This document shows positions 1 through 64,000 of a stretch of DNA of 64,000 nucleotides, one piece after another (position 1 is the first letter of the stretch; every line of letters begins with the position of its first letter). The notes under the pieces are model-generated. The model was not told where the DNA came from. It ran no database searches and saw only the letters and a program-made list of their open reading frames with translations. Made by a program: the position numbers and the translations under genes. Where the stretch lies: contig NZ_REFY01000006.1 of the NCBI RefSeq assembly GCF_003841485.1, positions 1 through 64,000 on the forward strand, read 5' to 3'. Source of the stretch: Natrarchaeobius halalkaliphilus (lineage in GTDB: Archaea > Halobacteriota > Halobacteria > Halobacteriales > Natrialbaceae).

Positions 1-99
1 AAGCTAACACCGTATCTCAGAGCGTTTCAGCTTCGACGTGAACTCTATAGAAAACCAGGCGATGAAGCTCTCAAACATGCTATCGATGCTGCGCTCTGA
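1..99 (+). CDS. C-terminal fragment of an unidentified protein entering from the left edge
   Basis: An open frame runs from base 1 to a TGA at 97-99 and gives 32 residues (ending KHAIDAAL). The sequence is basic and amphipathic and the DNA is visibly lower in GC than the genes that follow. It ends convergently 39 bases from the next gene. The start lies outside the window and the fragment is too short to assign a family. It could also be chance reading through intergenic DNA. Confidence 0.4.
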   Translation, partial: KLTPYLRAFQLRRELYRKPGDEALKHAIDAAL

Positions 100-137
100 A
101 AATCAACAACGTGCTTCACAAGAGCGAAGCCGATATA

Positions 138-686
138 TTATTCGTAGTTAGCGTACCACTCGGCGAACGCCGCGAGCGCCCGCCCGCGGTGTGAGATCGC
201 GTTCTTCTCCTCGAGGCTCATCTCGGCCAGCGTCCGGCCGTTGTACTCGAAGAGAGGATCGTACCCGAAGCCCTCGTCTCCCCGGGGCGCGACGATCGTT
301 CCCGCGAGCTCGCCTTCGAACGTCTCCGTTCGATCTCCGTCCGCGAACGCGAGGACGGTCCGAAACCGCGCCCGCCTGTTCTCTTCCCCGCTCACCAGCC
401 GCCAGAGCCGTTCGATCCCGACGGTGTCCTCTACGTACGCCGAGTACGGTCCGGGAAATCCCTCGAGCGCGTCGACGAACAGTCCCGTATCGCCCACGAG
501 GACGGGTTCGTCGTTTCCCGTGGCTTCGTAGCCCTCGCGCGCGCCGCGTCTGGCGATCTCGGAGAGCGAATCGCTCTGAACCTCGGTGTAGTCGTACTCG
601 ATCTGCTCGACGGTCGCGATCCCCTCGAGGTACGCTCGAGCCTCGCGGACCTTGCCCTCGTTGCCGGTGACGAACCGAACGGTCAT
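138..686 (-). CDS. Non-canonical purine NTP pyrophosphatase (dITP/XTP phosphatase, HAM1/RdgB family)
   Basis: Hydrolyses dITP/ITP and XTP to the monophosphates plus pyrophosphate, keeping deaminated purines out of DNA and RNA in the cytoplasm. The 182-residue protein opens with the family signature for the nucleotide site (RFVTGNEGKVREA, residues 4-16) and carries DTGLFVDAL with the catalytic Asp, FGYDPLF, and the closing SHRGRAL motif, all in family order and at the family's usual length. I chose the ATG at 684-686 because homologues begin just before this signature; the open frame extends upstream but without family similarity. It lies 38 bases downstream of the membrane protein on the same strand. 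Confidence 0.93.
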   Translation of the reverse strand: MTVRFVTGNEGKVREARAYLEGIATVEQIEYDYTEVQSDSLSEIARRGAREGYEATGNDEPVLVGDTGLFVDALEGFPGPYSAYVEDTVGIERLWRLVSGEENRRARFRTVLAFADGDRTETFEGELAGTIVAPRGDEGFGYDPLFEYNGRTLAEMSLEEKNAISHRGRALAAFAEWYANYE

Positions 687-724
687 GTGCGAGCCGGCGC
701 GCTCCGGAGAAAAATAGCCGTCGG

Positions 725-1561
725 TTACGCTCTCTCTCTGTCGGAGTCCCCACGCTCGTCGACGACCGAGCGAAGGGAGTACTCGAGCGCGCCGACGACG
801 AGAATAGCCACGAGCGTCACCATCCAGAGGACGACGTAGATCGTATCGGCCCGCGGCGAAATCCCGGGATCCGCACCCGTTTCGCGGACGGTCTCGAGCG
901 ACTCCCAGGTCGAGTAGAAGGTCCAGGAAAAGAGCGCCGCGAGCGTGACGACCGGCGTCACGAGTCGAAGTCGATAGAGGGCGATACTGGCCACGGCACC
1001 GAGGGCGACGAGACCACCCGCGCCGTACAGTACTGTGACCGCCGAGACGAGGGTCACTGCTCCGAGTTCGATCGACTCCTGGCGAACGAACGCGCTCATC
1101 CAGATGGTGGCGACAGCGTGAATACCACCACCGATCAGCCCGACGCCGAGCGTCCGAGTCGTGAACCACTCGAACACTCGCTTTCGGTTTCGAACGCCGT
1201 ACTCAGCGGCGAGCAGGTATACTGCGAGGATCGTCACCGCCAGAACCGGTCCCGTCGCCACGTCCGCTGACGGCGCTGAGAGCGGCCGTTCGATGGGAAC
1301 GAACCACAGCGGCCCGAGAACGACGAGGGCGACGAGAGAGAGTCCGACTGAAGCGGGGTAGCCCGCGGCGAACGCGCCACCCAGTATCGCGCCGAGACCA
1401 ACGAGCAGGACGCCCAGGAGTGCGGGTGGGACCACCCCCTCGAGTCCGTATCCGGTCGCGACGAAGTAGATCGATGCGATCGCCGGAAGGCTGACGCTGC
1501 CGAGGGCGGCGGTCCGGAGCGTGGCGCTTCGATCGGAGGGAGAGACGAGCGGTGCGGGCAT
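725..1561 (-). CDS. Haloarchaeal multi-pass membrane protein of unknown function
   Basis: The 278-residue product has about seven or eight hydrophobic helices (for example segments around residues 20-40, 45-65, 70-90, 105-125, 145-165, 175-200 and 245-265) and short charged loops, with an acidic, arginine-containing C-terminus. No catalytic motif or known transporter signature is visible. The ATG at 1559-1561 is preferred over an upstream TTG. It may share a transcript with the dITP phosphatase downstream. I do not recognise the family. Confidence 0.75.
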   Translation of the reverse strand: MPAPLVSPSDRSATLRTAALGSVSLPAIASIYFVATGYGLEGVVPPALLGVLLVGLGAILGGAFAAGYPASVGLSLVALVVLGPLWFVPIERPLSAPSADVATGPVLAVTILAVYLLAAEYGVRNRKRVFEWFTTRTLGVGLIGGGIHAVATIWMSAFVRQESIELGAVTLVSAVTVLYGAGGLVALGAVASIALYRLRLVTPVVTLAALFSWTFYSTWESLETVRETGADPGISPRADTIYVVLWMVTLVAILVVGALEYSLRSVVDERGDSDRERA

Positions 1562-1606
1562 TCGTCCGACCAAACGTATTCTCGAACCAATAACTCTTGG
1601 TTCGCT

Positions 1607-2299
1607 TTAGAACTCGAGTCGCCCCATCACGCGCTGTTGGGCCTTGCGGAGGTGTTCGGCGGCAGTTCCCGGCGCACAGTCGAGTTCGGCGGCGACCTCC
1701 TCGACGCTCGCTTCCCGCGGCACGGCGAAGTAGCCCAGCTCGCGGGCGATCCGAAGCGCCTCGCGTTGTCTCTCGGTGACCGTCTCGAGTGCCCGGTCGC
1801 CGCCACGGTATTCTCCGACGCGCTCGACGGTCGTCTCGATTCCGTCGGGAACCGCCTCGAGTGCCGACTGAATGTCCTCGGATTCACCCACGAGGCCGAA
1901 CCGAACCGACCAGTCCATTCGGTATTCGAGGGGTGGGATCGGGATCAGGCTCCCGTGTGCGAACGCCGAAACCAGTTGCTCGTCGAGCTGTCCGGGTTCC
2001 TCGCGGACGTAGACGTAGAACGAACCGCCGTCGGCCGATCCGCGTTCCCCGTCCCGGTTCGTCGCGGCGGTTTTTCCGTCCGTCACGTCGATCGTGATCG
2101 GACTCTCGAGTTTCCTGAGGCGCTTTTGGTAGACCTCGCGATCGCCGACGACGTGAAAGAGAAAGACGTTGTAGCCGTCGTGTGCGTGGTTCCAGGTAAC
2201 CATCCGGTAGCGACTGAACGCGTCGTGGTCCGCCACGAATCGGTGCATCGGGTGAACGTTTTCGGGCCCGTGCTGGAGCGTCAGCCGAACGGATTTCAT
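1607..2299 (-). CDS. Bat-like transcriptional regulator with C-terminal HTH_10 domain
   Basis: A 230-residue haloarchaeal regulator. Residues 1-160 form the variable sensor-like region typical of bacterio-opsin-activator relatives; residues about 170-225 form the HTH_10 domain (LETVTERQREALRIA, then ELGYFAVPRE and the helix-turn-helix around VEEVAAELDCAPGTAAEHLR). It starts at the ATG 2297-2299; the TATA-like ATTTATATTC (complement of about 2322-2331) sits roughly 25-30 bases upstream, so the mRNA is probably leaderless. It is transcribed divergently from nuoCD, and could regulate it, but nothing in the sequence proves this. Confidence 0.85.
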   Translation of the reverse strand: MKSVRLTLQHGPENVHPMHRFVADHDAFSRYRMVTWNHAHDGYNVFLFHVVGDREVYQKRLRKLESPITIDVTDGKTAATNRDGERGSADGGSFYVYVREEPGQLDEQLVSAFAHGSLIPIPPLEYRMDWSVRFGLVGESEDIQSALEAVPDGIETTVERVGEYRGGDRALETVTERQREALRIARELGYFAVPREASVEEVAAELDCAPGTAAEHLRKAQQRVMGRLEF

Positions 2300-2384
2300 G
2301 GGTCGGTGTTCGCGCGGGGAATATAAATGACCTAGTGAGTGACCCAGAATTGACTCCCGACGAACGCGCCGAGTACCGCGTAGG

Positions 2385-4052
2385 ATGCTTCCGGAGTTGA
2401 CCTTCGAATCTCCCGTTCCGTCCGAGCCGACGTCGGACGATAGCGTCCTCGAGACGGTACTCGAGGAGTACGCGCTCGATCGCGACGACCACCTCAACGC
2501 GCCGGCGGTCGTAATCCGGCCGGACGAGGTCCAGTCCGTTCTCACGGTGCTTCGCGACGAGGTTGGACTGGATCACTGTGCGTGTGTCACCGCACAGCAG
2601 TACGCCGACCGGTTCGAGACGATCTATCACCTTCGATCGTACGCGGACGCCAGCCGGGAGGTAAGCGTCGTCGTGCCGACCTCCGTCGACGATCCACGGA
2701 GCGAGTCCGCCGCCCCGATCTTCGAGACGGCGAACTGGCACGAACGCGAGGCCTACGACCTCGTCGGAATCGAGTACGAGGGTCACCCCGATCTTCGGCG
2801 CATCCTCCTGCCCGAGACGTGGCAGGGACACCCGCTGTCGCTCGAGTACGATCGACAAAAACCCCAGATCGTCACGCTCTCCGATCACGCCAACCCGATC
2901 GCGGGCAGCGAGCGAGATCCCGAGGGGGAGACGCTGTTTCTGAACGTCGGTCCGCACCACCCCGCGACCCACGGCGTCATGCACGTCAAGGTCGTCCTCG
3001 ACGGGGAGACCGTCGTCGACGTCGAACCCGACGTCGGCTACATGCACCGCTGCGAGGAACAGCTGTGCCAGCAGGGGACCTACCGCCACCAGATCATGCC
3101 CTATCCGGATCGGTGGGACTGGGTGTCCTCGGGGCTGCTCAACGAGTGGGCCTACGCCCGGACCGCCGAGGAACTGGCTGGCCTCGAGGTGCCCGAGTAC
3201 GCGCAGGTGATCCGGACGATGGGTGCAGAGCTCTCGCGGATGGCCGCACATTTTATCGCCCTCGGCACGTACGCGCTCGACGTCTTCGGGGAGTTCACGG
3301 CGACCTTCCAGTACGCGATGCGCGACCGCGAACTCGTCCTCGACGTCCTCGAGGAGCTGACCGGCCAGCGGATGATGTTTAACTACCTCCGCCTCGGCGG
3401 CGTCGCCTGGGATCTGCCCGAGCCCCGCGAGGGGTTCGTTTCTCTCGTTCGCGAGTTTCTCGCGAATCTCCCGGCCAAGATCGACGAGTATCACGATCTG
3501 CTCGTCACGAACGAAATCTTCCAGCTCCGATGCGTCGATACGGGCGTTCTCGAGCCCGAGGTCGCGAAGGCCTACGGCTGTACCGGTCCCGTCGCACGCG
3601 GTTCGGGCGTCGACTACGATCTCCGCCGGGACGATCCCTACGGCTACTACCCGAACCTCGAGTGGGACGTCGTCACCGAATCGGCCGGCGACAACTACTC
3701 GCGGCTGCTCGTCCGCATGGGGGAGGTCGAGGAGTCCGCGAAGATCGTCGAGCAGTGTCTCGACCTGCTCGAGGGCTGGCCCGAGGACGACCGCGAAACC
3801 CAGTCGAACGTCCCTCGAACCATCAAACCGGATCAGGACGCGGAACTCTACCGCGCGGTCGAGGGGGCGAAAGGCGAACTCGGCATCTACGTCCGGTCGG
3901 ACGGCACCGAGACGCCGGCCCGGTTCAAGATCCGCAGTCCCTCGTTTTCGAACCTTTCGGCGCTGCCCGAGATCGCTCGCGGCGAGTACGTCGCTGATCT
4001 CATCGCGGCGATCGGGAGCCTCGACTGCATTATGGGGGAGGTCGACCGGTAG
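2385..4052 (+). CDS. nuoCD: NADH dehydrogenase-like complex subunit CD paralogue (NuoC-NuoD fusion), standing alone
   Basis: Residues 1-160 are NuoC-like (ETANWHEREAYDLVGI, RRILLPETWQGHPL) and residues about 185-555 NuoD-like (GPHHPATHGVMH, QIMPYPDRWDWVSSGLLNEW, GPVARGSGVDYDLRRDDPYG, and a closing LGEVDR-type end, here IMGEVDR). NuoD forms part of the quinone pocket of complex I on the cytoplasmic face. No other nuo gene is present within the window, so this is probably not the main complex subunit. The normally conserved HRG-(I/K)-E motif reads HRCEEQ, and the C-terminal LDIVLG-type stretch reads LDCIMG. Fusion architecture and full length (555 residues) support a functional but specialised paralogue. 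Confidence 0.88.
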   Translation: MLPELTFESPVPSEPTSDDSVLETVLEEYALDRDDHLNAPAVVIRPDEVQSVLTVLRDEVGLDHCACVTAQQYADRFETIYHLRSYADASREVSVVVPTSVDDPRSESAAPIFETANWHEREAYDLVGIEYEGHPDLRRILLPETWQGHPLSLEYDRQKPQIVTLSDHANPIAGSERDPEGETLFLNVGPHHPATHGVMHVKVVLDGETVVDVEPDVGYMHRCEEQLCQQGTYRHQIMPYPDRWDWVSSGLLNEWAYARTAEELAGLEVPEYAQVIRTMGAELSRMAAHFIALGTYALDVFGEFTATFQYAMRDRELVLDVLEELTGQRMMFNYLRLGGVAWDLPEPREGFVSLVREFLANLPAKIDEYHDLLVTNEIFQLRCVDTGVLEPEVAKAYGCTGPVARGSGVDYDLRRDDPYGYYPNLEWDVVTESAGDNYSRLLVRMGEVEESAKIVEQCLDLLEGWPEDDRETQSNVPRTIKPDQDAELYRAVEGAKGELGIYVRSDGTETPARFKIRSPSFSNLSALPEIARGEYVADLIAAIGSLDCIMGEVDR

Positions 4053-4104
4053 AACGATCGTACTCGACCGCAGGAAAACGGCTGAACCGATCGACGACCG
4101 TCGT

Positions 4105-4389
4105 TCAGTCGTCGCCGTCGTCGACGATCACTTCGACGGGCTCGTCCTCGCTCTCCTCGGACGCCTCCGAGGTGCTCTGTTCTTGCTGCCAGAGCAACGC
4201 ACCCGCGACGAGGACGACGACCCACGACCGCCAGTTGGCGAGGTTGAGCGTGTAGCCGACGCCGAACGGTTTCTCGACGAGCATCCCCTCGCCGGGTTTC
4301 CAGTACGACGAGATCATGCGGCTCAAGCTCGGTCGATCGAAGTTGTACGGTACTCCGAGGATCTCTCCGGAGGTCGGTTTATCTGCCAT
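4105..4389 (-). CDS. Small haloarchaeal protein with one membrane segment (DUF5808-like)
   Basis: A 94-residue protein beginning MADKPTSGEILGVPYNFDRP. A conserved N-terminal region (GVPYNFDRP, MISSYWKPGEGMLVEKPFGVGYTLNLANW) precedes one hydrophobic helix (residues about 54-68, SWVVVLVAGALLW) and an acidic C-terminal tail, so it is probably membrane-anchored with the tail free. The pattern resembles DUF5808 proteins as I remember them; no function is known. Its ATG is at 4387-4389 and its stop lies 52 bases from the nuoCD stop (convergent). Confidence 0.75.
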   Translation of the reverse strand: MADKPTSGEILGVPYNFDRPSLSRMISSYWKPGEGMLVEKPFGVGYTLNLANWRSWVVVLVAGALLWQQEQSTSEASEESEDEPVEVIVDDGDD

Positions 4390-4468
4390 GGGCCAACGTA
4401 CGTCCTCACCTGATATGAGTATTGGGTGCTCGCTCGTGCGACGAACGCGGCGTCGCGGTCGAAAGGGA

Positions 4469-6160
4469 CTACGAGTTGCCGCCGACGTACCGACCACGCC
4501 CTTCGACGTCCTCGAGTCGCTCGAGTACCCGTTCGTCGCCCACCTCGCGGTATCCCTCGCGGACGGCCTCTCGCAGGGGGTCGGGCTCGTCTGCAGTTCC
4601 GACGAGGCTCTGATCGAAGACGTGCAGGTCCATCGCGTAGTCTTCGACGTGGTCGGCGTGATAGCCCAGTCCGAAGTCGATGAGGTACGTCCGCTCTCGG
4701 TTCTGGGCGCGGGCGTCGTCCGTTCGATCGTTCGACGGCGCGTGATATCGCCCTACCCGCACGTTTCGGGTCGTCGGATCGCCGTGGACGAATCCCGCCA
4801 GGTGGATTCGTGCCAGGTGTCGCCCCACATCTCCGATGCTTGCGGGCGTCAGCGCATCCCGCAAGTCGCACTCGCCTACGTACTCGAACTCGAGTCGCGC
4901 CTCGAGCGGGTCGACGTCGCCGAGAACGGGCGTCGGGACCCCTTCGCGGCGGGCGAGGCTGGTCAGACGAGCCTCGAGCGTCGTCCGCTCGCGTCGCAGA
5001 CGTTCGTCCAGCTCGGGGTGGCGGTAGCGTTTCGGTCGGCGGCGTTTCGTCACCCGATTCGCGCCCGGTTCGAGGTCGACGACAGCTTCGGCACCTCTGA
5101 TTCGCTCCTCCTCACTGTCGGTGACGGCGAGTTCCGGTTCGCCGTCCCGCCAGCTAACCGGAACCTGATCCGGCCGAAAGTTCGGATCGACGCGCGAGTC
5201 CGCAAGCGCGAGGGTGTCGCCCGCCCCGTACATCTTCGCACCTAACACGGCGATCATCCCCGCGTTGTCGCCCAGGAACCGCGCGTCGGGAGCGTGAAAC
5301 GACGCGCCGCGCTGGTCGCACATGACCGCCAGCATATCCCGCAGGCGGGCGTTCCGTCCGACGCCGCCCCCGAGAACGAGTTCGTCGCTGCCGGTCAGCG
5401 AGAGCGCGCGCTCTGAGACCTCCGTCAGCATAGCGAAGACGTTCTCCTGGAGGGAGTAACAGACGTCCTCGACCGGAACTCCATTGTCGTATCGCTGCTT
5501 GGCGGCGCTCATGATCCCCGAGAACGAGAAGTCCATCCCCTTGACGACGTACGGAAGGTCGACGTACCCGCCGTCCTCGGCGGCGGCCTCGACTTTCGGC
5601 CCGCCGGGGTGGGACCAGCCGACGTGACGGGTGAACTTGTCGATGGCGTTGCCGACGCCGGTGTCCATCGTCTCCCCGAGGACGCGGTAGCGGCCGTTGC
5701 GGTAGGCGAGCAGGTGGGCGTTCGCGCCGCTCGCGTTCAGACAGACGGGCGAGTCGAAGCCGGAGGTATGACGGCCGATCTCGAGGTGGGCGACCATGTG
5801 ATTGACGCCGACCAGCGACACGTCGAGGGCCTGGCTCAGCGCCCGCGCCGCGGTGGCGACGATACGTAGACACGGACCCAGGCCGGGGCCGCGCGAGAAG
5901 GCGACGGCGTCGACTGGCGGCTCGTCGATCGGTCCGTCGAACGTCTCTCGTGCGTGCTCGAGCGCTCGTTCGACGACGCGAGGGATCGCGTCGTGCATGT
6001 GCTCGGCGGCTTCGCGCGGATGAATGCCGCCGCTGTCGGGTTCGTAGGCGTCGGTTTCGATGAAAACGGAGTCGACCCCGTCGCGTCCGGAATCGTACAC
6101 CGCCGCGCTGGCCGCCCAGGCGGTGCCTTCGATCCCGAGTACTCGAGTGGCGCTGCTCAC
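4469..6160 (-). CDS. kae1: Bifunctional tRNA threonylcarbamoyladenosine enzyme Kae1 fused to Bud32 kinase
   Basis: Catalytic part of the archaeal KEOPS complex, which makes t6A at position 37 of ANN-decoding tRNAs. Kae1 occupies residues 1 to about 330, with the metal-binding histidines in HMVAH (H121, H125), LNASGANAHL, GGGVGRNARL and LGDNAGMIA. Bud32, a small Rio-type ATPase/kinase, fills about 345-563, with VHGDPTTRNVRV (catalytic Asp) and LIDFGLG. The start is GTG at 6158-6160, 18 bases after the stop of rps27ae, giving the well-known rps24e-rps27ae-kae1 order. Fusion of the two domains is common in euryarchaea. Confidence 0.96.
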   Translation of the reverse strand: MSSATRVLGIEGTAWAASAAVYDSGRDGVDSVFIETDAYEPDSGGIHPREAAEHMHDAIPRVVERALEHARETFDGPIDEPPVDAVAFSRGPGLGPCLRIVATAARALSQALDVSLVGVNHMVAHLEIGRHTSGFDSPVCLNASGANAHLLAYRNGRYRVLGETMDTGVGNAIDKFTRHVGWSHPGGPKVEAAAEDGGYVDLPYVVKGMDFSFSGIMSAAKQRYDNGVPVEDVCYSLQENVFAMLTEVSERALSLTGSDELVLGGGVGRNARLRDMLAVMCDQRGASFHAPDARFLGDNAGMIAVLGAKMYGAGDTLALADSRVDPNFRPDQVPVSWRDGEPELAVTDSEEERIRGAEAVVDLEPGANRVTKRRRPKRYRHPELDERLRRERTTLEARLTSLARREGVPTPVLGDVDPLEARLEFEYVGECDLRDALTPASIGDVGRHLARIHLAGFVHGDPTTRNVRVGRYHAPSNDRTDDARAQNRERTYLIDFGLGYHADHVEDYAMDLHVFDQSLVGTADEPDPLREAVREGYREVGDERVLERLEDVEGRGRYVGGNS

Positions 6161-6178
6161 GGCCCGGTCACCCGGTGG

Positions 6179-6313
6179 CTACTCCCACTCGGTGTAGCCG
6201 CACTTCCCGCAGTGCTGTCGGTCCCCGTGATCCGCGAGGAAGGTATCACCACACCGGGGACACTGTTCGCTCTCGGGACTTCCGTCGTCGCCGTAGAGTT
6301 CGTGACGTCCCAT
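6179..6313 (-). CDS. rps27ae: 30S ribosomal protein S27ae
   Basis: A 44-residue zinc-ribbon ribosomal protein of the small subunit. The frame reads [17 protein letters not shown] and continues with the zinc ligands CPRCG (C18, C21) and CGKCGY (C35, C38), ending TEWE before a TAG. Length and motif spacing match archaeal S27ae. Its ATG directly abuts the TAG of rps24e with no spacer, and kae1/bud32 follows 18 bases later, so the three genes are translationally linked. Confidence 0.95.
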
Positions 6314-6631
6314 CTACGCTTCCTCCGCTTCGGTTTCGCCTTCGCCCTCGTCGGCGACGATCTTGTTTCGCTCGAGCATGTGGTCCTGTTCGACGTCGCG
6401 AGCGAACTCGGCGCTCTCGTAGACCTTCGCTTCGCCGACGGTCTTTCGCATTCCGAACTTGGTGTCCAGCTTTCGGATGACGACCTCCGCGGCGTCTTTG
6501 TTCAGCTTCGCCGCCAGGCTATCTCGGACCTGCAGTCGCTCCGGCGTCGCCTCGTCGTGGGCGAGTTCGAAGGTTACGTCCGTTCTGTGCAACATGGGAT
6601 TCTCCGATTCGGAGATGATGTCGACGTCCAT
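6314..6631 (-). CDS. rps24e: 30S ribosomal protein S24e
   Basis: The 105-residue product has the S24e core (LHRTDVTFEL, ATPERLQVRDSLAAKL, and VVIRKLDTKFGMRKTVGEAKVY split across residues about 48-70), followed by a short acidic haloarchaeal tail (EGEGETEAEEA). It is the first gene of the rps24e-rps27ae-kae1 transcript. The 122 bases upstream separate it from the histidine kinase on the same strand and should hold its promoter. Confidence 0.95.
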   Translation of the reverse strand: MDVDIISESENPMLHRTDVTFELAHDEATPERLQVRDSLAAKLNKDAAEVVIRKLDTKFGMRKTVGEAKVYESAEFARDVEQDHMLERNKIVADEGEGETEAEEA

Positions 6632-6753
6632 GATATCACTCAGTTACCCTATTATCCCCGTGTAGCGCCTAAAAGGATTTCGAAGTGGGGGGTTCGTATC
6701 GTCCCCCCGATGAGCCGGTTGTCGAGCGCGATCTCACAGACCGTGTGCAGTTG

Positions 6754-8286
6754 TCACTCTCGATCGACCCCCTTCGTCTCGAGGCCCCGAATTCGAAAGC
6801 GCGCGCCGTCCTCGTAGTTCGATGCCGTGACCGTCCAGCCGTGACGCTCAGCGAGGTCGCTGACGATCGCCATGCCGAGGCCGGTCCCGTAGCCCGCTCC
6901 CGTCATTCCCATCTCGAAGATGTCGTCGAGGATCGCCTCGTCGATACCGACGCCGTCGTCCTGGACGACGATCGCGTCGCCGTCGACGTACACCGAGACG
7001 GTGAGCCGTCCGTCCGGCGGGGTGGCGTGCTCGATTGAGTTCCGAAAGAGGTTCTCGAACAGTCGCCTGAGCTGGGACGGATCCGCTTCGACCGCCCGTC
7101 CGTCGCCTATCTCGAGGATCGCGTCGTCGGTTTCGACGGTGTCCCACGCCTCTTCGACGACGCGTTCGAGAGCGGTCGTCCTGACGTCGAGCGACGCGTT
7201 GGTTCGGACGAGCGCCAGAATGTCGTCGACGATGGTGTCGATTCGCTCGAGCGATCGCTCGATGTACTCGAACTCCGGATCCTCGCCCTCATCGTCGTGT
7301 TCCTCCTGAAGTGCGGCCAGGTTCCCCTTCGCGACGTTCAGCGGGTTTCGAATCTCGTGTGTGACGATGCTGGCGAACTGCTCGAGTTGTTCTTTTTGCT
7401 CGCTGAGTTCTCTCTCGCGGTCGACCAGCGAGTTACGAACGTCGATCGCGTTGAGCGCGTGGCCGATCGTCTCCCCGAGCTCCCCGAGCACGGCTCGCTC
7501 GGTTTCGTAGAACACGTGTGAGGCGTTCGTCTCGAGGACGAGAACGCCGTATCGGGTCTCCTCGTAGACGACGGGGATCGCGATACGGGGTGGGGACGTC
7601 GAGTTCGTCGTGACCGAGCCCGACTCGAGGGTCTGGGAGACGAGCTCCGTCGTCCTTTCCCCCTCGTTGAGCGACGCCGTATCCCCGCTCGTCCAGGTAT
7701 CGATCCGCTCGGTCTCCCGGTCGAGGAAGACGAATCCCGCCGTGCGGTAGACGTCGTCCGTCGTCAGTTCGAGGGAGATCCGACGGATCATCTCGTCACG
7801 AACCTGTTCGCGCACGAGCGAGTCGTTGACGTCGCGGATGATCTCGTTGATGCGCGCCTGCTCGTCGGCACGCCGCTCGGTCAACCGTCGAGAGATGGCC
7901 GAGTTGATGTGATAGCTCAGCTGACCGACGACGTTCTCGCCCTCGATGTCCCTGATGTAGGCCGTTACCCCGTTCGTAGTCGCGCGGCGGACGCTGTCTT
8001 CGTTGACGACGAACGTGAAGATGATGAACGGAAGCTCGCCGTGTTCGCGACGGACGTACTCGAGCAACCGCAGCCCGCCCATGTAGAGTCGGCCGTTCTC
8101 GTCGGGAATCTCGTACGCGCTGACGATACAGTCGACCTGCTCGGATTCGATGATCGTCGTCGCGCTCGGAATGTCCCCCGCTGTCCTCACCTCGAGCGTC
8201 AGCCCCGTTCGGCCGATCGCCTCCTCGAACTCCGGCCGGTCGGGTGAATCGCTGACGATCAACAGCGTCGGTTTCACTGACTCCAC
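6754..8286 (-). CDS. Sensor histidine kinase: degenerate receiver, GAF-like domain, HisKA and ATPase
   Basis: A soluble 510-residue kinase with no membrane segment. Residues 5-125 look like a response-regulator receiver, but the phosphoacceptor Asp is Ala57 (context DCIVSAYEIP) and the conserved Lys near 110 is not in place, so it should act as a non-phosphorylated input. Residues about 145-285 are GAF-like. The dimerisation/phosphotransfer helix has H310 in THEIRNPLN, and the ATPase domain shows the N box (NLFRNSIEHA), DDGVGI and GTGLGMAI. The start is GTG 8284-8286. No response regulator is adjacent, as is usual for haloarchaeal orphan kinases. The signal sensed is unknown. Confidence 0.9.
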   Translation of the reverse strand: MESVKPTLLIVSDSPDRPEFEEAIGRTGLTLEVRTAGDIPSATTIIESEQVDCIVSAYEIPDENGRLYMGGLRLLEYVRREHGELPFIIFTFVVNEDSVRRATTNGVTAYIRDIEGENVVGQLSYHINSAISRRLTERRADEQARINEIIRDVNDSLVREQVRDEMIRRISLELTTDDVYRTAGFVFLDRETERIDTWTSGDTASLNEGERTTELVSQTLESGSVTTNSTSPPRIAIPVVYEETRYGVLVLETNASHVFYETERAVLGELGETIGHALNAIDVRNSLVDRERELSEQKEQLEQFASIVTHEIRNPLNVAKGNLAALQEEHDDEGEDPEFEYIERSLERIDTIVDDILALVRTNASLDVRTTALERVVEEAWDTVETDDAILEIGDGRAVEADPSQLRRLFENLFRNSIEHATPPDGRLTVSVYVDGDAIVVQDDGVGIDEAILDDIFEMGMTGAGYGTGLGMAIVSDLAERHGWTVTASNYEDGARFRIRGLETKGVDRE

Positions 8287-8356
8287 AGTCGGCGTTCGGA
8301 TCGAACGCTCTTAACCGATGGGGCACCCGTCCTCCGAGCCTCGAGCGAGACGAATT

Positions 8357-8492
8357 GCGGTAGCTGTGTCCCGGTGCAGCCACGAACGATCTGCGATTCC
8401 ACCGGACCGATGCGGTCTGCCGTAAGTCTGTACCGGCGTATCCGGAGACCGGGTGCCGGGTGCGCCGGTAACAGTTACAGCAGACCGTACGA
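8357..8492. repeat. Dispersed palindromic repeat, a degenerate unit (8357-8406) followed by a fuller unit (8410-8492)
   Basis: The gap 8287-8588 contains this repeat and little else. The fuller unit has a left arm GCGGTCTGCCGTAAGTC at about 8412 and a right arm GTTACAGCAGACCGTAC at about 8473-8489, which are near reverse complements, with CCGGCG/CGCCGG inner arms. The preceding unit keeps CCGGTGCAGCCAC and ATTCCACCGG. The same family recurs at 9.4, 14.2, 15.0, 37.6, 61.7 and 62.0 kb. An AT-rich stretch after 8520 (CATCAAATAACAAGCATTATTT) likely holds the promoter of the next gene. Confidence 0.75.
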
Positions 8493-8588
8493 CCGCCGGT
8501 GGTCCGTCCGAGAGCGCGAAACCATCAAATAACAAGCATTATTTCGACACGTTTTTCCATCGGTCGGGAGACGGCTACGGTAGCAGGT

Positions 8589-9356
8589 ATGGGTACGCAG
8601 ACGTACGAGAACGTATATTCTCGAGAGAGGGCGCTGTCGGAACTCCGAGAACAGATACACGAGTCCAGGGAGATCGTCGCACTCGCCGCGCCGATCGAAC
8701 TCATTCCACAGATCGAAGACGTGTTGACGGAGGCGGTCGATCGCGGGGTGCTCGTCCTGTTGTTGCTGGCCAGTGACGATCTCTCCTACGAGGAGGCCGC
8801 ACAGCGGGCATTTCCGGCGACGATCGTTCGGTACTGGGAGCCACAGGGAGTCAACGTCACGTCGGCAATGGTCGACTATCACAGCGGGCTGGTGACGATC
8901 TCACAGCTCCACGATTCCGACGCTGACGTCGGACGAACGCTCATCTACGCCGACGAGTTCTTTGGTAACATGCAGCTGACGAGCCTCGTTGTGAACTTCT
9001 GGCGACGAGGGGACGAGATCTATGCGGACGATCCACTGCCACTACCACACACATACGACAGTTTCTTCTATGCGATCATCGACGCTGCAAAACGGCTCCG
9101 CGATCGCCACGATCTGTACGCGACGGTCTCGGTTGTCGGCGGCCACCCCGAATACGGCGAGGTGATCGGGGGGCCGGTGATCAACGTCCGACAGAACATC
9201 GTGTTCCCCATGACGAACTCGTTTCCTGCCGAGAACAACATGTTCGTCGAGTCGAACCACGGAACCGTCTCGGTCGGCGGTCCCAGCGGAACCGTCGAGG
9301 ACATCGGCGCATCGGCCGTAAAACTCTACGAAGGGGATGTGACTCCGGCCGAGTGA
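8589..9356 (+). CDS. TrmB-like C-terminal (sugar/effector-binding) domain protein lacking the DNA-binding domain
   Basis: The 255-residue protein starts at ATG 8589 (MGTQTYENVYSR). Residues 10-130 resemble the phospholipase-D-like core of the TrmB C-terminal domain (SRERALSELREQIHESREI, VDRGVLVLLLLAS) and residues about 130-255 the small C-terminal beta domain. TrmB regulators normally carry an N-terminal winged helix before this region; here it is absent, and the upstream DNA is repeat, not a decayed HTH. It may be a ligand-binding partner of a separate regulator or simply a derived paralogue. It converges on the BNR-repeat gene. Confidence 0.7.
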   Translation: MGTQTYENVYSRERALSELREQIHESREIVALAAPIELIPQIEDVLTEAVDRGVLVLLLLASDDLSYEEAAQRAFPATIVRYWEPQGVNVTSAMVDYHSGLVTISQLHDSDADVGRTLIYADEFFGNMQLTSLVVNFWRRGDEIYADDPLPLPHTYDSFFYAIIDAAKRLRDRHDLYATVSVVGGHPEYGEVIGGPVINVRQNIVFPMTNSFPAENNMFVESNHGTVSVGGPSGTVEDIGASAVKLYEGDVTPAE

Positions 9357-9370
9357 CATCGTTCTCTCTC

Positions 9371-9450
9371 GGGCGGTCTGTTGTACGTCAGTACCGGTGC
9401 AACCACAGATGGGTCGCGGTTGCACCGGCAAACGGGTACACCGATCCGTC
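9371..9450. repeat. Dispersed palindromic repeat copy between convergent genes
   Basis: Left arm CGGTCTGTTGTACGTCAG with inner ACCGGTGCAACC; right arm GGTTGCACCGGC followed by GTACACCGATCCG. The inner 12 bases are near perfect inverted complements around a short spacer (ACAGATGGGTCGC). It fills the 94-base gap between two gene ends and could form a bidirectional hairpin terminator. Confidence 0.75.
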
Positions 9451-10458
9451 TCACTCGAGCACCACGAGTCCGCGGGGAGTCAGTTCCGTGAACTCGTTCG
9501 GCCACTCGACCGGTATCCGCGTCCACGCGTCACCGAAGTTCGTCGATCGAAAGAGCCCTCCGTTCGTCACCGCATAGACGACCCCGGCCGCGCCGGTCGT
9601 CTCGAACACCGCACGAACGACGCCCCCTCCCGTCGGAAGCCCGCGATCCTCGAGTCGCTGCCAGTCCTCGTCACCGTGTCGTCGGTAGACGTGCGAATCG
9701 GCCGTATCCGCCGAGTGTGCCGTCGACGCGCCGCTCGCGGCGGAGACGAGCACCGTCTCCGGATCCCCGGGATCGGCAACGACGCTCCAGCAGTACCGAT
9801 GCTCGAGGCCCGACTGCGGATGGGTCCAGTGTTCGCCGCCGTCGCTCGAGACCGCAAATCCGTCCCCAGCGGCGCTGTAGACCAGTCCCTCTCGATCGGG
9901 GTGCGTCGCGAGGCTGTGGTTGTCGCGCCGTGATCCTTCGGGTCGTTCGACCCAGGTCTCGCCGCCGTCCTCGCTGCGGACGAACGCGCCGGCCTCGATA
10001 CCGACGTACAGCCGGTCGGGATCGAACGGGTCCACCGTCAGCCAGCGGACGTGGTGGGTGTGGGGTCGCGGCGGAAAGTACCACTCGTCTTCGGAGGGCA
10101 AGTCAGTGATCCCCTCGAGGCGGACCCACGAGTCGCCGCCGTCCGTCGTACGATAGACGCGGCTGGGCTCGGTTCCGGCGTAGATCGTCTCGGGATCGTG
10201 CGGGCTGATCGCGAGGGCGGTTACCGCCTCGCTGTCGAACGGCGTCTCGAGACGATCGAACGTTTCGCCGCCGTCGAGACTGCCGAAGAGTCCGTGGTCG
10301 AACGTCCCGGCGAACACCCGGTTCGGTTCGGTCCCATCCGCCGCGAGACACTCGAGTCGTCGCCCCTCGAGTTGCGTTTGGAACGTCCAGTCGCCCGAGC
10401 GCTCGTCGCGTTCGTACCGGCAGAGTCGGTCGGGGAGCGCAACGTACGCGGTTGTCAT
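9451..10458 (-). CDS. BNR/sialidase-like beta-propeller repeat protein
   Basis: The 335-residue protein contains at least four copies of the Asp-box/BNR pattern (S-x-D-x-G-x-x-W): SLDGGETF, TTDGGDSW, SEDGGETW, SSDGGEHW and a last STNFGDAW, spaced 40-60 residues as in a beta-propeller. There is no signal peptide, so it is probably cytoplasmic. Homologues in haloarchaea are annotated as glycosyl hydrolase or photosystem-assembly-like repeat proteins, without a demonstrated activity. The ATG is at 10456-10458 (MTTAYVALPDRL). Confidence 0.8.
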   Translation of the reverse strand: MTTAYVALPDRLCRYERDERSGDWTFQTQLEGRRLECLAADGTEPNRVFAGTFDHGLFGSLDGGETFDRLETPFDSEAVTALAISPHDPETIYAGTEPSRVYRTTDGGDSWVRLEGITDLPSEDEWYFPPRPHTHHVRWLTVDPFDPDRLYVGIEAGAFVRSEDGGETWVERPEGSRRDNHSLATHPDREGLVYSAAGDGFAVSSDGGEHWTHPQSGLEHRYCWSVVADPGDPETVLVSAASGASTAHSADTADSHVYRRHGDEDWQRLEDRGLPTGGGVVRAVFETTGAAGVVYAVTNGGLFRSTNFGDAWTRIPVEWPNEFTELTPRGLVVLE

Positions 10459-10516
10459 ACGGGACGTAGGGTACCCACCCTGAAATGGTTCGTGCTCGCC
10501 AAAACGTGACACTGGT

Positions 10517-10803
10517 GTGAACGAACTGCAGAGCGTACTCGCTAGAGCCCAGAACCGGTTCCTCTCGCCGTTGGAAACCGTGCTGACCGTCGGCTGCGGC
10601 GTCTACGTGCTGTTCGGTGGTGGTCCGCTTCGAACGCTACTGCTCGAGGTTTCCTCCTTTCGATCGGCTGTGGGCTCGTCTGGTTCGGCGTACGAGTCCG
10701 AGCAGAGTCTGCCTTGCGGACCCGGTGGACGGTGCTCGCCAGGGGGCACGGTCGCCGGCGTGGTCCGCCCGAATCCGGCGTTGTGAAGAAGCGAACGGCG
10801 TGA
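10517..10803 (+). pseudogene. Possible frameshifted gene for a small two-helix membrane protein
   Basis: The gap 10459-10808 holds this candidate. From GTG 10517 one frame reads MNELQSVLARAQNRFLSPLE and then a membrane helix (VLTVGCGVYVLFGGG). Near 10640 the coding appearance moves to another frame (codons in phase with 10648), which reads FLLSIGCGLVWFGVRVRAES, a second helix with a basic end, and stops at TGA 10801-10803. A single indel near 10640 would join the two halves into one roughly 95-residue protein. GC-rich DNA gives plausible reading in several frames, so this is tentative. Confidence 0.35.
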
Positions 10804-10808
10804 GACGC

Positions 10809-11222
10809 TCACTCGACGACGAACGTCTCTTCGTCCATCCGAACGCCGCCGAGCAAACACTCGAGAGCGACGACCCCGACGTACATCGCAACGAAGAGTG
10901 CGACGACCACGTTGAGTATTCCCAGGCCGGAGGGACCGGTAAACAGCTGAGTGAAGCCGATGACGCTCGAGCCGAGCGCGAGTAGCGCCAGTCCGAACGC
11001 CGCGACGCGTGGCCACCCGACGGTGACGACGCCGAGCGGGAACCGTTCGCGGACGCCGGCGACGAACAGCGCCCCGCCGGCGACGGCGAGCCAGAGAATC
11101 ATCGCGCGTTCGCCGGTCGTTTCGAGACCGCCGGAGAGAACCACGAGTCCACCCGCGAGGAGCCCCGTGACGACTCCGGCGACGGCGAACCCGTGCCGAA
11201 CGGTCTCCTTGCGCTCGCTCAT
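10809..11222 (-). CDS. Small four-helix membrane protein of unknown function
   Basis: The 137-residue product has four hydrophobic helices (about residues 11-31, 40-57, 70-92 and 99-121) and an acidic C-terminus (DEETFVVE). No motif identifies a function. Its ATG (11220-11222) lies 3 bases from the stop of uvrA on the same strand, so it is probably the second gene of a uvrA transcript; a role in repair is not implied by anything in the protein. Confidence 0.75.
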   Translation of the reverse strand: MSERKETVRHGFAVAGVVTGLLAGGLVVLSGGLETTGERAMILWLAVAGGALFVAGVRERFPLGVVTVGWPRVAAFGLALLALGSSVIGFTQLFTGPSGLGILNVVVALFVAMYVGVVALECLLGGVRMDEETFVVE

Positions 11223-11225
11223 GGC

Positions 11226-14189
11226 TCAGTCGTCGTCCGTCGGTGCGGTCACCGGCTCGGAACGGTCCTCCCGCGGTCCCTCGAGGTCCACGTCGGGCAA
11301 GAGATCACGGAGGTACCGACCCGTGTGCGAGTCCTCGAGGCGGGAGACCGCTTCGGGCGTGCCGGTCGCGACGACCCGTCCGCCGTGCTCGCCGCCTTCG
11401 GGACCGAGGTCGATAACGTGGTCTGCGTTTTTCACCAGGTCGAGTTCGTGTTCGATGACGACGACGGTGTTGCCGTTGTCGGTCAGCCGGTGGAGGACGT
11501 CGATCAGCTTGCGTTCGTCAGCCGAGTGGAGTCCCGTGGTCGGCTCGTCGAGCAGGTAGAGCGTCTCGCCCGAGTCCTTTTTCCCCAGCTCCTCAGCGAG
11601 TTTGATCCGCTGGGCCTCGCCGCCCGACAGCGTCGTCGACGGCTGGCCGAGTTTCATGTAGTCGAGTCCGACGTCCGAGAGCAGGTTCAGCCGACGGCTG
11701 ATCTGACTCGAGGACTCGAAGAACTCGGACGCCTCCTCGACGGACATCTCGAGGACGTCAGCGATCGTTTTCCCCTTGTAGGTGACGTCGAGCGTGGCGT
11801 CGTTGTAGCGTGCGCCCTCGCACTCCTCACAGGGAACGTAGACGTCGGAGAGGAAGTTCATCTCGATCTTGACGGTTCCCTGGCCGCCACACTCCTCACA
11901 GCGACCGCCTTTGACGTTGAACGAGAAGCGTCCTTTCTCGTAGCCGCGCTGTTTCGAGAGTTTGGTCTGGGCGAACAGCTCCCGGATGTAATCGAAGACG
12001 TTGGTGTACGTCGCCGGGTTCGAACGGGGCGTGCGTCCGATCGGCGACTGATCGATGAGCCGGACGGTTTCGATCTCCTCGAGTCCCTCGAGACCGTCGT
12101 GGTCGCCGGGGATTACGCTCGTGTTGTCGTTCATCTGGCGGGCCAGCCCCTTGTAGAGCACCTCGTGCATGAGGGTGGACTTTCCGGAGCCCGAGACGCC
12201 GGTGATCGCGGTGAAACAGCCGAGCGGAATGTCGACGTCGAGATCCTCGAGGTTGTGCTGGCGGGCTCCGAGGATCGTTAGCGCCCCCTCTGGCTCTCGG
12301 CGCTCCTCGGGAACGGGGATCGCCGTGCGACCGGAGAGATACTCGCCGGTGATCGACTTCTCGCAGGCTTCGACCTCCTCGACGGGGCCGTTGACGACCA
12401 CTTCGCCGCCGCGCTTTCCGGGGCCCGGACCCATGTCGATGACGTTGTCCGCCCGTCGCATCGTCTCCTCGTCGTGTTCGACGACGAGCAGGGTGTTGCC
12501 CAGATCGCGAAGCTCACAGAGCGTGTCGAGCAGCCGATCGTTATCACGCTGGTGAAGCCCGATCGAGGGCTCATCGAGGACGTACAACACGCCGACCAGG
12601 CCGGAGCCGATCTGGGTCGCCAGCCGAATGCGCTGACTCTCGCCGCCCGAAAGCGTCGACGCCTCCCGATCCAGCGTGAGGTACTCGAGGCCGACCTCGA
12701 CCATGAACCCGAGTCGGGCGCGGATCTCTTTTAAGATTTCCTCGGCGATCACCTTCTCGCGCTCGGTGAGGTCCGCTTCCATCGACTCGAAATGCTCGAG
12801 TGCGTCACCGATGCTCATTCCGTTGATCGCGGTGATCGAGGTGTCGTCGACCAGCACGGCGCGACTCGCGGATTTGAGTCGTGTCCCCTCACAGGCCGGA
12901 CACTCCGTCACCGACATGTACTCTTCGATGTGTTCGCGAGTCGAATCGGAGTCCGTCTCGAGATACCGTCGCTCGAGGTTCGGAATAACGCCCTCGAAGC
13001 GCTTTCGTTTGCGCCGAGTGCCGTTTTTCGTCCGGCGTTTGAACAGCACCTGATCGCTGGTGCCGTAGAGAAACGCCCGTTGGACCTCCTCGTCGACGTC
13101 CTCGAACGGCGTCGACAGCGAGACGTCGACGTGATCGGAAACAGCGTCGAGGCGAGTCTGATAGTACGAGCGGTTGTAGCTCCAGGGTTCGAAGACGTGT
13201 TTGAGCGGCTTGGACTCGTCCTGTAAGACGAGATCCTCGTCGATCTCTTTCGTCTCCCCGAGCCCTTCGCATTCGGGACAGGCACCGTGCGGTGAGTTGA
13301 ACGAAAACGATCGCGTCTCGATCTCGGGAACGTCGATCCCGCAGTGCGTACACGCGAGGTCCTTCGAGAACTCGACGACGTAGCGATCGTCAACGTCGAT
13401 TTCGTCGCCGAGTGCGCCCGTCCGTCGGGCCGCTTCACCGAGGTCCTCTGTGACTCCCTCGGGCGGATCCGGCAGAACGAGCTTGAGAACGCCGTCGGCT
13501 TCCTCGAGTGCCGTCTCGACGCTGTCGACGATCCGCGGCCGGGCTTCGGCCGAGACTTTCACGCGGTCGACGATCACGTCGATCGTGTGATCGAAGTTCT
13601 CGTCCAGGTCGGGCCTGTCGGTCGTGAGATCGTGTTCCTCGCCGTCGACCTCGGCGCGGGCGTAGCCCTCCGAGACGAGTTCGTCGAAGAGGTCCTCGAA
13701 GGCACCTTTCTGGTCGCGGACGACCGGTGCGGCGATCTTGGCTCTGGTCCCCTCGGGAAGCTCGAGGATTCGCTCGACCATGTTCTGTGCGGACTGCTCT
13801 CCGACTTCTCGCCCGCAGTCGGGACAGTGGGGCGTGCCGACGCGGGCGTAGAGGAGGCGAAGGTAGTCGTGGAGTTCGGTGACGGTCCCGACCGTCGAGC
13901 GAGGATTGTTCGCGGCGTTTTTTTGGTCGATCGAGATCGCCGGCGAGAGTCCTTCGACCGTTTCGACCTGGGGTTTGTCCATCTGACCCAGGAAGTTCCG
14001 AGCGTAGGCCGAGAGGCTCTCGATGTACCGGCGCTGTCCCTCGGCGTAGACCGTCTCGAACGCGAGAGAGGATTTTCCCGAGCCGGAGAGGCCGGTGACG
14101 ACGGTGAACGCCTCGCGCGGGATCGTTACGTCGAGGTCCTTGAGGTTGTGCTCTTCTGCACCCCGCACCTCGATGAACTCCTTACTCAT
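11226..14189 (-). CDS. uvrA: Excinuclease ABC subunit A (UvrA)
   Basis: Damage-recognition ATPase of nucleotide excision repair, working with UvrB and UvrC. The 987-residue protein has two ABC modules: Walker [14 protein letters not shown] near residue 32 and [13 protein letters not shown] near 660, signatures [12 protein letters not shown] near 515 and [12 protein letters not shown] near 860, and the UvrA zinc modules (CTHCG...CPECEG in the first half, CEECGG...CPCEECEG-like spacing in the second). Family length is normal. Start ATG 14187-14189. uvrB and uvrC are not in this window. Confidence 0.97.
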
Positions 14190-14210
14190 GAGTCGGTTCG
14201 GGTGATGACT

Positions 14211-14293
14211 GATGCGGTCCGCTGTACGTCAGTCGCGGGGCTATCGCGACCCGTCTGCGATTGCACCGGGAACCCGGTCCAGCGATCCGTATG
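14211..14293. repeat. Dispersed palindromic repeat copy upstream of uvrA
   Basis: The gap 14190-14506 contains this copy and no gene. Left arm GATGCGGTCCGCTGTACGTC; centre GCTATCGCGACCCGTCT (identical in the copy at 37.6 kb); right arm ATTGCACCGGGAACCCGG and GCGATCCGTATGA. It lies only 22 bases from the uvrA start, so it overlaps the region where the uvrA promoter should be. The remaining 210 bases (14294-14506) show no further repeat; they should contain the promoter of the rightward gene. Confidence 0.7.
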
Positions 14294-14506
14294 AATAGTT
14301 GTCCGATACGAGGCCTGGTTCATTGTGATTGCGTCAGTGGCCGGAGGAACTTAACGAGATTGAAAGACGAATGCGCGACCCGTGCTAGCACGATCTCGCT
14401 CCGTCGACCGGTGGTAGACGATCGCCTCGCCCGGCCCACAACTGAGTGTCGCTGACTCCGGATCGACGCCCAAAGTGACTTCGACGGGGAGTCCCAACGG
14501 TCGCGT

Positions 14507-15013
14507 ATGAACGACGATACGGACGCCCCACCGTCGGTCGACGAGTTCGTCGACTACTGTCAGATACAGGCCGGACTCCTCTCCGGACGGGTCGAAACGA
14601 TCGCGACGGAGGCGACTGATCTCCTCGACGAGATCGACGAGGACGTCGCGACGCTTCGCGCCCGACTCGAGGAACGAGGCGGTGACGTGGCCGGGACCGC
14701 GACGCCGTCGTCGGCTGGCGGACCCGGCGACGTCGACGTGGACGCGCTCGAGGAGCTTCAGGACGACCTCGAGCACAAGCAGCGACTGGCCGAGGCCAAA
14801 GGTGCCAGAATGCAGGCGTTCCAGGAACTCGCGGCGGCTTACACCGAACTCGCGGAGGAGGTCGGCTCGGCCGACGACGCCGCAGCGGCACTCGAGGAGA
14901 TCGTTCGCTTCGAGGTCGACAACGACGCACCGGCGTACTTCGACGATCGGCGGACGCTGTGTGAGGCCGCCGCCGAGCAGGCGAACGCGGTCGAAAACGA
15001 TACCGAACAGTAG
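14507..15013 (+). CDS. Haloarchaeal acidic coiled-coil protein of unknown function
   Basis: The 168-residue protein is strongly acidic and mostly helical: helices around residues 8-55 and 78-120 show heptad-like patterns (VDALEELQDDLEHKQRLAEA), separated by a Gly/Ala/Ser linker (residues about 60-75). No membrane segment or catalytic motif is present. Its stop abuts the next repeat copy. The family looks restricted to haloarchaea, but I do not recognise a name. Confidence 0.7.
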   Translation: MNDDTDAPPSVDEFVDYCQIQAGLLSGRVETIATEATDLLDEIDEDVATLRARLEERGGDVAGTATPSSAGGPGDVDVDALEELQDDLEHKQRLAEAKGARMQAFQELAAAYTELAEEVGSADDAAAALEEIVRFEVDNDAPAYFDDRRTLCEAAAEQANAVENDTEQ

Positions 15014-15069
15014 CCGATCCGGAGACCGGGTTTCCAGGTGCGCCGGTAGACAGTTACGGCAGATCGCAT
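15014..15069. repeat. Half copy of the dispersed palindromic repeat
   Basis: Only the right half is present: ATCCGGAGACCGGGTTTCC, then AGGTGCGCCGGTAGACAG and TTACGGCAGATCGCAT. It matches the right half of the 8.4 kb unit closely (CCGGAGACCGGGT and GTGCGCCGGTA in the same order and spacing). It begins directly after the stop of the preceding gene. Confidence 0.65.
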
Positions 15070-15150
15070 CAGGGCCCCTCGAGCACTGCTACGCGTTCCT
15101 CGAGGAGCGCAAAGCGTCCCCCCCAGCCCGGTCGTGTCGCCTCGTGTAGC

Positions 15151-16269
15151 TCAGAGCGCCTCGAGAACCGCGTCGACCTCTTCGCGCGCGTTGAACGCGT
15201 GGACGGACACGCGAACCGCCCTCGGGTAGGCGGCCGAGGACGGAAGCGACCTGACGACGATATCCTCCTCTGCGAGCCGTTGGACGGTCGCCTCCGGATC
15301 GTCCGTTGCGATGGTTACGAGCCCCGACTCGAACCGATCGGGACTGATCAGGCGGTCCTCGTCGACGCCCGCTTTGAGCCGGTCCGTCAGCCGTTCGATT
15401 CGGCGTTCGACCGTCTCGAGTCCCATCTCTCCGAAGCAGTCTATCGCGTCGACGAGTCCGGCGTGCGCCGCCGGCGTTGCGCTCCCGACCTCGAGTCTAC
15501 GCGCGCCGGCTTCGTAGCGGTAATCGTCCGCGTTCGGCTCCGCGACGCTCCGGTAGCCGATCGCGGCTGGAGTGAGCGTCCGCTCTCTCCCCTCGCGGAC
15601 GTAACAGAAGCCCGAACCGAAGGGGCCAACCAGCCATTTGTGTCCCGCGCCGACGACGAAGTCGGCACCCCACTCGCGAACGTCGACGGGGGTTTGGCCG
15701 GGCGACTGGACCGCATCGACGAGCACCAGTGCACCCGCCTCGTGGGCGATCTCGACGATCTCTGCCACCGGCAGGCGGGTTCCGTGCGTCCAGGTCACCG
15801 AACTCACACAGAACAGCGTCGCATCCGCCGCTGCGTCGGCCACGGCCTCGAGATCGACGCGACCACCGTCAGTCTCTAGAACCCGAACGTCGATTCCCCG
15901 TTCTCGCTCGAGGCGCTTCCACGGCAGAATTCCGGCGGAGTGTTCGAGGTCCGTTCGCACGACGACGTCGTCGGCCGTCCACTCGAGTCCGCTCGCGATC
16001 CGGTTGATCCCGTCTGCCGTGCTCTCGGTTAGCGCGATCTCGTCCGGCGACGCGCCGAGTAGACCGGCGATCGCCGCTCGTGACTCCTCGTAGGCGTCGA
16101 ACGCCGCTCGATACTGCCCGCCTTCGAAGGCCGCCTCGTACTCGTGGCGTTCGAGGACAGACTCGGCGGCCTCGACGACGCGACGGGGACTCGGCCCGCC
16201 GGCACCCCAGTTGCAGTAGATTCCGGACTCTATGGCGGGGATCGTTTCGCGGAGATCGATCGGTTTCAT
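15151..16269 (-). CDS. PLP-dependent class V aminotransferase (cysteine desulfurase-like fold)
   Basis: The 372-residue cytoplasmic enzyme belongs to aminotransferase class V. PLP-site landmarks are TESTADGINRIASGL, TDLEHSAGILPW, VSSVTWTHGTRLPV, the Asp in LVDAVQSPGQ, and the Schiff-base lysine in GAGHKWL (about residue 218). It lacks the Cys-loop of SufS/IscS that carries persulfide, so desulfurase activity is unlikely; isopenicillin-epimerase-like or selenocysteine-lyase-like relatives are the nearest in appearance. Substrate unknown. It is separated by 64 bases from cheC-like gene on the same strand. Confidence 0.85.
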   Translation of the reverse strand: MKPIDLRETIPAIESGIYCNWGAGGPSPRRVVEAAESVLERHEYEAAFEGGQYRAAFDAYEESRAAIAGLLGASPDEIALTESTADGINRIASGLEWTADDVVVRTDLEHSAGILPWKRLERERGIDVRVLETDGGRVDLEAVADAAADATLFCVSSVTWTHGTRLPVAEIVEIAHEAGALVLVDAVQSPGQTPVDVREWGADFVVGAGHKWLVGPFGSGFCYVREGRERTLTPAAIGYRSVAEPNADDYRYEAGARRLEVGSATPAAHAGLVDAIDCFGEMGLETVERRIERLTDRLKAGVDEDRLISPDRFESGLVTIATDDPEATVQRLAEEDIVVRSLPSSAAYPRAVRVSVHAFNAREEVDAVLEAL

Positions 16270-16333
16270 TACCCGCCAGTTCGCGACCTGGCGTGTTCGT
16301 TCTGGCGATCGCGGTCACCGCGGACGACGGCGC

Positions 16334-17530
16334 TCAAAAGTGATCGTCCGGATCGGCTCTCGTTTCGGTTACGCGCTCGACCAGCAGCGCCTCGAGGGCC
16401 TCCTCGAGTTCGTCGCGACGGGGAAGTGCGAGCAACTGACACTGCAGCGAGTCCGCGTCTTCGGTTTCGATCGTCGAGTCGAGGACGAACGCGTAGTTGT
16501 CCGTCCGTCCGAGATCCGCGATGAGCGGGCTCACGATCGACGACCCCATATCCGAGATGAACGTCGGCGGCGAGTGCCGGATCGACGTCTCCAAAACGTT
16601 CGCCCAGCCGTCGATGAATCCGCTTGCGGTGACGTTACACAGCTCCTCGAGTGCACTCCGCTCTCGTTCGCTCCAGTCGCCGTCGTGTTCGTTCGACAGC
16701 AGTGCGTCGACGTTTCGTCTGGCGGAGGCCGGCTGAAAGAGTATCGCGAGATAGCCACTCGGTGAGCCGGTGTACTTGACGGCAGTACCCACGCGCTGTT
16801 CGGTACCGACCTGTGCGGGAATGTCGGGGATCGAAACGAAGTTCAGCCGGTTCACCTCCACGGTCGTCTCGAGGCCGGTCATCGCCGTCAGGTTGTCCGT
16901 CGCCCTGACAGCACCCTGTTTGGTCATCTCGGTGAACACCTCGAGCTTTTCGAGGGAGATACCCTCGCCCGTCCGGTCCTCGAGTAGCTCCTCGAGCGCG
17001 TCGATCGCGGGAAACAGGAGGATTCGGAAGTCGACGTCGCTGTCGGCGGACCTGACCCGGCTCCGGAAGACGAAGACGTACTCGTCGTCTGCGGTCGTCG
17101 GGTCGGGAAGGACGGAAGCGCCGTCCCCTTCGACGGGCGACGGCGGCGAAACGTCGATCTTCGTATCCAGGTGGTCGGCCCAGCCGCTGACGAAGCCGTT
17201 CGCCATGATGTTTCCGACTTCGACGACGGCGCTTTCGAGGCGCTCCGGCCCCGCGGCGGGAACGAGATTGCTCGTAATCGCCTCGCGGCCGTCCTCATCG
17301 AAGACAAGAACGGTCTCGCCGGACAGCGGCGAGCCGAGCGAGACGCTAACCCCCGCGAACGTCCGGCCGTCGAACTCGTACCGGAGGTCAGACGACGACA
17401 TCAACGAGACGTCGGTCATCTCGACGCGAGCCGGAACGTCCGCCAGTTCCGAAAGGGCGTCCGCCGCTGATTCGGCCCCGTCCCGTGCCAGCTCGTTGTA
17501 GGTCTCGAGGGAGTGAATGTCGATTTTCAT
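16334..17530 (-). CDS. CheC-like chemotaxis protein with two CheC domains
   Basis: CheC proteins dephosphorylate CheY-P or link CheY to the archaeal motor through CheF. The 398-residue protein is a tandem: domain one (residues about 1-195) with the ESAVVEVGNIMANGF active-site-type helix (E-x-x-N), domain two (about 198-398) with SALEELCNVTASGFIDGW. Haloarchaeal chemotaxis clusters encode several CheC variants, but this one stands away from any che operon; the transducer gene 4 kb to the right is the only chemotaxis neighbour. Its promoter probably includes the AT-rich inverted repeat at 17585-17609. Confidence 0.87.
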   Translation of the reverse strand: MKIDIHSLETYNELARDGAESAADALSELADVPARVEMTDVSLMSSSDLRYEFDGRTFAGVSVSLGSPLSGETVLVFDEDGREAITSNLVPAAGPERLESAVVEVGNIMANGFVSGWADHLDTKIDVSPPSPVEGDGASVLPDPTTADDEYVFVFRSRVRSADSDVDFRILLFPAIDALEELLEDRTGEGISLEKLEVFTEMTKQGAVRATDNLTAMTGLETTVEVNRLNFVSIPDIPAQVGTEQRVGTAVKYTGSPSGYLAILFQPASARRNVDALLSNEHDGDWSERERSALEELCNVTASGFIDGWANVLETSIRHSPPTFISDMGSSIVSPLIADLGRTDNYAFVLDSTIETEDADSLQCQLLALPRRDELEEALEALLVERVTETRADPDDHF

Positions 17531-17584
17531 CGGTTACTCCCGTCGATTGCCGTACCTGGTCGTGACACAGTCCCTTCATTGACC

Positions 17585-17609
17585 CGTCCGATATTTTATC
17601 TTTCGGACG
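17585..17609 (-). promoter_or_regulatory. Inverted repeat enclosing a TATA-like box upstream of the cheC-like gene
   Basis: CGTCCGA (17585-17591) and TCGGACG (17603-17609) are perfect inverted complements around an AT-rich centre that reads GATAAAATATC-like on the minus strand. This is 55-80 bases before the cheC start, consistent with a TATA box plus a leader carrying a purine-rich ribosome site (GGGAG). The symmetry suggests a repressor or activator site over the promoter. Confidence 0.45.
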
Positions 17610-17718
17610 CGCTGTCGTCGTCCAGCGGGTCTACGACCGACCGGATCCGATCGCCCCCGACCTATTTGATCGGTGGCGTCGAGATACGCTAGCGGACGGC
17701 CGGCCGTCCGATTCGACC

Positions 17719-17868
17719 ATGTGCCCACAGATAGAGATCAGCGAGGAACTCAAGAACCGACTCGACACGCATCTCGAGGAAGACGAAACGTACGCCGAAC
17801 TCATCGATGAGCTGGTGTCGATCTACGAGACGGACGGGACCTTCCTGCAGGAAGGCTACTCCGAGTGA
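17719..17868 (+). CDS. Small haloarchaeal protein of 49 residues (ribbon-helix-helix-like size)
   Basis: The ATG at 17719 opens a 49-residue frame (MCPQIEISEELKNRLDTHL, then DETYAELIDELVSIYE and LQEGYSE). The pattern of a short beta strand (IEISEEL) followed by two helices resembles antitoxin-like ribbon-helix-helix proteins, and similar 45-55 residue proteins are widespread in haloarchaea. No toxin gene is adjacent. It lies convergent with the NrfD-type gene. Confidence 0.7.
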   Translation: MCPQIEISEELKNRLDTHLEEDETYAELIDELVSIYETDGTFLQEGYSE

Positions 17869-17916
17869 GCGGCGAGTCGACCGGCTGCCTCGAGTTTTCC
17901 GACCGACCTCGAACCA

Positions 17917-19254
17917 TCAGTCCCGACGAACGTCGTCGCGTTCGTGATCGTCTCGGAGATGTTCGATCGCGTGGAGTTCGACGACCGGAACCACCTTCGC
18001 GACCAGCAGGAAAAACAGCGTCACCATTCCGATCGTACCGGTGATCGACGCGATCTCGATGAAACTCGGGAAGTACGTTCCCGGCGTCGCGTAGTAGATC
18101 TCCATCGTGGGGTGGAAAAATCCCTCGACGACGAACAGGACCTTCTCGAGAAGCGTCGCGAGCAGAATCGCGACGCCACAGACGACCGCACGACTCTTGG
18201 TGAACAGCGTCGGCCGAATCGCCTGTGCGAAAATATAGGCGAGAACGGCGGCGACGAGCGTCATCGAAACGAGATAGATCGGATGTGTGAGCGTCGCGGT
18301 CCACGCGGCGTCGAGGTCGACGGGCGGGAAGAACGTTCCCGTCGTAACCTGCTGGAGTTGCAACCAGAGGAACAGCAGGCTAAAGAATCCGAGCCACAGC
18401 GTCAGCCCCCGGAAGACGTCGTCGGTGATGATGTGGTCCCAGTCGTAGGCCCACCGGAAGCCGTACGAGAGCAAGAGCACGCCGCTGATCGCGGAGGTGA
18501 GCGCGATCGTCAGGAACTGCGGTCCCTGGACGCCGCCGAACCAGCGAGGATAGGTCGGTAAGACGGCGAACAGCCACGGAATCACGCCACCGTGGAGCAA
18601 CAGCGGAGCCATGATGATGATGGCCAGCGCGAGCCACCAGACCATCCGCTGGACGACCTCGTCTTCTTTCTCGCTGTAGCCGACCGTCAACGCCGTGTAA
18701 ATCGGATCGAAGTGGTCCGGGAGGTCGTCGCGCAATCGGCTCACGTCGTATCGAAGCGTGAGACCGAGATAGGTCGCCGTCAGCACGAAGTACGCCGTGA
18801 TGACGGTCACGTCCCACACCAACGGCGAGTTGTTCACCGTGATGTGATAGTGGCCCAGCACGCTCGTGACCATCCGGTCCGGACGACCCATGTGAACGAG
18901 GATGTAAAACCCGGCCGCCGACAGGCCGGCGATCGTCAGCAGTTCCGCGAGTCGAGCGACCGGCATGTACCGGTCCATCCCCAGCAGGCGAACCGCGGCC
19001 GACAGGATGATCCCTCCGTGGGCGATCCCGACCCACCAGATGAACGCTCCGATGTAAACCCCCCACGTCACGCCGCCGCCGGTACCCCAGTCGGAGAGGC
19101 CCGTCACGGCCAGCCCTTCCCAGAGCTGGTACGCCCAGCCCACGAGAAAGAGCGCGAATGCGAGTCCAGCGACGCCTACCAGCGCGTAATACTTCGTCGA
19201 GGTCTCCTGGATCGGTCGGAGAATGTCGGCCTCGCTCGGCGTTTTGGTGCTCAT
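17917..19254 (-). CDS. NrfD/PsrC-family quinone-interacting membrane subunit, orphan
   Basis: The 445-residue protein has about ten membrane helices and the NrfD pattern (WGVYIGAFIWWVGIAHGGI near the N-terminus, HMGRPDR, NSPLVWDV, LHGGVIPWLF, GPQFLTIALTSAISG). Such subunits pass electrons between the quinone pool and a periplasmic or extracellular molybdo- or ferredoxin-type partner. Neither a molybdopterin subunit nor a 4Fe-4S subunit is adjacent, so its partner is encoded elsewhere or it works alone. A 12-base perfect palindrome lies 51-62 bases upstream of the ATG (19252-19254). Confidence 0.87.
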   Translation of the reverse strand: MSTKTPSEADILRPIQETSTKYYALVGVAGLAFALFLVGWAYQLWEGLAVTGLSDWGTGGGVTWGVYIGAFIWWVGIAHGGIILSAAVRLLGMDRYMPVARLAELLTIAGLSAAGFYILVHMGRPDRMVTSVLGHYHITVNNSPLVWDVTVITAYFVLTATYLGLTLRYDVSRLRDDLPDHFDPIYTALTVGYSEKEDEVVQRMVWWLALAIIIMAPLLLHGGVIPWLFAVLPTYPRWFGGVQGPQFLTIALTSAISGVLLLSYGFRWAYDWDHIITDDVFRGLTLWLGFFSLLFLWLQLQQVTTGTFFPPVDLDAAWTATLTHPIYLVSMTLVAAVLAYIFAQAIRPTLFTKSRAVVCGVAILLATLLEKVLFVVEGFFHPTMEIYYATPGTYFPSFIEIASITGTIGMVTLFFLLVAKVVPVVELHAIEHLRDDHERDDVRRD

Positions 19255-19304
19255 TGTGTCCGAGTCCCACGAACGTATTCCAACGACGCATTTCGTTTCG
19301 TACG

Positions 19305-19316
19305 TTGCACGTGCAA
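19305..19316. promoter_or_regulatory. Perfect 12-base palindrome TTGCACGTGCAA, candidate operator
   Basis: TTGCACGTGCAA is its own reverse complement and lies in the 263-base gap between the FAD oxidoreductase stop and the NrfD-type ATG, 51-62 bases before that ATG. This is where an activator or repressor of the NrfD gene would bind. No second copy was seen in the window. Confidence 0.4.
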
Positions 19317-19517
19317 GGTCGCGATGACTGCCGCTCGAGTCGGTCGAGTTGAATCACGGAACGAACGCTCTGGACGGGAAAGAACGAACGCATTGGACAG
19401 GAAACCGAAACGAAAAACGAACCGGACGATTTGCTGGGCCACGCGGACGGGAATAGCCGACCTGAGCGAACGGGGATAATCGGCTCGAGCGACGGGCGGA
19501 TCGTTCTGGCTTCTGTC

Positions 19518-20750
19518 TCAACTCTGTGCGGGCGCGAGTTCGTCGAGGTCGACGGACTGCTCTAACAGGACCTCGGCCTGATCCGAGACGGGACGTTGTT
19601 CTCGCATCAGCTGTTTGAACGTCCGCTGTGGCGAGAGGTCCCCGATGAGGACGCCGCCGACGATCTTGCCGTCTTTGAACGCGACGCGACGCCACTCGGT
19701 GTCGCTGTAGCGACGTTCGGCGTACTCGTCACCGAGGGTCGGATGGCCGAACGAGAGGAACGGAAAGTCAAAGTGCGTGATGGAATAGGACGAGACCCAC
19801 TCGAAGACTTCCGACTCGTCGTCTGCGGCCATATTGATCGCAGCGACTCGACCCTGTTCTTTCGCGGAGCCCCAGGACCCGTTCTGGGCTTGCTCTCCGA
19901 GTAACACGTCGTGAAACCGCGTGATGTCGCCGGCCGCGTAGATGTCGTCGACGTTCGTCTGCATGTACTCGTCGACGACGATACCGTTGTTCTCCTCGAG
20001 GCCAGCGCCGCGAAGGTATTCGGTGTTGAACGTCAGGCCGATCGCGACGCCAGCGAAGTCGCATTCGAACCGATCGCCGTTGGGATCGACGGCTGCCGTC
20101 ACGCGGCCGTCGTCGGTTTCGAAGTGATCGACGCCGCTGTCGAAGATCGGTTCGACTCCCCTTTCGCGCATGCCGTCGTGCATGATCTCTGCCCCGCCGG
20201 CCGAGAGCGCATAGCGCCACCACCGATCGCCGCGCATGAGGTACTTGCCCTCGACGCCCTGGGATCCACAGACGGCAGCGAAGTCGATTCCGAGGAGTCC
20301 GGCCCCGACGATGACGGCGTCCTGGGCCGATTCTGCGCTCTCTCGAATCGCCCGTGCGTCCTGAAACGTCCAGAAGTGATGGATTCCGTCGGCGTCGCTG
20401 TTTTCGACCGGAAGCTGCGTCGGCGTTCCGCCGGTCGCCACCAGAAGCTTGTCGTAGGACAGGTCGTCCCCCTCGTGGGTGTGAACGATCTTCGCGTCCG
20501 GATCGATCGACGTGACGTGCGTGTTGAGCGAGAGCTCTATCTCCCGCTCGTCGTACCACGTCTCGTCGTGGATCGAGATGGGCGCTTCGGGGAGTTTTCC
20601 TTTCGCGTGCTCTTTGATAAGGATTCGATTGTACAGTGGCTCCCCTTCATCGGTGATGACGGTAATCTCCGAATCCGGGTCTTCTTCCCGGAGGGTCTCG
20701 GCAGCCGAACTGCCCGAGATCCCGTCACCGATGATCACGTACTGGGTCAT
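19518..20750 (-). CDS. NAD(P)/FAD-dependent oxidoreductase (NirB/rubredoxin-reductase-like)
   Basis: The 410-residue flavoprotein has the FAD Rossmann motif at the N-terminus (IIGDGISGSSAAETL), a second dinucleotide motif for NAD(P)H (VIVGAGLLGIDFA near residue 150) and the FAD-binding YAAGDI near 285. Residues 330-410 form the extra C-terminal domain of this group. It resembles the FAD domain of NirB and ferredoxin/rubredoxin reductases; no siroheme or iron-sulfur site is present. The upstream TATA-like ACTTTAACCC (complement of 20771-20780) sits 21-30 bases before the ATG, so the mRNA is leaderless. The electron acceptor is unknown. Confidence 0.85.
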   Translation of the reverse strand: MTQYVIIGDGISGSSAAETLREEDPDSEITVITDEGEPLYNRILIKEHAKGKLPEAPISIHDETWYDEREIELSLNTHVTSIDPDAKIVHTHEGDDLSYDKLLVATGGTPTQLPVENSDADGIHHFWTFQDARAIRESAESAQDAVIVGAGLLGIDFAAVCGSQGVEGKYLMRGDRWWRYALSAGGAEIMHDGMRERGVEPIFDSGVDHFETDDGRVTAAVDPNGDRFECDFAGVAIGLTFNTEYLRGAGLEENNGIVVDEYMQTNVDDIYAAGDITRFHDVLLGEQAQNGSWGSAKEQGRVAAINMAADDESEVFEWVSSYSITHFDFPFLSFGHPTLGDEYAERRYSDTEWRRVAFKDGKIVGGVLIGDLSPQRTFKQLMREQRPVSDQAEVLLEQSVDLDELAPAQS

Positions 20751-21005
20751 AATCGGACCGTTCGTAATGCGGGTTAAAGTGGGTTGCTATCTCGTTTATT
20801 TTGCCCGTCGAACTCGCCTTCTGTGACGAACGTACAGCATTTTGGTCGATTGGCGAAGAACATCCACTACTGACTGCTATTTCCGGTGGCGTTCTCGAGA
20901 ATTTAACGTGGTGTGGCGGTTCACCGGACAACCCGTTTGTGGGGCGCGTGCCAACACAGATCACCGTCCGAATCCCTCTTTAGGGACGCTTTCCTACACC
21001 CGGAC

Positions 21006-21605
21006 ATGAAGCTCCGTCAGAACGTTCGCCACTTCGCCTCGCGGAAGGCACTCGAGACGCCGGTCGTCCGATCGGTCGCCACGTCGGGTCTGGTCCGTCT
21101 CCACACGAAGGTGTTTCTGAAAAAGGCCGATCCGGCCCACGCCGACGAACGCGAGGACCACCTCGACGGCCTGTTCGAGGCGACGGTCGATGCGTACCTC
21201 CGAGCGCTGCAGGACGGCTACTCCGAGGCCGAGGCACGGGAGATCACGCACATCCAGGCGAACTTCGACTTCTACAACCACGGCTGGACCGAAATGATGG
21301 AGTTTCCTGCCGACGAACTCGAGACCCATTACGACCGGTACGCCGAGTTCTTCGGGCGATGGGACATCACGATCGACGATCCGCTCGGCCAGTTTACGCC
21401 GCCGAGCGGCGTTCCGAACGCACCGTCCACGCCCGGGAAACTCGAGGACCCGGACCACCCACATGCGGAGGGCGGATTCGCGGACGACGTCTACGTCGAG
21501 AACGAGGACGGTGAGCTCGTCGTCGGCGGTCAGGACGACCCGGACGCCGTCGACGTCTCGAAAGCCGTCGGCGTCGACGCCGACACGGCGGGAACCGACG
21601 AATAA
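21006..21605 (+). CDS. Conserved haloarchaeal protein (DUF6149-like)
   Basis: The 199-residue protein begins MKLRQNVRHFASRKALETP and contains a conserved helical core (ATVDAYLRALQDGYSEAEA, then EITHIQANFDFYNHGWTEMM) and an acidic C-terminal tail. It resembles the family I remember as DUF6149; function unknown, no membrane segment. The start at ATG 21006 is preferred over a longer upstream frame because CTTTAGGG at about 20979-20986 looks like its TATA box 20-27 bases upstream. Confidence 0.78.
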   Translation: MKLRQNVRHFASRKALETPVVRSVATSGLVRLHTKVFLKKADPAHADEREDHLDGLFEATVDAYLRALQDGYSEAEAREITHIQANFDFYNHGWTEMMEFPADELETHYDRYAEFFGRWDITIDDPLGQFTPPSGVPNAPSTPGKLEDPDHPHAEGGFADDVYVENEDGELVVGGQDDPDAVDVSKAVGVDADTAGTDE

Positions 21606-21854
21606 CGCCCGATCCATCGATCGGAACTGTTATCGGCGTGAACAGCTTCACGGAGTGACACATCCATCGTACGGTCGGACGCACTCATCGTACGCCGTCC
21701 AGTGAGCGCAGTCGCTTCTACACTCGACGAACCGGTGGTTCACCGAACGGGGGTGTCCTCCGTTCGATCTCGAGACGTCTCGATTCCGATTATCATCTCC
21801 GATAACCGCGGATGACAATTTATGTACCGACGGTGTCACGCGTTCGATATACGC

Positions 21855-24428
21855 ATGAGCTTCGTTCGACGACTGGTACCGACAGCGATCCGGCGTAGGT
21901 ACACGATCAAATTCACGATCGTGTCGCTTCTTTTTGGCCTCTCCGTCGGGATTCTCGGGTTCGTTGCGGCCGTTGGCTTGATCCACGAAATCGAGATCCT
22001 GATCGACGAGGTGTCGACGATCGACGAGGAGTGGAGCTACGCTGCGATCGGCGCCGCCGTCCTGTTGATCGGTCTGTTCGGGTTCGCACTCGGCCGAAAC
22101 ACGACGTCGTCGATCGACCGCCTGACTGAGAACGTCGAGCAGATCGACGACGGAAACCTCGACGTCGACTTCGAGACGGATCGGATCGACAGCGTCGGTC
22201 AGCTCGCTGCCGGTCTCGATTCCATGCGGGAGACGCTGGTCGAACAGATCGAGGACGTAGAATCGACACGAGAAGAAGCCGAGCGCGAGCGCGAACGGAT
22301 TCAGGAGATCAACGAACGACTCGAGCACCGTGCCGACGAGTACAGCGGCGTGATGGCGGCGGCCGCCGCCGGCGATCTGACCGTCCGCATGGACGCCGAC
22401 GGCGAAAACGAGGCCATGGACTCCATCGCGGCGGACTTCAACGAGATGCTCGCCCAGATCGAACGAACCGTGGCCGAACTGAACGGGTTCGCGGCCGACG
22501 TCGCGACCGCCTCCGAACAGGTGACGGCCTCGAGCGAGGAGGTCCGATCGGCATCCGAGCAGGTAACCGACTCCATTCAGGAGATTTCCGTCGGTGCCGA
22601 TCGCCAGTACGACTCCCTCCAGTCGGTCGATCGAGAGATGAGTTCCCTCTCGAGCGCCACCGATGAGATCGCCGTCTCGTCGAACGATGTCGCTGAGGTC
22701 GCAGAGCGGACGGTCGAGACCGGCCAGACCGGTCGCACGGCCGCCAGAAACGCGATCGCTGCGATGGACGAGATCGAATCCGAGGCCGAGGACGCGGTCG
22801 CTGAGATACATCGGCTCGAGCGGGAGGTCGAACAGATCGACGAACTGATCGTCACGATCTCCGAGATCGCACGACAGACCAACATGCTGGCGCTGAACGC
22901 GAACATCGAAGCCTCACGATCGGTCTCCGGAGAAGACGGCGACGGGTTCTCCGCCGTTGCTCGCGAAGTCAAGGAGCTCTCCGAAGACGTCGCAACTGCG
23001 GCCAACGAAGCCGAAGGGCGACTCGAGGCTATCCGTGAACGAACCGAACGCTCCGCTGCTGAGGTCGAAGGAACGAGTACGGACATCGAGAACGCCGGCG
23101 ATCAGGTGTACGCGGCCGTCGAGGCGCTCGAGGAGATCACAGCGCTCGCCCAGGAGACCAACGTCGGCGTTCAGGAGATCTCGGCGGCGACCCAGGAGCA
23201 GGCGGCGTCTACCGAAGACGTCAGAGAGATGGTCGACGACGCGACGACGATCGCAGAACGGACGAGCACCGAATCGGAGTTCGTCGTCGGCGCGGCCCAG
23301 GAGCAAACGAGTGCGCTTTCGGAGGTCTCTCAGTCGGCTTCGAGGCTCGCAGCACAGTCGACGCAGCTATCGGCCGGACTGGACCGCTTCGATACCGACG
23401 TCGACCTCGAAGCGACTGATCCGGAGCCACCCTTCGCTTCCGACGAACGGCCGGAAACCGAGGCCCTCGAGGAGGTGGATGACCGATACGACGTCGGTGG
23501 GTTGGACGACGACCTAGTCGGTGGTGAGACTGGCCTCGGTGGACAGGCTGGCGATGATCCGGACGGCGATGAAATCGACGACGATGGCCTGGACGACGGG
23601 ATCACCTTCGATCCGGTCCCCTCCGCAACCGGATCGTCCGACGCGGACTCCACGCCACCCGAGGGCCAGCCGGCTCCGGCCGATGGAAAAGACGACGAGC
23701 AAGTTCTCGAGTTCGACGACGATGGCGTGTCGTTCGGCCCTTCGTCGTCGGACTCCGACGATACACCCGGGTCGGACTCCGACGACCCACTCGATCTCGA
23801 CACGAGTTCGAGCGAACGCACCGCTGAGCCGTCCACGGAACCCGGTTCGCGTTTCGAGACACCGGTCGATGAGGGCGATGAGTCGCCGGACGAGGACCCG
23901 GCGCAGGCGGGACCATCGGCTGACACGTCGACAGCCACTGACGCCGATCGGTCACCGGACGTCGAAACTGACCGGTCGAGCGGCTTCGATCCGCTCGCGC
24001 CAGCAACTGGGGAGACCCGATCGGCTGACGACGGTACCGAAACCGGTGAGGACACACCTGACAGGGACACGTCACCTGATGAGGGCACACAACCAGCCGG
24101 AACTGATCCGCTTTCACCGGACGTCGGGGCCGACCGGACCACCGGAACCGATCCACTCGGTTCACCCCACGACGATGGAGACGTCGAAACTGAAAACGGG
24201 AACGGGGACCGGGCCGATAGTCCGACCGAGGAACTCGAGGGCGAAACGGGGACCGACAGCGATGATGACCACGCGGACGAGACGCAGATCGACAGCGACA
24301 CCGACGACCTCGATTCCGAACTCGAGGACGCGAGCGGATCGGATGGCGAACTGGAGGATGAAGGCGAGTCCGATTCCGACCCCGCCGACGAGGGGTTTAC
24401 GTTCGATAACCCGGTCGAAGACCAGTAA
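21855..24428 (+). CDS. Methyl-accepting chemotaxis transducer with minimal sensor and long acidic tail
   Basis: The 857-residue protein starts MSFVRRLVPTAIRRRY (ATG 21855). Two membrane helices (about residues 17-40 and 60-78) are separated by only about 20 residues, so there is no extracellular ligand domain; this is the layout of rhodopsin-coupled or intramembrane-sensing transducers. Two HAMP-like segments follow (TSSIDRLTENVEQIDDGN and AAAAAGDLTVRMDADGEN), then the signalling hairpin with IARQTNMLALNANIEASR (about residue 335-350). Residues about 512-857 are an acidic Ser/Thr/Pro-rich tail with three DDG-(I/V/F)-(T/S)-F-like motifs, the last at the extreme C-terminus. No sensory rhodopsin or CheR/CheB is adjacent. 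Confidence 0.9.
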   Translation: MSFVRRLVPTAIRRRYTIKFTIVSLLFGLSVGILGFVAAVGLIHEIEILIDEVSTIDEEWSYAAIGAAVLLIGLFGFALGRNTTSSIDRLTENVEQIDDGNLDVDFETDRIDSVGQLAAGLDSMRETLVEQIEDVESTREEAERERERIQEINERLEHRADEYSGVMAAAAAGDLTVRMDADGENEAMDSIAADFNEMLAQIERTVAELNGFAADVATASEQVTASSEEVRSASEQVTDSIQEISVGADRQYDSLQSVDREMSSLSSATDEIAVSSNDVAEVAERTVETGQTGRTAARNAIAAMDEIESEAEDAVAEIHRLEREVEQIDELIVTISEIARQTNMLALNANIEASRSVSGEDGDGFSAVAREVKELSEDVATAANEAEGRLEAIRERTERSAAEVEGTSTDIENAGDQVYAAVEALEEITALAQETNVGVQEISAATQEQAASTEDVREMVDDATTIAERTSTESEFVVGAAQEQTSALSEVSQSASRLAAQSTQLSAGLDRFDTDVDLEATDPEPPFASDERPETEALEEVDDRYDVGGLDDDLVGGETGLGGQAGDDPDGDEIDDDGLDDGITFDPVPSATGSSDADSTPPEGQPAPADGKDDEQVLEFDDDGVSFGPSSSDSDDTPGSDSDDPLDLDTSSSERTAEPSTEPGSRFETPVDEGDESPDEDPAQAGPSADTSTATDADRSPDVETDRSSGFDPLAPATGETRSADDGTETGEDTPDRDTSPDEGTQPAGTDPLSPDVGADRTTGTDPLGSPHDDGDVETENGNGDRADSPTEELEGETGTDSDDDHADETQIDSDTDDLDSELEDASGSDGELEDEGESDSDPADEGFTFDNPVEDQ

Positions 24429-24542
24429 CGCGTCGATCGTCTCTCGGGGGGGATCTAGGCCGTCTCTCGGGTGTTCGTCGTCTCGAACCGGAGGCCGTCG
24501 TCGTTCGCTACCTTTTTGCCTGCACTCTGGCAAGAAATCGGC

Positions 24543-25430
24543 ATGCTCACCGTGCGGGCACCAGCGACGAGCGCGAACCTCGGGAGCGGGTTCGACGTCT
24601 TCGGCGTCGCTCTCGGAGCGCCCGCCGACGTAATCCGGGTCGAACGCGCACCGGAAACGTCGATTTCCGTTACCGGGGCAGGCAGTCAGTACATCCCCGA
24701 AGACCCGAAGAAGAACACCGTCGGTGCGGTCGCAGAGGCACTCGAGGCACCGGCGCACATCCGGATCGACAAGGGCGTTCGCCCGTCGTCCGGGCTCGGC
24801 TCCTCGGCTGCGAGCGCTGCCGGTGCCGCGGTTGCGCTCAACGAACTCTACGATCGCGGCTATACGCGCGAGGAACTCGTTCCCATCGCCGCCGAGGGGG
24901 AGGCGCTCGTCTCCGGAGAGGCCCACGCGGACAACGTCGCACCCTCGTTACTCGGCGGATTTACGATCGTGACCGACCACGGCGTAAACCGGGTCGACGC
25001 GTCGATCCCAGTCGTCGCTTGCCTCCCGGAAACGACCGTTTCGACGCGTGACGCACGCGGCGTGGTTCCCGATCGCGCCCACATGAACGACGTCGTCGAC
25101 ACCGTCGGCAACGCCGCCACGCTGTCGCTTGGAATGGCGAAGAACGATCCCGAACTCGTCGGTAACGGCATGAACGACGGGATCGTCACGCCCGAACGCG
25201 CCGCGCTCATCCGCGGCTACGACCGGGTCCGCGACGCCGCGCTCGAGGCGGGTGCCACCGGCGTCACGGTAAGCGGTGCCGGGCCGGGCATTCTCTCGGT
25301 CTGTCACGCCCGCGATCAGCGAGCGGTCGCATCGACCATGCTCGGGGCGTTCGACTCGATCGGAATCGAGAGTCGTGCCTACCAGACCTCTGTCGGTGGC
25401 GGTGCCACGCTCTTCACCGAGGATCGATAG
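24543..25430 (+). CDS. thrB: Homoserine kinase (GHMP family)
   Basis: Phosphorylates homoserine with ATP in threonine biosynthesis. The 295-residue protein has the GHMP N-terminus (APATSANLGSGFDVFGVAL), the ATP loop PSSGLGSSAASAAGAAVA (about residues 82-99), SGEAHADNVAPSLLGG typical of ThrB, and the C-terminal GVTVSGAGPGILSV. Length is normal. The ATG at 24543 is 114 bases after the transducer gene, with CCTTTTTGC about 25 bases upstream as a possible promoter element. Confidence 0.94.
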   Translation: MLTVRAPATSANLGSGFDVFGVALGAPADVIRVERAPETSISVTGAGSQYIPEDPKKNTVGAVAEALEAPAHIRIDKGVRPSSGLGSSAASAAGAAVALNELYDRGYTREELVPIAAEGEALVSGEAHADNVAPSLLGGFTIVTDHGVNRVDASIPVVACLPETTVSTRDARGVVPDRAHMNDVVDTVGNAATLSLGMAKNDPELVGNGMNDGIVTPERAALIRGYDRVRDAALEAGATGVTVSGAGPGILSVCHARDQRAVASTMLGAFDSIGIESRAYQTSVGGGATLFTEDR

Positions 25431-25448
25431 TCCTCCGGCGGATCTCGA

Positions 25449-25805
25449 ATGGGTTCTCGAACCGACGCGATACTCTCGCTGTTCGTTCTCGCGGTCGCAG
25501 CCGTCGCATTCGTCGTCGTCGACGCCTCGCTTTCGACCTCGCTGTTCGTTTTCGGCGGCTTCGCGACGGTCGCGTTCGAGATCGTCGCCGCTCGAGATCG
25601 AGAGCGAATTCGACGGTGGTGGGACACGCCGACCGTCCAGTTCGTCGCGGTCGTTCTCGCGATCGGCGCCGTCATCGCGGGCACGACACTCGCACCGACG
25701 AGTTCGCTTTCGGCCGTGGTCGGTGCGCTGGTGACCTATCTCGCCTATCTGGCCGTCGTCCGGCTCTCTGACTCGAGGAAGACGACTGACGACGAGCGTC
25801 GGTGA
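25449..25805 (+). CDS. Small membrane protein of unknown function downstream of thrB
   Basis: The 118-residue protein has four hydrophobic segments (about residues 8-24, 28-46, 63-82, 86-104) with a basic loop after the second (RDRERIRRWWDTP) and a basic/acidic C-terminus. It starts 19 bases after thrB on the same strand and probably shares its transcript. Not recognised; it resembles many short haloarchaeal membrane proteins without assigned role. Confidence 0.7.
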   Translation: MGSRTDAILSLFVLAVAAVAFVVVDASLSTSLFVFGGFATVAFEIVAARDRERIRRWWDTPTVQFVAVVLAIGAVIAGTTLAPTSSLSAVVGALVTYLAYLAVVRLSDSRKTTDDERR

Positions 25806-25911
25806 CGAGATGGTTCGTGCGCGGCGAGAGACACCCGAGTGACTCGACGCGGGAAGAGAACTTGTCGTAGACGGCCGAAACCGACGCGATCAACTCGTTC
25901 GAGGACGAACG

Positions 25912-25920
25912 TTCATATAC
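25912..25920 (+). promoter_or_regulatory. TATA-like box for the rpa2 leader ORF
   Basis: TTCATATAC lies 22-30 bases before the ATG at 25942, the usual spacing for a leaderless haloarchaeal transcript. It is the best promoter-like element in the 284-base gap between the membrane protein and rpa2 (25806-26089). Confidence 0.5.
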
Positions 25921-25941
25921 TGAGGGGAGACCAACACCGGT

Positions 25942-26088
25942 ATGCGAAGACGGGCGAACCGCCACCGGTGTGGAGCCTCCACGACCGTCGTACACCCCGG
26001 TCGAGCGACGTTTCCGTGCGACCGGCGATCGGCTCGAACGGACCGAATGGACAACGCTTATGCGCAGGCTATGCATGCACGAGCCTAG
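25942..26088 (+). CDS. Upstream ORF of 48 codons immediately before rpa2
   Basis: ATG 25942 opens a frame that ends at TAG 26086-26088, one base before the rpa2 ATG. The peptide is arginine-rich and not acidic (starts MRRRANRHRCG, ends AQAMHARA), unlike normal haloarchaeal proteins, which suggests that translation itself rather than the peptide matters. The TATA-like box 25 bases upstream would make it the leaderless first cistron, with rpa2 reached by reinitiation or coupling. A second promoter nearer rpa2 (CGCTTATGC at about 26055) cannot be excluded. Confidence 0.45.
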   Translation: MRRRANRHRCGASTTVVHPGRATFPCDRRSARTDRMDNAYAQAMHARA

Positions 26089-26089
26089 A

Positions 26090-27574
26090 ATGAGCGACAT
26101 CGAGGGCGTCTACGAGGACCTCGAGGCCGACGTCTCTCTCGAGGAGTTTCGCGAGGCCGTCGAGGCGAAAGTAGAGCAGATGGGTGGACTCGCGGACGAG
26201 GAGACGGCGGCGATGCTCGTCGCTCACGAAGTCGGCGAGAGCGAAGTCGGCGGCATCGCTGACATCGAACCCGGGATGGAAGAGGCGAAGTTCGTCGCCA
26301 AGGTGGTGAGTATCGGTGAGATCCGGACGTTCGAACGCGACGGCGAAGACGAGGACGGACGCGTCGCCAACGTCGAGGTCGCTGATGAGACCGGGTCGGT
26401 TCGGGCGGCCTTCTGGGACGATCACGCTCGCGCCGCCGTCGAAGAACTCGAGGAGGGGGACGTCCTCCGGATCAAGGGCCGGCCCAAGGAGGGATTCAGT
26501 GGCGTCGAGGTCAGCGTCGACGACGTCGAACCCGATGCGGAGACGGAGATCGAGGTCCAGATTTCGGACACCTACACCGTCGAGAGTCTCTCGCTCGGTC
26601 TCTCGAACGTCAATCTCGTCGGACTCGTTCTCGACACCGGGACGGTACGGACGTTCGACCGCGACGACGGCTCCGAGGGGAGAGTGGCAAACCTCGTCCT
26701 CGGTGACTCGACCGGTCGAATTCGCGTAACGCTGTGGGACGACCAGGCGGATCTCGCGACCGAGTTCGATCCGGACACGACCGTCGAAGTGGTCGACGGA
26801 TACGTCAAAGAACGGGACGGCAACCTCGAACTCCACGTCGGCAACCGCGGTACACTCGAGGAAGTCGACGAAGACGTCGAGTACGTTCCCGAGAGCACGC
26901 CGATCGAAGACGTCGAAATCGGGCAGACGGTCGACCTCGCCGGCGTCGTTCGCTCCGCGGATCCGAAACGAACGTTCGACCGAGACGACGGCTCCGAAGG
27001 ACAGGTTAGAAACGTTCGTATCCAGGACGCGACCGACGACATCCGCGTTGCGCTCTGGGGGGAGAAAGCCGATATCGACCTCGGACCGGGCGACGAAGTC
27101 GCGCTGGGTGACGTCGAAATTCAGGACGGCTGGCAGGACGACTTCGAGGCCTCTGCAGGCTGGCAGTCGACGATCACGATCCTCGAATCCGAAGCTGCGA
27201 GCGCCGACGGGACTGAGAGCGATGACTCCGACGAGAACACGGGACTGTCGGCGTTCTCCGGAGGCGGTGATGACGACCCGGCCGACTCGGCTACTGAAAC
27301 CACGGCGGAGACGGACAGCGGTGACGCCGTCGCCTCGAGTGAGACCCAGGATGCCGGAGGTGAGACCCAGGAGTCCGGTGGTGCGACCGATCCGACGACG
27401 GGGGAGGAACTCGAGTTTACCGGCGTCGTCGTTCAGGCCGGAGATCCGGTCGTACTCGACGACGGCGAGACGACGATGAGCGTCGATACCGACGCCGACG
27501 TCGGACTCGGTGAGGAGATCACCGTTCGCGGTGTCGTTCACGACGGTCGTCTCGAGGCGAGCGACGTCTTCTGA
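26090..27574 (+). CDS. rpa2: Replication protein A, multi-OB-fold form (Rpa2-like single-stranded DNA-binding protein)
   Basis: Binds single-stranded DNA in replication, repair and recombination. The 494-residue protein has three clear OB folds (about residues 62-150, 175-265 and 285-385), each with a repeated signature of the form FDRDDGSEGxVxN followed by RVxLWDD/RVALWGE. A disordered acidic linker (about 385-440) leads to a small fourth OB-like domain (ELEFTGVVVQAGDPVVL to the end). Length and architecture match Haloferax Rpa2, the essential RPA of that species, rather than Rpa1 or Rpa3. It follows a 48-codon leader ORF with a one-base gap. Confidence 0.92.
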   Translation: MSDIEGVYEDLEADVSLEEFREAVEAKVEQMGGLADEETAAMLVAHEVGESEVGGIADIEPGMEEAKFVAKVVSIGEIRTFERDGEDEDGRVANVEVADETGSVRAAFWDDHARAAVEELEEGDVLRIKGRPKEGFSGVEVSVDDVEPDAETEIEVQISDTYTVESLSLGLSNVNLVGLVLDTGTVRTFDRDDGSEGRVANLVLGDSTGRIRVTLWDDQADLATEFDPDTTVEVVDGYVKERDGNLELHVGNRGTLEEVDEDVEYVPESTPIEDVEIGQTVDLAGVVRSADPKRTFDRDDGSEGQVRNVRIQDATDDIRVALWGEKADIDLGPGDEVALGDVEIQDGWQDDFEASAGWQSTITILESEAASADGTESDDSDENTGLSAFSGGGDDDPADSATETTAETDSGDAVASSETQDAGGETQESGGATDPTTGEELEFTGVVVQAGDPVVLDDGETTMSVDTDADVGLGEEITVRGVVHDGRLEASDVF

Positions 27575-27640
27575 ACGGTCGAACATCCGTATCGGACGCC
27601 TAGGAAAAGCGTTAAGGGAGTCACCTTCGCCTATCATGGT

Positions 27641-28072
27641 ATGAACGTCGAACTCCCGTTCGCCCCGGTGGATACGATAATCCGGCGGAACGCGGGTGAT
27701 TTACGGGTGAGCGCCGACGCGTCGAGGGAACTCGCAACGCGGATTCAAGAACACGGCAGCGAACTCGCCATCGACGCCGCCGAACGCGCGACTGCTGACG
27801 GACGAAAGACGCTGATGGCGGCTGATTTCGAGGTCGAAACGGTGATCGACAAGGACGATCTCGAGTTGCCAGTTGCTCCGGTCGATCGGATCGCCAGACT
27901 GGAGATCGACGATCGATACCGCGTCGCCATGGATGCGCGGATCGCACTCGCGGATATCCTCGAGGACTACGCGGATAACGTTGCCCGGGCGGCGGCGATT
28001 CTCGCACACCACGCCGACCGGCGAACGATCATCGACGACGACATCGAGACGTACTTCTCGTTGTTCGAGTGA
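27641..28072 (+). CDS. Archaeal histone, two histone folds in one chain
   Basis: The 143-residue protein carries two histone folds: residues 1-70 (LPFAPVDTIIRRNAG, LRVSADASRELATRI, GRKTLMAADFE) and 75-143 (LPVAPVDRIARLEID, RVAMDARIALADILEDYA, RRTIIDDDIETYFSLF). Doublet histones of this kind are standard in haloarchaea and assemble as pseudo-dimers on DNA. The surface is acidic, so DNA compaction at high salt is less certain than in other archaea. A TATA-like GCGTTAAGG lies 25-33 bases before the ATG. One base separates its stop from the deacetylase start. Confidence 0.95.
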   Translation: MNVELPFAPVDTIIRRNAGDLRVSADASRELATRIQEHGSELAIDAAERATADGRKTLMAADFEVETVIDKDDLELPVAPVDRIARLEIDDRYRVAMDARIALADILEDYADNVARAAAILAHHADRRTIIDDDIETYFSLFE

Positions 28073-28073
28073 G

Positions 28074-29105
28074 ATGCAATTCGGCTACAGCGAGGTCTGT
28101 CTCGCACACGACCCGGGTTCACGTCATCCGGAGACGCCGGATCGATTGCGAGCGATCCGGGAGCGATTGAAGAGAAAACACGGCGTCGAGTACGTCGAGG
28201 CGGATCCCTGTGACGTCGAGGCGATCACTGCCGTCCACGACCGAGAGTACATCGAGTCGCTTGAGGAGTTCTGTGCCGACGGCGGCGGAGAGTGGGATCC
28301 GGATACCACCGCCGTCGAAGCGACCTGGGATGCGGTTCGTCGCAGTGCGGGACTGGCGTGCTGGGCCGTCGAATCGGCACTCGAGGGCGCTGATGGTCGA
28401 AAAACGCCGTTTTCGCTCGGTCGTCCACCGGGCCACCACGCCGTTGGCGACGACGCGATGGGGTTCTGTTTCGTCAACAATGCTGCGGTCGCCGCTCAGT
28501 ACGCGCTCGATCACGACAACTACGACGTCGACCGAGTCGCGATCGTCGACTGGGACGTCCATCACGGCAACGGCGGACAGGACATCTTCTACGATCGAGA
28601 CGACGTCTTCTTCGTTTCGGTCCACGAGCAGGGACTGTACCCGGGAACCGGCGATGTCGACGAAACCGGTGAGGGTGACGGCGACGGAATGACGATGAAT
28701 CTTCCGATGCCGGCCGGAACGGACGACCTCGAGTATCTCGCCGCCATCGGGGGGCCGGTGACCGCGGCACTCGAGGGATACGACCCCGACGTGGTGATCG
28801 TCAGCGCGGGGTTCGATGCGCATCGACACGATCCGATCTCACGCATTCGTCTATCGACGGAGGCCTACGCCCTGATGACTGACCGGCTCCGGGCGCTCGC
28901 GAACGATACCGACGCCGAACTGGCGTTCGTCCTTGAGGGGGGCTACGGACTGGACGTCCTCGCCGACAGCGTTGCCCTCGTCCACGAGACGTTCGACGGT
29001 CGAGAGCCGATCGAGCCGGGCGGCGAACTCTCCGATCAGGCGGAATCTGCGCTCGAGGACGTTCTCGAGGCGCACGGGCTGGATCTCGACCTCGACTGTT
29101 TCTGA
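28074..29105 (+). CDS. Histone deacetylase family (arginase-fold, acetylpolyamine/HDAC-like) amidohydrolase
   Basis: A zinc-dependent deacetylase of 343 residues. Visible landmarks are GRPPGHHAVGDDAMGFCFVN (tandem catalytic His, about residues 118-137), VDWDVHHGNGGQ with the first two zinc ligands (Asp, His), SAGFDAHRHDP with the third Asp, and LEGGYGLD with the active-site Gly-Tyr pair. The overall form is that of class II/acetylpolyamine-type archaeal enzymes. It starts one base after the histone stop, so the two proteins are made from one message; acetylated histone is a plausible but unproven substrate, polyamines or small acetyl-amines being the alternative. Confidence 0.93.
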   Translation: MQFGYSEVCLAHDPGSRHPETPDRLRAIRERLKRKHGVEYVEADPCDVEAITAVHDREYIESLEEFCADGGGEWDPDTTAVEATWDAVRRSAGLACWAVESALEGADGRKTPFSLGRPPGHHAVGDDAMGFCFVNNAAVAAQYALDHDNYDVDRVAIVDWDVHHGNGGQDIFYDRDDVFFVSVHEQGLYPGTGDVDETGEGDGDGMTMNLPMPAGTDDLEYLAAIGGPVTAALEGYDPDVVIVSAGFDAHRHDPISRIRLSTEAYALMTDRLRALANDTDAELAFVLEGGYGLDVLADSVALVHETFDGREPIEPGGELSDQAESALEDVLEAHGLDLDLDCF

Positions 29106-29164
29106 GCGACCGTGGGCGCTTGTGAGTGATCTTGCCCGTTTCTGATTGCTCTCGACCGTTCGGA

Positions 29165-30580
29165 TCAGGGGATCGGCTCGAAGTAGGCTCTGAGTTCGGA
29201 TCCGAACTCCTCGAGCAGCGTCTCGATGTCCGTGTCGATCAGTACGTCGTACTCAGACTCGAGTGCGCTCTCGACGTGTACACCGAGTCCGACGCTAAAG
29301 ATTTCGTCGCTCTCGAGAAAGTCGCGGGCGGTCGTGAACTCGCGATTGCGCTCGGTGACGTATCGATCGCCGTCGAGAAACGGACCGTAGACGTCGGCCG
29401 TCTCGGCGTACGCCTCGTAGAACGTTTTCGCGTGGGTTCGAACGTGGACCGGCGGGCCACCGTGGCGCTCGACCAGCGGTCGTTCGCTGACCGCGAGTTC
29501 GACGAACACGACCGCGCTCTCGTTGGCCATCGTCGTCGCACGAAACACGTCGAACCCCCGCTCGTCGAGCCCGTTGGTAATCCCTTCGAGTGATTTTCGG
29601 AGCTGTGGATAGAGCTGATCTTCGACGAGATTCGGTGCCTCGAATCGGACGGCCACCGGGGTCGTTCCTCGCCGCTCTACGTGATCGCGGAGTTCGTCGG
29701 CGGAGAGTGGAGCGGGATCGTCGGGCTCGAAGTACTCGAGATCGGGATTTTCGAGGAATTCGCGGGCGTAGTGTTGCAGGCGGGCAACGTTGACCGCGGC
29801 ACAGACCGCCGCGACGTTTCGATCGGGGTCCGTGGGATCGATAACGACGAGCGGATCGTCGAAGCTGGTTCGCCCGTGGTCTTCGGGATCGAGGTGGACC
29901 GGCGGCTGCCACTCGCGTGCGGCCTCGAGCAACGGTCGAAAACCGCCGTACTCGCAGACGAGTAGTTCGGTCAGGTAGCCACTGAACCCTCGTGTCCGAA
30001 GATCGCTACCGTAGACGCCGATCCCTTTCAGAAACTGCTTGGTCACCCGGACATCGGCGGCGAGTTCGTCGTCGAGACGATCGACGAGGTACGCCGTGTG
30101 AAACGGCGTTCGGTCGACTGCCGAACGGATCTCCGTCGCCGACTCGAGACGAAAGCAGGGAACGACGTCGATGTCGAACCCGTCGACGTCGCCTTTGACG
30201 TAGGGGTGCTCGGCGTACTCTTCGTGTCCCGTCGGAAGGGTCGCGTGACCGACCGCCAGCCCGTAGGACTCTAGCGTCTCGCGGTCGAGCGTCGGCGGAA
30301 AGCGAACGAAGATATCGATATCGCGGTCGCCGCTCGTCCAGGTGTTTCGCGCGCTCGAGCCCGCCCGCAACACGTCGGCATCGGGACACAGTTCGGTCGC
30401 TTTCGACTCGGCGCGCTTCGTCAGTCGACCGGCCACGCCACGGAGACGTTCGCGTTCCGCTTCGTCTGGGTCGACGCGCTCGCGAACCGCGGCGACGACC
30501 GCGTCTCTCTCGTCGAGTTCGTCTCCTGACGGATCGGCCCCGTCGAGATCGCGCTCGTCGTCGGCGTTCTCCCCGTTCAT
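29165..30580 (-). CDS. cca: Archaeal CCA-adding tRNA nucleotidyltransferase
   Basis: Adds or repairs the 3' CCA of tRNA using CTP and ATP, with no nucleic-acid template. The 471-residue class I enzyme has the nucleotidyltransferase signature GSSARNTWTSGDRDIDIF (about residues 73-90, carboxylates in DRDID), the third carboxylate in GFDIDVVP, and the archaeal body and tail domains (GIGVYGSDLRTRGFSGYLTE; RNREFTTARDF). It sits next to a tRNA gene on the opposite strand. An acidic N-terminal extension of about 40 residues precedes the catalytic domain. Start ATG 30578-30580. Confidence 0.95.
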   Translation of the reverse strand: MNGENADDERDLDGADPSGDELDERDAVVAAVRERVDPDEAERERLRGVAGRLTKRAESKATELCPDADVLRAGSSARNTWTSGDRDIDIFVRFPPTLDRETLESYGLAVGHATLPTGHEEYAEHPYVKGDVDGFDIDVVPCFRLESATEIRSAVDRTPFHTAYLVDRLDDELAADVRVTKQFLKGIGVYGSDLRTRGFSGYLTELLVCEYGGFRPLLEAAREWQPPVHLDPEDHGRTSFDDPLVVIDPTDPDRNVAAVCAAVNVARLQHYAREFLENPDLEYFEPDDPAPLSADELRDHVERRGTTPVAVRFEAPNLVEDQLYPQLRKSLEGITNGLDERGFDVFRATTMANESAVVFVELAVSERPLVERHGGPPVHVRTHAKTFYEAYAETADVYGPFLDGDRYVTERNREFTTARDFLESDEIFSVGLGVHVESALESEYDVLIDTDIETLLEEFGSELRAYFEPIP

Positions 30581-30675
30581 TGTGAGCGCATACTCGAGGG
30601 GGAGGTGAAAGCGTGTCGAACCGACGGAAGCGAAAACGAAAGCCCTATCAAATCAACCCGCCCATCAGTAGATGG

Positions 30676-30748
30676 GCCGAAGTAGCTCAGATGGTAGAGC
30701 ACCTCGCTGTTAACGAGGTTGTCCCAGGTTCGAGTCCTGGCTTCGGCG
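30676..30748 (+). tRNA. tRNA-Asn (anticodon GTT)
   Basis: A 73-base cloverleaf: acceptor GCCGAAG pairs with CTTCGGC, D stem GCTC/GAGC, anticodon stem CCTCG/CGAGG around the loop CTGTTAA (anticodon GTT), T arm CCAGG-TTCGAGT-CCTGG, discriminator G at 30748. No CCA is encoded and there is no intron. GTT reads AAC/AAU asparagine codons. Confidence 0.97.
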
Positions 30749-30864
30749 CTTTTCCTTTCACACCCACAGACACTGAGTGAATACACCGAGTGAACTGATC
30801 GAACACGGAGCCATAGCGACTAGCTCGGACCGGGTACACAACCAAAACCGAACTCATGGCTAGC

Positions 30865-30873
30865 TTTAATAAT
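30865..30873 (+). promoter_or_regulatory. TATA-like box for the COG0523 GTPase pair
   Basis: TTTAATAAT lies 24-32 bases before the ATG 30897 in an unusually AT-rich stretch, the expected position for a leaderless haloarchaeal promoter. Confidence 0.6.
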
Positions 30874-30896
30874 TCAGGGTTAGAATATAGCAATAC

Positions 30897-32102
30897 ATGA
30901 CTACTCAGCGAATTCCCGTCACAGTGTTGAGCGGAAGTCTCGGTGCCGGCAAAACGACCGTACTCAACCACGTACTCACAGCCGACCACGGACTCGAGGT
31001 CGCCGTCGTCGTCAACGACATGGGCGAAGTGAACGTCGACGCCGAACACGTCGCTCAACGATCCGATCTGAGCGACGACGACGAAATCATCGAGCTATCG
31101 AACGGCTGTATCTGTTGTCGGCTGCGGGGAGACATGTTGGAGGAAGTCGGCCGGCTTGCCGACCGCCGGGAGTTCGATTATCTACTGGTCGAATCCTCGG
31201 GTATCTCGGAGCCGATCCCGGTCGCACAGACGTTCGCGATGGGCTTCGAGGACGCGTCGTTCGATCCGACCGATACCTACGCGCTCGATACGATGGTCAC
31301 GGTCGTTAACACCCACAGCTTCTTCGAGTCGTTCGATTCCGGGACGGCGCTCGTCGAGGACGAGCTCGAGGACGACTCCGGACGCGTTCCCGAGGAGATA
31401 CTGCTCGATCAGATCGAGTTCTGCGACGTTCTCGTGCTCAACAAGTGCGACCTGGTCCCCGACGACGCGCTCGACGAGATCGAGTCCATACTCGGGACGC
31501 TTCAGCCACGCGCACGAATCGTTCGCACCGAGTTCGGTGACGTCGAACCCGATGGTATCCTCGGAACGGGACGGTTCGACTTCCAGGCGGCTCAGAACTC
31601 CGCCGGCTGGAAACACGAACTCCAGCACGAACACGCCCACGACCCACGCGAGGAACACGGCGTCACCTCGTTCGTCTACCAGCGCGATCGACCGTTCCAT
31701 CCGGAACGAGTCGCTGCGCTCCTCTCGGAGCTCCCGGACGAGCTGATCCGTGCGAAAGGGTTCTTCTGGAGCGCCGGTCGAGAAGACGTCGCGATGGGCA
31801 TCGACAAAGCCGGAAGCTCGGTTCGTGCTGGTCCGTCTGGACAGTGGCTCGCAACGCTTCCCGAGCGCGAGCGCAGGCGGTACTTCGCCGCCCGTCCGGG
31901 ACTCGAGGATGACTGGGACGACGAGTGGGGTGATCGGATGACCCGCCTCGTGTTCATCGGTCGCGAGTTCGACAAAAAACCGCTCATCGACCGCCTCGAG
32001 GACTGTCTGCTCACCGACGAGGAGATGACCGAAAACTGGGACCGGTATCCCGATCCGTTCGAACCGGAAGAACGACGTGAACTCACGCTCGCAGACGACT
32101 AA
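30897..32102 (+). CDS. COG0523 (CobW/ZNG1-type) metallochaperone GTPase, first of a pair
   Basis: G3E-family GTPases deliver zinc or other metals to client enzymes, or cobalt for cobalamin. The 401-residue protein has the P-loop GSLGAGKTT (residues 13-21), the metal-binding CICC (71-74) inside the usual ELSNGCICCRL context, VESSGISEP, and NKCDLVP for guanine specificity. The C-terminal half has PFHPERVAALL, the CobW C-terminal domain, and ends DEEMTENWDRYPDPFEP. A modest HxH cluster (LQHEHAHDPREEHG) stands near residue 240. It is followed 8 bases later by a paralogue, so the two are co-transcribed. Confidence 0.9.
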   Translation: MTTQRIPVTVLSGSLGAGKTTVLNHVLTADHGLEVAVVVNDMGEVNVDAEHVAQRSDLSDDDEIIELSNGCICCRLRGDMLEEVGRLADRREFDYLLVESSGISEPIPVAQTFAMGFEDASFDPTDTYALDTMVTVVNTHSFFESFDSGTALVEDELEDDSGRVPEEILLDQIEFCDVLVLNKCDLVPDDALDEIESILGTLQPRARIVRTEFGDVEPDGILGTGRFDFQAAQNSAGWKHELQHEHAHDPREEHGVTSFVYQRDRPFHPERVAALLSELPDELIRAKGFFWSAGREDVAMGIDKAGSSVRAGPSGQWLATLPERERRRYFAARPGLEDDWDDEWGDRMTRLVFIGREFDKKPLIDRLEDCLLTDEEMTENWDRYPDPFEPEERRELTLADD

Positions 32103-32110
32103 CGAACACG

Positions 32111-33397
32111 ATGTCCACTCCGGTTACCCTCCTCTGTGGCGAACTCGGCGCGGGGAAGACGACGCTTCTCTCCCGGCTTCTCGAGTCGACCGACCTCGAG
32201 ATCGCAGTTCTGGTAAACGACGTCGGCGCGGTTAACGTCGACGCCGATCTCGTCGAGGCGCGTACCGATCTTTCGACGGGGGAGGAGGTCGTCGCCCTCG
32301 AGAACGGCTGCATCTGCTGTAGCCTCGGGAACGAGCTGTCGCGCTCGGTGATCGAACTCCAGCGCGAACACGAGTTCGACCATCTCGTCGTGGAGGCTTC
32401 CGGCGTCAGTGAGCCCGAACCGATCGCCAGACAGTTCGTTCGCGGTCCCGCAGCCGGCAGCTACGATCCGAACGCGATCGTCACCGTCGTCGACGCGCGG
32501 CGGTTCCACGACCGGTTCGTCGATGCCGACTCCGACGGTGAACCGCCCGCGATCGAGGGTGCGGACGGTGGCGGGACGCGCCCGCTAGCCGACCTCGTTC
32601 TCGAGCAGGTCGAATTCTGCGACGTACTCGTCGTCAATAAGTGCGATCTGGTGAACGAGAGAGAGCGAGACAGCGTCGTCGCGTTGCTCGAGACCATCCA
32701 GCCTCGCGCCGAAATCGTTGCGACGGAGTACGCCACACTCGAGGCCGACAGCCTCCTCGACGCCCACCGATTCGACCTCGAGGCCGCAACGGATGCCGCG
32801 GGCTGGAAGCGTGCGCTCGAAGATGATGCGAACCGCGAGCGAGACCACGATCACGGTGGTCACGATGATCACACACACAGCCACGGCGAGGAGACGAGCC
32901 ACGACCGCGGTCGCGATCACCATCACGCGCACCCACCCGAGCGCTACGGGATCTCCGTGGACAGCTACCACCGTCGACGGCCGTTCCATCCCGAACGGAT
33001 CGTCGCGCTTCTGGCCGACTTGCCCCCGGAGCTCGTGCGCGCGAAGGGACTGTGCTGGATCGCCGGCCGCGAGGATCAGGCCATCACGATGAGCCAGGCA
33101 GGAGACGAGACGGCCCTCGAGGTGACCGGTCGATGGATCGCCAGCCTCCCCGAACGGCGCCGGGAACGCTACCGACGGGGACAGCCCGACCGCGAGTGGG
33201 ACGACGAGTGGGGCGACCGCGAAATCCGGCTGGCGCTCATCGGCCGCGACCTCGACCTCGACGCCCTTACCGACCGCTTCGACGATTGTCTGCTCACCGA
33301 CGAGGAGATGGCCGCCGACTGGTCGACGTTCGAGAATCGGACCCCGACGGCGATGGGTGAGTCAACCGTCGTCGCCGACGAACGCGGACCGAGCTAG
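32111..33397 (+). CDS. COG0523 metallochaperone GTPase with histidine-rich metal loop, second of a pair
   Basis: The 428-residue paralogue of the preceding gene keeps the P-loop CGELGAGKTT (residues 9-18), CICC (67-70), VEASGVSEPEP and NKCDLVN. Between the GTPase core and the C-terminal domain (residues about 236-276) it carries a loop with some sixteen histidines (runs such as HDHGGHDDHTHSHG and DHHHAHPP), a typical zinc- or nickel-storing segment that the first copy has only in rudiment. The shared C-terminal pattern (RPFHPERIVALLADLP, CLLTDEEM) shows recent duplication. Likely targets are zinc or cobalt proteins; no Zur box was recognised. Confidence 0.9.
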   Translation: MSTPVTLLCGELGAGKTTLLSRLLESTDLEIAVLVNDVGAVNVDADLVEARTDLSTGEEVVALENGCICCSLGNELSRSVIELQREHEFDHLVVEASGVSEPEPIARQFVRGPAAGSYDPNAIVTVVDARRFHDRFVDADSDGEPPAIEGADGGGTRPLADLVLEQVEFCDVLVVNKCDLVNERERDSVVALLETIQPRAEIVATEYATLEADSLLDAHRFDLEAATDAAGWKRALEDDANRERDHDHGGHDDHTHSHGEETSHDRGRDHHHAHPPERYGISVDSYHRRRPFHPERIVALLADLPPELVRAKGLCWIAGREDQAITMSQAGDETALEVTGRWIASLPERRRERYRRGQPDREWDDEWGDREIRLALIGRDLDLDALTDRFDDCLLTDEEMAADWSTFENRTPTAMGESTVVADERGPS

Positions 33398-33485
33398 CTC
33401 GAGCGGAAACGATACACGATGTACAATGCACGAGGTTCGTCCGGCTCGCACTGGTGTGGATTCGACGTGCGTCTGTGTGTGACCG

Positions 33486-34290
33486 CTATCGTTCTCCCTC
33501 CTCGGGATCCGGATACGCTCGTTTCCAGAGCCCGGAGAAGACGAGCGCGACGAACGGCAGCCCGAACACGACGTACGGTATCGCGCCTAGCAGGGGCCAC
33601 GGACCGAGTGCGAACCCGACGGCGACGACGAGCACGCCGCCGACCAGTCGACGAGCAGTTTGACGGCGACGAACGCGACGAGGACGGCCGCCCCGCCCCT
33701 CTCCGCGGCGACGAGCAAGACGAAAATCAGGAAGAACGCCTGTCGCGCCGGCGTCTCGACGACCGCGTACGGCGAGGTCGTCTCGTAGCGACCGCCCCGT
33801 CGGTAGTCGTGCCAGGTCTCGGCGCCCTGCCCCACGACTAACGCTGCGACGCCGAGCCAGACTTCCGGCCGCGTGAGCGCCTCGTCGACGGCGACCTCCG
33901 CCAGGGCGGCCACGACGAAGAGCGCGGTCCACACGCTCCGAAGATAACCGCACCGACGAACGGCAGGTTCCGCGGGTAGACCGGCGGCAGCCACGATACC
34001 AGTGTGATGCTCCCGCGCTTTCGCACGAGGTCGGTGTTCCCGACGCTGAGCACGCCCAAGTTTCCGCTGTCCTTCTCCAGATCCTCGACTCGCGGCGGTC
34101 GGCCCGCGAACAGCGCCTTCGTTGCGGCGAGCGGGAATGCGAGCAACACCTCGAGCGCGTAGATCACGACCAGCGTCGACGGTTCCCAGCCGTACGCGAG
34201 AACGCCGACGAGCGGCACCAGATTGGCGAAGAGGATCGGCGCGAACGCCGCGGTCGACGGTGCTCGAGCACGAATGCGTGACGGGACCAT
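33486..34290 (-). pseudogene. Doubly frameshifted gene for a multi-helix membrane protein (DUF6498-like)
   Basis: One membrane protein is spread over three frames. From ATG 34288-34290 the first frame gives helices (APILFANLVPLVGVLAYG, LVVIYALEVLLAFPLA) down to about 33945; a second frame continues (SVWTALFVVAALAEVAV, then TPARQAFFLIFVLLVAA) to about 33648; a third frame finishes (LVGGVLVVAVGFALGPWPLL, then IPYVVFGLPFVALVF) to the TGA at 33486-33488. Each switch fits one missing base (or two extra). Continuous membrane-protein character through all three frames argues for a recently broken gene or two sequencing errors. It resembles DUF6498-type proteins in outline. Confidence 0.75.
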
Positions 34291-34394
34291 CGTCGTCGAC
34301 ACTACTGGAATCGGACACGATAAGGGTACTGAACGACGGTCGTCTCGAAGCCGTCCCACACTATCTTATCACACTCGAGCGCACACGTGATCAC

Positions 34395-34982
34395 ATGGTT
34401 ACCGATCGAGACGAGCGACGCGGCACCGACCACCACGGCCACGATATCATCGACCCGCTCTACGTCGGGATCGTGACGGTCTCGAGTTCCCGTGCGGACG
34501 AAACGAGCCCCGACGACCCCGGCGGGGACACGATCCAGGAGTGTTTCGAGGCCGAGGACCACGAGGTCCGCGAGCGGGCGCTCGTCCGCGACGACTACTC
34601 TTCGATCCGCACGGCCGTCCGGGGACTCGTCGCCCGTCGAGATATCGACGTCGTGGTCACGACCGGCGGAACGGGCGTCACGGCCGACGATGTCTCGCCC
34701 GAAGCCACGTCGTCGCTGTTCGAACGCGACCTGCCCGGCTTTGGCGAGCGCTTTCGTGCGCTCTCGTGGGAGGAGATCGGTACACGAGCGATCGCCTCGC
34801 GCGCGACCGCCGGAATCGCCGTCGACACGCCGGTGTTTTGCATCCCGGGCAGTACGGGCGCGTGTCAGACCGCCTGCGAGCAGCTGATCGTCCCCGAGGC
34901 CTCCCATCTCGCCGGCCTCGCGACGCGCCACCGCGCGGGCACGACGGACCAGTCGCTGTCGGCCTACGGCGACGGGGAGTGA
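34395..34982 (+). CDS. moaB: Molybdenum cofactor biosynthesis protein MoaB/MogA family
   Basis: Adenylylates molybdopterin as a step before molybdenum insertion. The 195-residue protein has the MoaB core: IVTVSSSRADE, IRTAVRGLVARRDIDVVVTTGGTGVTADDVSPEA (split around residues 80-110, TTGGTG being the nucleotide loop), LPGFGERFRALSWEEIGTRA and FCIPGSTGACQTACEQL. The N-terminus includes about 20 extra charged residues. Start ATG 34395. It may serve molybdoenzymes elsewhere; none is in the window unless the NrfD-type protein has a distant partner. Confidence 0.92.
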   Translation: MVTDRDERRGTDHHGHDIIDPLYVGIVTVSSSRADETSPDDPGGDTIQECFEAEDHEVRERALVRDDYSSIRTAVRGLVARRDIDVVVTTGGTGVTADDVSPEATSSLFERDLPGFGERFRALSWEEIGTRAIASRATAGIAVDTPVFCIPGSTGACQTACEQLIVPEASHLAGLATRHRAGTTDQSLSAYGDGE

Positions 34983-35072
34983 ACGGATAACCGAACCCGA
35001 TCCGGCGGGTAACGCACGGAGTCGAGCGACGAGAACGACACGCCTGAGTGCGTGCGGTTCCAACCCCGATCG

Positions 35073-35693
35073 ATGCCCGACTGCGACTACTGTGACGCGT
35101 CGTTTACCGACGAGGAGGCGTATCTGGATCACCTGGCGAGCGAGCACGCCGCAGATCTCGGACGGATCGACCGACGACGCGTCGAACGACGAGGCTCGCT
35201 CGAGGGCGACGGTGGCAGCAGTCCGATCGTTCTCTACGGTCTCGCGCTCGCGTTCGGTCTGATCGTGATCGGTGCGGTGGGATACGTCGTGACGTCGGGA
35301 ATGGCCGACGAGGGCTACGTCCACGAGCACGGGCAACTGACCGTCGAAGTCGACGACGAGGTGATCGACTTCGAACAGCAACGGTACTACCAGGAGGAAC
35401 TGGGTGGAACGTTCCACTTCCACCCGGACGACGGGAACACCTGGCATATGCACCCCGATCGCGTCGACCTCGAACACGCGATGGCGGACATCGAGATGCC
35501 GATCTCCGAGGGCGCGATCACGATCCACGGCGAAGCCTTCGACGACGACGCTCCGGATACGAACGTCGAGATCACGATAAACGACGAACCAGCCGATCTC
35601 TCGGAGGAGCTTCACGACGGCGATCAGATCCGGATCGCGGTCGAAACCGCCGACGGTGACGGTCTTCCGGACGCTGCCGACGAAGACCACTGA
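35073..35693 (+). CDS. Membrane-anchored protein with N-terminal C2H2 zinc finger and His-rich external domain
   Basis: The 206-residue protein starts MPDCDYCDASFTDEEAYLDH, a C2H2 finger with C4, C7, H20 and H25, on the cytoplasmic side. One membrane helix follows (about residues 49-74). The external domain (75-206) contains a cluster FHFHPDDGNTWHMHPD, whose alternating histidines suggest a metal site, and ends in an acidic tail. The combination of a finger with a single-pass anchor and an external His cluster is seen in haloarchaea but without a known role. ATG 35073 is preferred over an upstream frame start at 35052, since the finger begins right after it. Confidence 0.78.
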   Translation: MPDCDYCDASFTDEEAYLDHLASEHAADLGRIDRRRVERRGSLEGDGGSSPIVLYGLALAFGLIVIGAVGYVVTSGMADEGYVHEHGQLTVEVDDEVIDFEQQRYYQEELGGTFHFHPDDGNTWHMHPDRVDLEHAMADIEMPISEGAITIHGEAFDDDAPDTNVEITINDEPADLSEELHDGDQIRIAVETADGDGLPDAADEDH

Positions 35694-35761
35694 TCCCCAC
35701 GCCCGTTTCCCGAACAGCACGTCGGGCGTCGATCGCGTTCACTTTCGCTCCGGTGGCGGCA

Positions 35762-35770
35762 GTTTAAATA
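35762..35770 (+). promoter_or_regulatory. TATA-like box of the rpa3 operon
   Basis: GTTTAAATA lies 22-30 bases before the ATG of the 10-codon leader ORF at 35792. If transcription starts at that ATG, the leader ORF is leaderless and rpa3 is the second cistron. Confidence 0.55.
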
Positions 35771-35791
35771 GTATCGGGCGCGAACACCGGT

Positions 35792-35824
35792 ATGTCTCCC
35801 ACTGAAACCCAAGAGGAGGCGTGA
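35792..35824 (+). CDS. Ten-codon leader ORF before rpa3 (MSPTETQEEA)
   Basis: ATG 35792 to TGA 35822-35824 encodes MSPTETQEEA. Its last codons include GAGGAGG (35813-35819), which can pair with 16S rRNA and lies about 10 bases before the rpa3 ATG at 35829. The arrangement (leaderless mini-ORF that carries the ribosome site of the main gene) suggests coupled translation. It is too short to prove by coding statistics. Confidence 0.45.
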   Translation: MSPTETQEEA

Positions 35825-35828
35825 CACA

Positions 35829-36758
35829 ATGAGCGACGTACGACAGCACGCAGCGGACATACACGAGCAGTTTTCCGACCACATCGACGTCACCGTCGAA
35901 GAGATCGAAGAGCGTCTGCACACGCTCGTCGACGAATATAAAGTGCCGACGGACGAGGCACGACGGAGCGTCACGAACCACTACCTCGAGGAGGCGGGTC
36001 TAGAGCACGAGGACATCTCGAGTGGCTCGAGCCAGCGCGTCTCCGTCGAGGACGTCGAGGAACCCGAACAGTGGGTCGACCTCACGGCGAAAGTCATCGA
36101 ACTCTGGGACCCCCGGAGCGATGCCGTCGCCCAGGTCGGTCTGCTTGGCGATCCGACGGGAACGATCAAGTTCACGAAGTGGGCCAAATCGGATCTCCCC
36201 TCGCTCGAGGAGGGCGGCGTCTACGAACTCGGGAACGTCGTCACCGACGAGTATCAGGGCCGATACTCGGTCAAACTGAACAGCACGACGGTCATCGAGG
36301 AACTCGACGAGGAGATCGAAGTCGGTGACGACACGAGCGAGATCGAAGGCGCACTCGTCGACATGCAAAGCGGCAGCGGCCTCATCAAGCGCTGTCCAAA
36401 GGAGGACTGTACCCGCGTTCTCCAGAACGGCCGCTGTAACGAACACGGCGAAGTCGAAGGCGAGTTCGATCTCCGGATCAAGGCCGTCGTCGACGACGGA
36501 ATCGACGCCCACGAGGTCATCTTCGATAAGGACGCCACCGAGGAGCTAACCGGTCTGAGCCTCGAGGAAGCGAAAGACATGGCGATGGACGCACTCGATA
36601 CCACCGTCGTGGCCGACGAAATCGCAGACGACATCGTCGGCACCTACTACCGGATCGAGGGACCGACGTTCGGCCGGTACGTCCTCGCGGACGATGTCGA
36701 GGAACTCGGCGGACCGACGGATGCTGAATCGCTGCTAATCAGAGCGAGGTCGATGTGA
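35829..36758 (+). CDS. rpa3: Replication protein A with zinc finger (Rpa3-like)
   Basis: Single-strand DNA-binding protein of 309 residues. Residues 1-60 are helical; an OB fold follows (about 75-160, WVDLTAKVIELWDPRS, TGTIKFTKWAKSDLPSLEEG), then a linker and a zinc finger (CPKEDCTRVLQNGRCNEHG, about residues 195-213), then a second OB-like domain with GTYYRIEGPTFGRYVLADDV. Length matches Haloferax Rpa3 rather than the longer Rpa1, and no phosphoesterase gene follows as it does for rpa1. It is co-transcribed with its partner gene one base downstream. Confidence 0.9.
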   Translation: MSDVRQHAADIHEQFSDHIDVTVEEIEERLHTLVDEYKVPTDEARRSVTNHYLEEAGLEHEDISSGSSQRVSVEDVEEPEQWVDLTAKVIELWDPRSDAVAQVGLLGDPTGTIKFTKWAKSDLPSLEEGGVYELGNVVTDEYQGRYSVKLNSTTVIEELDEEIEVGDDTSEIEGALVDMQSGSGLIKRCPKEDCTRVLQNGRCNEHGEVEGEFDLRIKAVVDDGIDAHEVIFDKDATEELTGLSLEEAKDMAMDALDTTVVADEIADDIVGTYYRIEGPTFGRYVLADDVEELGGPTDAESLLIRARSM

Positions 36759-36759
36759 T

Positions 36760-37395
36760 ATGAGCCAGTCAGAACTCACCCGCGAAGTCGCGCGCCGCGT
36801 CTTCGCATCCGAATTCAACGATTCGACGTACGCCTTCAAAGAAAGCGACGACGAGCGCGCGCCGAACTACGCGCTGCTTCCGACCGGGGACCGGGCCAAC
36901 CGCGTCCTCGTCGTTGGAACCCTAACCGAAACCGAAGACGTCGGTGAAGACAGCGAGTACTGGCGCGGACGCGTCGTCGATCCGACGGGCACGTTCTTCG
37001 TCTACGCCGGCCAGTATCAGCCCGAAGCGGCCTCGGTGCTCCGGGATACCGAACCACCGGCGTACGCCGCTGTGGTCGGGAAACCCCGAACGTACGAAAC
37101 CGAAGACGGAACGGTGAACGTCTCCCTTCGACCCGAATCTATCTCCATCGTCGACGATGCGACCCGCGACCGGTGGGTCGTCGAAACCGCCGAACGGACG
37201 CTCGATCGTATCGAGGCGTTCGAGGAGTGGGAGGCCGAACAGGAGGCCCCCGAGAGCGCCTCAACCGCGCCCACGAACGAGTACGCCCAGATGGCTCGCG
37301 AGCGCTACGATTCACCCGTCGTGAACTATCGAAACGACGTTATTCAGGCCCTCGAGGGGCTCGAAGAGACGAGCGATCCCGAAGCGACGGTTTGA
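36760..37395 (+). CDS. rpap3: RPA-associated protein (Rpap3-like, COG3390)
   Basis: Partner of Rpa3, forming a heteromeric single-strand binding complex in haloarchaea. The 211-residue protein begins with a helical segment (TREVARRVFASEFND) and an OB fold (NRVLVVGTLTETED, YWRGRVVDPTGTFFVYAGQY, about residues 45-90), with a C-terminal helical tail. Start ATG 36760 is one base after the rpa3 stop, so expression is coupled. Family assignment rests on operon position and the GTFFVYAGQYQPEA motif. Confidence 0.9.
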   Translation: MSQSELTREVARRVFASEFNDSTYAFKESDDERAPNYALLPTGDRANRVLVVGTLTETEDVGEDSEYWRGRVVDPTGTFFVYAGQYQPEAASVLRDTEPPAYAAVVGKPRTYETEDGTVNVSLRPESISIVDDATRDRWVVETAERTLDRIEAFEEWEAEQEAPESASTAPTNEYAQMARERYDSPVVNYRNDVIQALEGLEETSDPEATV

Positions 37396-37549
37396 GTCAG
37401 GCTGGGATCTCGTGGTGCTACACAGCCAAACCCGTTCGCCGTCGTAACCCAGGTCGGTTCGCCGTAGAGACAACGAACACCGCACTCGGTTCATCGAGGT
37501 GGCGGCTCTCGAGAGTGGCGGTTCGAACTCCAGAACGGTCAGTACAGTC

Positions 37550-37630
37550 GTTATACGGACGGCTGTACCGGTTGACGGGTGCTATCGCGACCCGTCTATG
37601 TCGCACCGGTACTAACTGACAACGGACCCT
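37550..37630. repeat. Dispersed palindromic repeat copy between rpap3 and sepF
   Basis: ATACGGACGGCTGTACC on the left, the centre GCTATCGCGACCCGTCT shared exactly with the 14.2 kb copy, and TCGCACCGGTACTAACTGAC with ACGGACCCT on the right. It ends at the sepF stop; the two neighbouring genes converge here. The remaining 37396-37549 shows no gene. Confidence 0.65.
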
Positions 37631-37631
37631 C

Positions 37632-37994
37632 TCAAAACGACTGGCCGAGTTTTTCGCGTCCGATTCGAACGCCCGTTGGCGTAATAATCATCTGGTCGTC
37701 GCCCTTTCTGACGATATCGCCGTTGACCTCCTGGGCCACCTGCCGGAGTTCGTCGACGACGTGTTCGACGGTGCTATCGTTCGTTCGTAGCCGAGTGACG
37801 TCTGCGATGACGATGTCGCCGTCGTAGACGGCTTCTTTGATGTCGATCGCGTCGGCCTGTCCGCTGACTTCTGCGATGTGTACCTGCATACTCGCGTCCG
37901 CCGATTCCGTCGAGACGTCGTCGAGATCCAGTTCGACGTAATCCTCGGCGGTTCGAGACTGGTTCCCGCCGATGATTCTACTCATGAGTCCCAT
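37632..37994 (-). CDS. sepF: Archaeal cell-division protein SepF
   Basis: SepF anchors FtsZ to the membrane and is essential for haloarchaeal division. The 120-residue protein has a short N-terminal amphipathic stretch (MGLMSRIIGG), a 25-residue linker, and the compact SepF domain (AIDIKEAVYDGDIVIADVTR, VVDELRQVAQEVNGDIVRKG, MIITPTGVRIGREKL). Length and pattern match archaeal SepF. The ATG at 37992-37994 retains the membrane-targeting helix. FtsZ is not in the window. Confidence 0.9.
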   Translation of the reverse strand: MGLMSRIIGGNQSRTAEDYVELDLDDVSTESADASMQVHIAEVSGQADAIDIKEAVYDGDIVIADVTRLRTNDSTVEHVVDELRQVAQEVNGDIVRKGDDQMIITPTGVRIGREKLGQSF

Positions 37995-38108
37995 TGCCGT
38001 TATCCACTGTCGCCGCGAGTATAGTTCTTACGTCAGACACCGTTTCGGAACTGGTAATTTCAGTTTCGGATTTCGGCGTGGTTTTGCGATCGAAATCAAA
38101 AGATCGGT

Positions 38109-38588
38109 TCAACCGGCGAACTCGTAGAGATCGTCACCGACGTGATGAAGCGAGTCGACGACTTTTCCCTCGTCACCGACCATGTCGGCGCCGTCGACAC
38201 GAGCGCGGCCGATCGCCAGCACTTTTCCGTGAGACTCCTCCGCGATGAGCACCAGATCGTCAGACGCGATGTCGTCGGTCGCCTCGGTGATCCCGGGACG
38301 CATCACGTCGGCACCGTCGCTGACGAACGAAATCGCACCCGAATCGACCGTCACAACCCGCTGGCTGGGTTCGTACGCGTTGGCTCCGCGAACCGTCAGA
38401 AACGGCTGCTCGTCGAAGTACGACACCTGGGGTTCGCCGTCGATCAGGATCACTTCCCAGTCGGTGTCTTCGAACTCGACGCGCTCGTAGGTGTCGCCGT
38501 CCGGTGTGACGCCGAGTTGATCCGAAAGCGTGTCCTCGAGTTCCGAAACGGCGTCACTCCGGAGGTGATGTCGAGACTTTACCTGCAT
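38109..38588 (-). CDS. PUA-domain RNA-binding protein (MCT-1/Tma20-like)
   Basis: The 159-residue protein begins MQVKSRHHLRSDAVSELEDT. Residues 1-75 form the pre-PUA region and 78-155 the PUA domain (VVTVDSGAISFVSDGADVMRPGI and AIGRARVDG). Such proteins bind structured RNA; the eukaryotic relatives MCT-1 and DENR act in translation reinitiation and ribosome recycling. The start at 38588 is supported by a TATA-like GCTTAAAT (complement of about 38610-38617) 22-30 bases upstream; an upstream in-frame codon would include this box. Confidence 0.85.
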   Translation of the reverse strand: MQVKSRHHLRSDAVSELEDTLSDQLGVTPDGDTYERVEFEDTDWEVILIDGEPQVSYFDEQPFLTVRGANAYEPSQRVVTVDSGAISFVSDGADVMRPGITEATDDIASDDLVLIAEESHGKVLAIGRARVDGADMVGDEGKVVDSLHHVGDDLYEFAG

Positions 38589-38729
38589 ACACGCGCTTGC
38601 GCCCGTTTGCATTTAAGCTGTTAGATTCGTTTCCCCGTCTAAGCGGATAGAGTCGCTTCCTCGTCGGATCCGATCGCACAGCGGGCGAATCGGGCGAGCG
38701 TATTCCTCGCTTCGTGTGGTTATCCAGAC

Positions 38730-39359
38730 ATGGTCAGGACGCTTTCCGGGGACGGGACGGATCGAATGGAGGCACTGAGCGACGGCCTGTTCGCGATCGT
38801 GCTCACGCTGTTGGTGTTGCAGTTCGACGTTCCAGAGGTCTCTGCGTCGGAGCTTCCGACTGCGATCGCAGATCAGGAAACGCTGTTGGTCAGCTACCTG
38901 TTGAGCTTTCTCGTCGTCGGCCTCTACTGGATCATCCACCACAATCTCTTTCGGTACATTACTCGCCACGATCGATTGCTGCTATGGATGAACCTCCTGT
39001 TTTTGCTCTCGATATCGTTTCTGCCCTATCCGACGGAATTACTCGGAATGTACGGCACGCAGTTCGCCTGGACGTTGTACGCGACCAACTTCGCGCTCGT
39101 GGGCGTTTTCCTCACCGCCGTCTGGTCGTACGCTACTCGAGCGGGCTTTACCGACGATCGAATCGACGATCGAACGGCCTGGCTGGTGACGATCAGGGGA
39201 ATGATCTCGCCCGCCGTCTTCGTACTCTCGATCGGTGTCGCCGCCGTCTCACTCTCGATTGCCTTTTTCGTTCCGGTGTTGATCGTCCCGTCCCAGCTTG
39301 TGTGGGCTCGGTACTACCAGCGAGAGACGGGAGCAACGGACGCGGACGAGATGGGATAG
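38730..39359 (+). CDS. TMEM175-family (DUF1211) potassium channel-like membrane protein
   Basis: The 209-residue protein has six membrane helices. Helix one carries the family signature RMEALSDGLFAIVLTLLVL; the conserved FSD motif reads LSD here, with the Ser-Asp kept. Prokaryotic TMEM175 proteins form tetrameric potassium-permeable channels lined by hydrophobic residues of helix one. A second landmark is the histidine-rich loop after helix three (YWIIHHNLFRYITRHDR). Neighbours give no hint on its role. Confidence 0.88.
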   Translation: MVRTLSGDGTDRMEALSDGLFAIVLTLLVLQFDVPEVSASELPTAIADQETLLVSYLLSFLVVGLYWIIHHNLFRYITRHDRLLLWMNLLFLLSISFLPYPTELLGMYGTQFAWTLYATNFALVGVFLTAVWSYATRAGFTDDRIDDRTAWLVTIRGMISPAVFVLSIGVAAVSLSIAFFVPVLIVPSQLVWARYYQRETGATDADEMG

Positions 39360-39501
39360 GAGGAGGGACGTGTGCCCCGCCCCAGCGAACGTCCTCGAGA
39401 TCTGGCACCTTCGTTCGAACCTGACTGATCGGACGACGGAACTGTATACGCGACCGAATACGGTGACAATTGCTAAGTGATAACGCGACGTACGCCCCAC
39501 C

Positions 39502-39792
39502 ATGTGGTCCGCCCGGAACCGCACTGAGGCGGTGACGTGTCTCGCCTGCGGGGACGAGGTGTCCCGGTCGCGAGCGCGCGAGTACGACAAGCACGGTGAC
39601 CGCTGGAACCGCGCGGACAAGACGTTCGAGCATCTCTGTAAACGCTGTGATGACGAACTGTGTCGTCATCCACGGGACGAACTCGAGGAGCTCCTCGTCG
39701 AACTCGAGGCGGGAACGGACGGGACGAGTAGATTTCTCACAGCCTATTTCCGCGCCGTCGAAGAGCGATACGGGTCGCTCGAGGAGCGTTGA
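39502..39792 (+). CDS. Small haloarchaeal zinc-ribbon protein
   Basis: The 96-residue protein starts MWSARNRTEAVTCLACGDEV and has CLAC (C13, C16) and CKRC followed by another Cys (CKRCDDELCRH, about residues 46-56), enough for one zinc site, and a helical C-terminus (DELEELLVELEAG). No other motif. It lies 79 bases before the RNB exonuclease on the same strand. Function unknown; a nucleic-acid or protein contact role is plausible for a ribbon of this type. Confidence 0.75.
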   Translation: MWSARNRTEAVTCLACGDEVSRSRAREYDKHGDRWNRADKTFEHLCKRCDDELCRHPRDELEELLVELEAGTDGTSRFLTAYFRAVEERYGSLEER

Positions 39793-39871
39793 TCGCCCGT
39801 CACGGTGCGAGCGCTGTTGTCGCGACGGCCGTCCCGACACGACTTTCACACCCACGTCCGTAGGCCCCCTC

Positions 39872-41152
39872 ATGAGCGACGATGCACAGGCCGAAGCCGG
39901 TACGGCCGAAGGACAGGGCCCCGTCGAAATCTCCGAAGAGCTCTCGCGTCATCTCGAGAACAAACGCGAGGAACTCTTCGAGAAGTTCGAGATACGTGAT
40001 GGGTTTCCCGCCGAGGTACTCGACGAGGCCGAGGCCCGGACGGAGAACGTCCAGTCGGAGATCACGGACGAAATCGACGAGAGGCGTGATCTTCGCGATC
40101 TGACGACGTGGACGACGGATCCGATCGACGCCCAGGACTTCGACGATGCGATCTCGGTCGAAGAGCGCGACGACGAGTACGTCCTCTGGGTCCACATCGC
40201 TGATGTGGCCCACTACGTCCACCCCGAGTCGTCGATGTGGACGGAAGCGGTCGAGCGGGGGAACACGGTCTATCTTCCGGGATACACCGTTCACATGCTC
40301 CCGCCAGTACTCGCTGAATCCGTCTGCTCGCTCGTTCCCAACGAGGAGCGATTCGCCCACACCGTCGAGATGCACCTCGACAGGGAGACGCTCTCCTACG
40401 AGACGATCGACATCTACAAATCGGTCATCGAATCCGACGAGCGACTCACTTACTCGCAGGCGGAAAACCGCCTCGACGATCCGGACGCTCCGCTACACGA
40501 GGAGAACGTCCTCGTTCACGATCTCGCAGATCAGATGCACGAACAGCGTAAGGAGGACGGCTCGCTCGTGTTGAACCCCTCCCGAGACCGTGCGCACACG
40601 ATCATCGAAGAGTGCATGCTCAAAGCCAACAAGGCCGTGACGCACGAACTCATGTGGAATCGCGGCGTAGAGGCGATGTACCGCGTCCACCCCCAGCCCA
40701 GCCCCGACGAGTGGTCAAAGGCGCTGCAGGAGATCCAGGACCTGGACGGCGTCTCGATCCCCGGAGACACGTGGGAAGATCCGCGAAAAGCCGTCAACGC
40801 AACGCTCGAGGAGGCCCCCAGCCGCCAACTCGATAAGATCCAGTGGGCCGTCATGAAAGTGATGCCCCGTGCGCGCTACATGAACGATCCGTTCGGCGGT
40901 CACCACGCGCTCAACTTCGAGATCTACGGCCACTTCACCAGTCCGATCCGCCGGCTTTCGGACCTGATCAATCACTGGATCGTCTACCAGAACGATGTCC
41001 CCGAAAACCTCGTTGCACTCTGTGACCGCGCGAGCGACAAACAAAAAGACGCAGAGCAGTGCGAGCGAGAGTACAAGTCGTTCCTTCAGGAGGTCGACCT
41101 CGATCCGATGGCGGTCAACAACCGCGGGATCGAAGTCGTCGACTCAGACTGA
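39872..41152 (+). CDS. RNB-domain 3'-5' exoribonuclease (RNase R/II-like), catalytic domain only
   Basis: The 426-residue enzyme has the RNB active-site cluster DPIDAQDFDDAIS (residues 83-95, metal-binding Asps), WVHIADVAHYV, GNTVYLPGYTVHMLP, and the closing HFTSPIRRLSDLINHW that positions RNA. It lacks the N-terminal cold-shock and C-terminal S1 domains of bacterial RNase R, as is usual for haloarchaeal versions. Degrades RNA processively from the 3' end; in Haloferax the homologue is reported to be essential. Its stop is separated by a single base from the stop of the convergent rqcH. Confidence 0.92.
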   Translation: MSDDAQAEAGTAEGQGPVEISEELSRHLENKREELFEKFEIRDGFPAEVLDEAEARTENVQSEITDEIDERRDLRDLTTWTTDPIDAQDFDDAISVEERDDEYVLWVHIADVAHYVHPESSMWTEAVERGNTVYLPGYTVHMLPPVLAESVCSLVPNEERFAHTVEMHLDRETLSYETIDIYKSVIESDERLTYSQAENRLDDPDAPLHEENVLVHDLADQMHEQRKEDGSLVLNPSRDRAHTIIEECMLKANKAVTHELMWNRGVEAMYRVHPQPSPDEWSKALQEIQDLDGVSIPGDTWEDPRKAVNATLEEAPSRQLDKIQWAVMKVMPRARYMNDPFGGHHALNFEIYGHFTSPIRRLSDLINHWIVYQNDVPENLVALCDRASDKQKDAEQCEREYKSFLQEVDLDPMAVNNRGIEVVDSD

Positions 41153-41153
41153 C

Positions 41154-43340
41154 TCACTCCTCTGCGATCCGACTTCCGCCGGGCGGCATGAAGTGTTGAA
41201 TCCGGTCCGGGCTCGCGATCTTTCGGACGAACGACTCGTCTTCGAATCGCTCGCGGAACCGTCGGTACAGTCGCTTCGCCGCGTCGGCCTGAGCGTATCG
41301 TCCGGGCTCGAGATCGATCGTCGTCGCCGCCTGGCCGTCGATCGCTGACGGTGGTCCGCCGATCACGCGGGTGTAGGGCTCACACTGGATGCCGACCGCC
41401 GTCCCCACCGGCGTATCCCGGTAGTACGTCCGGTCGCCTCGGATCGCGAATCCGCCTTTCTCGAGGTACTCGCCGCTTTCGGGCGTCTTCGTCACCTGGC
41501 CCGAATCGACGGCGTAGACGTCACCCGCGTAGCGCCCGTCCTTCCAGACCGACGAGTAGGTGACCGCGAACTGTGCGGCCTCCTCGATGCTCGAGTCCGG
41601 GAGATCGATATCGGACGAGGACGCCTCGCTCGGATCGGTCGCCTTCAGGACGGTGACGGGGCCGCCGTGGGCCTGAGTGTGCAACACGGTGTCGCCCGGC
41701 TCGAGATACTTTTTGACCAGCTCCTCGTTCTGGTCTGCGTTTCGGCCGCCGATCACGAGGTAGCCGTCGCTGGTATGAAACCAGCGGAACCGATCGAACC
41801 ACGGTTCGTTTTCCCGGATCGGGATCGAGGGCGATGCGAGCCAGTCCCGATCTACGTCGTCGTCTTCGTTCCGTCCGGCGTCGTCACCGTCGCCGTCGTC
41901 GGCCTCCCACTCCTCACGACGTCGTTTGGCCGCAGCGAGATCCTCTCGCGTGTCTTCGATCGCCGCGAGCGCACCCTCCTTTTTCTCCCCGATGCGTTTC
42001 GCTTCGGTGTAGAGGCGGTCTGCGTTCTGCTCGAGCCCCTCGCTGGCGTCGATGTCGATTCGCGATCCCTCGAGTTCGACCGTCACGAGCCCCTCGCTGG
42101 CGTCGATGTCGACGACGGCTTCGGCGGCCTCGATTCCGCGATCCCTTCCCTCTTCGAACCGTTCTTCGATCTCGTCCCACGAGCGGTCTTGCTCGCGAGC
42201 GTTCTGGACCGTCGACAGGATCTCGTCGATCAGACCGTACTCGGCGTACAGCAACTCCGCGTTCTCCCGCATGGCCTCCGCTTCCAGCTCGAAGCCGTCG
42301 ATCGCACCCTGTTGTTGTTCGATGATCCGCTCGTACTTCGCGATCTCTTCTTCGAAATCCGGGCGTTGATCCGTCGGATCCGGCGCTTGCTCGTCCGCTC
42401 GCTCGAGTCGGAAGAAGTAATCGTCGAGCGCCGTCAGGAAGTTGTCGTATGGCTCGGCGGCCAGCTCGCCGTGTTCTTCGAGCGGGAACGGCGTGGCGTC
42501 GAGAACGCGGTCGGCACTCGAGTCGGTCGTCGGCTGTGGATCCTCGCCGGACGTCCCGTCACCCTCGTCCGCACCGCCGTCGTCGTCCGCGCGCTCGAGA
42601 TAGAGCCGCGCGTCGAAGTTCCGGTTGCGAACGTCGAGTGCGAGCCGTTCGATGGCGCTGTACAGTCGCTCGTAGACGTCTTCGTCGGCCTCGTCGATAT
42701 CCATCTCCTTTTCGACGCCCGCGCGGGTACAGATTTCCTCACCGTAGAGACCGCCGAAGTTCAGCTGGGTCGCAAGCGTTCGCACGACGTCCGTATCGGA
42801 GTGTTCCATCTCGTGTTCGAACGCCTCGCGCGAGACGGTGAGCGGGTTCGTTCGAGTGTCGGGAAACTCGTATCGCGAGCCGGGGACGACCGTTCGGGAC
42901 TTCAGGCGGACGGTCTCCAGACAGTCGATCACCTCGTACTCGCCGTCGGTGACGGCGACGTTCCCCTGGCCGAACAGCTCGACGATGATCCGGGTGGTCC
43001 CGTCTTCGCGCTCGAAGACGAACTCGAGGATGCGGTCGAACTCGTACTGCGAGACGCCAGCGAAGTCCGCACCCGACAGTCGGTTGCGAAGCATCATCGC
43101 GAACTGTGGCGGGCGACCCGGTGCGTCCGGAACGCGCTCCGGAGCGACCGTGTGCGCTCGTTTGGTCTCTCCGACCTCGAGCAACAATTCGACCCGGCCG
43201 CGATCGAAGTCGCGCATCTTCAGCCGGACGAGATCGTCGCCGTAGAGGTAGGCCTTGTCGACTTTCGCTCCCTCGTAGGTCCCGAGTTCCCCGACGAGGG
43301 CGGCGAGGTCGACGCTCGTGAGCTCCCGCTTTGGATCCAT
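41154..43340 (-). CDS. rqcH: Ribosome quality control protein RqcH (NFACT family)
   Basis: Binds stalled 50S-peptidyl-tRNA complexes and adds C-terminal tails to aborted peptides. The 728-residue protein has NFACT-N (residues 1-200, with the Asp-Arg pair D102-R103 in YEFDRILEF that contacts tRNA), a helix-hairpin/coiled-coil middle (about 320-470), and NFACT-R (WFDRFRWFHTSDGYLVIGGRNADQNE, about 530-620). An acidic linker near 250-275 is a haloarchaeal insertion. An internal 18-residue duplication (VDIDASEGL/RIDIDASEGL) is visible in the coiled-coil part. Confidence 0.93.
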   Translation of the reverse strand: MDPKRELTSVDLAALVGELGTYEGAKVDKAYLYGDDLVRLKMRDFDRGRVELLLEVGETKRAHTVAPERVPDAPGRPPQFAMMLRNRLSGADFAGVSQYEFDRILEFVFEREDGTTRIIVELFGQGNVAVTDGEYEVIDCLETVRLKSRTVVPGSRYEFPDTRTNPLTVSREAFEHEMEHSDTDVVRTLATQLNFGGLYGEEICTRAGVEKEMDIDEADEDVYERLYSAIERLALDVRNRNFDARLYLERADDDGGADEGDGTSGEDPQPTTDSSADRVLDATPFPLEEHGELAAEPYDNFLTALDDYFFRLERADEQAPDPTDQRPDFEEEIAKYERIIEQQQGAIDGFELEAEAMRENAELLYAEYGLIDEILSTVQNAREQDRSWDEIEERFEEGRDRGIEAAEAVVDIDASEGLVTVELEGSRIDIDASEGLEQNADRLYTEAKRIGEKKEGALAAIEDTREDLAAAKRRREEWEADDGDGDDAGRNEDDDVDRDWLASPSIPIRENEPWFDRFRWFHTSDGYLVIGGRNADQNEELVKKYLEPGDTVLHTQAHGGPVTVLKATDPSEASSSDIDLPDSSIEEAAQFAVTYSSVWKDGRYAGDVYAVDSGQVTKTPESGEYLEKGGFAIRGDRTYYRDTPVGTAVGIQCEPYTRVIGGPPSAIDGQAATTIDLEPGRYAQADAAKRLYRRFRERFEDESFVRKIASPDRIQHFMPPGGSRIAEE
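42032..42112. repeat. 27-base exact direct repeat with 54-base period inside rqcH
   Basis: The stretch starting CGAGCCCCTCGCTGGCGTCG at 42032-42058 recurs exactly at 42086-42112. It encodes the twice-occurring DIDASEGL, so one 54-base (18-codon) unit has been tandemly duplicated in frame without harming the reading frame. Confidence 0.8.
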
Positions 43341-43492
43341 ACCCGTATCTGGCCGGCGCTGTCAAAAAGACGTGTCGCTCCGAACCGACACCCGTCGATC
43401 CGCCGTGGCTCGAGACGCGGTCGATCGAAACGCGGATCCGTCGACGACGTCGGTCGGAAAAGCTAATCCGGACCGGGACACTTGACTCGAGC

Positions 43493-44143
43493 ATGAGCTC
43501 TCCGCAGGGGTGGTCCGAGGTCAACGAACTCCCGGCGTTTTTCGACCGGCTCGAGGACTCCGGCGGGATTCCGGTCCGCGAGTTCGTCGCGCAACTCGAC
43601 GAACAACACGACCTCGACATCGACGCCGACGGCATCGTCTACCACGATCGGGGGATCCGGGTGCCTGGCTACGACGCGACGTTCGTCCACGAACCGACCG
43701 GTTCGCGGGGACGACCCGCGTTCAGCGTCCAGGTCGACACCGTCGGTCCGCGAAACGCCTGGGAGATCTTCGACGATACGCTCACCTGGAACGCCTATCT
43801 CCTTCGCACGGAGGGACTCGCCGCGATCGCCTGGTTGAGCGACGAGGAGTACCGGGTTGAGGAGTCCGATCACTTCGAAAGCACACGCGAGGCGGTGTCG
43901 GCGGGTCGGTTTTCGTTCGGGATCTTCCTCCACAGCGGCGAGGACTGGAACGAACAGATCGATCGAATTCAGCGGACGAACGCACCCGCGTTCTTGCAGC
44001 GCGAGGACGGCTCGACCATGCTCCCTTCGACACAGTCTGAGTTCTACCAGTACGTCGACTCCACGCCGACCGAGTTCCGAACCAGCGGCGGAAACGCACC
44101 GTCCTACCTGGGCGTGCTCGAACTCGAGATCACGATCGATTGA
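43493..44143 (+). CDS. Conserved haloarchaeal soluble protein of unknown function
   Basis: The 216-residue protein starts MSSPQGWSEVNELPAFFDRL. It is soluble and mixed alpha/beta, with landmarks PVREFVAQLDEQHDLDIDAD, WEIFDDTLTWNAYLLRTEGL and RFSFGIFLHSGEDWNEQIDR. No signature residues for a known enzyme class are visible. The ATG (43493) lies 152 bases from the divergent rqcH start. Not recognised. Confidence 0.7.
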   Translation: MSSPQGWSEVNELPAFFDRLEDSGGIPVREFVAQLDEQHDLDIDADGIVYHDRGIRVPGYDATFVHEPTGSRGRPAFSVQVDTVGPRNAWEIFDDTLTWNAYLLRTEGLAAIAWLSDEEYRVEESDHFESTREAVSAGRFSFGIFLHSGEDWNEQIDRIQRTNAPAFLQREDGSTMLPSTQSEFYQYVDSTPTEFRTSGGNAPSYLGVLELEITID

Positions 44144-44235
44144 TCGAGCTTGATCGCTTACAGCTCCCCTGCCTCGAGGTAATTCTCCGCGCGGGGCAAA
44201 AGTCCCCACACGGAGGGGCGACACGTCACCTCGCC

Positions 44236-44343
44236 CTGAACTCGGGGACGCCGAACGTGAACGGCGAGTATTCGTCTGCCTAATTCAGGCCAGAACGGGA
44301 GTCCACCGACGAGAGCCTCCCTTCAGGGCGGAGAAGGTGACAC
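44236..44343 (+). mobile_element. Relic of an IS200/IS605-family (tnpB) element: last codons and right end
   Basis: The 255-base gap 44144-44398 holds this relic. CTG 44236 to TAA 44283 reads LNSGTPNVNGEYSSA, which resembles the C-terminus of haloarchaeal TnpB proteins as I remember them, and 44316-44343 (CCTCCCTTCAGGGCGGAG, then AAGGTGACAC) resembles the hairpin at the right end of such elements. The hairpin CACAG-CAACTA-CTGTG follows. No transposase body is present, so this is a decayed or palindrome-associated remnant. Confidence 0.5.
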
Positions 44344-44398
44344 AGCAACTACTGTGACGGTGCGTCAACGATATCCGTCGCCACGGTGAGCAAGACAC

Positions 44399-45247
44399 AT
44401 GACGTCGCTCGGGGAGGTCGTCGTCGTCGCCGCGATCGCGGGCTGTGTAACCGGCCTCGGAGCGCTCCCGGTTCTCGTCACCGATCGGGTGAGCCATCGC
44501 GTCTACGACGGTGCGCTCGGACTCGCCGCGGGAATCATGGTCGGTGCGGCCGTCTTCGCCCTAATCGTTCCCGGCCTCGAGCTCGGATCGCCGTCCGAGG
44601 TCGTCGCCGGCCTTTTGCTGGGCGGGACGTTCTTGCTCTCGGTCAACGCCATCTTACCGCACATGCACCTTCGCTTTCGACGAGATCGAATCGAAGGAAC
44701 CGCCGTCGTCGACGATCCGCTTCAGGATGACGGCGGACCCGGCACGAGCGAGCGCGAACGCGACGAACCGACCGTCGACGACCACTCGAGCGCCGAGGAC
44801 CTGCGACGAGCGGCGCTCGTCGGCAGCACCGTCACGATTCACAACGTTCCGGAGGGACTTGCGGTCGGGATCGCATTCGCCAGCGGCGAAACGGCGCTGG
44901 GGTTCGCCATCGCGACCGCCATCGCCGTCCAGAACGTTCCAGACGGCTTCGCGATGGCCGTCCCCGCCGCTCGAGCCGGAGTCTCACGATCGAAAACGGT
45001 CCTCTATACGACCCTCTCGGGCGGCGTTCCGGAGCCGATCGCCGCCGCAATCGGGTTTTCGCTGGTCATTGTGGTCTCCGGTCTCTTCCCGATCGCCGCC
45101 GGCTTCGCCGCGGGTGCGATGATCGCCGTCGTCTTTCGGGAGCTCGTTCCCTCGAGCCACGGACACGGCTACGCCGACACGGCGACGGCGACGTTCATCC
45201 TCGGCTTCGCGTTGATGTTGCTCGTCGATACGGTACTCGCAGTGTGA
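44399..45247 (+). CDS. ZIP-family divalent metal transporter
   Basis: Imports zinc or iron into the cytoplasm. The 282-residue protein has eight membrane helices, with the metal-pathway motifs HNVPEG (helix four, about residue 148) and QNVPDG (helix five, about 178) and a variable loop between helices three and four that is acidic (DDPLQDDGGPGTSERERDEP) rather than His-rich. VPEPIAAAIG and FRELVPSSHGHGY follow. In this genome part the COG0523 GTPase pair 11 kb to the left could act on the same metal, but there is no shared promoter element. Confidence 0.9.
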   Translation: MTSLGEVVVVAAIAGCVTGLGALPVLVTDRVSHRVYDGALGLAAGIMVGAAVFALIVPGLELGSPSEVVAGLLLGGTFLLSVNAILPHMHLRFRRDRIEGTAVVDDPLQDDGGPGTSERERDEPTVDDHSSAEDLRRAALVGSTVTIHNVPEGLAVGIAFASGETALGFAIATAIAVQNVPDGFAMAVPAARAGVSRSKTVLYTTLSGGVPEPIAAAIGFSLVIVVSGLFPIAAGFAAGAMIAVVFRELVPSSHGHGYADTATATFILGFALMLLVDTVLAV

Positions 45248-45378
45248 ACCTGGATCGTCACGACGCACGAATCGTGAACCGCTACGGTGAAGGGGTGATG
45301 ATCAGCTACGATGTAAGACGATGACTCGTGACGGTGGAGGAACCACGACGCGCGAACCAAACGAACTCTCGGCCGCTC

Positions 45379-47040
45379 TCACAGTCGCTTGCTCACGTAC
45401 GGCCCGTCCTGATGGTAGCCGAGTTTGTTCCGATAGTACTCTCGAGCGCCGATACCCGAGATCACGCTGAGTTTGTCGTAGCCCGCGTCGGCCGCGAGTT
45501 CTTCGGCTCGTTCCATGAGGCGACGGCCGTACCCCTGGTGCTGGTGTTGGTCCGTCTCGCTGTCGTTCCCGACTGCCACTTCCGAGCCGTAGACGTGAAG
45601 TTCGCGGATCAGCGCGGCGTTCTCGAGTTCCGGTCTAACCGGTTCGTTCGGAAAGCGCAATCGACAGAACGCAATCAGTAGATCCTTTTCGAAGTCCTCG
45701 AAGGAGATGAACCGTTCGGTGCCGCCACAGGCCTCATAGCTCATGACGTCGAGTTCGATGGACTCGGGCTCCTCGTCGTTCATCCCGACCTCGCGACAGC
45801 GGATGCACTCGCACGTCCAGCCGTGGTCGTCCATGCGCTGTCGGGCCAGCTGCCGGAGGTTCGACTTCCAGACGCCGGCGTCGATGAAGTCCGCCGGGAT
45901 GTCCCGCTGGACGCGCTGGAGACGAGTGTACCTGGGGATCATCGACTTGATCTCTGCGACCAGTTCGGCGGCCTCGTCGTTGTCGAGGGGATCGTACTCG
46001 CCGTTGTGCCACCAGTCGTAGGTGGCGGTTCCCCGGACGATCAACGTCGGGTAGATCTTCAGGTAGTCGGGTTTCCACTGTTCGCCTTCGAAGATCCGAC
46101 GGAAGTCCTCGAGACACATCTCCGTGCTCATCCCCGGCTGGCCGGGCATCATGTGAAAGCCGACTTTGAACGCCGAATCTCGGAGCCGGCGGTTGGCGTC
46201 GATCGAATCCGCGGTACCGTGGCCGCGGTGCATGTCCCTGTTGATGCGCTCGTAGGTCGTCTGGACGCCGACTTCGACTTTCGTCCCGCCGAGGTCGAGC
46301 ATCCGGTCGATCTGTTCGGGATCGCACCAGTCCGGTTTGGTCTCGAAGGTCGTTCCGATGTTGCGGACGTCCGCGGTCTCGTTTTCCGCGATAACGTCCT
46401 CGACGTAGTTCCACTCGTACTCCGACGGATCCTGCGCGAAGCTTTCGCCTTCGGCCGGTTCGGGCTCCTTGTCGACGTCGTAGTCGTTCATCGCCTCTAA
46501 GGCGCGCTTGACGAACCACTCCTGGTAATCGTGGCTCCGTGCGGTCATCGTCCCGCCCATCAGGATGAGTTCGACCTTGTCGACCGGGTGGCCGATCTCT
46601 CGGAGCTGCTCGAGACGGAGCGTGACCTGCCCGTACGGATCGTAGTCGTTCTGGACGCCGCGTGCCGCTGCGGGTTCTTCGCCCGTGTAGCTCTGGGAGG
46701 ACGAAAACTCGGAGTCGGGACCGCCCGGACAGTAGAGACACTTCCCGTGAGGACAGCGCTCGGGGGACGTCATGATCGCGACCGGCGAGACGCCCGAGGC
46801 CGTCCGGACGGGTTTGCGCCGGAGCACCGGCTCCAAAACCTCACGGTGTTCGTTCGGTGCGTGATCCAGCAGTTCGGAGTTCTTCGGCACCTTCGGAGCC
46901 GAGTGCTCCGAACAGGCCTCGAGTTTGGCTTTTTCGACCTCGTCGCGTTCGATCTCGCCCGCCAGAATCCGCTCGACGAGCGTCGCACAGACCTGCTCGA
47001 AGGCCTCCGTCTCGGTCGGATCGGGCGTCTCGGTACTCAC
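45379..47040 (-). CDS. elp3: tRNA U34 carboxymethyltransferase Elp3 (radical SAM plus acetyltransferase)
   Basis: Makes cm5U at the wobble base of tRNA from acetyl-CoA through radical SAM chemistry. The 553-residue protein has the iron-sulfur cluster cysteines in CPHGKCLYCPGG, an Elp3 core (MGGTMTARSHDYQEWFVKRA, KVEVGVQTTYERINRDMHRG, MMPGQPGMSTEMCLEDFRRI) and a GNAT domain from about 400 (GYGRRLMERAEELAADAGYD, ISGIGAREYYRNKLGY). The archaeal enzyme acts without other Elongator subunits. The start is GTG 47038-47040 (MSTETPDPTET). It converges with the ZIP transporter. Confidence 0.96.
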   Translation of the reverse strand: MSTETPDPTETEAFEQVCATLVERILAGEIERDEVEKAKLEACSEHSAPKVPKNSELLDHAPNEHREVLEPVLRRKPVRTASGVSPVAIMTSPERCPHGKCLYCPGGPDSEFSSSQSYTGEEPAAARGVQNDYDPYGQVTLRLEQLREIGHPVDKVELILMGGTMTARSHDYQEWFVKRALEAMNDYDVDKEPEPAEGESFAQDPSEYEWNYVEDVIAENETADVRNIGTTFETKPDWCDPEQIDRMLDLGGTKVEVGVQTTYERINRDMHRGHGTADSIDANRRLRDSAFKVGFHMMPGQPGMSTEMCLEDFRRIFEGEQWKPDYLKIYPTLIVRGTATYDWWHNGEYDPLDNDEAAELVAEIKSMIPRYTRLQRVQRDIPADFIDAGVWKSNLRQLARQRMDDHGWTCECIRCREVGMNDEEPESIELDVMSYEACGGTERFISFEDFEKDLLIAFCRLRFPNEPVRPELENAALIRELHVYGSEVAVGNDSETDQHQHQGYGRRLMERAEELAADAGYDKLSVISGIGAREYYRNKLGYHQDGPYVSKRL

Positions 47041-47113
47041 TACTGGGATTTCTGGGTGCGTCGTGAATAAGCGTGTCGGACTCGAACCCCTGTTGTCCGG
47101 CTCGGAGAAACGA

Positions 47114-47620
47114 TTACGTCTCGTACTCGAGGTTCGAGTCCTCGTTCGAATCGCGAAACTGGCGATGAGTTCGATCTTCGCGTGCGTCCCGTCGCCAACG
47201 GTCGGCGTCCTCGAGCGTTTCGGTTTCGAGCAACCGCTCGAGCTTTTGTTCGAACTGTGCGTCGGTCAGTTCGCCCGCAGCGTATCGGTCTCGAAGCGTC
47301 TCGAGGGCATCCGCGTTGCTGTCGACTCGGTTCGTCGATGAACTCGCGTCGACGCTCTCGTCGTCCTCGCCCGAGTCCGTTTCCGACTCCCACGACTCGT
47401 CCTCGGAGTCGTCGTCCCACCAGTCCCACCACTCCTCGCGGTCGGACTCGTCGCCAAACAACAGGGCGACTAGCGGAACGACGACGATGTAGCCGACGAG
47501 TAAGAGGGGAAGCCACCACCACTGGTTAGTAAACAGACCAACGAGCCAGAGGCCGGTGACGATCATCGCCGTGATCTCCGTGATGTTCTCACGGAAGCGC
47601 GTCGCGGGATCGTCGTTCAT
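47114..47620 (-). CDS. SHOCT-domain membrane protein
   Basis: The 168-residue protein has two membrane helices (about residues 14-30 and 34-55), a very acidic Trp-rich segment after them (REEWWDWWDDDSEDES), and a SHOCT domain near residues 103-130 (DALETLRDRYAAGELTDAQF, EQKLERLLET). SHOCT domains mediate oligomerisation. Very common in haloarchaea, function unknown. The ATG at 47618-47620 is chosen because it directly precedes the first helix; the longer frame adds non-conserved residues. Confidence 0.8.
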   Translation of the reverse strand: MNDDPATRFRENITEITAMIVTGLWLVGLFTNQWWWLPLLLVGYIVVVPLVALLFGDESDREEWWDWWDDDSEDESWESETDSGEDDESVDASSSTNRVDSNADALETLRDRYAAGELTDAQFEQKLERLLETETLEDADRWRRDAREDRTHRQFRDSNEDSNLEYET

Positions 47621-47767
47621 GTCGAACCATTCACAGTCCTTCCCGAAAATTGTTTCCACGTACACGAGCAGCCGAGCGATCGGTCGGTGTCGTCACTCGA
47701 GGAGCGAGCGTCCCGAGGAACAGGACTGACGCGTCCGTCGTCGCGCGACGTCGGCGTTCGGTTCGAG

Positions 47768-49921
47768 TTATTCGAGCGTTTTCGGGAGTGCGTCGAGTGC
47801 GGCCGCGCGAACGGCGCCCCGCTCGCCGGGGAGGTACTCGACGTGGCCGTCCTGACCGCCGACGACCCGGACGCCGCCGTCCGGAACCGTCTGTGCGATC
47901 GCGTCACCGAGTTCGCGAACGTCGAGCGACTCGGTCGCGCGGACGTGGAGTTCGTCGTCACCGATTCCGAGCGTGACGAACCGATCGCCGTCGGCGTCGT
48001 CGCGCTGGCGGCGGTGTAACGCGTCGAGCAGGAGCGTCGTCGTCGGGAAGTTGTAACGGTGGGTGAACGCTCCCGTGTCGAGAACGGCGACGGAGAGTCC
48101 GTCGACGTCTTCGAGTTCGAGGTTCTGGCGTGCGGTTTCGAGTTCCGTCTCGAGTTTTGCACGGAACTGTTCTGAGACGTGAGCCGCGAGGTCGCCGTCT
48201 CGCCCGGTTCCGGGCTCCTCTCCGTCATCGAACAGGAGATCTGCGACGAGTTCCCGCTTGTCCTTGTAGGACTGGTAGTACGCCTCGAGTGCGACTGCTT
48301 CGCGTCGCTCGGAGATCGTCGTCTCGTCGTAGCCAGCGTCGGTTGCGAGCTCGAGGTACGCCTCGGGCGTGTCCTCCCAGTAGCTGACGGCCGGAAGGTG
48401 CTCGACGTCCTCTCTGACGTCTTCGTTGACGTGGGCCGCGACGTTCGCGGCGAGAGCCGTCGCCGTCAGCCCGGAAACGTCGACGCCGGCGAGCGACGGC
48501 GTTACCGCCGTCGAGACGGCATCGGCGATTTCCTCGTCCGCGCGGCTGTCGTCGATGACGACCGAGTCGACGTCATAGAGCGAGAGCAAGTCGTAGCCGT
48601 CGACGGATTCGACGGTCGAACCGGCATCGACCAGAACGACGAGCGGAAGCTGCTCGCCGTGACGATCGCGCGCCTCGAGCATCGCGGTGACGTCGTCGGT
48701 TGCGGCGTCCATACCGTAGACGCGGTCGTCGAGTGGCCGGCGCTCGAAGTAATGATACTCGGCGTCGTCGCGGGTGTGTTTCTCACGAACAAGCGGCAAC
48801 ACGGCGCGTTCGATGGCCGCACCTGCGACGTAGCCGTCGGCGGTTGCGCGGTGGCGTACGACGATCGGCCGGGCCTCTATGATGGCACGCCGAATCGTCG
48901 TCGTCGCGTCACCCAGCTCGTCCTCGACGGCCGCGACTGGTTCGTGCGCTGCAAGCGTGACGATCTCCGCCGGACGGGCCTCGCGCTCGATTGCGCTCTC
49001 GAGGCGGTCGACGATCGTCTGGCGCTCTTCGTTTTCGAGGATCTCGAGGGTTTCCGTCTCGATCTGGAGGTCACCGTTGTGACGTTCGACCTCGCCTTCG
49101 AGTGCGACGATGTCGTCGATGTCGACGTCGGGGTAGGCCCGGACGCCCGCCTCTTCGAAGGCGGCACACTCGACGGTCGCGCTCTCATCGCGCAGTTCGA
49201 AGACCGTCGGGCCGCTGGTCTGGCGAACGCCCGTGATCTCGCCCTCGAGTCGGACGACGCTGCCGATCTGATTGTCGATGGCGTCGATCGTCGTTCGGTT
49301 GAGCGCGGGCTCCGGTTCTTCGTCGTCGGCGTCGTCGGCATCGGTCCCCGGTGAAACGGCCGCGGCGCTCTCGGTGGCGACGGTTCCCTCCGTGGCCGCA
49401 ACGGGTTCCGTTCCGGTCGGTGACTCCGGAGCCGGACGGTCGGTATCGGAATCTGCAGACCCGTCGTTCGAGGAGCTCATGCCCGTCTCCGTTGGCTCCT
49501 CGTCGGAGTCCGTCTCCGACGCGTCCGTCGAATCGTCGGCCTCCTCGGGACGGTATTCGTCGTCAGCCGTCTCGATCAGGTGACCGCGAAACTCGCGTTC
49601 GCGCTGTCGGATCGACCAGCCGAGGTCGATGTTGCCGTTGTCCCTGACGTCGAGAACCTGGACGAACATTTCGTCGCCCGGCTCCCAGTCGAGACTTTCG
49701 AGTCGTTGGTCGAGTTCGCTTCTATGCAACAGGCCAGTGACGTGGTCTCCGATGTCGATGAAGACGCCGAAGTCGGCATAGCCATCGACGGTACCCCGGT
49801 AGTACCGACCGGGGGTGAGCTGTGAGGAAGCGGTGCCTCGAAATTCGAAGACAGCGTCCTCCTCGTGGCTCTCACAGATTTCTCCGTCAACTGGTTTGCC
49901 ACAGATGATGCAGTTACCCAT
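47768..49921 (-). CDS. RecJ-like (COG1107-type) protein: zinc knuckle, S1 and OB domains, DHH-fold region
   Basis: The 717-residue protein starts with a zinc motif CIICGKPVDGEICESH (residues 4-19), an S1 domain (about 30-105, GRYYRGTVDGYADFGVFIDIG), a long acidic linker (about 118-205), an OB fold (about 215-300, GSVVRLEGEITGVRQTSGPT) and a RecJ-like region (about 320-717) with VRHRATADGYVAG. RecJ relatives are 5'-3' nucleases for single-strand DNA or RNA. The metal-binding DHH triad is not evident: its expected position reads VVIDDSRADEE, so catalysis may be lost or altered. The gene is preceded by a small ORF on the same strand. Confidence 0.8.
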   Translation of the reverse strand: MGNCIICGKPVDGEICESHEEDAVFEFRGTASSQLTPGRYYRGTVDGYADFGVFIDIGDHVTGLLHRSELDQRLESLDWEPGDEMFVQVLDVRDNGNIDLGWSIRQREREFRGHLIETADDEYRPEEADDSTDASETDSDEEPTETGMSSSNDGSADSDTDRPAPESPTGTEPVAATEGTVATESAAAVSPGTDADDADDEEPEPALNRTTIDAIDNQIGSVVRLEGEITGVRQTSGPTVFELRDESATVECAAFEEAGVRAYPDVDIDDIVALEGEVERHNGDLQIETETLEILENEERQTIVDRLESAIEREARPAEIVTLAAHEPVAAVEDELGDATTTIRRAIIEARPIVVRHRATADGYVAGAAIERAVLPLVREKHTRDDAEYHYFERRPLDDRVYGMDAATDDVTAMLEARDRHGEQLPLVVLVDAGSTVESVDGYDLLSLYDVDSVVIDDSRADEEIADAVSTAVTPSLAGVDVSGLTATALAANVAAHVNEDVREDVEHLPAVSYWEDTPEAYLELATDAGYDETTISERREAVALEAYYQSYKDKRELVADLLFDDGEEPGTGRDGDLAAHVSEQFRAKLETELETARQNLELEDVDGLSVAVLDTGAFTHRYNFPTTTLLLDALHRRQRDDADGDRFVTLGIGDDELHVRATESLDVRELGDAIAQTVPDGGVRVVGGQDGHVEYLPGERGAVRAAALDALPKTLE

Positions 49922-50011
49922 CTATTCGGTTCAAGCAGTTTCGCCCTAAAACGGTTGTCGAAATTCGCTCGGCGGAAATTTCGATCGGCATCCAGGCCGA
50001 TCGCCGCCGTC

Positions 50012-50275
50012 TCACTCGAAGACGGCGGATTCCTCCTCGAGTTCGTCGATATCGTCGGCAAGCGACCGAACCTCTTCCGGGAACAATGAAACCTGAATCT
50101 CGTTGTCCTCGTCGTCCTCGAAGACGAGTTTGACCCGCTTGTCCCCGAACTCGCGGGCCGACGCCGAGTCGACGTCGAATAGCTTGACCGTCGCGGACTT
50201 GTTCGTCGGGCCGACGTTTTTGATCGATCCCTCGTTTAACTCGACCATAAACTCCTCGAGCGTGAGTGCGAGCAT
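50012..50275 (-). CDS. Small conserved haloarchaeal protein of 87 residues
   Basis: The protein starts MLALTLEEFMVELNEGSIKN at ATG 50273-50275 and is acidic with beta-strand-like segments (KSATVKLFDVDSAS, RVKLVFEDDEDNEIQVSLF). It precedes the RecJ-like gene by 90 bases on the same strand, suggesting a shared transcript. An upstream extension in frame has basic, unlike-coding composition and was not used. No family name recognised. Confidence 0.65.
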   Translation of the reverse strand: MLALTLEEFMVELNEGSIKNVGPTNKSATVKLFDVDSASAREFGDKRVKLVFEDDEDNEIQVSLFPEEVRSLADDIDELEEESAVFE

Positions 50276-50398
50276 ACCTCCCGTAGGACCCCCGGCTAAA
50301 AAACGACACTGACATCCTCGCGACGATTCCTCGAACCCGGAACGTCTCTTCGCTCTCACCCAGTTTTAAGTTCCGTTCACGGTAACTGTTCGGGTGCT

Positions 50399-51115
50399 AT
50401 GGAGCTCACCTGGCACGGCCACTCGACGTGGTACGTTACCGTTGGCGAAACGAACCTGTTGATCGATCCGTTCTTCGATAACCCACAGACGGACCTCGAG
50501 CCGTCGGACGTCGGCGAGCCCGACTACGTGCTGTTGACACACGGCCACGCCGATCACATCGCTCACGCAGGCGCGTTCTCGGATGCGACGCTCGTGGCAA
50601 CGCCCGAAATCGTCTCTTACTGCCAGGAGGAGTTCGGCTTCGAGGACGCCGTCGGCGGAATGGGGATGAATCTCGGCGGCACCGTCGAATGTGGCGACGC
50701 CTTCGTCACCATGACCCGCGCTGACCACACGAACGGAATCATGACCGAAAACGACACTAGCGGCGGTATGCCCGCCGGCTTCGTCATCTCCGATACCCAT
50801 CCGACGGCCGACGACGATGGAACGACGGTCTATAATGCGGGCGACACCTCGCTGATGAGCGAGATGCGCGACGTCGTCGGCCAGTACCTAGAGCCCGATG
50901 CGGCGATCGTTCCGATCGGTGACCACTTCACCATGGGACCTCAGCAGGCCGCGATCGCCGTCGACTGGCTCGAGGTCGACCACGCGTTCGCCCAGCACTA
51001 CGACACCTTTCCACCGATCGAGCAGGATCCGGAGGACTTCGTGAGCGAAGTGGGGGCGACCGGAAGCGACGCCGAGGTACACGTTCTCGAGGCCGACGAA
51101 CCGTTCGACCTCTAG
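50399..51115 (+). CDS. Metallo-beta-lactamase-fold metal-dependent hydrolase (UPF0173/UlaG-like)
   Basis: The 238-residue cytoplasmic protein has the metal-binding motif THGHADHI (about residues 47-54), a first His cluster [18 protein letters not shown] with a further ligand, and [10 protein letters not shown] with [16 protein letters not shown] at the C-terminus, the family pattern for UPF0173. It is a probable phosphodiesterase or lactonase; substrate unknown. A TATA-like GTTTTAAG at 50362-50369 lies 30-37 bases before the ATG. It is the last ordinary gene before the betaine/lyase region. Confidence 0.88.
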
Positions 51116-51356
51116 GTAATTCTCTGCGGACTTTCGGTCTGTGTCACGGTTCCGTCTGCGGACGTCTCGATTGCCCACCTTGCCCGCGTGAACGCGAGGG
51201 AACTACCACACACAGTAGCGGTTACACTTCCGTTGACTGTCACGTATTGCGATTACGTTCGCCTCCTGATCAGGAACGGTCGATCACAGCGCGCGTCGAA
51301 ATCGACGCTCCGATCGGGGAAATACCTATTACGCTAAAGAGGAACCGTGCTGGATA

Positions 51357-52085
51357 ATGGATTCGAGCGAGTTAAACGAGGACCGGATTGCATCTGTTCG
51401 GTTGCGAATTCGGATGACCGACGACTGGACGGAACGAATCGGCCAGTACGACATCCAGGGTGATATTTTCACAGCCAGTTTGCTCGACACTCACTACAAG
51501 GCACTGGTTCGCCTTTACGGCGAGGACGTTTCCAGGGGTATCGAGATTATCGAGAAAGCGCCCTACCACACGAGAGTCGACGTTATCGAGCAGTCACTGG
51601 ACACGACACACGAATACGCAGTCTTGTTCGTCACCGCCGTGTTCGATCGGATGACCCCTTTTCGCATTCTCACCGAAAACGAATATCTCCTTTTCGAGCC
51701 GTCGTTCTTTCGAAACGGGTGGTTCTACATCGATACGCTCATCTGGAATCGGGACCAGCTTTCCTTTCTCATCGACCGGTTAGACGAAATCTGTACGGTC
51801 TCCATCGAACAACTCATCTCCGGGGCCGAGTTTTCGACGCTTCCGAACCCATTGACGTGGTCGACACTGCTTTCGGAACTCACCGACCGCCAGATGGAAG
51901 TGCTGTCGTTGGCACTGGAGCGGGGGTACTATGACCAGCCAAGTCGGGTTTCACTCGAGGAACTCGGTACCGAGTTGGATCTGCACAAATCGACCGTCGG
52001 AGAACACCTCAATCGAGCCACGCAGACGCTGGCGACGTTCATTACCGAGAACTATTATCCAGCGACCTACGGAAAGGCGGATTAA
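51357..52085 (+). CDS. Bat-like HTH_10 transcriptional regulator of the betaine/lyase locus
   Basis: The 242-residue regulator has an N-terminal sensor-like region (residues 1-165) and a C-terminal HTH_10 domain (about 170-232, LTDRQMEVLSLALERGYYDQ, LEELGTELDLHKSTVGEHLN). The second helix of the HTH is well formed. Its relatives include the bacterio-opsin activator Bat, which binds a palindromic site just upstream of the TATA box. Three units downstream carry such a site (52.1, 54.0, 57.5 kb) with the same layout, so this gene is the obvious candidate activator. The 241 bases before it (51116-51356) lack that site; they share AGGTAATTCTC-GCG with the relic at 44177. Confidence 0.85.
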   Translation: MDSSELNEDRIASVRLRIRMTDDWTERIGQYDIQGDIFTASLLDTHYKALVRLYGEDVSRGIEIIEKAPYHTRVDVIEQSLDTTHEYAVLFVTAVFDRMTPFRILTENEYLLFEPSFFRNGWFYIDTLIWNRDQLSFLIDRLDEICTVSIEQLISGAEFSTLPNPLTWSTLLSELTDRQMEVLSLALERGYYDQPSRVSLEELGTELDLHKSTVGEHLNRATQTLATFITENYYPATYGKAD

Positions 52086-52086
52086 G

Positions 52087-52120
52087 ACCCCTATATATCG
52101 GGCAGAATCTTTACTCGATC
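52087..52120 (+). promoter_or_regulatory. Shared promoter element, copy 1 (palindrome plus TTACT box)
   Basis: ACCCCTATATATCGGG (52087-52102) is followed by AGAATCTTTACTCGA to 52118. Against copy 3 at 57456 the same 32-base register matches at 24 positions or so, including ACCCCTA, GGG, AATC and TTACTCGA. The TTACT box lies about 30 bases before ATG 52142. It is 330 bases upstream of the lyase gene. Confidence 0.65.
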
Positions 52121-52141
52121 AGCGCGGACTCGTACTCACGA

Positions 52142-52207
52142 ATGGTGTCGTACGCCGATCACACACTGCGAGTTGTTGGCACTCGCGGCGCAACCGTCGA
52201 TGACTGA
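52142..52207 (+). CDS. 21-codon ORF directly downstream of shared promoter copy 1
   Basis: ATG 52142 to TGA 52205-52207 encodes MVSYADHTLRVVGTRGATVDD. It stands at the same distance from its TTACT box as the transporter and oxygenase genes do from theirs, so transcription should start here. It is either a regulatory leader ORF or the remnant of a gene deleted upstream of the lyase. The rest of the 331-base gap (52208-52416) has no convincing gene; one further frame in phase with the lyase (47 codons ending TAA 52369-52371) shows no family pattern. Confidence 0.35.
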   Translation: MVSYADHTLRVVGTRGATVDD

Positions 52208-52373
52208 GTTGCCAGCCCCCGTCTACGATGTCTTCGAGACGTGATGTGCTCCACTCCGAAACGCAGATCACGGCGGTCGATCGAGGGGTGTCCGAACGAC
52301 GAACGGACCTGTCGCCCACGAGTTGCGACTGCCGCCGCCGGCGCGACCGAATGTACCTCGCCAGCCGGTAACT

Positions 52374-52389
52374 CTCGAGTCGACTCGAG
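52374..52389. promoter_or_regulatory. 16-base perfect palindrome just upstream of the lyase gene
   Basis: CTCGAGTCGACTCGAG is its own reverse complement and lies 28-43 bases before the ATG of the lyase. It may be an operator or an RNA hairpin in the leader of the transcript from copy 1. CTCGAG is common in this genome's codons, which lowers its significance. Confidence 0.3.
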
Positions 52390-52416
52390 CAGACCGATCC
52401 CGACCCCGTTCAACCC

Positions 52417-53913
52417 ATGATCGAACTAACTGGTACGCTTTCGACGCAGGATATCGTCGCTATCGCTCGCGGGAACGCCGCCGTTTCACTCCCGACCGAA
52501 GCGGTCGAGCGAATGGAACGGACGCGAGCGATCGTCGATGACGTCGTTCGACGGGACGACTATCACGTCTACGGCGTCAATGCGGGCGTTGGCGATCTCC
52601 ACGAGAAATCCATCTCACGAGATCGGATTCTCGAGATGCAAGAGAACATAATCGAGAGTTCGATTACCGGCGTCGAACCTCTCGCGTCGACGGAGATCAC
52701 TCGTGCCGCGATGGCGACGAAAGCGAATACGTTCGCAACGGGACGATCGGGGGCGAGACCCGAACTCGTCCAGAAGCTCTGTGCGATGTTGAACGAGGGC
52801 GTCCATCCTCGTCTCTATCTCGGCGGTTCGACCGACGATCTCACGGCGATCGCACACGTCGGATTGGTCCTCCTCGGGAAGGGAACAGCCGAACTCGACG
52901 GAGAGGTAGTTTCGGGAGGTGAAGCGCTCGAGCGAGCGGATATCGATCCCGTACAGCTAGCGCCCAAAGAAGCGATGTCGATAGTCAGTGGCACGTCCGT
53001 CATGACGGGGATGCTTTCGCTTTGCGTTCGCGATGTCGATCGGCTCGTTCGAACTGCTGACATCGTCAGTGCGCTCACATTCGAACTCATCGGTGACGCA
53101 CCGGAGACGTTCGCCAGCCGGGTTAGCGACGTCCGTCCACACGACGGTCACGCCACGACCGCGACCAACGTCCGGACGCTTCTGGACGGGAACGTCGACG
53201 GCTCGTCGCCGAAGATGGTCCAGGACCCGCTCTCGCTGCGGGTCATCCCACAGGTTCACGGGACGGTCCGCTCGCACCTCTCGTTCGCTCGAGAGACCGT
53301 CGACACCGAACTTCGGAGCGCTTCGGACAACCCGCTCGTCTTCCCGGACGGCAAGCTCTACTCCTGTGGTACGTTCAACGGACAGCCGATCTCGAGTGCG
53401 GCCGATTCGCTCCGGTCGGTCGTTATTAAACTCGGCTCGATCAGCGAGAGTCGGAACGAACGACTCCTGCAGAACAGACAGACGGATTATCCGTTCCTCG
53501 CCGCCGATCCCGGCGTCGAGTCTGGACTGATGATGACCCAGTACACTTCGAGCGGATTACTGGCGGAAACACTCGCAACGGACGGTGTAAGTACCTCTTC
53601 TGTTACCGTTTCCGGCGGGCAGGAAGACATCCATTCGATGGGGACGATCAGCGTTCGAGCGCTGGCCGACACCGTCGAGACGGTGGGTCGAATCCTGGCA
53701 ATCGAATTGCTGTGTGCGAATCGATATCACAATCTCGTGGGAGATATTTCGACGACTACCGCGCTCGAGGAACTACTCGAGTACGTGAACGCGATCGTCC
53801 AGGACCCGATCGAGGACGAACCCGCTTTCGATCACATCGCTTCACTGACGGAGGCGGTGCTCTCGGGTACGATCGTCGACGTGGTCGAATCGACCGGAGT
53901 CGACATCGACTGA
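52417..53913 (+). CDS. Histidine/phenylalanine ammonia-lyase family protein lacking the MIO triad
   Basis: The 498-residue protein aligns with HutH along its length: YGVNAGVGDL (residues 52-61), DLTAIAH (141-147), LLGKGTAELDGE, KEAMSIVSGTSVMTG (184-198), VQDPLSLRVIPQVHG (268-282), SDNPLVF (303-309), GTFNGQP (318-324) and GQEDIHSM (401-408). The Ala-Ser-Gly that cyclises to the MIO cofactor is Ser138-Thr139-Asp140, the Asn of the NGT motif is Ser191, and the Tyr of the QDPYSLR motif is Leu. It cannot make MIO, so ammonia elimination is unlikely; an activated leaving group such as trimethylamine would not need MIO (as I recall for ergothionase). The betaine-type transporter that follows supports this. 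Start ATG 52417; an in-frame TAA lies at 52369. Confidence 0.85.
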   Translation: MIELTGTLSTQDIVAIARGNAAVSLPTEAVERMERTRAIVDDVVRRDDYHVYGVNAGVGDLHEKSISRDRILEMQENIIESSITGVEPLASTEITRAAMATKANTFATGRSGARPELVQKLCAMLNEGVHPRLYLGGSTDDLTAIAHVGLVLLGKGTAELDGEVVSGGEALERADIDPVQLAPKEAMSIVSGTSVMTGMLSLCVRDVDRLVRTADIVSALTFELIGDAPETFASRVSDVRPHDGHATTATNVRTLLDGNVDGSSPKMVQDPLSLRVIPQVHGTVRSHLSFARETVDTELRSASDNPLVFPDGKLYSCGTFNGQPISSAADSLRSVVIKLGSISESRNERLLQNRQTDYPFLAADPGVESGLMMTQYTSSGLLAETLATDGVSTSSVTVSGGQEDIHSMGTISVRALADTVETVGRILAIELLCANRYHNLVGDISTTTALEELLEYVNAIVQDPIEDEPAFDHIASLTEAVLSGTIVDVVESTGVDID

Positions 53914-54031
53914 TATCCTCGACATCCGGCGACCAAACGTACATATTTACGTCTAATATCTTTTCGTACACTGTCTAATTCCCCGTTTCTATGGCTGTGA
54001 TTGCTTCCGGAACACTCCCCATCACTTTAAC

Positions 54032-54066
54032 TGCCCTCCATGTAGGGGACAACGGTTACTGTGGAC
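54032..54066 (+). promoter_or_regulatory. Shared promoter element, copy 2, before the transporter operon
   Basis: GCCCTCCATGTAGGGG (54033-54048) is followed by ACAACGGTTACTGTG to 54063. CCCT, CA-GTAGGGG, CAA and TTACT match copy 3 in the same register. The TTACT box (54057-54061) lies 25-29 bases before ATG 54086. The rest of the gap from 53914 is AT-rich with no gene. Confidence 0.7.
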
Positions 54067-54085
54067 AACTGGCATGAGATAGCAT

Positions 54086-55009
54086 ATGCGAGATAGTATC
54101 ACGCGGAGGGGAGTACTCGCGGGAGCTGGTGCCGGTGCGATCGGGACGAGCCTTTCAGGGTGTCTCGGGATGCTCGACGACGATTCGATCGGCGTCTCCT
54201 CGAAGGAGTTTTCCGAACAGTTCATCCTGGCGAACATCAGTCAGGAGCTTCTCGAGGCGGACGGCCACGAGACCGAAGACAGCACCGGACTCGGTGGGAC
54301 GATGGCGAACTTCGAGGCTCTGCGAAACGAGGAGGTCGGCCTGTACTGGGAGTATACGGGGACGGCCTGGCTGAACATCCTCGAACACGAGGAACCGATC
54401 GACGACTCCGAGGAGCTCTACCAGCAGGTCGCAGCGGAGTACGAGGACGATTTCGGAATCGAGTGGCTCGAGCCGGCGCCGTTCAACAATACGTACGTCA
54501 TCGTTTCGAACGACGACTGGGTCGATGAGACGGGCGTCTCCGATCTAGAGGAGCTTTCGGAGCACGCTCAGGCGGGCAATACGGACTTTAGCGTCGGAAT
54601 GAACCCGGAGATCGAGGATCGCGAGGACGGCTGGGCTGGTCTTCCCGACACCTACGAGTTCGAAGAGAGTGCGGACGACATCGAGACGGTCAACATGGAT
54701 CTCGGTCTCGCGGTACAGGCAGTCGACGAAGGAGAGGTCGACGTCGCGTTCGCATTCGAAACCGACGCCGAGATCGAGCGCTACGATCTCGAGGTGATCG
54801 ACGATACGCGAAACCACTTCGTCATCTACAATCCCGCACCGAACGTTCGTCAGGACGTCCTCACCGAAGACATCAGGGAGTCGTTCAACTCGGTCACACC
54901 CGAACTCGACGCGGAAACGATTCGAGAGCTCAACGGTCGCGTTTCGATCGACGGAGATGACCCAGGGAACGTTGCTCACGATTTCCTCGAGACGAACGGT
55001 CACATCTGA
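54086..55009 (+). CDS. Quaternary-amine (OpuC/EgtU-type) ABC transporter substrate-binding lipoprotein
   Basis: The 307-residue protein has a Tat lipoprotein signal (SITRRGVLAGAG with Arg7-Arg8, lipobox LSGC with Cys26), so it is exported folded and lipid-anchored outside. The mature domain is OpuAC-like: KEFSEQFILANISQELLEAD, TGLGGTMANFEALRNEEVGL, YWEYTGTAW. Relatives bind glycine betaine, choline, carnitine or, for EgtU, ergothioneine through an aromatic cage. It is the first gene of a four-gene operon behind shared promoter copy 2. Confidence 0.92.
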   Translation: MRDSITRRGVLAGAGAGAIGTSLSGCLGMLDDDSIGVSSKEFSEQFILANISQELLEADGHETEDSTGLGGTMANFEALRNEEVGLYWEYTGTAWLNILEHEEPIDDSEELYQQVAAEYEDDFGIEWLEPAPFNNTYVIVSNDDWVDETGVSDLEELSEHAQAGNTDFSVGMNPEIEDREDGWAGLPDTYEFEESADDIETVNMDLGLAVQAVDEGEVDVAFAFETDAEIERYDLEVIDDTRNHFVIYNPAPNVRQDVLTEDIRESFNSVTPELDAETIRELNGRVSIDGDDPGNVAHDFLETNGHI

Positions 55010-55011
55010 CG

Positions 55012-55662
55012 ATGGTTACTCTCGTCGAAACGATCGACTGGATGAGCTCCAACAGCGACGTTCTGATTCGTCAATCGATCGAGCATCTGTCGATCGCGCT
55101 GACTGCGCTCGTTATCGGGATCGTCCTGTGGGTGCCGATCGGAATCCTCATCCGAAACAACGAGCGCGTTTCGCAGGTGCTCCTCGGCGCATCGGGCATC
55201 GTTCTGACGATCCCGAGCCTCGCGCTGTTACCGCTTCTTATTCCGTTCTTCGGGATCGGCGAGGCGCCGGCGATCGTCGCGCTGGTGTTGTACTCTGCGC
55301 TGCCGATCATGCGAAACACCGTCGTCGGAATCGCGGGAATCGACGACGCCATCCGCGAGGCTGGCCGCGGGCTCGGGCTAACCGATCGCCAACTGCTCGT
55401 TCGGGTACAGCTGCCGATGGCGTACCCAGTCATTATGGCCGGTATCCGACAGGCAACCGTTCTGTTGATCGCCATTACGACGGTGGCCGCCTACTTCGGC
55501 GCTGGCGGCCTTGGCCGCTCTATCTTTGCGGGCATCAGGCTTGCCAATGCCGATCAGATCATCGGTGCGACGATCGTCCTCTCCGCGCTAGCGATCGTTC
55601 TCGACTACGGTCTTGCGGCCACGGTCAAGCTCCTTCCCAATAGCGAGGTTATCGACACATGA
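55012..55662 (+). CDS. Quaternary-amine ABC transporter permease, first copy
   Basis: The 216-residue membrane protein has five or six helices and the OpuC permease EAA-like loop (GIDDAIREAGRGLGLTDRQL, LLVRVQLPMAYPVIMAGI). It forms one half of the transmembrane channel with the second permease. It starts two bases after the binding-protein stop and overlaps the ATPase start by four bases (ATGA), so the operon is tightly coupled. Confidence 0.92.
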   Translation: MVTLVETIDWMSSNSDVLIRQSIEHLSIALTALVIGIVLWVPIGILIRNNERVSQVLLGASGIVLTIPSLALLPLLIPFFGIGEAPAIVALVLYSALPIMRNTVVGIAGIDDAIREAGRGLGLTDRQLLVRVQLPMAYPVIMAGIRQATVLLIAITTVAAYFGAGGLGRSIFAGIRLANADQIIGATIVLSALAIVLDYGLAATVKLLPNSEVIDT

Positions 55663-56666
55663 GCCACGACACACCGAACCCGACCACGTCCAACTCGATT
55701 ACCTTCGACGGCGTAACGAAAATATACAACGACGGAACGGAGGCGGTATCCGACGTCTCGTTTTCCGTCCCGAACGGGGAGACCGCCACGCTCGTCGGTC
55801 CATCCGGCTGTGGAAAAACGACCACGATGAAGATGGTCAACGCGCTCGTCGAGCCGACGTCGGGGGAGGTCTCCGTCGCCGGGACGTCACTTACCGAGTA
55901 CGATCCGATCGAGCTCCGTCGGAAAGTCGGCTACGTCATCCAGGATATCGGACTGTTCAAACACATGACGATCGAGGAGAACGTCGGTATCGTCCCCGAC
56001 ATCATCGGCTGGGACGACGACCGCATCGAAACCCGCGTCACCGAGTTGCTCGAGCTCGTGCGCCTGGGGGACGAGGTTCGGACGAAATACCCACCGGAAC
56101 TGTCGGGCGGCCAGCAACAGCGAGTTGGCGTCGCGCGGGCACTGGCCGCGGAACCCGACGTGATGCTGATGGACGAACCGTTCGGTGCGTTGGATCCGAT
56201 CACGCGCGAACAGCTCCAGGACGAGTTCCGTCGCATTCAGGAGGGACTCGACGTGACCATCGTCTTCGTCACTCACGATATCGATGAGGCACTGAAGATG
56301 GGCGATAGGGTCGCTGTGATGCGAGACGGCGAACTGATCCAGTACGATCCACCTGCGGAACTGCTCCGGAACCCGAACGACGCCTTCGTCGAGTCGTTCC
56401 TCGGAGAAGACAGACAGTTGGCACAGCTACAGACCGTCTTCGTCCGGGACGTCATGGGTCCTGCAGACGAGGCACCGACCGCCGATCACGTCCCGACGCT
56501 CTCGCCGGACGATACGCTCCGACTGGCGGTTCAGGCGTGGCTTCGTAGCGACACCGACGCGGTTCCGGTCGTCGAATCGGATGCCGTCGTCGGATCGATC
56601 ACCGAAACGCACCTCCGACACGTCTTCGAGGAGTCTTCACGCCCCATCGAGGAAAACCATGTCTGA
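55659..56666 (+). CDS. Quaternary-amine ABC transporter ATPase with CBS domains
   Basis: The 335-residue ATPase has Walker A GPSGCGKTT (about residues 47-55), the Q loop IQDIGLFKHMT, signature LSGGQQQRVGVARA, Walker B VMLMDEPFG and the switch His in VTHDIDEA. Residues about 260-330 form a CBS-type region (PTLSPDDTLRLAVQAWLRSD, VVGSITETHLRHV), which in OpuA/OpuC gates transport by ionic strength. It overlaps both neighbours by a few bases. Confidence 0.94.
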   Translation: MSHDTPNPTTSNSITFDGVTKIYNDGTEAVSDVSFSVPNGETATLVGPSGCGKTTTMKMVNALVEPTSGEVSVAGTSLTEYDPIELRRKVGYVIQDIGLFKHMTIEENVGIVPDIIGWDDDRIETRVTELLELVRLGDEVRTKYPPELSGGQQQRVGVARALAAEPDVMLMDEPFGALDPITREQLQDEFRRIQEGLDVTIVFVTHDIDEALKMGDRVAVMRDGELIQYDPPAELLRNPNDAFVESFLGEDRQLAQLQTVFVRDVMGPADEAPTADHVPTLSPDDTLRLAVQAWLRSDTDAVPVVESDAVVGSITETHLRHVFEESSRPIEENHV

Positions 56667-57378
56667 GACGGCCGTAAGCGCGTTGTTGCAGGCGCTGTCG
56701 ATTCCGCTGGTACTGACCGGTTGGATCGAATACATCCTCGAGAATCCGGGCTCGTTCGCGACGATGCTCCGCGAGCACCTGCAGATGGTCGTCATCGGCG
56801 TCACGGCCGCGATTGCCGTTGCGGTGCCGGCCGGGATCGCAGCCACGCGCCATCAGGCCGTCGGGACGGCGGTGATGAACATGGGTGCGATCGCACAGAC
56901 CGTTCCTCCGCTGGGCGTTATCGCGCTCACCTTCGCGTTTCTCGGCGTCGGACCGCGGCCGGCCATACTCGCCCTGTTTCTGTACGGGCTGTTACCGATC
57001 TTGAAAAACACGACTGCGGGGATACGAAACGTGGAGGCCGCACAGGTTGAGGCCGGTCGAGGAATGGGAATGACGCGCCTCCAACGTCTGTGGCGGATCG
57101 AACTGCCGCTTGCGCTTCCGGTCATCATCGCCGGCATTCGCACCACTATCGTCCTGAGCGTCGGTATCGCCTATCTCGGCGCGTTCATCGGGGCGGGTGG
57201 GCTCGGCCAGTGGATCATCCTCGGCCAGCAGCGCTACGCGAACGAAATCCTGTTGGCCGGTGCCATTCCCGGCGCCGTCCTCGTGATCGTCCTCGATCAG
57301 ACGTTCGGCTGGCTCGGCGCGCGAATCAGTCCGGTAGAGTCCTCGACGGACGACCACACTCAGTCGACCGTCGCGTAA
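56659..57378 (+). CDS. Quaternary-amine ABC transporter permease, second copy
   Basis: The 239-residue permease resembles the first copy in its EAA-like loop (NVEAAQVEAGRGMGMTRLQR, LPLALPVIIAGIRTT) and has an N-terminal extension. OpuC-type systems use two different permeases on either side of the ATPase gene, as here. Its ATG overlaps the ATPase stop. It ends 135 bases before the Rieske gene; shared promoter copy 3 lies in that gap. Confidence 0.92.
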   Translation: MSETAVSALLQALSIPLVLTGWIEYILENPGSFATMLREHLQMVVIGVTAAIAVAVPAGIAATRHQAVGTAVMNMGAIAQTVPPLGVIALTFAFLGVGPRPAILALFLYGLLPILKNTTAGIRNVEAAQVEAGRGMGMTRLQRLWRIELPLALPVIIAGIRTTIVLSVGIAYLGAFIGAGGLGQWIILGQQRYANEILLAGAIPGAVLVIVLDQTFGWLGARISPVESSTDDHTQSTVA

Positions 57379-57455
57379 GGCCTTCGATCGAACCGTTCGG
57401 TTTTCGAGCGTTTCAGTGTCCGGACCCGGTCTCGTCCGATCACGATGGTTTGTAC

Positions 57456-57490
57456 ACCCCTACACGTAGGGGGCAATCCTTACTCGAAAT
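57456..57490 (+). promoter_or_regulatory. Shared promoter element, copy 3, before the Rieske oxygenase operon
   Basis: ACCCCTACACGTAGGGG (57456-57472) is a near-perfect palindrome, followed by GCAATCCTTACTCGA to 57487. The TTACT box (57480-57484) lies 30-34 bases before ATG 57514. The layout (symmetric site, then TATA-like box, then leaderless ATG) resembles the UAS-TATA layout that Bat uses at the bop gene. Confidence 0.72.
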
Positions 57491-57513
57491 CGACGGCAAC
57501 CATCGAACAAATT

Positions 57514-58893
57514 ATGGCTGAGAGTACCACGCAATCATCTATACCTCGAGACGTCCGCGACGTCGTCGAGGACGTCGGCAGGGTAACGGAAACCGGTGAG
57601 ATCCCGTCTCGAATACACAACGACCGGGACATTCACGAAGCGGAACTCGAGAGAGTGATCGGTGAAACGTGGGTGTTCGTCGGTCACGTTTCCGAGATCC
57701 CGGAACCGGGCGACTACGCGAAGCGATACATCGGTGACAGCCCCTTCATCTTCGTCCGCGACGAGACCGGTGAGATTCGGGTTCTCTTCGATTCGTGTCA
57801 ACACCGTGGAACGACCGTCGTCCGGGCCGAACAGGGCAACACCAGTCACTTCCGTTGTCCCTACCACAACTGGACGTACAAGAACACCGGCGAGCTGGTC
57901 GGCGTTCCGTACAAAGACCAGTGTTACCAGGAACTCGACATGTGCGAACACGCCCTCGAGTCCGCACCGCAAGTCGACAGCTACCGCGGGCTCGTCTTCG
58001 CGACCATCTCGGCGGACGCCCCGCCGCTTTCGGAGTACCTCGGAGATTTCACCTGGTATCTGGATCTCAACCTCGGATTCCTCGAGGAGGGTTTCGAGGT
58101 CGTCGGTGAGCCGATCAGGTGGGAGATCGACACGAACTGGAAGATCGGTGCCGACAACTTCACCGGCGATTCCTACCACACGCTCGCCACCCACAAGTCG
58201 GCGATGGATCTCGACATCTTTCCGCCGGAACTGTCCGCCACCGGATCCGACCGCGCACCGGCGGACGTGACGAACTGTAGCGGCCACTCGTGTATGCTCG
58301 CGTACCTGGAAGACGGCACGCTCACCGGCGGATATCCGTCGGAGGTCTTTTCGGTCGACGGGCTGTCGTCCGATCAGTTCGAGATCGCCAGAGGACTCGT
58401 CTCGAGCGTCGGAACGGTCTTTCCGAACCTCTCGTTCCTGCAAATGAATCTGAACGCCGATCCGGACGACCGAGAGGTGACCGCCTTTCTCAACCTCCGG
58501 AAGTGGCAACCGATCGGACCGAAAACGACCCAGCTGTGGAACTGGATACTGGTTCCGAAAACCGCCTCCGAGGAGTTCAAACAGCGAGCCTACGATACCG
58601 GGATTGCAACGTTCAGCGTCTCCGGAAGCTTCGAGGTGGACGATTTCGCGGTGTGGGACGGCATCGCCGAAGCGGCCGGAAGCACGTACGTCACGAAGCA
58701 CCGCTCGACGTCGAACTTCCAGATGGGAATCGAGGGGATGGGCGAAGCGACGAACATCTCGGAGGAGTGGCCCGGCCCTGGCGAAGTGTACGATACGAAC
58801 CTCGAGGACGGGACGATGCGGACGTTTTACCGGAGCTGGTACCGGGCGATGACCGGATCACGAATCGACCCCGACCGGGAGGACGATCGATGA
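57514..58893 (+). CDS. Rieske aromatic-ring-hydroxylating oxygenase, large (alpha) subunit
   Basis: The 459-residue protein has the Rieske [2Fe-2S] ligands Cys95-x-His97 (DSCQHRG) and Cys115-x2-His118 (CPYHNW), and the mononuclear iron site DNFTGDSYHTLATH with the bridging Asp219 and His222/His227; the third ligand is probably the Asp in FAVWDG. It inserts O2 into an aromatic ring or N-demethylates, using electrons from a ferredoxin. The ATG at 57514 is chosen over an upstream frame that would read through the shared promoter. It overlaps the beta subunit by four bases. No reductase or ferredoxin gene is adjacent. Confidence 0.93.
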   Translation: MAESTTQSSIPRDVRDVVEDVGRVTETGEIPSRIHNDRDIHEAELERVIGETWVFVGHVSEIPEPGDYAKRYIGDSPFIFVRDETGEIRVLFDSCQHRGTTVVRAEQGNTSHFRCPYHNWTYKNTGELVGVPYKDQCYQELDMCEHALESAPQVDSYRGLVFATISADAPPLSEYLGDFTWYLDLNLGFLEEGFEVVGEPIRWEIDTNWKIGADNFTGDSYHTLATHKSAMDLDIFPPELSATGSDRAPADVTNCSGHSCMLAYLEDGTLTGGYPSEVFSVDGLSSDQFEIARGLVSSVGTVFPNLSFLQMNLNADPDDREVTAFLNLRKWQPIGPKTTQLWNWILVPKTASEEFKQRAYDTGIATFSVSGSFEVDDFAVWDGIAEAAGSTYVTKHRSTSNFQMGIEGMGEATNISEEWPGPGEVYDTNLEDGTMRTFYRSWYRAMTGSRIDPDREDDR

Positions 58894-59396
58894 ACGACGA
58901 CCTCGTTCTCACGCTGGAGTGTCGGCAGTTCCTGGTGAACGAGGCCGAACTCCTGGACGATCAGCGTCTCCACGAGTGGCTCGACCTCCTGACGGACGAT
59001 GTCGAGTACCGCGTCCCCCGTCGAGTGATGAGAGAACGTGGCGCGGAGGCCGCGGAGTTCAGCGACGAAGGATTCCTCTTTCGCGACGATAAGGGGACGT
59101 TACGGACCAGAGTGGAACGGTACGACAAGGAGTACGCCTGGGCGGAAAATCCACCGTCACGAACGCGGCGAATCGTCGGCAACGTGCGGGTGGTCGAGCA
59201 AACGGCCGACGACGTGACCGTCAAGAGCAATAGTATCGTCTATCGGAGCCAGGGCGACGAAAGCGATCACGATCTCATCGCCGGCGAGCGAGTGGACGTT
59301 CTCCGTCGGGCCGACGAGGGGTTTCGATTGGCACGCCGAACCGTTCACCTGGATCAGACGGTACTCGCGACCAGAAACCTCTCTATCTTTTTGTAA
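58890..59396 (+). CDS. Rieske aromatic-ring-hydroxylating oxygenase, small (beta) subunit
   Basis: The 168-residue protein shows the SnoaL-like beta-subunit pattern: CRQFLVNEAELLDDQRLHEW, LDLLTDDVEYRVPRRV, PPSRTRRIVGNVRVVE and RRTVHLDQTVLATRNLSIFL. A beta subunit points to true ring-hydroxylating (alpha3beta3) oxygenases rather than to carnitine or glycine-betaine monooxygenases, which lack it. Coupled to the alpha gene by ATGA overlap. Confidence 0.9.
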   Translation: MNDDLVLTLECRQFLVNEAELLDDQRLHEWLDLLTDDVEYRVPRRVMRERGAEAAEFSDEGFLFRDDKGTLRTRVERYDKEYAWAENPPSRTRRIVGNVRVVEQTADDVTVKSNSIVYRSQGDESDHDLIAGERVDVLRRADEGFRLARRTVHLDQTVLATRNLSIFL

Positions 59397-59398
59397 CC

Positions 59399-59878
59399 AT
59401 GACTACTCACTCGACACACGGTTCCGTAACCGCGGAGCCACTCGTGCGGCTAACTGAACGCGGTATCAGTATCTCCGTTCGTCGAATCGAGACGCCCAGA
59501 GGGGAACGCCTCGAGTTCGACGTGGAGGACACCGATACGGCGATCCGGTTGGATGCGATCGCACTCGAGTGTCTCACGTGGCAATCCGAGGATTCGTTTC
59601 TCGAGTCCGTTCCCGTGGAAGCCCGAACGGCTCCGTCCGACGACTGCGTCGTCGAACGCGGCCAGCCAGCGGGTTCGCGAACCGAGCTTACCCGAATTAC
59701 GAACGAATTCTGCCAGATACGCGTCAGTCGCCTCGTCACCGACGAACGCGAGTGGCTCGAGATCGAGGCCCCAAAACTCGGAGCCGCGATCGCGCTGAAC
59801 GCCGGTGCGGTTCGTTCTGTGACCCACCTCGACCAGCGGGCGTTTACGGCGCTTCTGTCCGATCGTCTCAATCGGTGA
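59399..59878 (+). CDS. Unknown protein with an internal duplication, last gene of the oxygenase operon
   Basis: The 159-residue protein starts two bases after the beta-subunit stop. Two halves share a pattern: ISISVRRIETPRGERLEF then AIRLDAIALECLTW (residues about 19-60), and CQIRVSRLVTDEREWLEIEA then AIALNAGAVRSVTH (about 103-145). Each looks like a small all-beta unit. No cysteine pair or metal site is evident, so it is not a ferredoxin. The role is unknown; position suggests an accessory to the Rieske oxygenase. Confidence 0.7.
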   Translation: MTTHSTHGSVTAEPLVRLTERGISISVRRIETPRGERLEFDVEDTDTAIRLDAIALECLTWQSEDSFLESVPVEARTAPSDDCVVERGQPAGSRTELTRITNEFCQIRVSRLVTDEREWLEIEAPKLGAAIALNAGAVRSVTHLDQRAFTALLSDRLNR

Positions 59879-59985
59879 GTCGACTTCGATGTGGTAGCGT
59901 TGTGGAACGTCCTGTTCTGATTTGCTCCCGAGACGACTCACCGAGAACAACGTTTACGGCGTCAGCTACCGATAGCACGATTGCA

Positions 59986-60381
59986 ATGTCGAAACAGTCC
60001 ACCACCGTCTCCGAGGAGGGGTTCAGTGCGACGAACGAGGTTCGGGACTTCGAGACGCTCATCGATGCGACCGGCGAGGACGCACCCGACACGCTCGAGA
60101 TGCTTCTTTCGACCTACGCGACCTGTTACGTACCCGCCCTGCGGGTCGGCGGACAACAGCGTGGCGTCGACGAACTCGGTCGAGTCGAAATCGAGTCCTC
60201 GGGCGAACTCAACGACGACGACAAACTCGAGTCCGTCTCGTTCGATATCAGTTTCGAGGCCGACGTCGACGACGAGACGGCCGAGAAAATCGTCGAGCGG
60301 GCGAACGAACTCTGCAAGGTTCACGACGCGCTCAAAACGCAGCTCCACGCGGAGACGAGCGTCGAAACCGGCGCGTTCTGA
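59986..60381 (+). CDS. OsmC/Ohr-family protein
   Basis: The 131-residue protein matches the OsmC fold in its second half: LSTYATCYVPALRVGG and ELCKVHDALKTQL supply the two family cysteines (redox-active in peroxiredoxin-like OsmC/Ohr). It is short at the N-terminus compared with OsmC (about 140 residues). Probably reduces organic hydroperoxides or acts in thiol metabolism. ATG 59986 is chosen; the longer frame upstream is not family-like. It lies 107 bases after the oxygenase operon and need not belong to it. Confidence 0.85.
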   Translation: MSKQSTTVSEEGFSATNEVRDFETLIDATGEDAPDTLEMLLSTYATCYVPALRVGGQQRGVDELGRVEIESSGELNDDDKLESVSFDISFEADVDDETAEKIVERANELCKVHDALKTQLHAETSVETGAF

Positions 60382-60513
60382 CGGCGAAGCCGGCGCGTTC
60401 CGGACCGTTATTCTGTGCCTCGTCGATTTCTCGATCTGATTCTTCGAGTCTCACTCGAGCGATTCGGTTGGATAATAGGCAGCTTCAAGGCCCTCCTCGG
60501 GTCACGGAGTGAC

Positions 60514-61014
60514 ATGCTTCGTTCGTTCGAGGGGACCGAACCGCAGGTTGCTGAGGCTGCGTACGTCGACGAGGCGGCGGTCGTGATCGGTGACGTCGTC
60601 GTCGAACCCGATGCGAGTATCTGGCCGAACGCCACGATCCGCGGCGATCACGGAACGATCGTCATCGGAGAAGCGGCGAACGTTCAGGACAACGCCGTTC
60701 TCCACGAGGACGCCGAACTCGGTTCGCGATCGACGGTCGGCCACAGCGCAATCGTTCACGGCGCGACCGTTGCCGAGGGAGCGTTGGTCGGCATGAACGC
60801 GGTCGTCCTCGACGGCAGTCACGTCGGTGAGGGTGCCATCGTCGCGGCAGGAAGCGTCGTCACGGAGGGGACCGAGATTCCGCCGTCGACGCTCGTCGCC
60901 GGAACGCCCGCGGAGCCGAAAGGCGAGATCGACGATCCGCGTCTCGAGGCGACGGCCGACCGCTACGCATCGCTCGCGACGCGGTACGCCGAATCCTCGG
61001 AGCGAGTGGATTGA
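60514..61014 (+). CDS. Gamma-class carbonic anhydrase (left-handed beta-helix)
   Basis: The 166-residue hexapeptide-repeat protein contains DASIWPNATIRGDHGTIVIG, NVQDNAVLHEDAELG and GHSAIVHGATVAEGALVG, with histidines spaced as the three zinc ligands of the Cam family (the LHED, VGH and VHG histidines). It hydrates CO2 to bicarbonate as a trimer. Start ATG 60514 follows the pattern MLRSFEGTEP; the longer frame upstream has no family similarity. The gap 60382-60513 shows nothing else. Confidence 0.87.
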   Translation: MLRSFEGTEPQVAEAAYVDEAAVVIGDVVVEPDASIWPNATIRGDHGTIVIGEAANVQDNAVLHEDAELGSRSTVGHSAIVHGATVAEGALVGMNAVVLDGSHVGEGAIVAAGSVVTEGTEIPPSTLVAGTPAEPKGEIDDPRLEATADRYASLATRYAESSERVD

Positions 61015-61135
61015 TTCCGTCGGACTGATTCCGTCGTGTTGATCGCGTCTCTCGCCACCGTTGGGTCCGTCCGGGGCCGAAACGCAGCGAGCGTCGAGGG
61101 AAACGCTGATACGATCACCAGACCAACCGTCCCGT

Positions 61136-61600
61136 ATGAGCGAACCATCGTGGACCGACCAGATCGTCGGTGAGCGAATGACGGTCGACCAGGAGTTTTC
61201 AACGCACATTCAGGACTCGCAGTTTTCGAACCAGGAGTGGAGTTTGATCATGACGGCGACGACGTTCGAGATCGAACAGCCCGACGATCCCGAGCAGGCG
61301 CGAATGGTCGCCAACACGGATCAGGTCGACCAGGTCATCCCCGAACTCGAGAACATCCAGTCGAGTATGGGTGCGATGGGTGCCGAAGGCGGATCGCAGC
61401 CGAGTTCGTCCGGCGGTGGGATCGTCGACTCGATCAAGGGGGCACTCGGATTCAGCGGCACAACCGATAGCGGTAGCGACGAGGCGAAACTCGAGGCTGC
61501 AGAGGATCTCACCCAGAAGTACGCCGCTGAACTCCAGAGTCATCTCGAGTCGAACGGGCGCTGGGAGTCGGTCCGGGAAGCCGCTTCACCCGAAGAGTAA
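61136..61600 (+). CDS. Conserved haloarchaeal protein (DUF5799-like)
   Basis: The 154-residue protein begins MSEPSWTDQIVGERMTVDQE and has a conserved N-terminal domain (FSNQEWSLIMTATTFEIEQP, residues about 30-50) and a flexible Gly/Ser-rich segment (residues about 85-105) before a short helical end. It resembles the family I remember as DUF5799. Soluble, acidic, unknown function. Confidence 0.75.
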   Translation: MSEPSWTDQIVGERMTVDQEFSTHIQDSQFSNQEWSLIMTATTFEIEQPDDPEQARMVANTDQVDQVIPELENIQSSMGAMGAEGGSQPSSSGGGIVDSIKGALGFSGTTDSGSDEAKLEAAEDLTQKYAAELQSHLESNGRWESVREAASPEE

Positions 61601-61663
61601 CGGTCCTCGAAGCGACTCCCGCCGGTCGGCTTCGTCTCGAGCGGTTCGAACTGTCTCGACTCG

Positions 61664-61691
61664 CCGGTGCAAGCCACAGCATCTTTACGGG
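61664..61691. repeat. Partial copy of the dispersed palindromic repeat, serving as promoter DNA
   Basis: CCGGTGCAAGCCACAGC followed by TTTACGGG matches the centre of the 62.0 kb copy (CCGGCGCAGCCACGGC then TTACGGG). TTTACG (61684-61689) lies 23-28 bases before the next ATG, so it may be that gene's TATA box. Confidence 0.45.
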
Positions 61692-61711
61692 CGCTTCCCG
61701 ACCGTAGCAGT

Positions 61712-62002
61712 ATGTCCGATGACGTAGACACGATTACGTTCTCGATCGAATCCGAAGACGACGTTGCCGACGAGGTGACGGTTCCGGCCGGTCTCGTCGA
61801 TCTCCTGGCCGAAGGCGATCAAAACGAGGCCGAGACGGTCGCTGATATCGTTCTCCTCTCGTTCGCCAGCCGAGCACACCACCTCGTCCACCACGACCAG
61901 GGTGAAGGCGAAGACCTCGAGGCACAGGAAGAACGCGTGATGGATCTCTTCGAGGAGCGGTTCGGTGTCACCTTTGGAGAAGCGACCGGTCACCAGCACT
62001 GA
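61712..62002 (+). CDS. Small acidic haloarchaeal protein of 96 residues
   Basis: The protein begins MSDDVDTITFSIESEDDVAD and contains a short beta region followed by a helical region with many histidines (SRAHHLVHHDQGEGED), ending ATGHQH. It may bind metal but has no recognised fold. ATG 61712 is chosen since the upstream extension lies in repeat DNA. It converges on the large secreted protein. Confidence 0.68.
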   Translation: MSDDVDTITFSIESEDDVADEVTVPAGLVDLLAEGDQNEAETVADIVLLSFASRAHHLVHHDQGEGEDLEAQEERVMDLFEERFGVTFGEATGHQH

Positions 62003-62086
62003 TACGGACCGTTGTAAGTCGTTACCGGCGCAGCCACGGCCGTCCTTACGGGTTGCACCGGTAAAAAGTCACAGCAAACCGTATGA
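62002..62086. repeat. Best-preserved copy of the dispersed palindromic repeat
   Basis: Left arm ATACGGACCGTTGTAAGTC, inner TTACCGGCGCAGCC; right arm GGTTGCACCGGTAA, outer AGTCACAGCAAACCGTAT. The outer and inner arms pair with few mismatches across about 35 bases per side. It lies between two convergent gene ends and could terminate both. Confidence 0.8.
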
Positions 62087-62124
62087 GACGTTCCGCTCGT
62101 TTCACCGACTCGAGCGCTGTTCGT

Positions 62125-64000
62125 TCAAGTGTTCTCGCTAGCGACGCCCTCGGACTCTCCGAACGAGTCCTCGTTTTGATCGTCTCCATCGAACGGGTCA
62201 TCTCCGTTGAACGGACTCTCTCCGGTTGGGGGATCGTCCGGCGTCTCGGGCTCAGTCGGCTCCCCCTCCTCGCTGAACGACGGATCGATTTCGCCGGCGG
62301 TCGCGGTCGATGCGACCGGCCACTCCTCGGCGTCGTAATCGTAGTTGCTCATATCGATCTCCCAGACGAGCTGTTCGTCCCCGTCCACCGGCGTCCACTC
62401 GACGGTGAACTCGCCGTCACCGGCCGATAGGTCGTCGACTGGCTCGTCGGCCGTCGTTCCCTCGACGAACTCGCTGGTGACGGCCAGTGAGCCGTCGTTG
62501 GGATTCTCGTAGCCGAACGTCACGTCGATTCCCTCTCCGGTCGGTGTAGCGTCCACGACGTCGATTACGGGGAGCTCGGGCCGGACGTCTTCCAGACACG
62601 CCGCGCCGTCGGGGTTCGGATAGTCTATCGATCCGGGAACCGCCTCCGGCGAGCTAACTCCCGTTATAGCCGTTCCGAACTCACTAATGGGAATTTCGAC
62701 GAGCGCGCCCTCTTCCGTTTCGGTGATCGTATACTCGTCGCCCACCTCGAAAGCGACGGTTCCCTCGAGCGGCGCGTCCACGTCGTCACCGACGGCGATC
62801 GCGTACTCACCCATCGTGTTCCCCAGACCGCCGGACTCGTAGAACGCCGTGGTCGCGATGATCGTCTCGCCCTCTTCGAACGACCCCATCACCTCGGCGC
62901 GCGAGCAATCGACGAACTCGACGTCCAGTTCGATCGGATCCTCGTACTCGTCCGCCGGCTCCGTCTCCGCCCGAACCGATTCGTCGTAGCCGAAGCTCTC
63001 CATGGGAATCTCCCATATCAATCGCTCGGCGTCGTCTTCGGGCGCCCACTCGACGGTGAACTCGCCGTCACCGACCGATAGCTCATCGACCGGTTCGTCG
63101 GCCGTCGTTCCCTCGACGAACCCGCCTCCGGTGAGTGCCGCGTCGTTCGGGTTCTCGTAGCCGAACGTCACGTCGAAGCTTCCCGAACCGGTGCTCTCGA
63201 CGTCCTCGACGGTGATCGTCGGCTCGTCGGGCTGGATCTCCCCACCGCACTCGAGGTCCTCGGGTGGCGACGCGAGCTGTTCTTCCGCGCTGTCGGCGGG
63301 GTCGAACCACGGGACGACGAACGAACCGAACGAGCCCTCGTCGGGAACCTCGAGGACGACGGTCTCCGAATCGAGCTGATCGATCTCGTACTCCTCACCG
63401 ACGGTCATCACGACGGTTCCGGTGAACGGCGCGTCGATCTCGTCGCCGGCCGTGACGCCGGGGAAGACGGTGCCGCCCGGACCGATCGAGTCGTACCAGA
63501 GCGTCCGCGGAACGAGCGAGTCTCCTTCCTCGAGTGTCCCCGTCACCTCGAGTTCCGTACAGTCGACGTACTCGACCGAGAGCTCCTCGACGGGCTCCCC
63601 GAGCGTGTACTCGATGGTCTCGGTCGCGAGCGTCTCGCCGTCGGCCATCGAGACCACCGCGACGTCGAGGACGGTTTCGGCCTCGAGAGGCGGCTCGAGA
63701 TCGACGCTCCCGTTTTCGACCGGCTCGTTCGCATCGATCGGATCGGTCTCGCCGCGTTCGTCGCCGTTCTCGTCGGTGACCGCGAGCGCGTACTCGACCG
63801 ACGCGTTCGCCTCCTCGACCGTTAGCGTCTCACCGTCGCCGGTCTGGTCGCTCACCGCGAGCGTCGCCTCGGGTTCGTCTTCGATCGGTTCGTCGGGTTC
63901 GCCCTCGAGCGTCACGAACGCCCCGTCGGTGATCGGACTACCGCCGTCGGTGACGTACGGTTCGTCTTCGATCCCGTCGGTGTTCGCGTACTGGAACGTC
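62125..64000 (-). CDS. Large surface-type protein with two repeat units, 5' end beyond the window
   Basis: The frame is open from 64000 to a TGA-type stop at 62125, at least 624 residues; a GTG at 63913-63915 is internal since similar coding continues to the edge. Two units of about 190 residues repeat: each starts with VEYVDC/VEFVDC, has a beta-sandwich-like middle (GTVVMTVGEEYEI, GTVAFEVGDEYTI), then DVTFGYENPND, FVEGTTADEPVD, LS-GDGEFTVEW and WEI. Each unit has two cysteines. The C-terminal 50 residues are Pro/Asp/Glu-rich. No membrane anchor is present at the C-terminus. Probably exported; the signal peptide would lie outside the window. Confidence 0.75.
   Translation of the reverse strand, partial: TFQYANTDGIEDEPYVTDGGSPITDGAFVTLEGEPDEPIEDEPEATLAVSDQTGDGETLTVEEANASVEYALAVTDENGDERGETDPIDANEPVENGSVDLEPPLEAETVLDVAVVSMADGETLATETIEYTLGEPVEELSVEYVDCTELEVTGTLEEGDSLVPRTLWYDSIGPGGTVFPGVTAGDEIDAPFTGTVVMTVGEEYEIDQLDSETVVLEVPDEGSFGSFVVPWFDPADSAEEQLASPPEDLECGGEIQPDEPTITVEDVESTGSGSFDVTFGYENPNDAALTGGGFVEGTTADEPVDELSVGDGEFTVEWAPEDDAERLIWEIPMESFGYDESVRAETEPADEYEDPIELDVEFVDCSRAEVMGSFEEGETIIATTAFYESGGLGNTMGEYAIAVGDDVDAPLEGTVAFEVGDEYTITETEEGALVEIPISEFGTAITGVSSPEAVPGSIDYPNPDGAACLEDVRPELPVIDVVDATPTGEGIDVTFGYENPNDGSLAVTSEFVEGTTADEPVDDLSAGDGEFTVEWTPVDGDEQLVWEIDMSNYDYDAEEWPVASTATAGEIDPSFSEEGEPTEPETPDDPPTGESPFNGDDPFDGDDQNEDSFGESEGVASENT

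Follow-up and report, generated by a model that had tools for sequence, protein, structure and literature searches.

The gene at positions 52417..53913 of the window (the whole stretch of 64,000 nucleotides of Natrarchaeobius halalkaliphilus DNA analysed here) encodes a lyase of the HutH/PAL family without the MIO group, which probably splits trimethylamine from an imported aromatic amino-acid betaine. We infer this reaction and substrate class from the conserved deletion of the MIO triad, the likeness to ergothionase, the linkage to an importer, the neighbouring genes and the selection acting on the gene.

Textbooks define the aromatic amino acid lyase superfamily by MIO. In HutH, this electrophile attaches to the free amine of the substrate and thereby enables the amine to leave. 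A trimethylammonium group lacks the lone pair needed for attachment to MIO, and leaves readily on its own. The only well-known enzyme that removes trimethylamine without MIO is, to our knowledge, bacterial ergothionase. PMC13405746, which cites Maurer et al. 2019, describes ergothionase as a trimethylamine lyase working without MIO.

Identity, fold and selection of the lyase

The gene and its main active-site features are the following:

52417..53913, + strand: MIO-less HutH/PAL-family lyase of 498 aa (PF00221, 431 bits), member of a clade of 13
52822..52842, + strand: shortened MIO loop G-G-S-T-D-D-L (residues 136-142), in the alignments three residues shorter than HutH G-S-L-G-A-S-G-D-L
52987..52995, + strand: S191-G192-T193, aligned with HutH N195-G-T
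53221..53241, + strand: Q269-D-P-L272-S-L-R275, with Leu at Y280, Q277 and R283 kept, and QDPLS also found in ergothionase
53623..53625, + strand: Glu403, aligned with HAL E414 (E411 in 6s7j numbering)

In the profile search, PF00221 matched the protein end to end (residues 8-454), and the protein remained under all the curated NCBIfam cut-offs, with hutH scores of 392 (cut-off 539) and 404.5 (cut-off 524 bits). The sub-cut-off score and the changed residues rule out a plain HutH. A separate canonical HutH is encoded elsewhere in the genome, with a urocanase nearby. The AlphaFold2 monomer is confidently predicted to adopt a HAL-type fold (mean pLDDT 86.9, pTM 0.91), with low confidence in the lid loop 53-58 and in the loop 260-265, and in the PDB it matches tyrosine aminomutase, TAL, HAL and ergothionase (TM ~0.9). 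By both profile and fold, the protein belongs to the aromatic amino acid lyase superfamily (PF00221). Conversely, it falls outside the MIO-dependent ammonia-lyases and aminomutases (HAL, PAL, TAL, PAM): the triad, N195 and Y280 are all gone. This agrees with the initial annotation, which had proposed that the MIO chemistry was lost while the fold was retained, and the family motifs that it listed (YGVN, SDNPL, GQEDIHSM) are present.

The dN/dS between the lyase and its orthologue in a genome of the same genus (G363) is 0.19, and the neighbouring genes compared between the same two genomes range from 0.05 to 0.40. The lyase is under purifying selection.

Deletion of the MIO triad and linked residue changes

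Codons 52828-52836 (TCG ACC GAC) do encode Ser138-Thr139-Asp140, as initially annotated, but the accompanying claim that these residues replace A-S-G is not borne out by the alignment. G137-S138 align with the Gly-Ser ahead of the MIO triad, invariant in the aligned HutH, and between this pair and the next D-L there are five residues in HutH (LGASG) and two in the window lyase (TD). Because the GS-to-DL segment is three residues shorter than in HutH, the triad is, as the alignment reads, deleted rather than swapped for S-T-D. The S138 position varies among the haloarchaeal MIO-less proteins described below, with Asn in G147, G312, G383, G416 and G417. A shifted ASG-like triad, set beforehand as an outcome contrary to MIO loss, was scanned for in the window protein: X-Ser-Gly occurs only at 110, 165, 190, 368, 378, 398 and 482, none near the loop.

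The two other changes reported at the outset are exact in the alignment: the asparagine of NGT (N195) is Ser191, and the tyrosine of QDPYSLR (Y280) is Leu272. N195 and Y280 are the residues generally credited with acting on MIO and the amine, Y280 on the amine in HAL. Other HutH residues are kept, namely Y53 (Y52 in the window numbering), Q277 (Q269), R283 (R275), F329 (F320) and E414 (E403), as well as the equivalent of M382, a HAL-type pocket residue. H83 is changed to Ser, and to Thr in G363. The position of K383 (6s7j numbering), the catalytic lysine in the active site of ergothionase, is occupied by Tyr376; Tyr is found there in 13/13 haloarchaeal members, as in HutH, and the lysine is likewise missing from some bacterial MIO-less members.

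Haloarchaeal MIO-less lyases form a single clade

The search of haloarchaeal genomes identified 12 orthologues besides the window protein, for a total of 13 MIO-less proteins. Identity to the window lyase is 78% in G363, 52% in Haladaptatus pallidirubidus (G194), 50% in G082 and G102, 47% in G423, and 41-43% in G413, G416, G417, G147, G312, G383 and Halorubellus salinus (G282). The G102 lyase (L037:8449-10047) carries an insertion of ~35 residues rich in Arg, Ser, Asp and Glu after the GEVER segment. In all 13, the loop is shortened by three residues, Y280 is replaced by Leu and N195 by Ser or Asp, and F329 is followed by Asn, while Y53, Q277, R283, F329 and E414 are kept; Tyr at Y280 and Asn at N195 are found in 57/57 scorable ASG-type rows. 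The deletion and the linked residue changes are not due to chance. The view that this is not random decay is upheld by an ORF without stops in 13 species and by the dN/dS reported above, both of which contradict a pseudogene in close relatives.

The phylogenetic trees were built without the columns of the MIO loop, SGT and QDPLS. All haloarchaeal MIO-less proteins group in one clade (100/100), with the deletion common to its 13 members; whether a non-ASG triad defines a clade was a check proposed in the initial annotation. This clade is sister of haloarchaeal HutH (97/96). A separate clade (100/99) holds ergothionase 6s7j and its bacterial relatives, and the window lyase is placed apart from it in all trees. 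A joint MIO-less clade was not rejected by the AU test (p=0.495 with the quick tree, p=0.32 with the careful tree), and these values fall short of proving an independent MIO loss. The loop indels differ: three residues were lost in the haloarchaeal clade, one in ergothionase and its relatives. On the sequence evidence, we favour a loss of MIO in haloarchaea independent of that of bacterial ergothionase. A genome-wide scan for remoter MIO-less relatives returned almost only HutH.

Comparison with ergothionase and HutH

The initial annotation listed ergothionases for comparison and proposed no function. Ergothionase (ergothioneine trimethylamine-lyase; PDB 6s7j, Treponema denticola; Burkholderia sp. 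HME13) and the window lyase have in common the PF00221 fold (TM 0.91), the absence of MIO, QDPLS in place of QDxYS, Ser at N195, Glu at E414/E411, the arginine and the lid tyrosine. More in general, the bacterial MIO-less family including 6s7j shows the Y280 to L change (QDPLS) and, mostly, N195 to S; the combination typical of ergothionase (MIO absent, Y280 to L, E411 kept) is found in the window lyase. The differences are an identity of ~24%, a loop three rather than one residue shorter than in HutH, Tyr at K383, F-N rather than F-E/D after F329, the grouping with haloarchaeal HutH in the tree, and other downstream genes. HutH (haloarchaeal sequences; 7tqr, 1b8f) is the nearest in the tree, with ~36-43% identity, and shares Y53, Q277, R283, F329, M382 and E414 with the window lyase. 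Unlike HutH, the latter has no A-S-G, and shows N195 to S, Y280 to L, H83 to S (T in G363) and H to N after F329.

The haloarchaeal MIO-less lyase is probably a variant of the ergothionase-like kind that arose independently. Activity like that of ergothionase is predicted for the window protein, with K383 gone and membership of the ergothionase clade unsupported.

The lyase is linked to a quaternary-amine importer

Downstream of the lyase, the window encodes a four-gene ABC importer:

54086..55009, + strand: OpuC/ProX-type quaternary-amine substrate-binding lipoprotein (PF04069, 171 bits)
55012..55662, + strand: ABC permease 1, OpuB/ProW type (profile matches)
55659..56666, + strand: ABC ATPase of the ProV family with a CBS domain (TIGR01186, 313 bits)
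56581..57378, + strand: ABC permease 2 (profile matches)

An importer of this OpuC/ProX type lies at most about 10 kb from the lyase in 9/13 haloarchaeal MIO-less loci, compared to 0/26 loci of haloarchaeal HutH (Fisher p = 3e-6), and none of the 79 HutH loci sampled across many phyla has it nearby. A related cassette, a glycine-betaine-type ABC importer, also flanks three rhizobial MIO-less lyases (L126, L195, L198). The four orthologues without the importer nearby, two of which (G312 and G383) have no informative neighbours, count against a betaine substrate.

The window binding protein has Y/Y/F/Y at the aromatic-box positions of A. fulgidus ProX and keeps K13, T66 and R149, i.e. both the aromatic box and the Lys/Thr/Arg residues for the carboxylate that characterise AfProX-type proteins. 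The subcluster F-III-type aromatic box and the carboxylate residues are shared with the EgtU, AfProX and OpuC importers. The determinants specific to EgtU, F293 (the Y-to-F switch) and G244, are missing from the window protein, which has Tyr and Phe there and is nearer to AfProX.

Other neighbouring genes and two kinds of locus

Upstream of the lyase and downstream of the importer genes, the window contains:

51357..52085, + strand: HTH_10 regulator (bacterio-opsin-activator type), upstream of the lyase or importer in six genomes including that of the window
57445..58893, + strand: Rieske ring-hydroxylating dioxygenase alpha subunit, HcaE-like (cinnamate/3-phenylpropionate type), below the equivalog cut-off (228 vs 830)
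58890..59396, + strand: dioxygenase beta subunit, HcaF-like (NF007479, 172.5 bits, cut-off 145)
59399..59878, + strand: orf8, small conserved protein without a Pfam or NCBIfam match

The gene order is thus lyase, importer genes, HcaE-like, HcaF-like and orf8. Two kinds of locus can be distinguished. The first (the window, G363, G194, G082, G102 and G423) includes the HTH_10 regulator, the importer and the lyase, and each of these genomes has only one urocanase; hutU lies near the lyase in both G082 and G102, accompanied by hutG in G082. In the second kind (G147, G282, G413, G416 and G417), a second, divergent urocanase is found near the lyase, and these loci (L035, L036, L166, L169 and L170) also hold a hydantoinase-like amidohydrolase and a D-aminoacylase-like protein. 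In an alignment of four of the five, the second urocanases have changed in concert at positions that are fixed elsewhere, e.g. Y142 to M, Q144 to N and M145 to Y, and they score under the thiourocanate-hydratase cut-offs. From its gene content, the second kind of locus is a candidate for the catabolism of ergothioneine or a related ring-modified histidine betaine. The hutU-type and second-urocanase neighbours point to arylacrylate (urocanate-type) products. Genes of the MttB family (trimethylamine methyltransferase-like) number 11 in G417 and 2 in G147, with one at the lyase locus in each.

Among the MIO-less loci, HcaE, HcaF and orf8 are found in the window and G363 alone. The cinnamate/3-phenylpropionate dioxygenase HcaEF is the best curated match of both window subunits, although the alpha subunit stays under its cut-off and HcaB, HcaC and HcaD were not seen nearby. 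Homologues of HcaE, HcaF and orf8 (75%, 67% and 43% identical) also lie beside a HutH-like lyase that keeps ASG, at L038:9571-13562 (G267) and L039:2564-6555 (G270), and orf8 is kept alongside HcaE in G267, G270, G069, G153 and G284, coming after the HcaEF-like genes in those haloarchaea examined that have close HcaE relatives. The arrangement in G267 and G270 links the ring dioxygenase to products of the HutH/PAL family. The ASG lyases of these two genomes have Asn at the H83 position. Since H83 is changed both here and in the window and G363 (Ser, Thr), there is a hint that lyases tied to the HcaEF-like dioxygenase may recognise a different ring. A PAL-like reading drawn from the HcaEF neighbour alone is weakened, because the MIO lyase of G267 scores as HutH (603 vs 539) and keeps E414.

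Proposed reaction and alternative explanations

In the proposed reaction, the betaine would enter via the adjacent OpuC/ProX-type ABC transporter, and the lyase would catalyse the beta-elimination of an N-alpha-trimethylated aromatic (aryl or imidazolyl) amino acid into trimethylamine and an arylacrylate. The arylacrylate may then pass to the neighbouring HcaEF-like ring dioxygenase in the window lineage, and may go to urocanase in other haloarchaea. The loss of MIO, N195 and Y280, with Y52 (lid), R275 (carboxylate), Q269, F320 and E403 kept, would fit a betaine substrate, if these residues have the roles assigned to them by homology. Hercynine or another aryl betaine is a more likely substrate than ergothioneine. 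Hercynine would suit G082 and G102, where the lyase has hutU nearby; another aryl betaine is suggested for the window lineage because H83 is changed and a ring dioxygenase adjoins. Some observations count against a betaine lyase: the Tyr in place of the K383 lysine, which implies that the chemistry is not exactly copied from ergothionase; no dehydrogenase, ferredoxin or reductase for an HcaEF pathway seen in the operon; and no MttB-type trimethylamine methyltransferase in the window genome.

We consider it unlikely that the protein is a true ergothionase, converting ergothioneine into thiourocanate and trimethylamine. The fold, the QDPLS change and E411 are the same, the ergothioneine transporter EgtU belongs to the importer family, and the second urocanase and the hydantoinase-like enzyme of related loci resemble the bacterial ergothioneine pathway (thiourocanate hydratase, hydantoin-5-propionate hydrolase). 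However, both a second urocanase and a hydantoinase are missing from the window locus, and only one urocanase is encoded in the genome; the binding protein carries Tyr and Phe in place of the EgtU affinity determinants F293 and G244; and the relatives' second urocanases remain under the thiourocanate-hydratase cut-offs. A direct assignment as ergothionase was discarded on the absence of K383, the unsupported clade membership (the lyase falls outside that clade in the tree) and an importer without the EgtU determinants. Quite improbable is an ordinary aromatic or related amino acid as substrate, with a MIO-independent elimination of ammonia or another leaving group and the importer there incidentally. 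MIO-independent side reactions of the fold are conceivable and M382 and E414, pocket residues of the HAL type, are retained, but the importer linkage is far over the background and is repeated in rhizobia, and Y280, to which amine handling is assigned in HAL, is gone in every member.

The loss of the cofactor and of two catalytic residues could also indicate a catalytically dead paralogue, whose fold is kept for binding or regulation. This pseudoenzyme is highly improbable: five catalytic-site residues are invariant in 13/13 orthologues, the gene is under purifying selection and kept in catabolic and transport clusters, and ergothionase is an example of an enzyme of this fold that is active without MIO. 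A decaying HutH copy, for which we found nothing beyond the missing triad, is hardly conceivable for a full-length gene without stops in a genome that has a separate intact HutH; the same deletion in 13 intact ORFs, together with the dN/dS of 0.19, rules out a pseudogene.

Returning to the betaine lyase, a wider hypothesis is that haloarchaea have a whole family of MIO-free betaine lyases, with its own origin from HutH independent of ergothionase, acting on a range of aromatic amino-acid betaines through import and trimethylamine elimination; the window lineage would have a new substrate, and the dedicated ring dioxygenase would oxidise the arylacrylate formed from it. We advance it tentatively, holding it to be slightly more doubtful than probable.

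Context and other MIO-less lyases

The literature search found no hercynine or hypaphorine lyase and no haloarchaeal HutH associated with betaine, and no archaeal case appeared in the ergothionase literature searched. If the proposed activity is true, archaeal trimethylamine lyases of the HutH/PAL fold would be added to this literature, and aromatic betaines would be a source of trimethylamine in hypersaline habitats, where trimethylamine feeds methanogens. The catalytic group would have been lost in step with the switch to quaternary-amine import, suggesting a general rule in which a quaternary leaving group makes MIO dispensable. If MIO loss was independent, ergothionase and the haloarchaeal clade would represent a natural repeat experiment in cofactor loss. 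Automatic annotation names MIO-less proteins histidine or aromatic ammonia-lyases, and the short loop combined with QDPLS suggests a simple sequence test to recognise them.

MIO-less lyases are also found on bacterial plasmids. Those of the Rhizobium plasmids (L126, L195 and L198) carry GSIGAAD and QDPLS and, where annotated, are called HutH; an ornithine cyclodeaminase and HutC are also present at L126 and L198. On a Paracoccus saliphilus plasmid, a MIO-less lyase (L192:5911-7599) directly follows a hutI-hutH-hutG-hutU cluster, and is a candidate hercynine lyase feeding urocanate to HutU. An N-terminally truncated one lies on a Paracoccus seriniphilus plasmid (L122:7992-9095), near a gene above the S-methyl-thiourocanate hydratase cut-off, a HutI-like amidohydrolase and an arginase-family protein. 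In Klebsiella pneumoniae, a HutH-family "aromatic amino acid ammonia-lyase" occurs on many plasmids (197 Klebsiella records).
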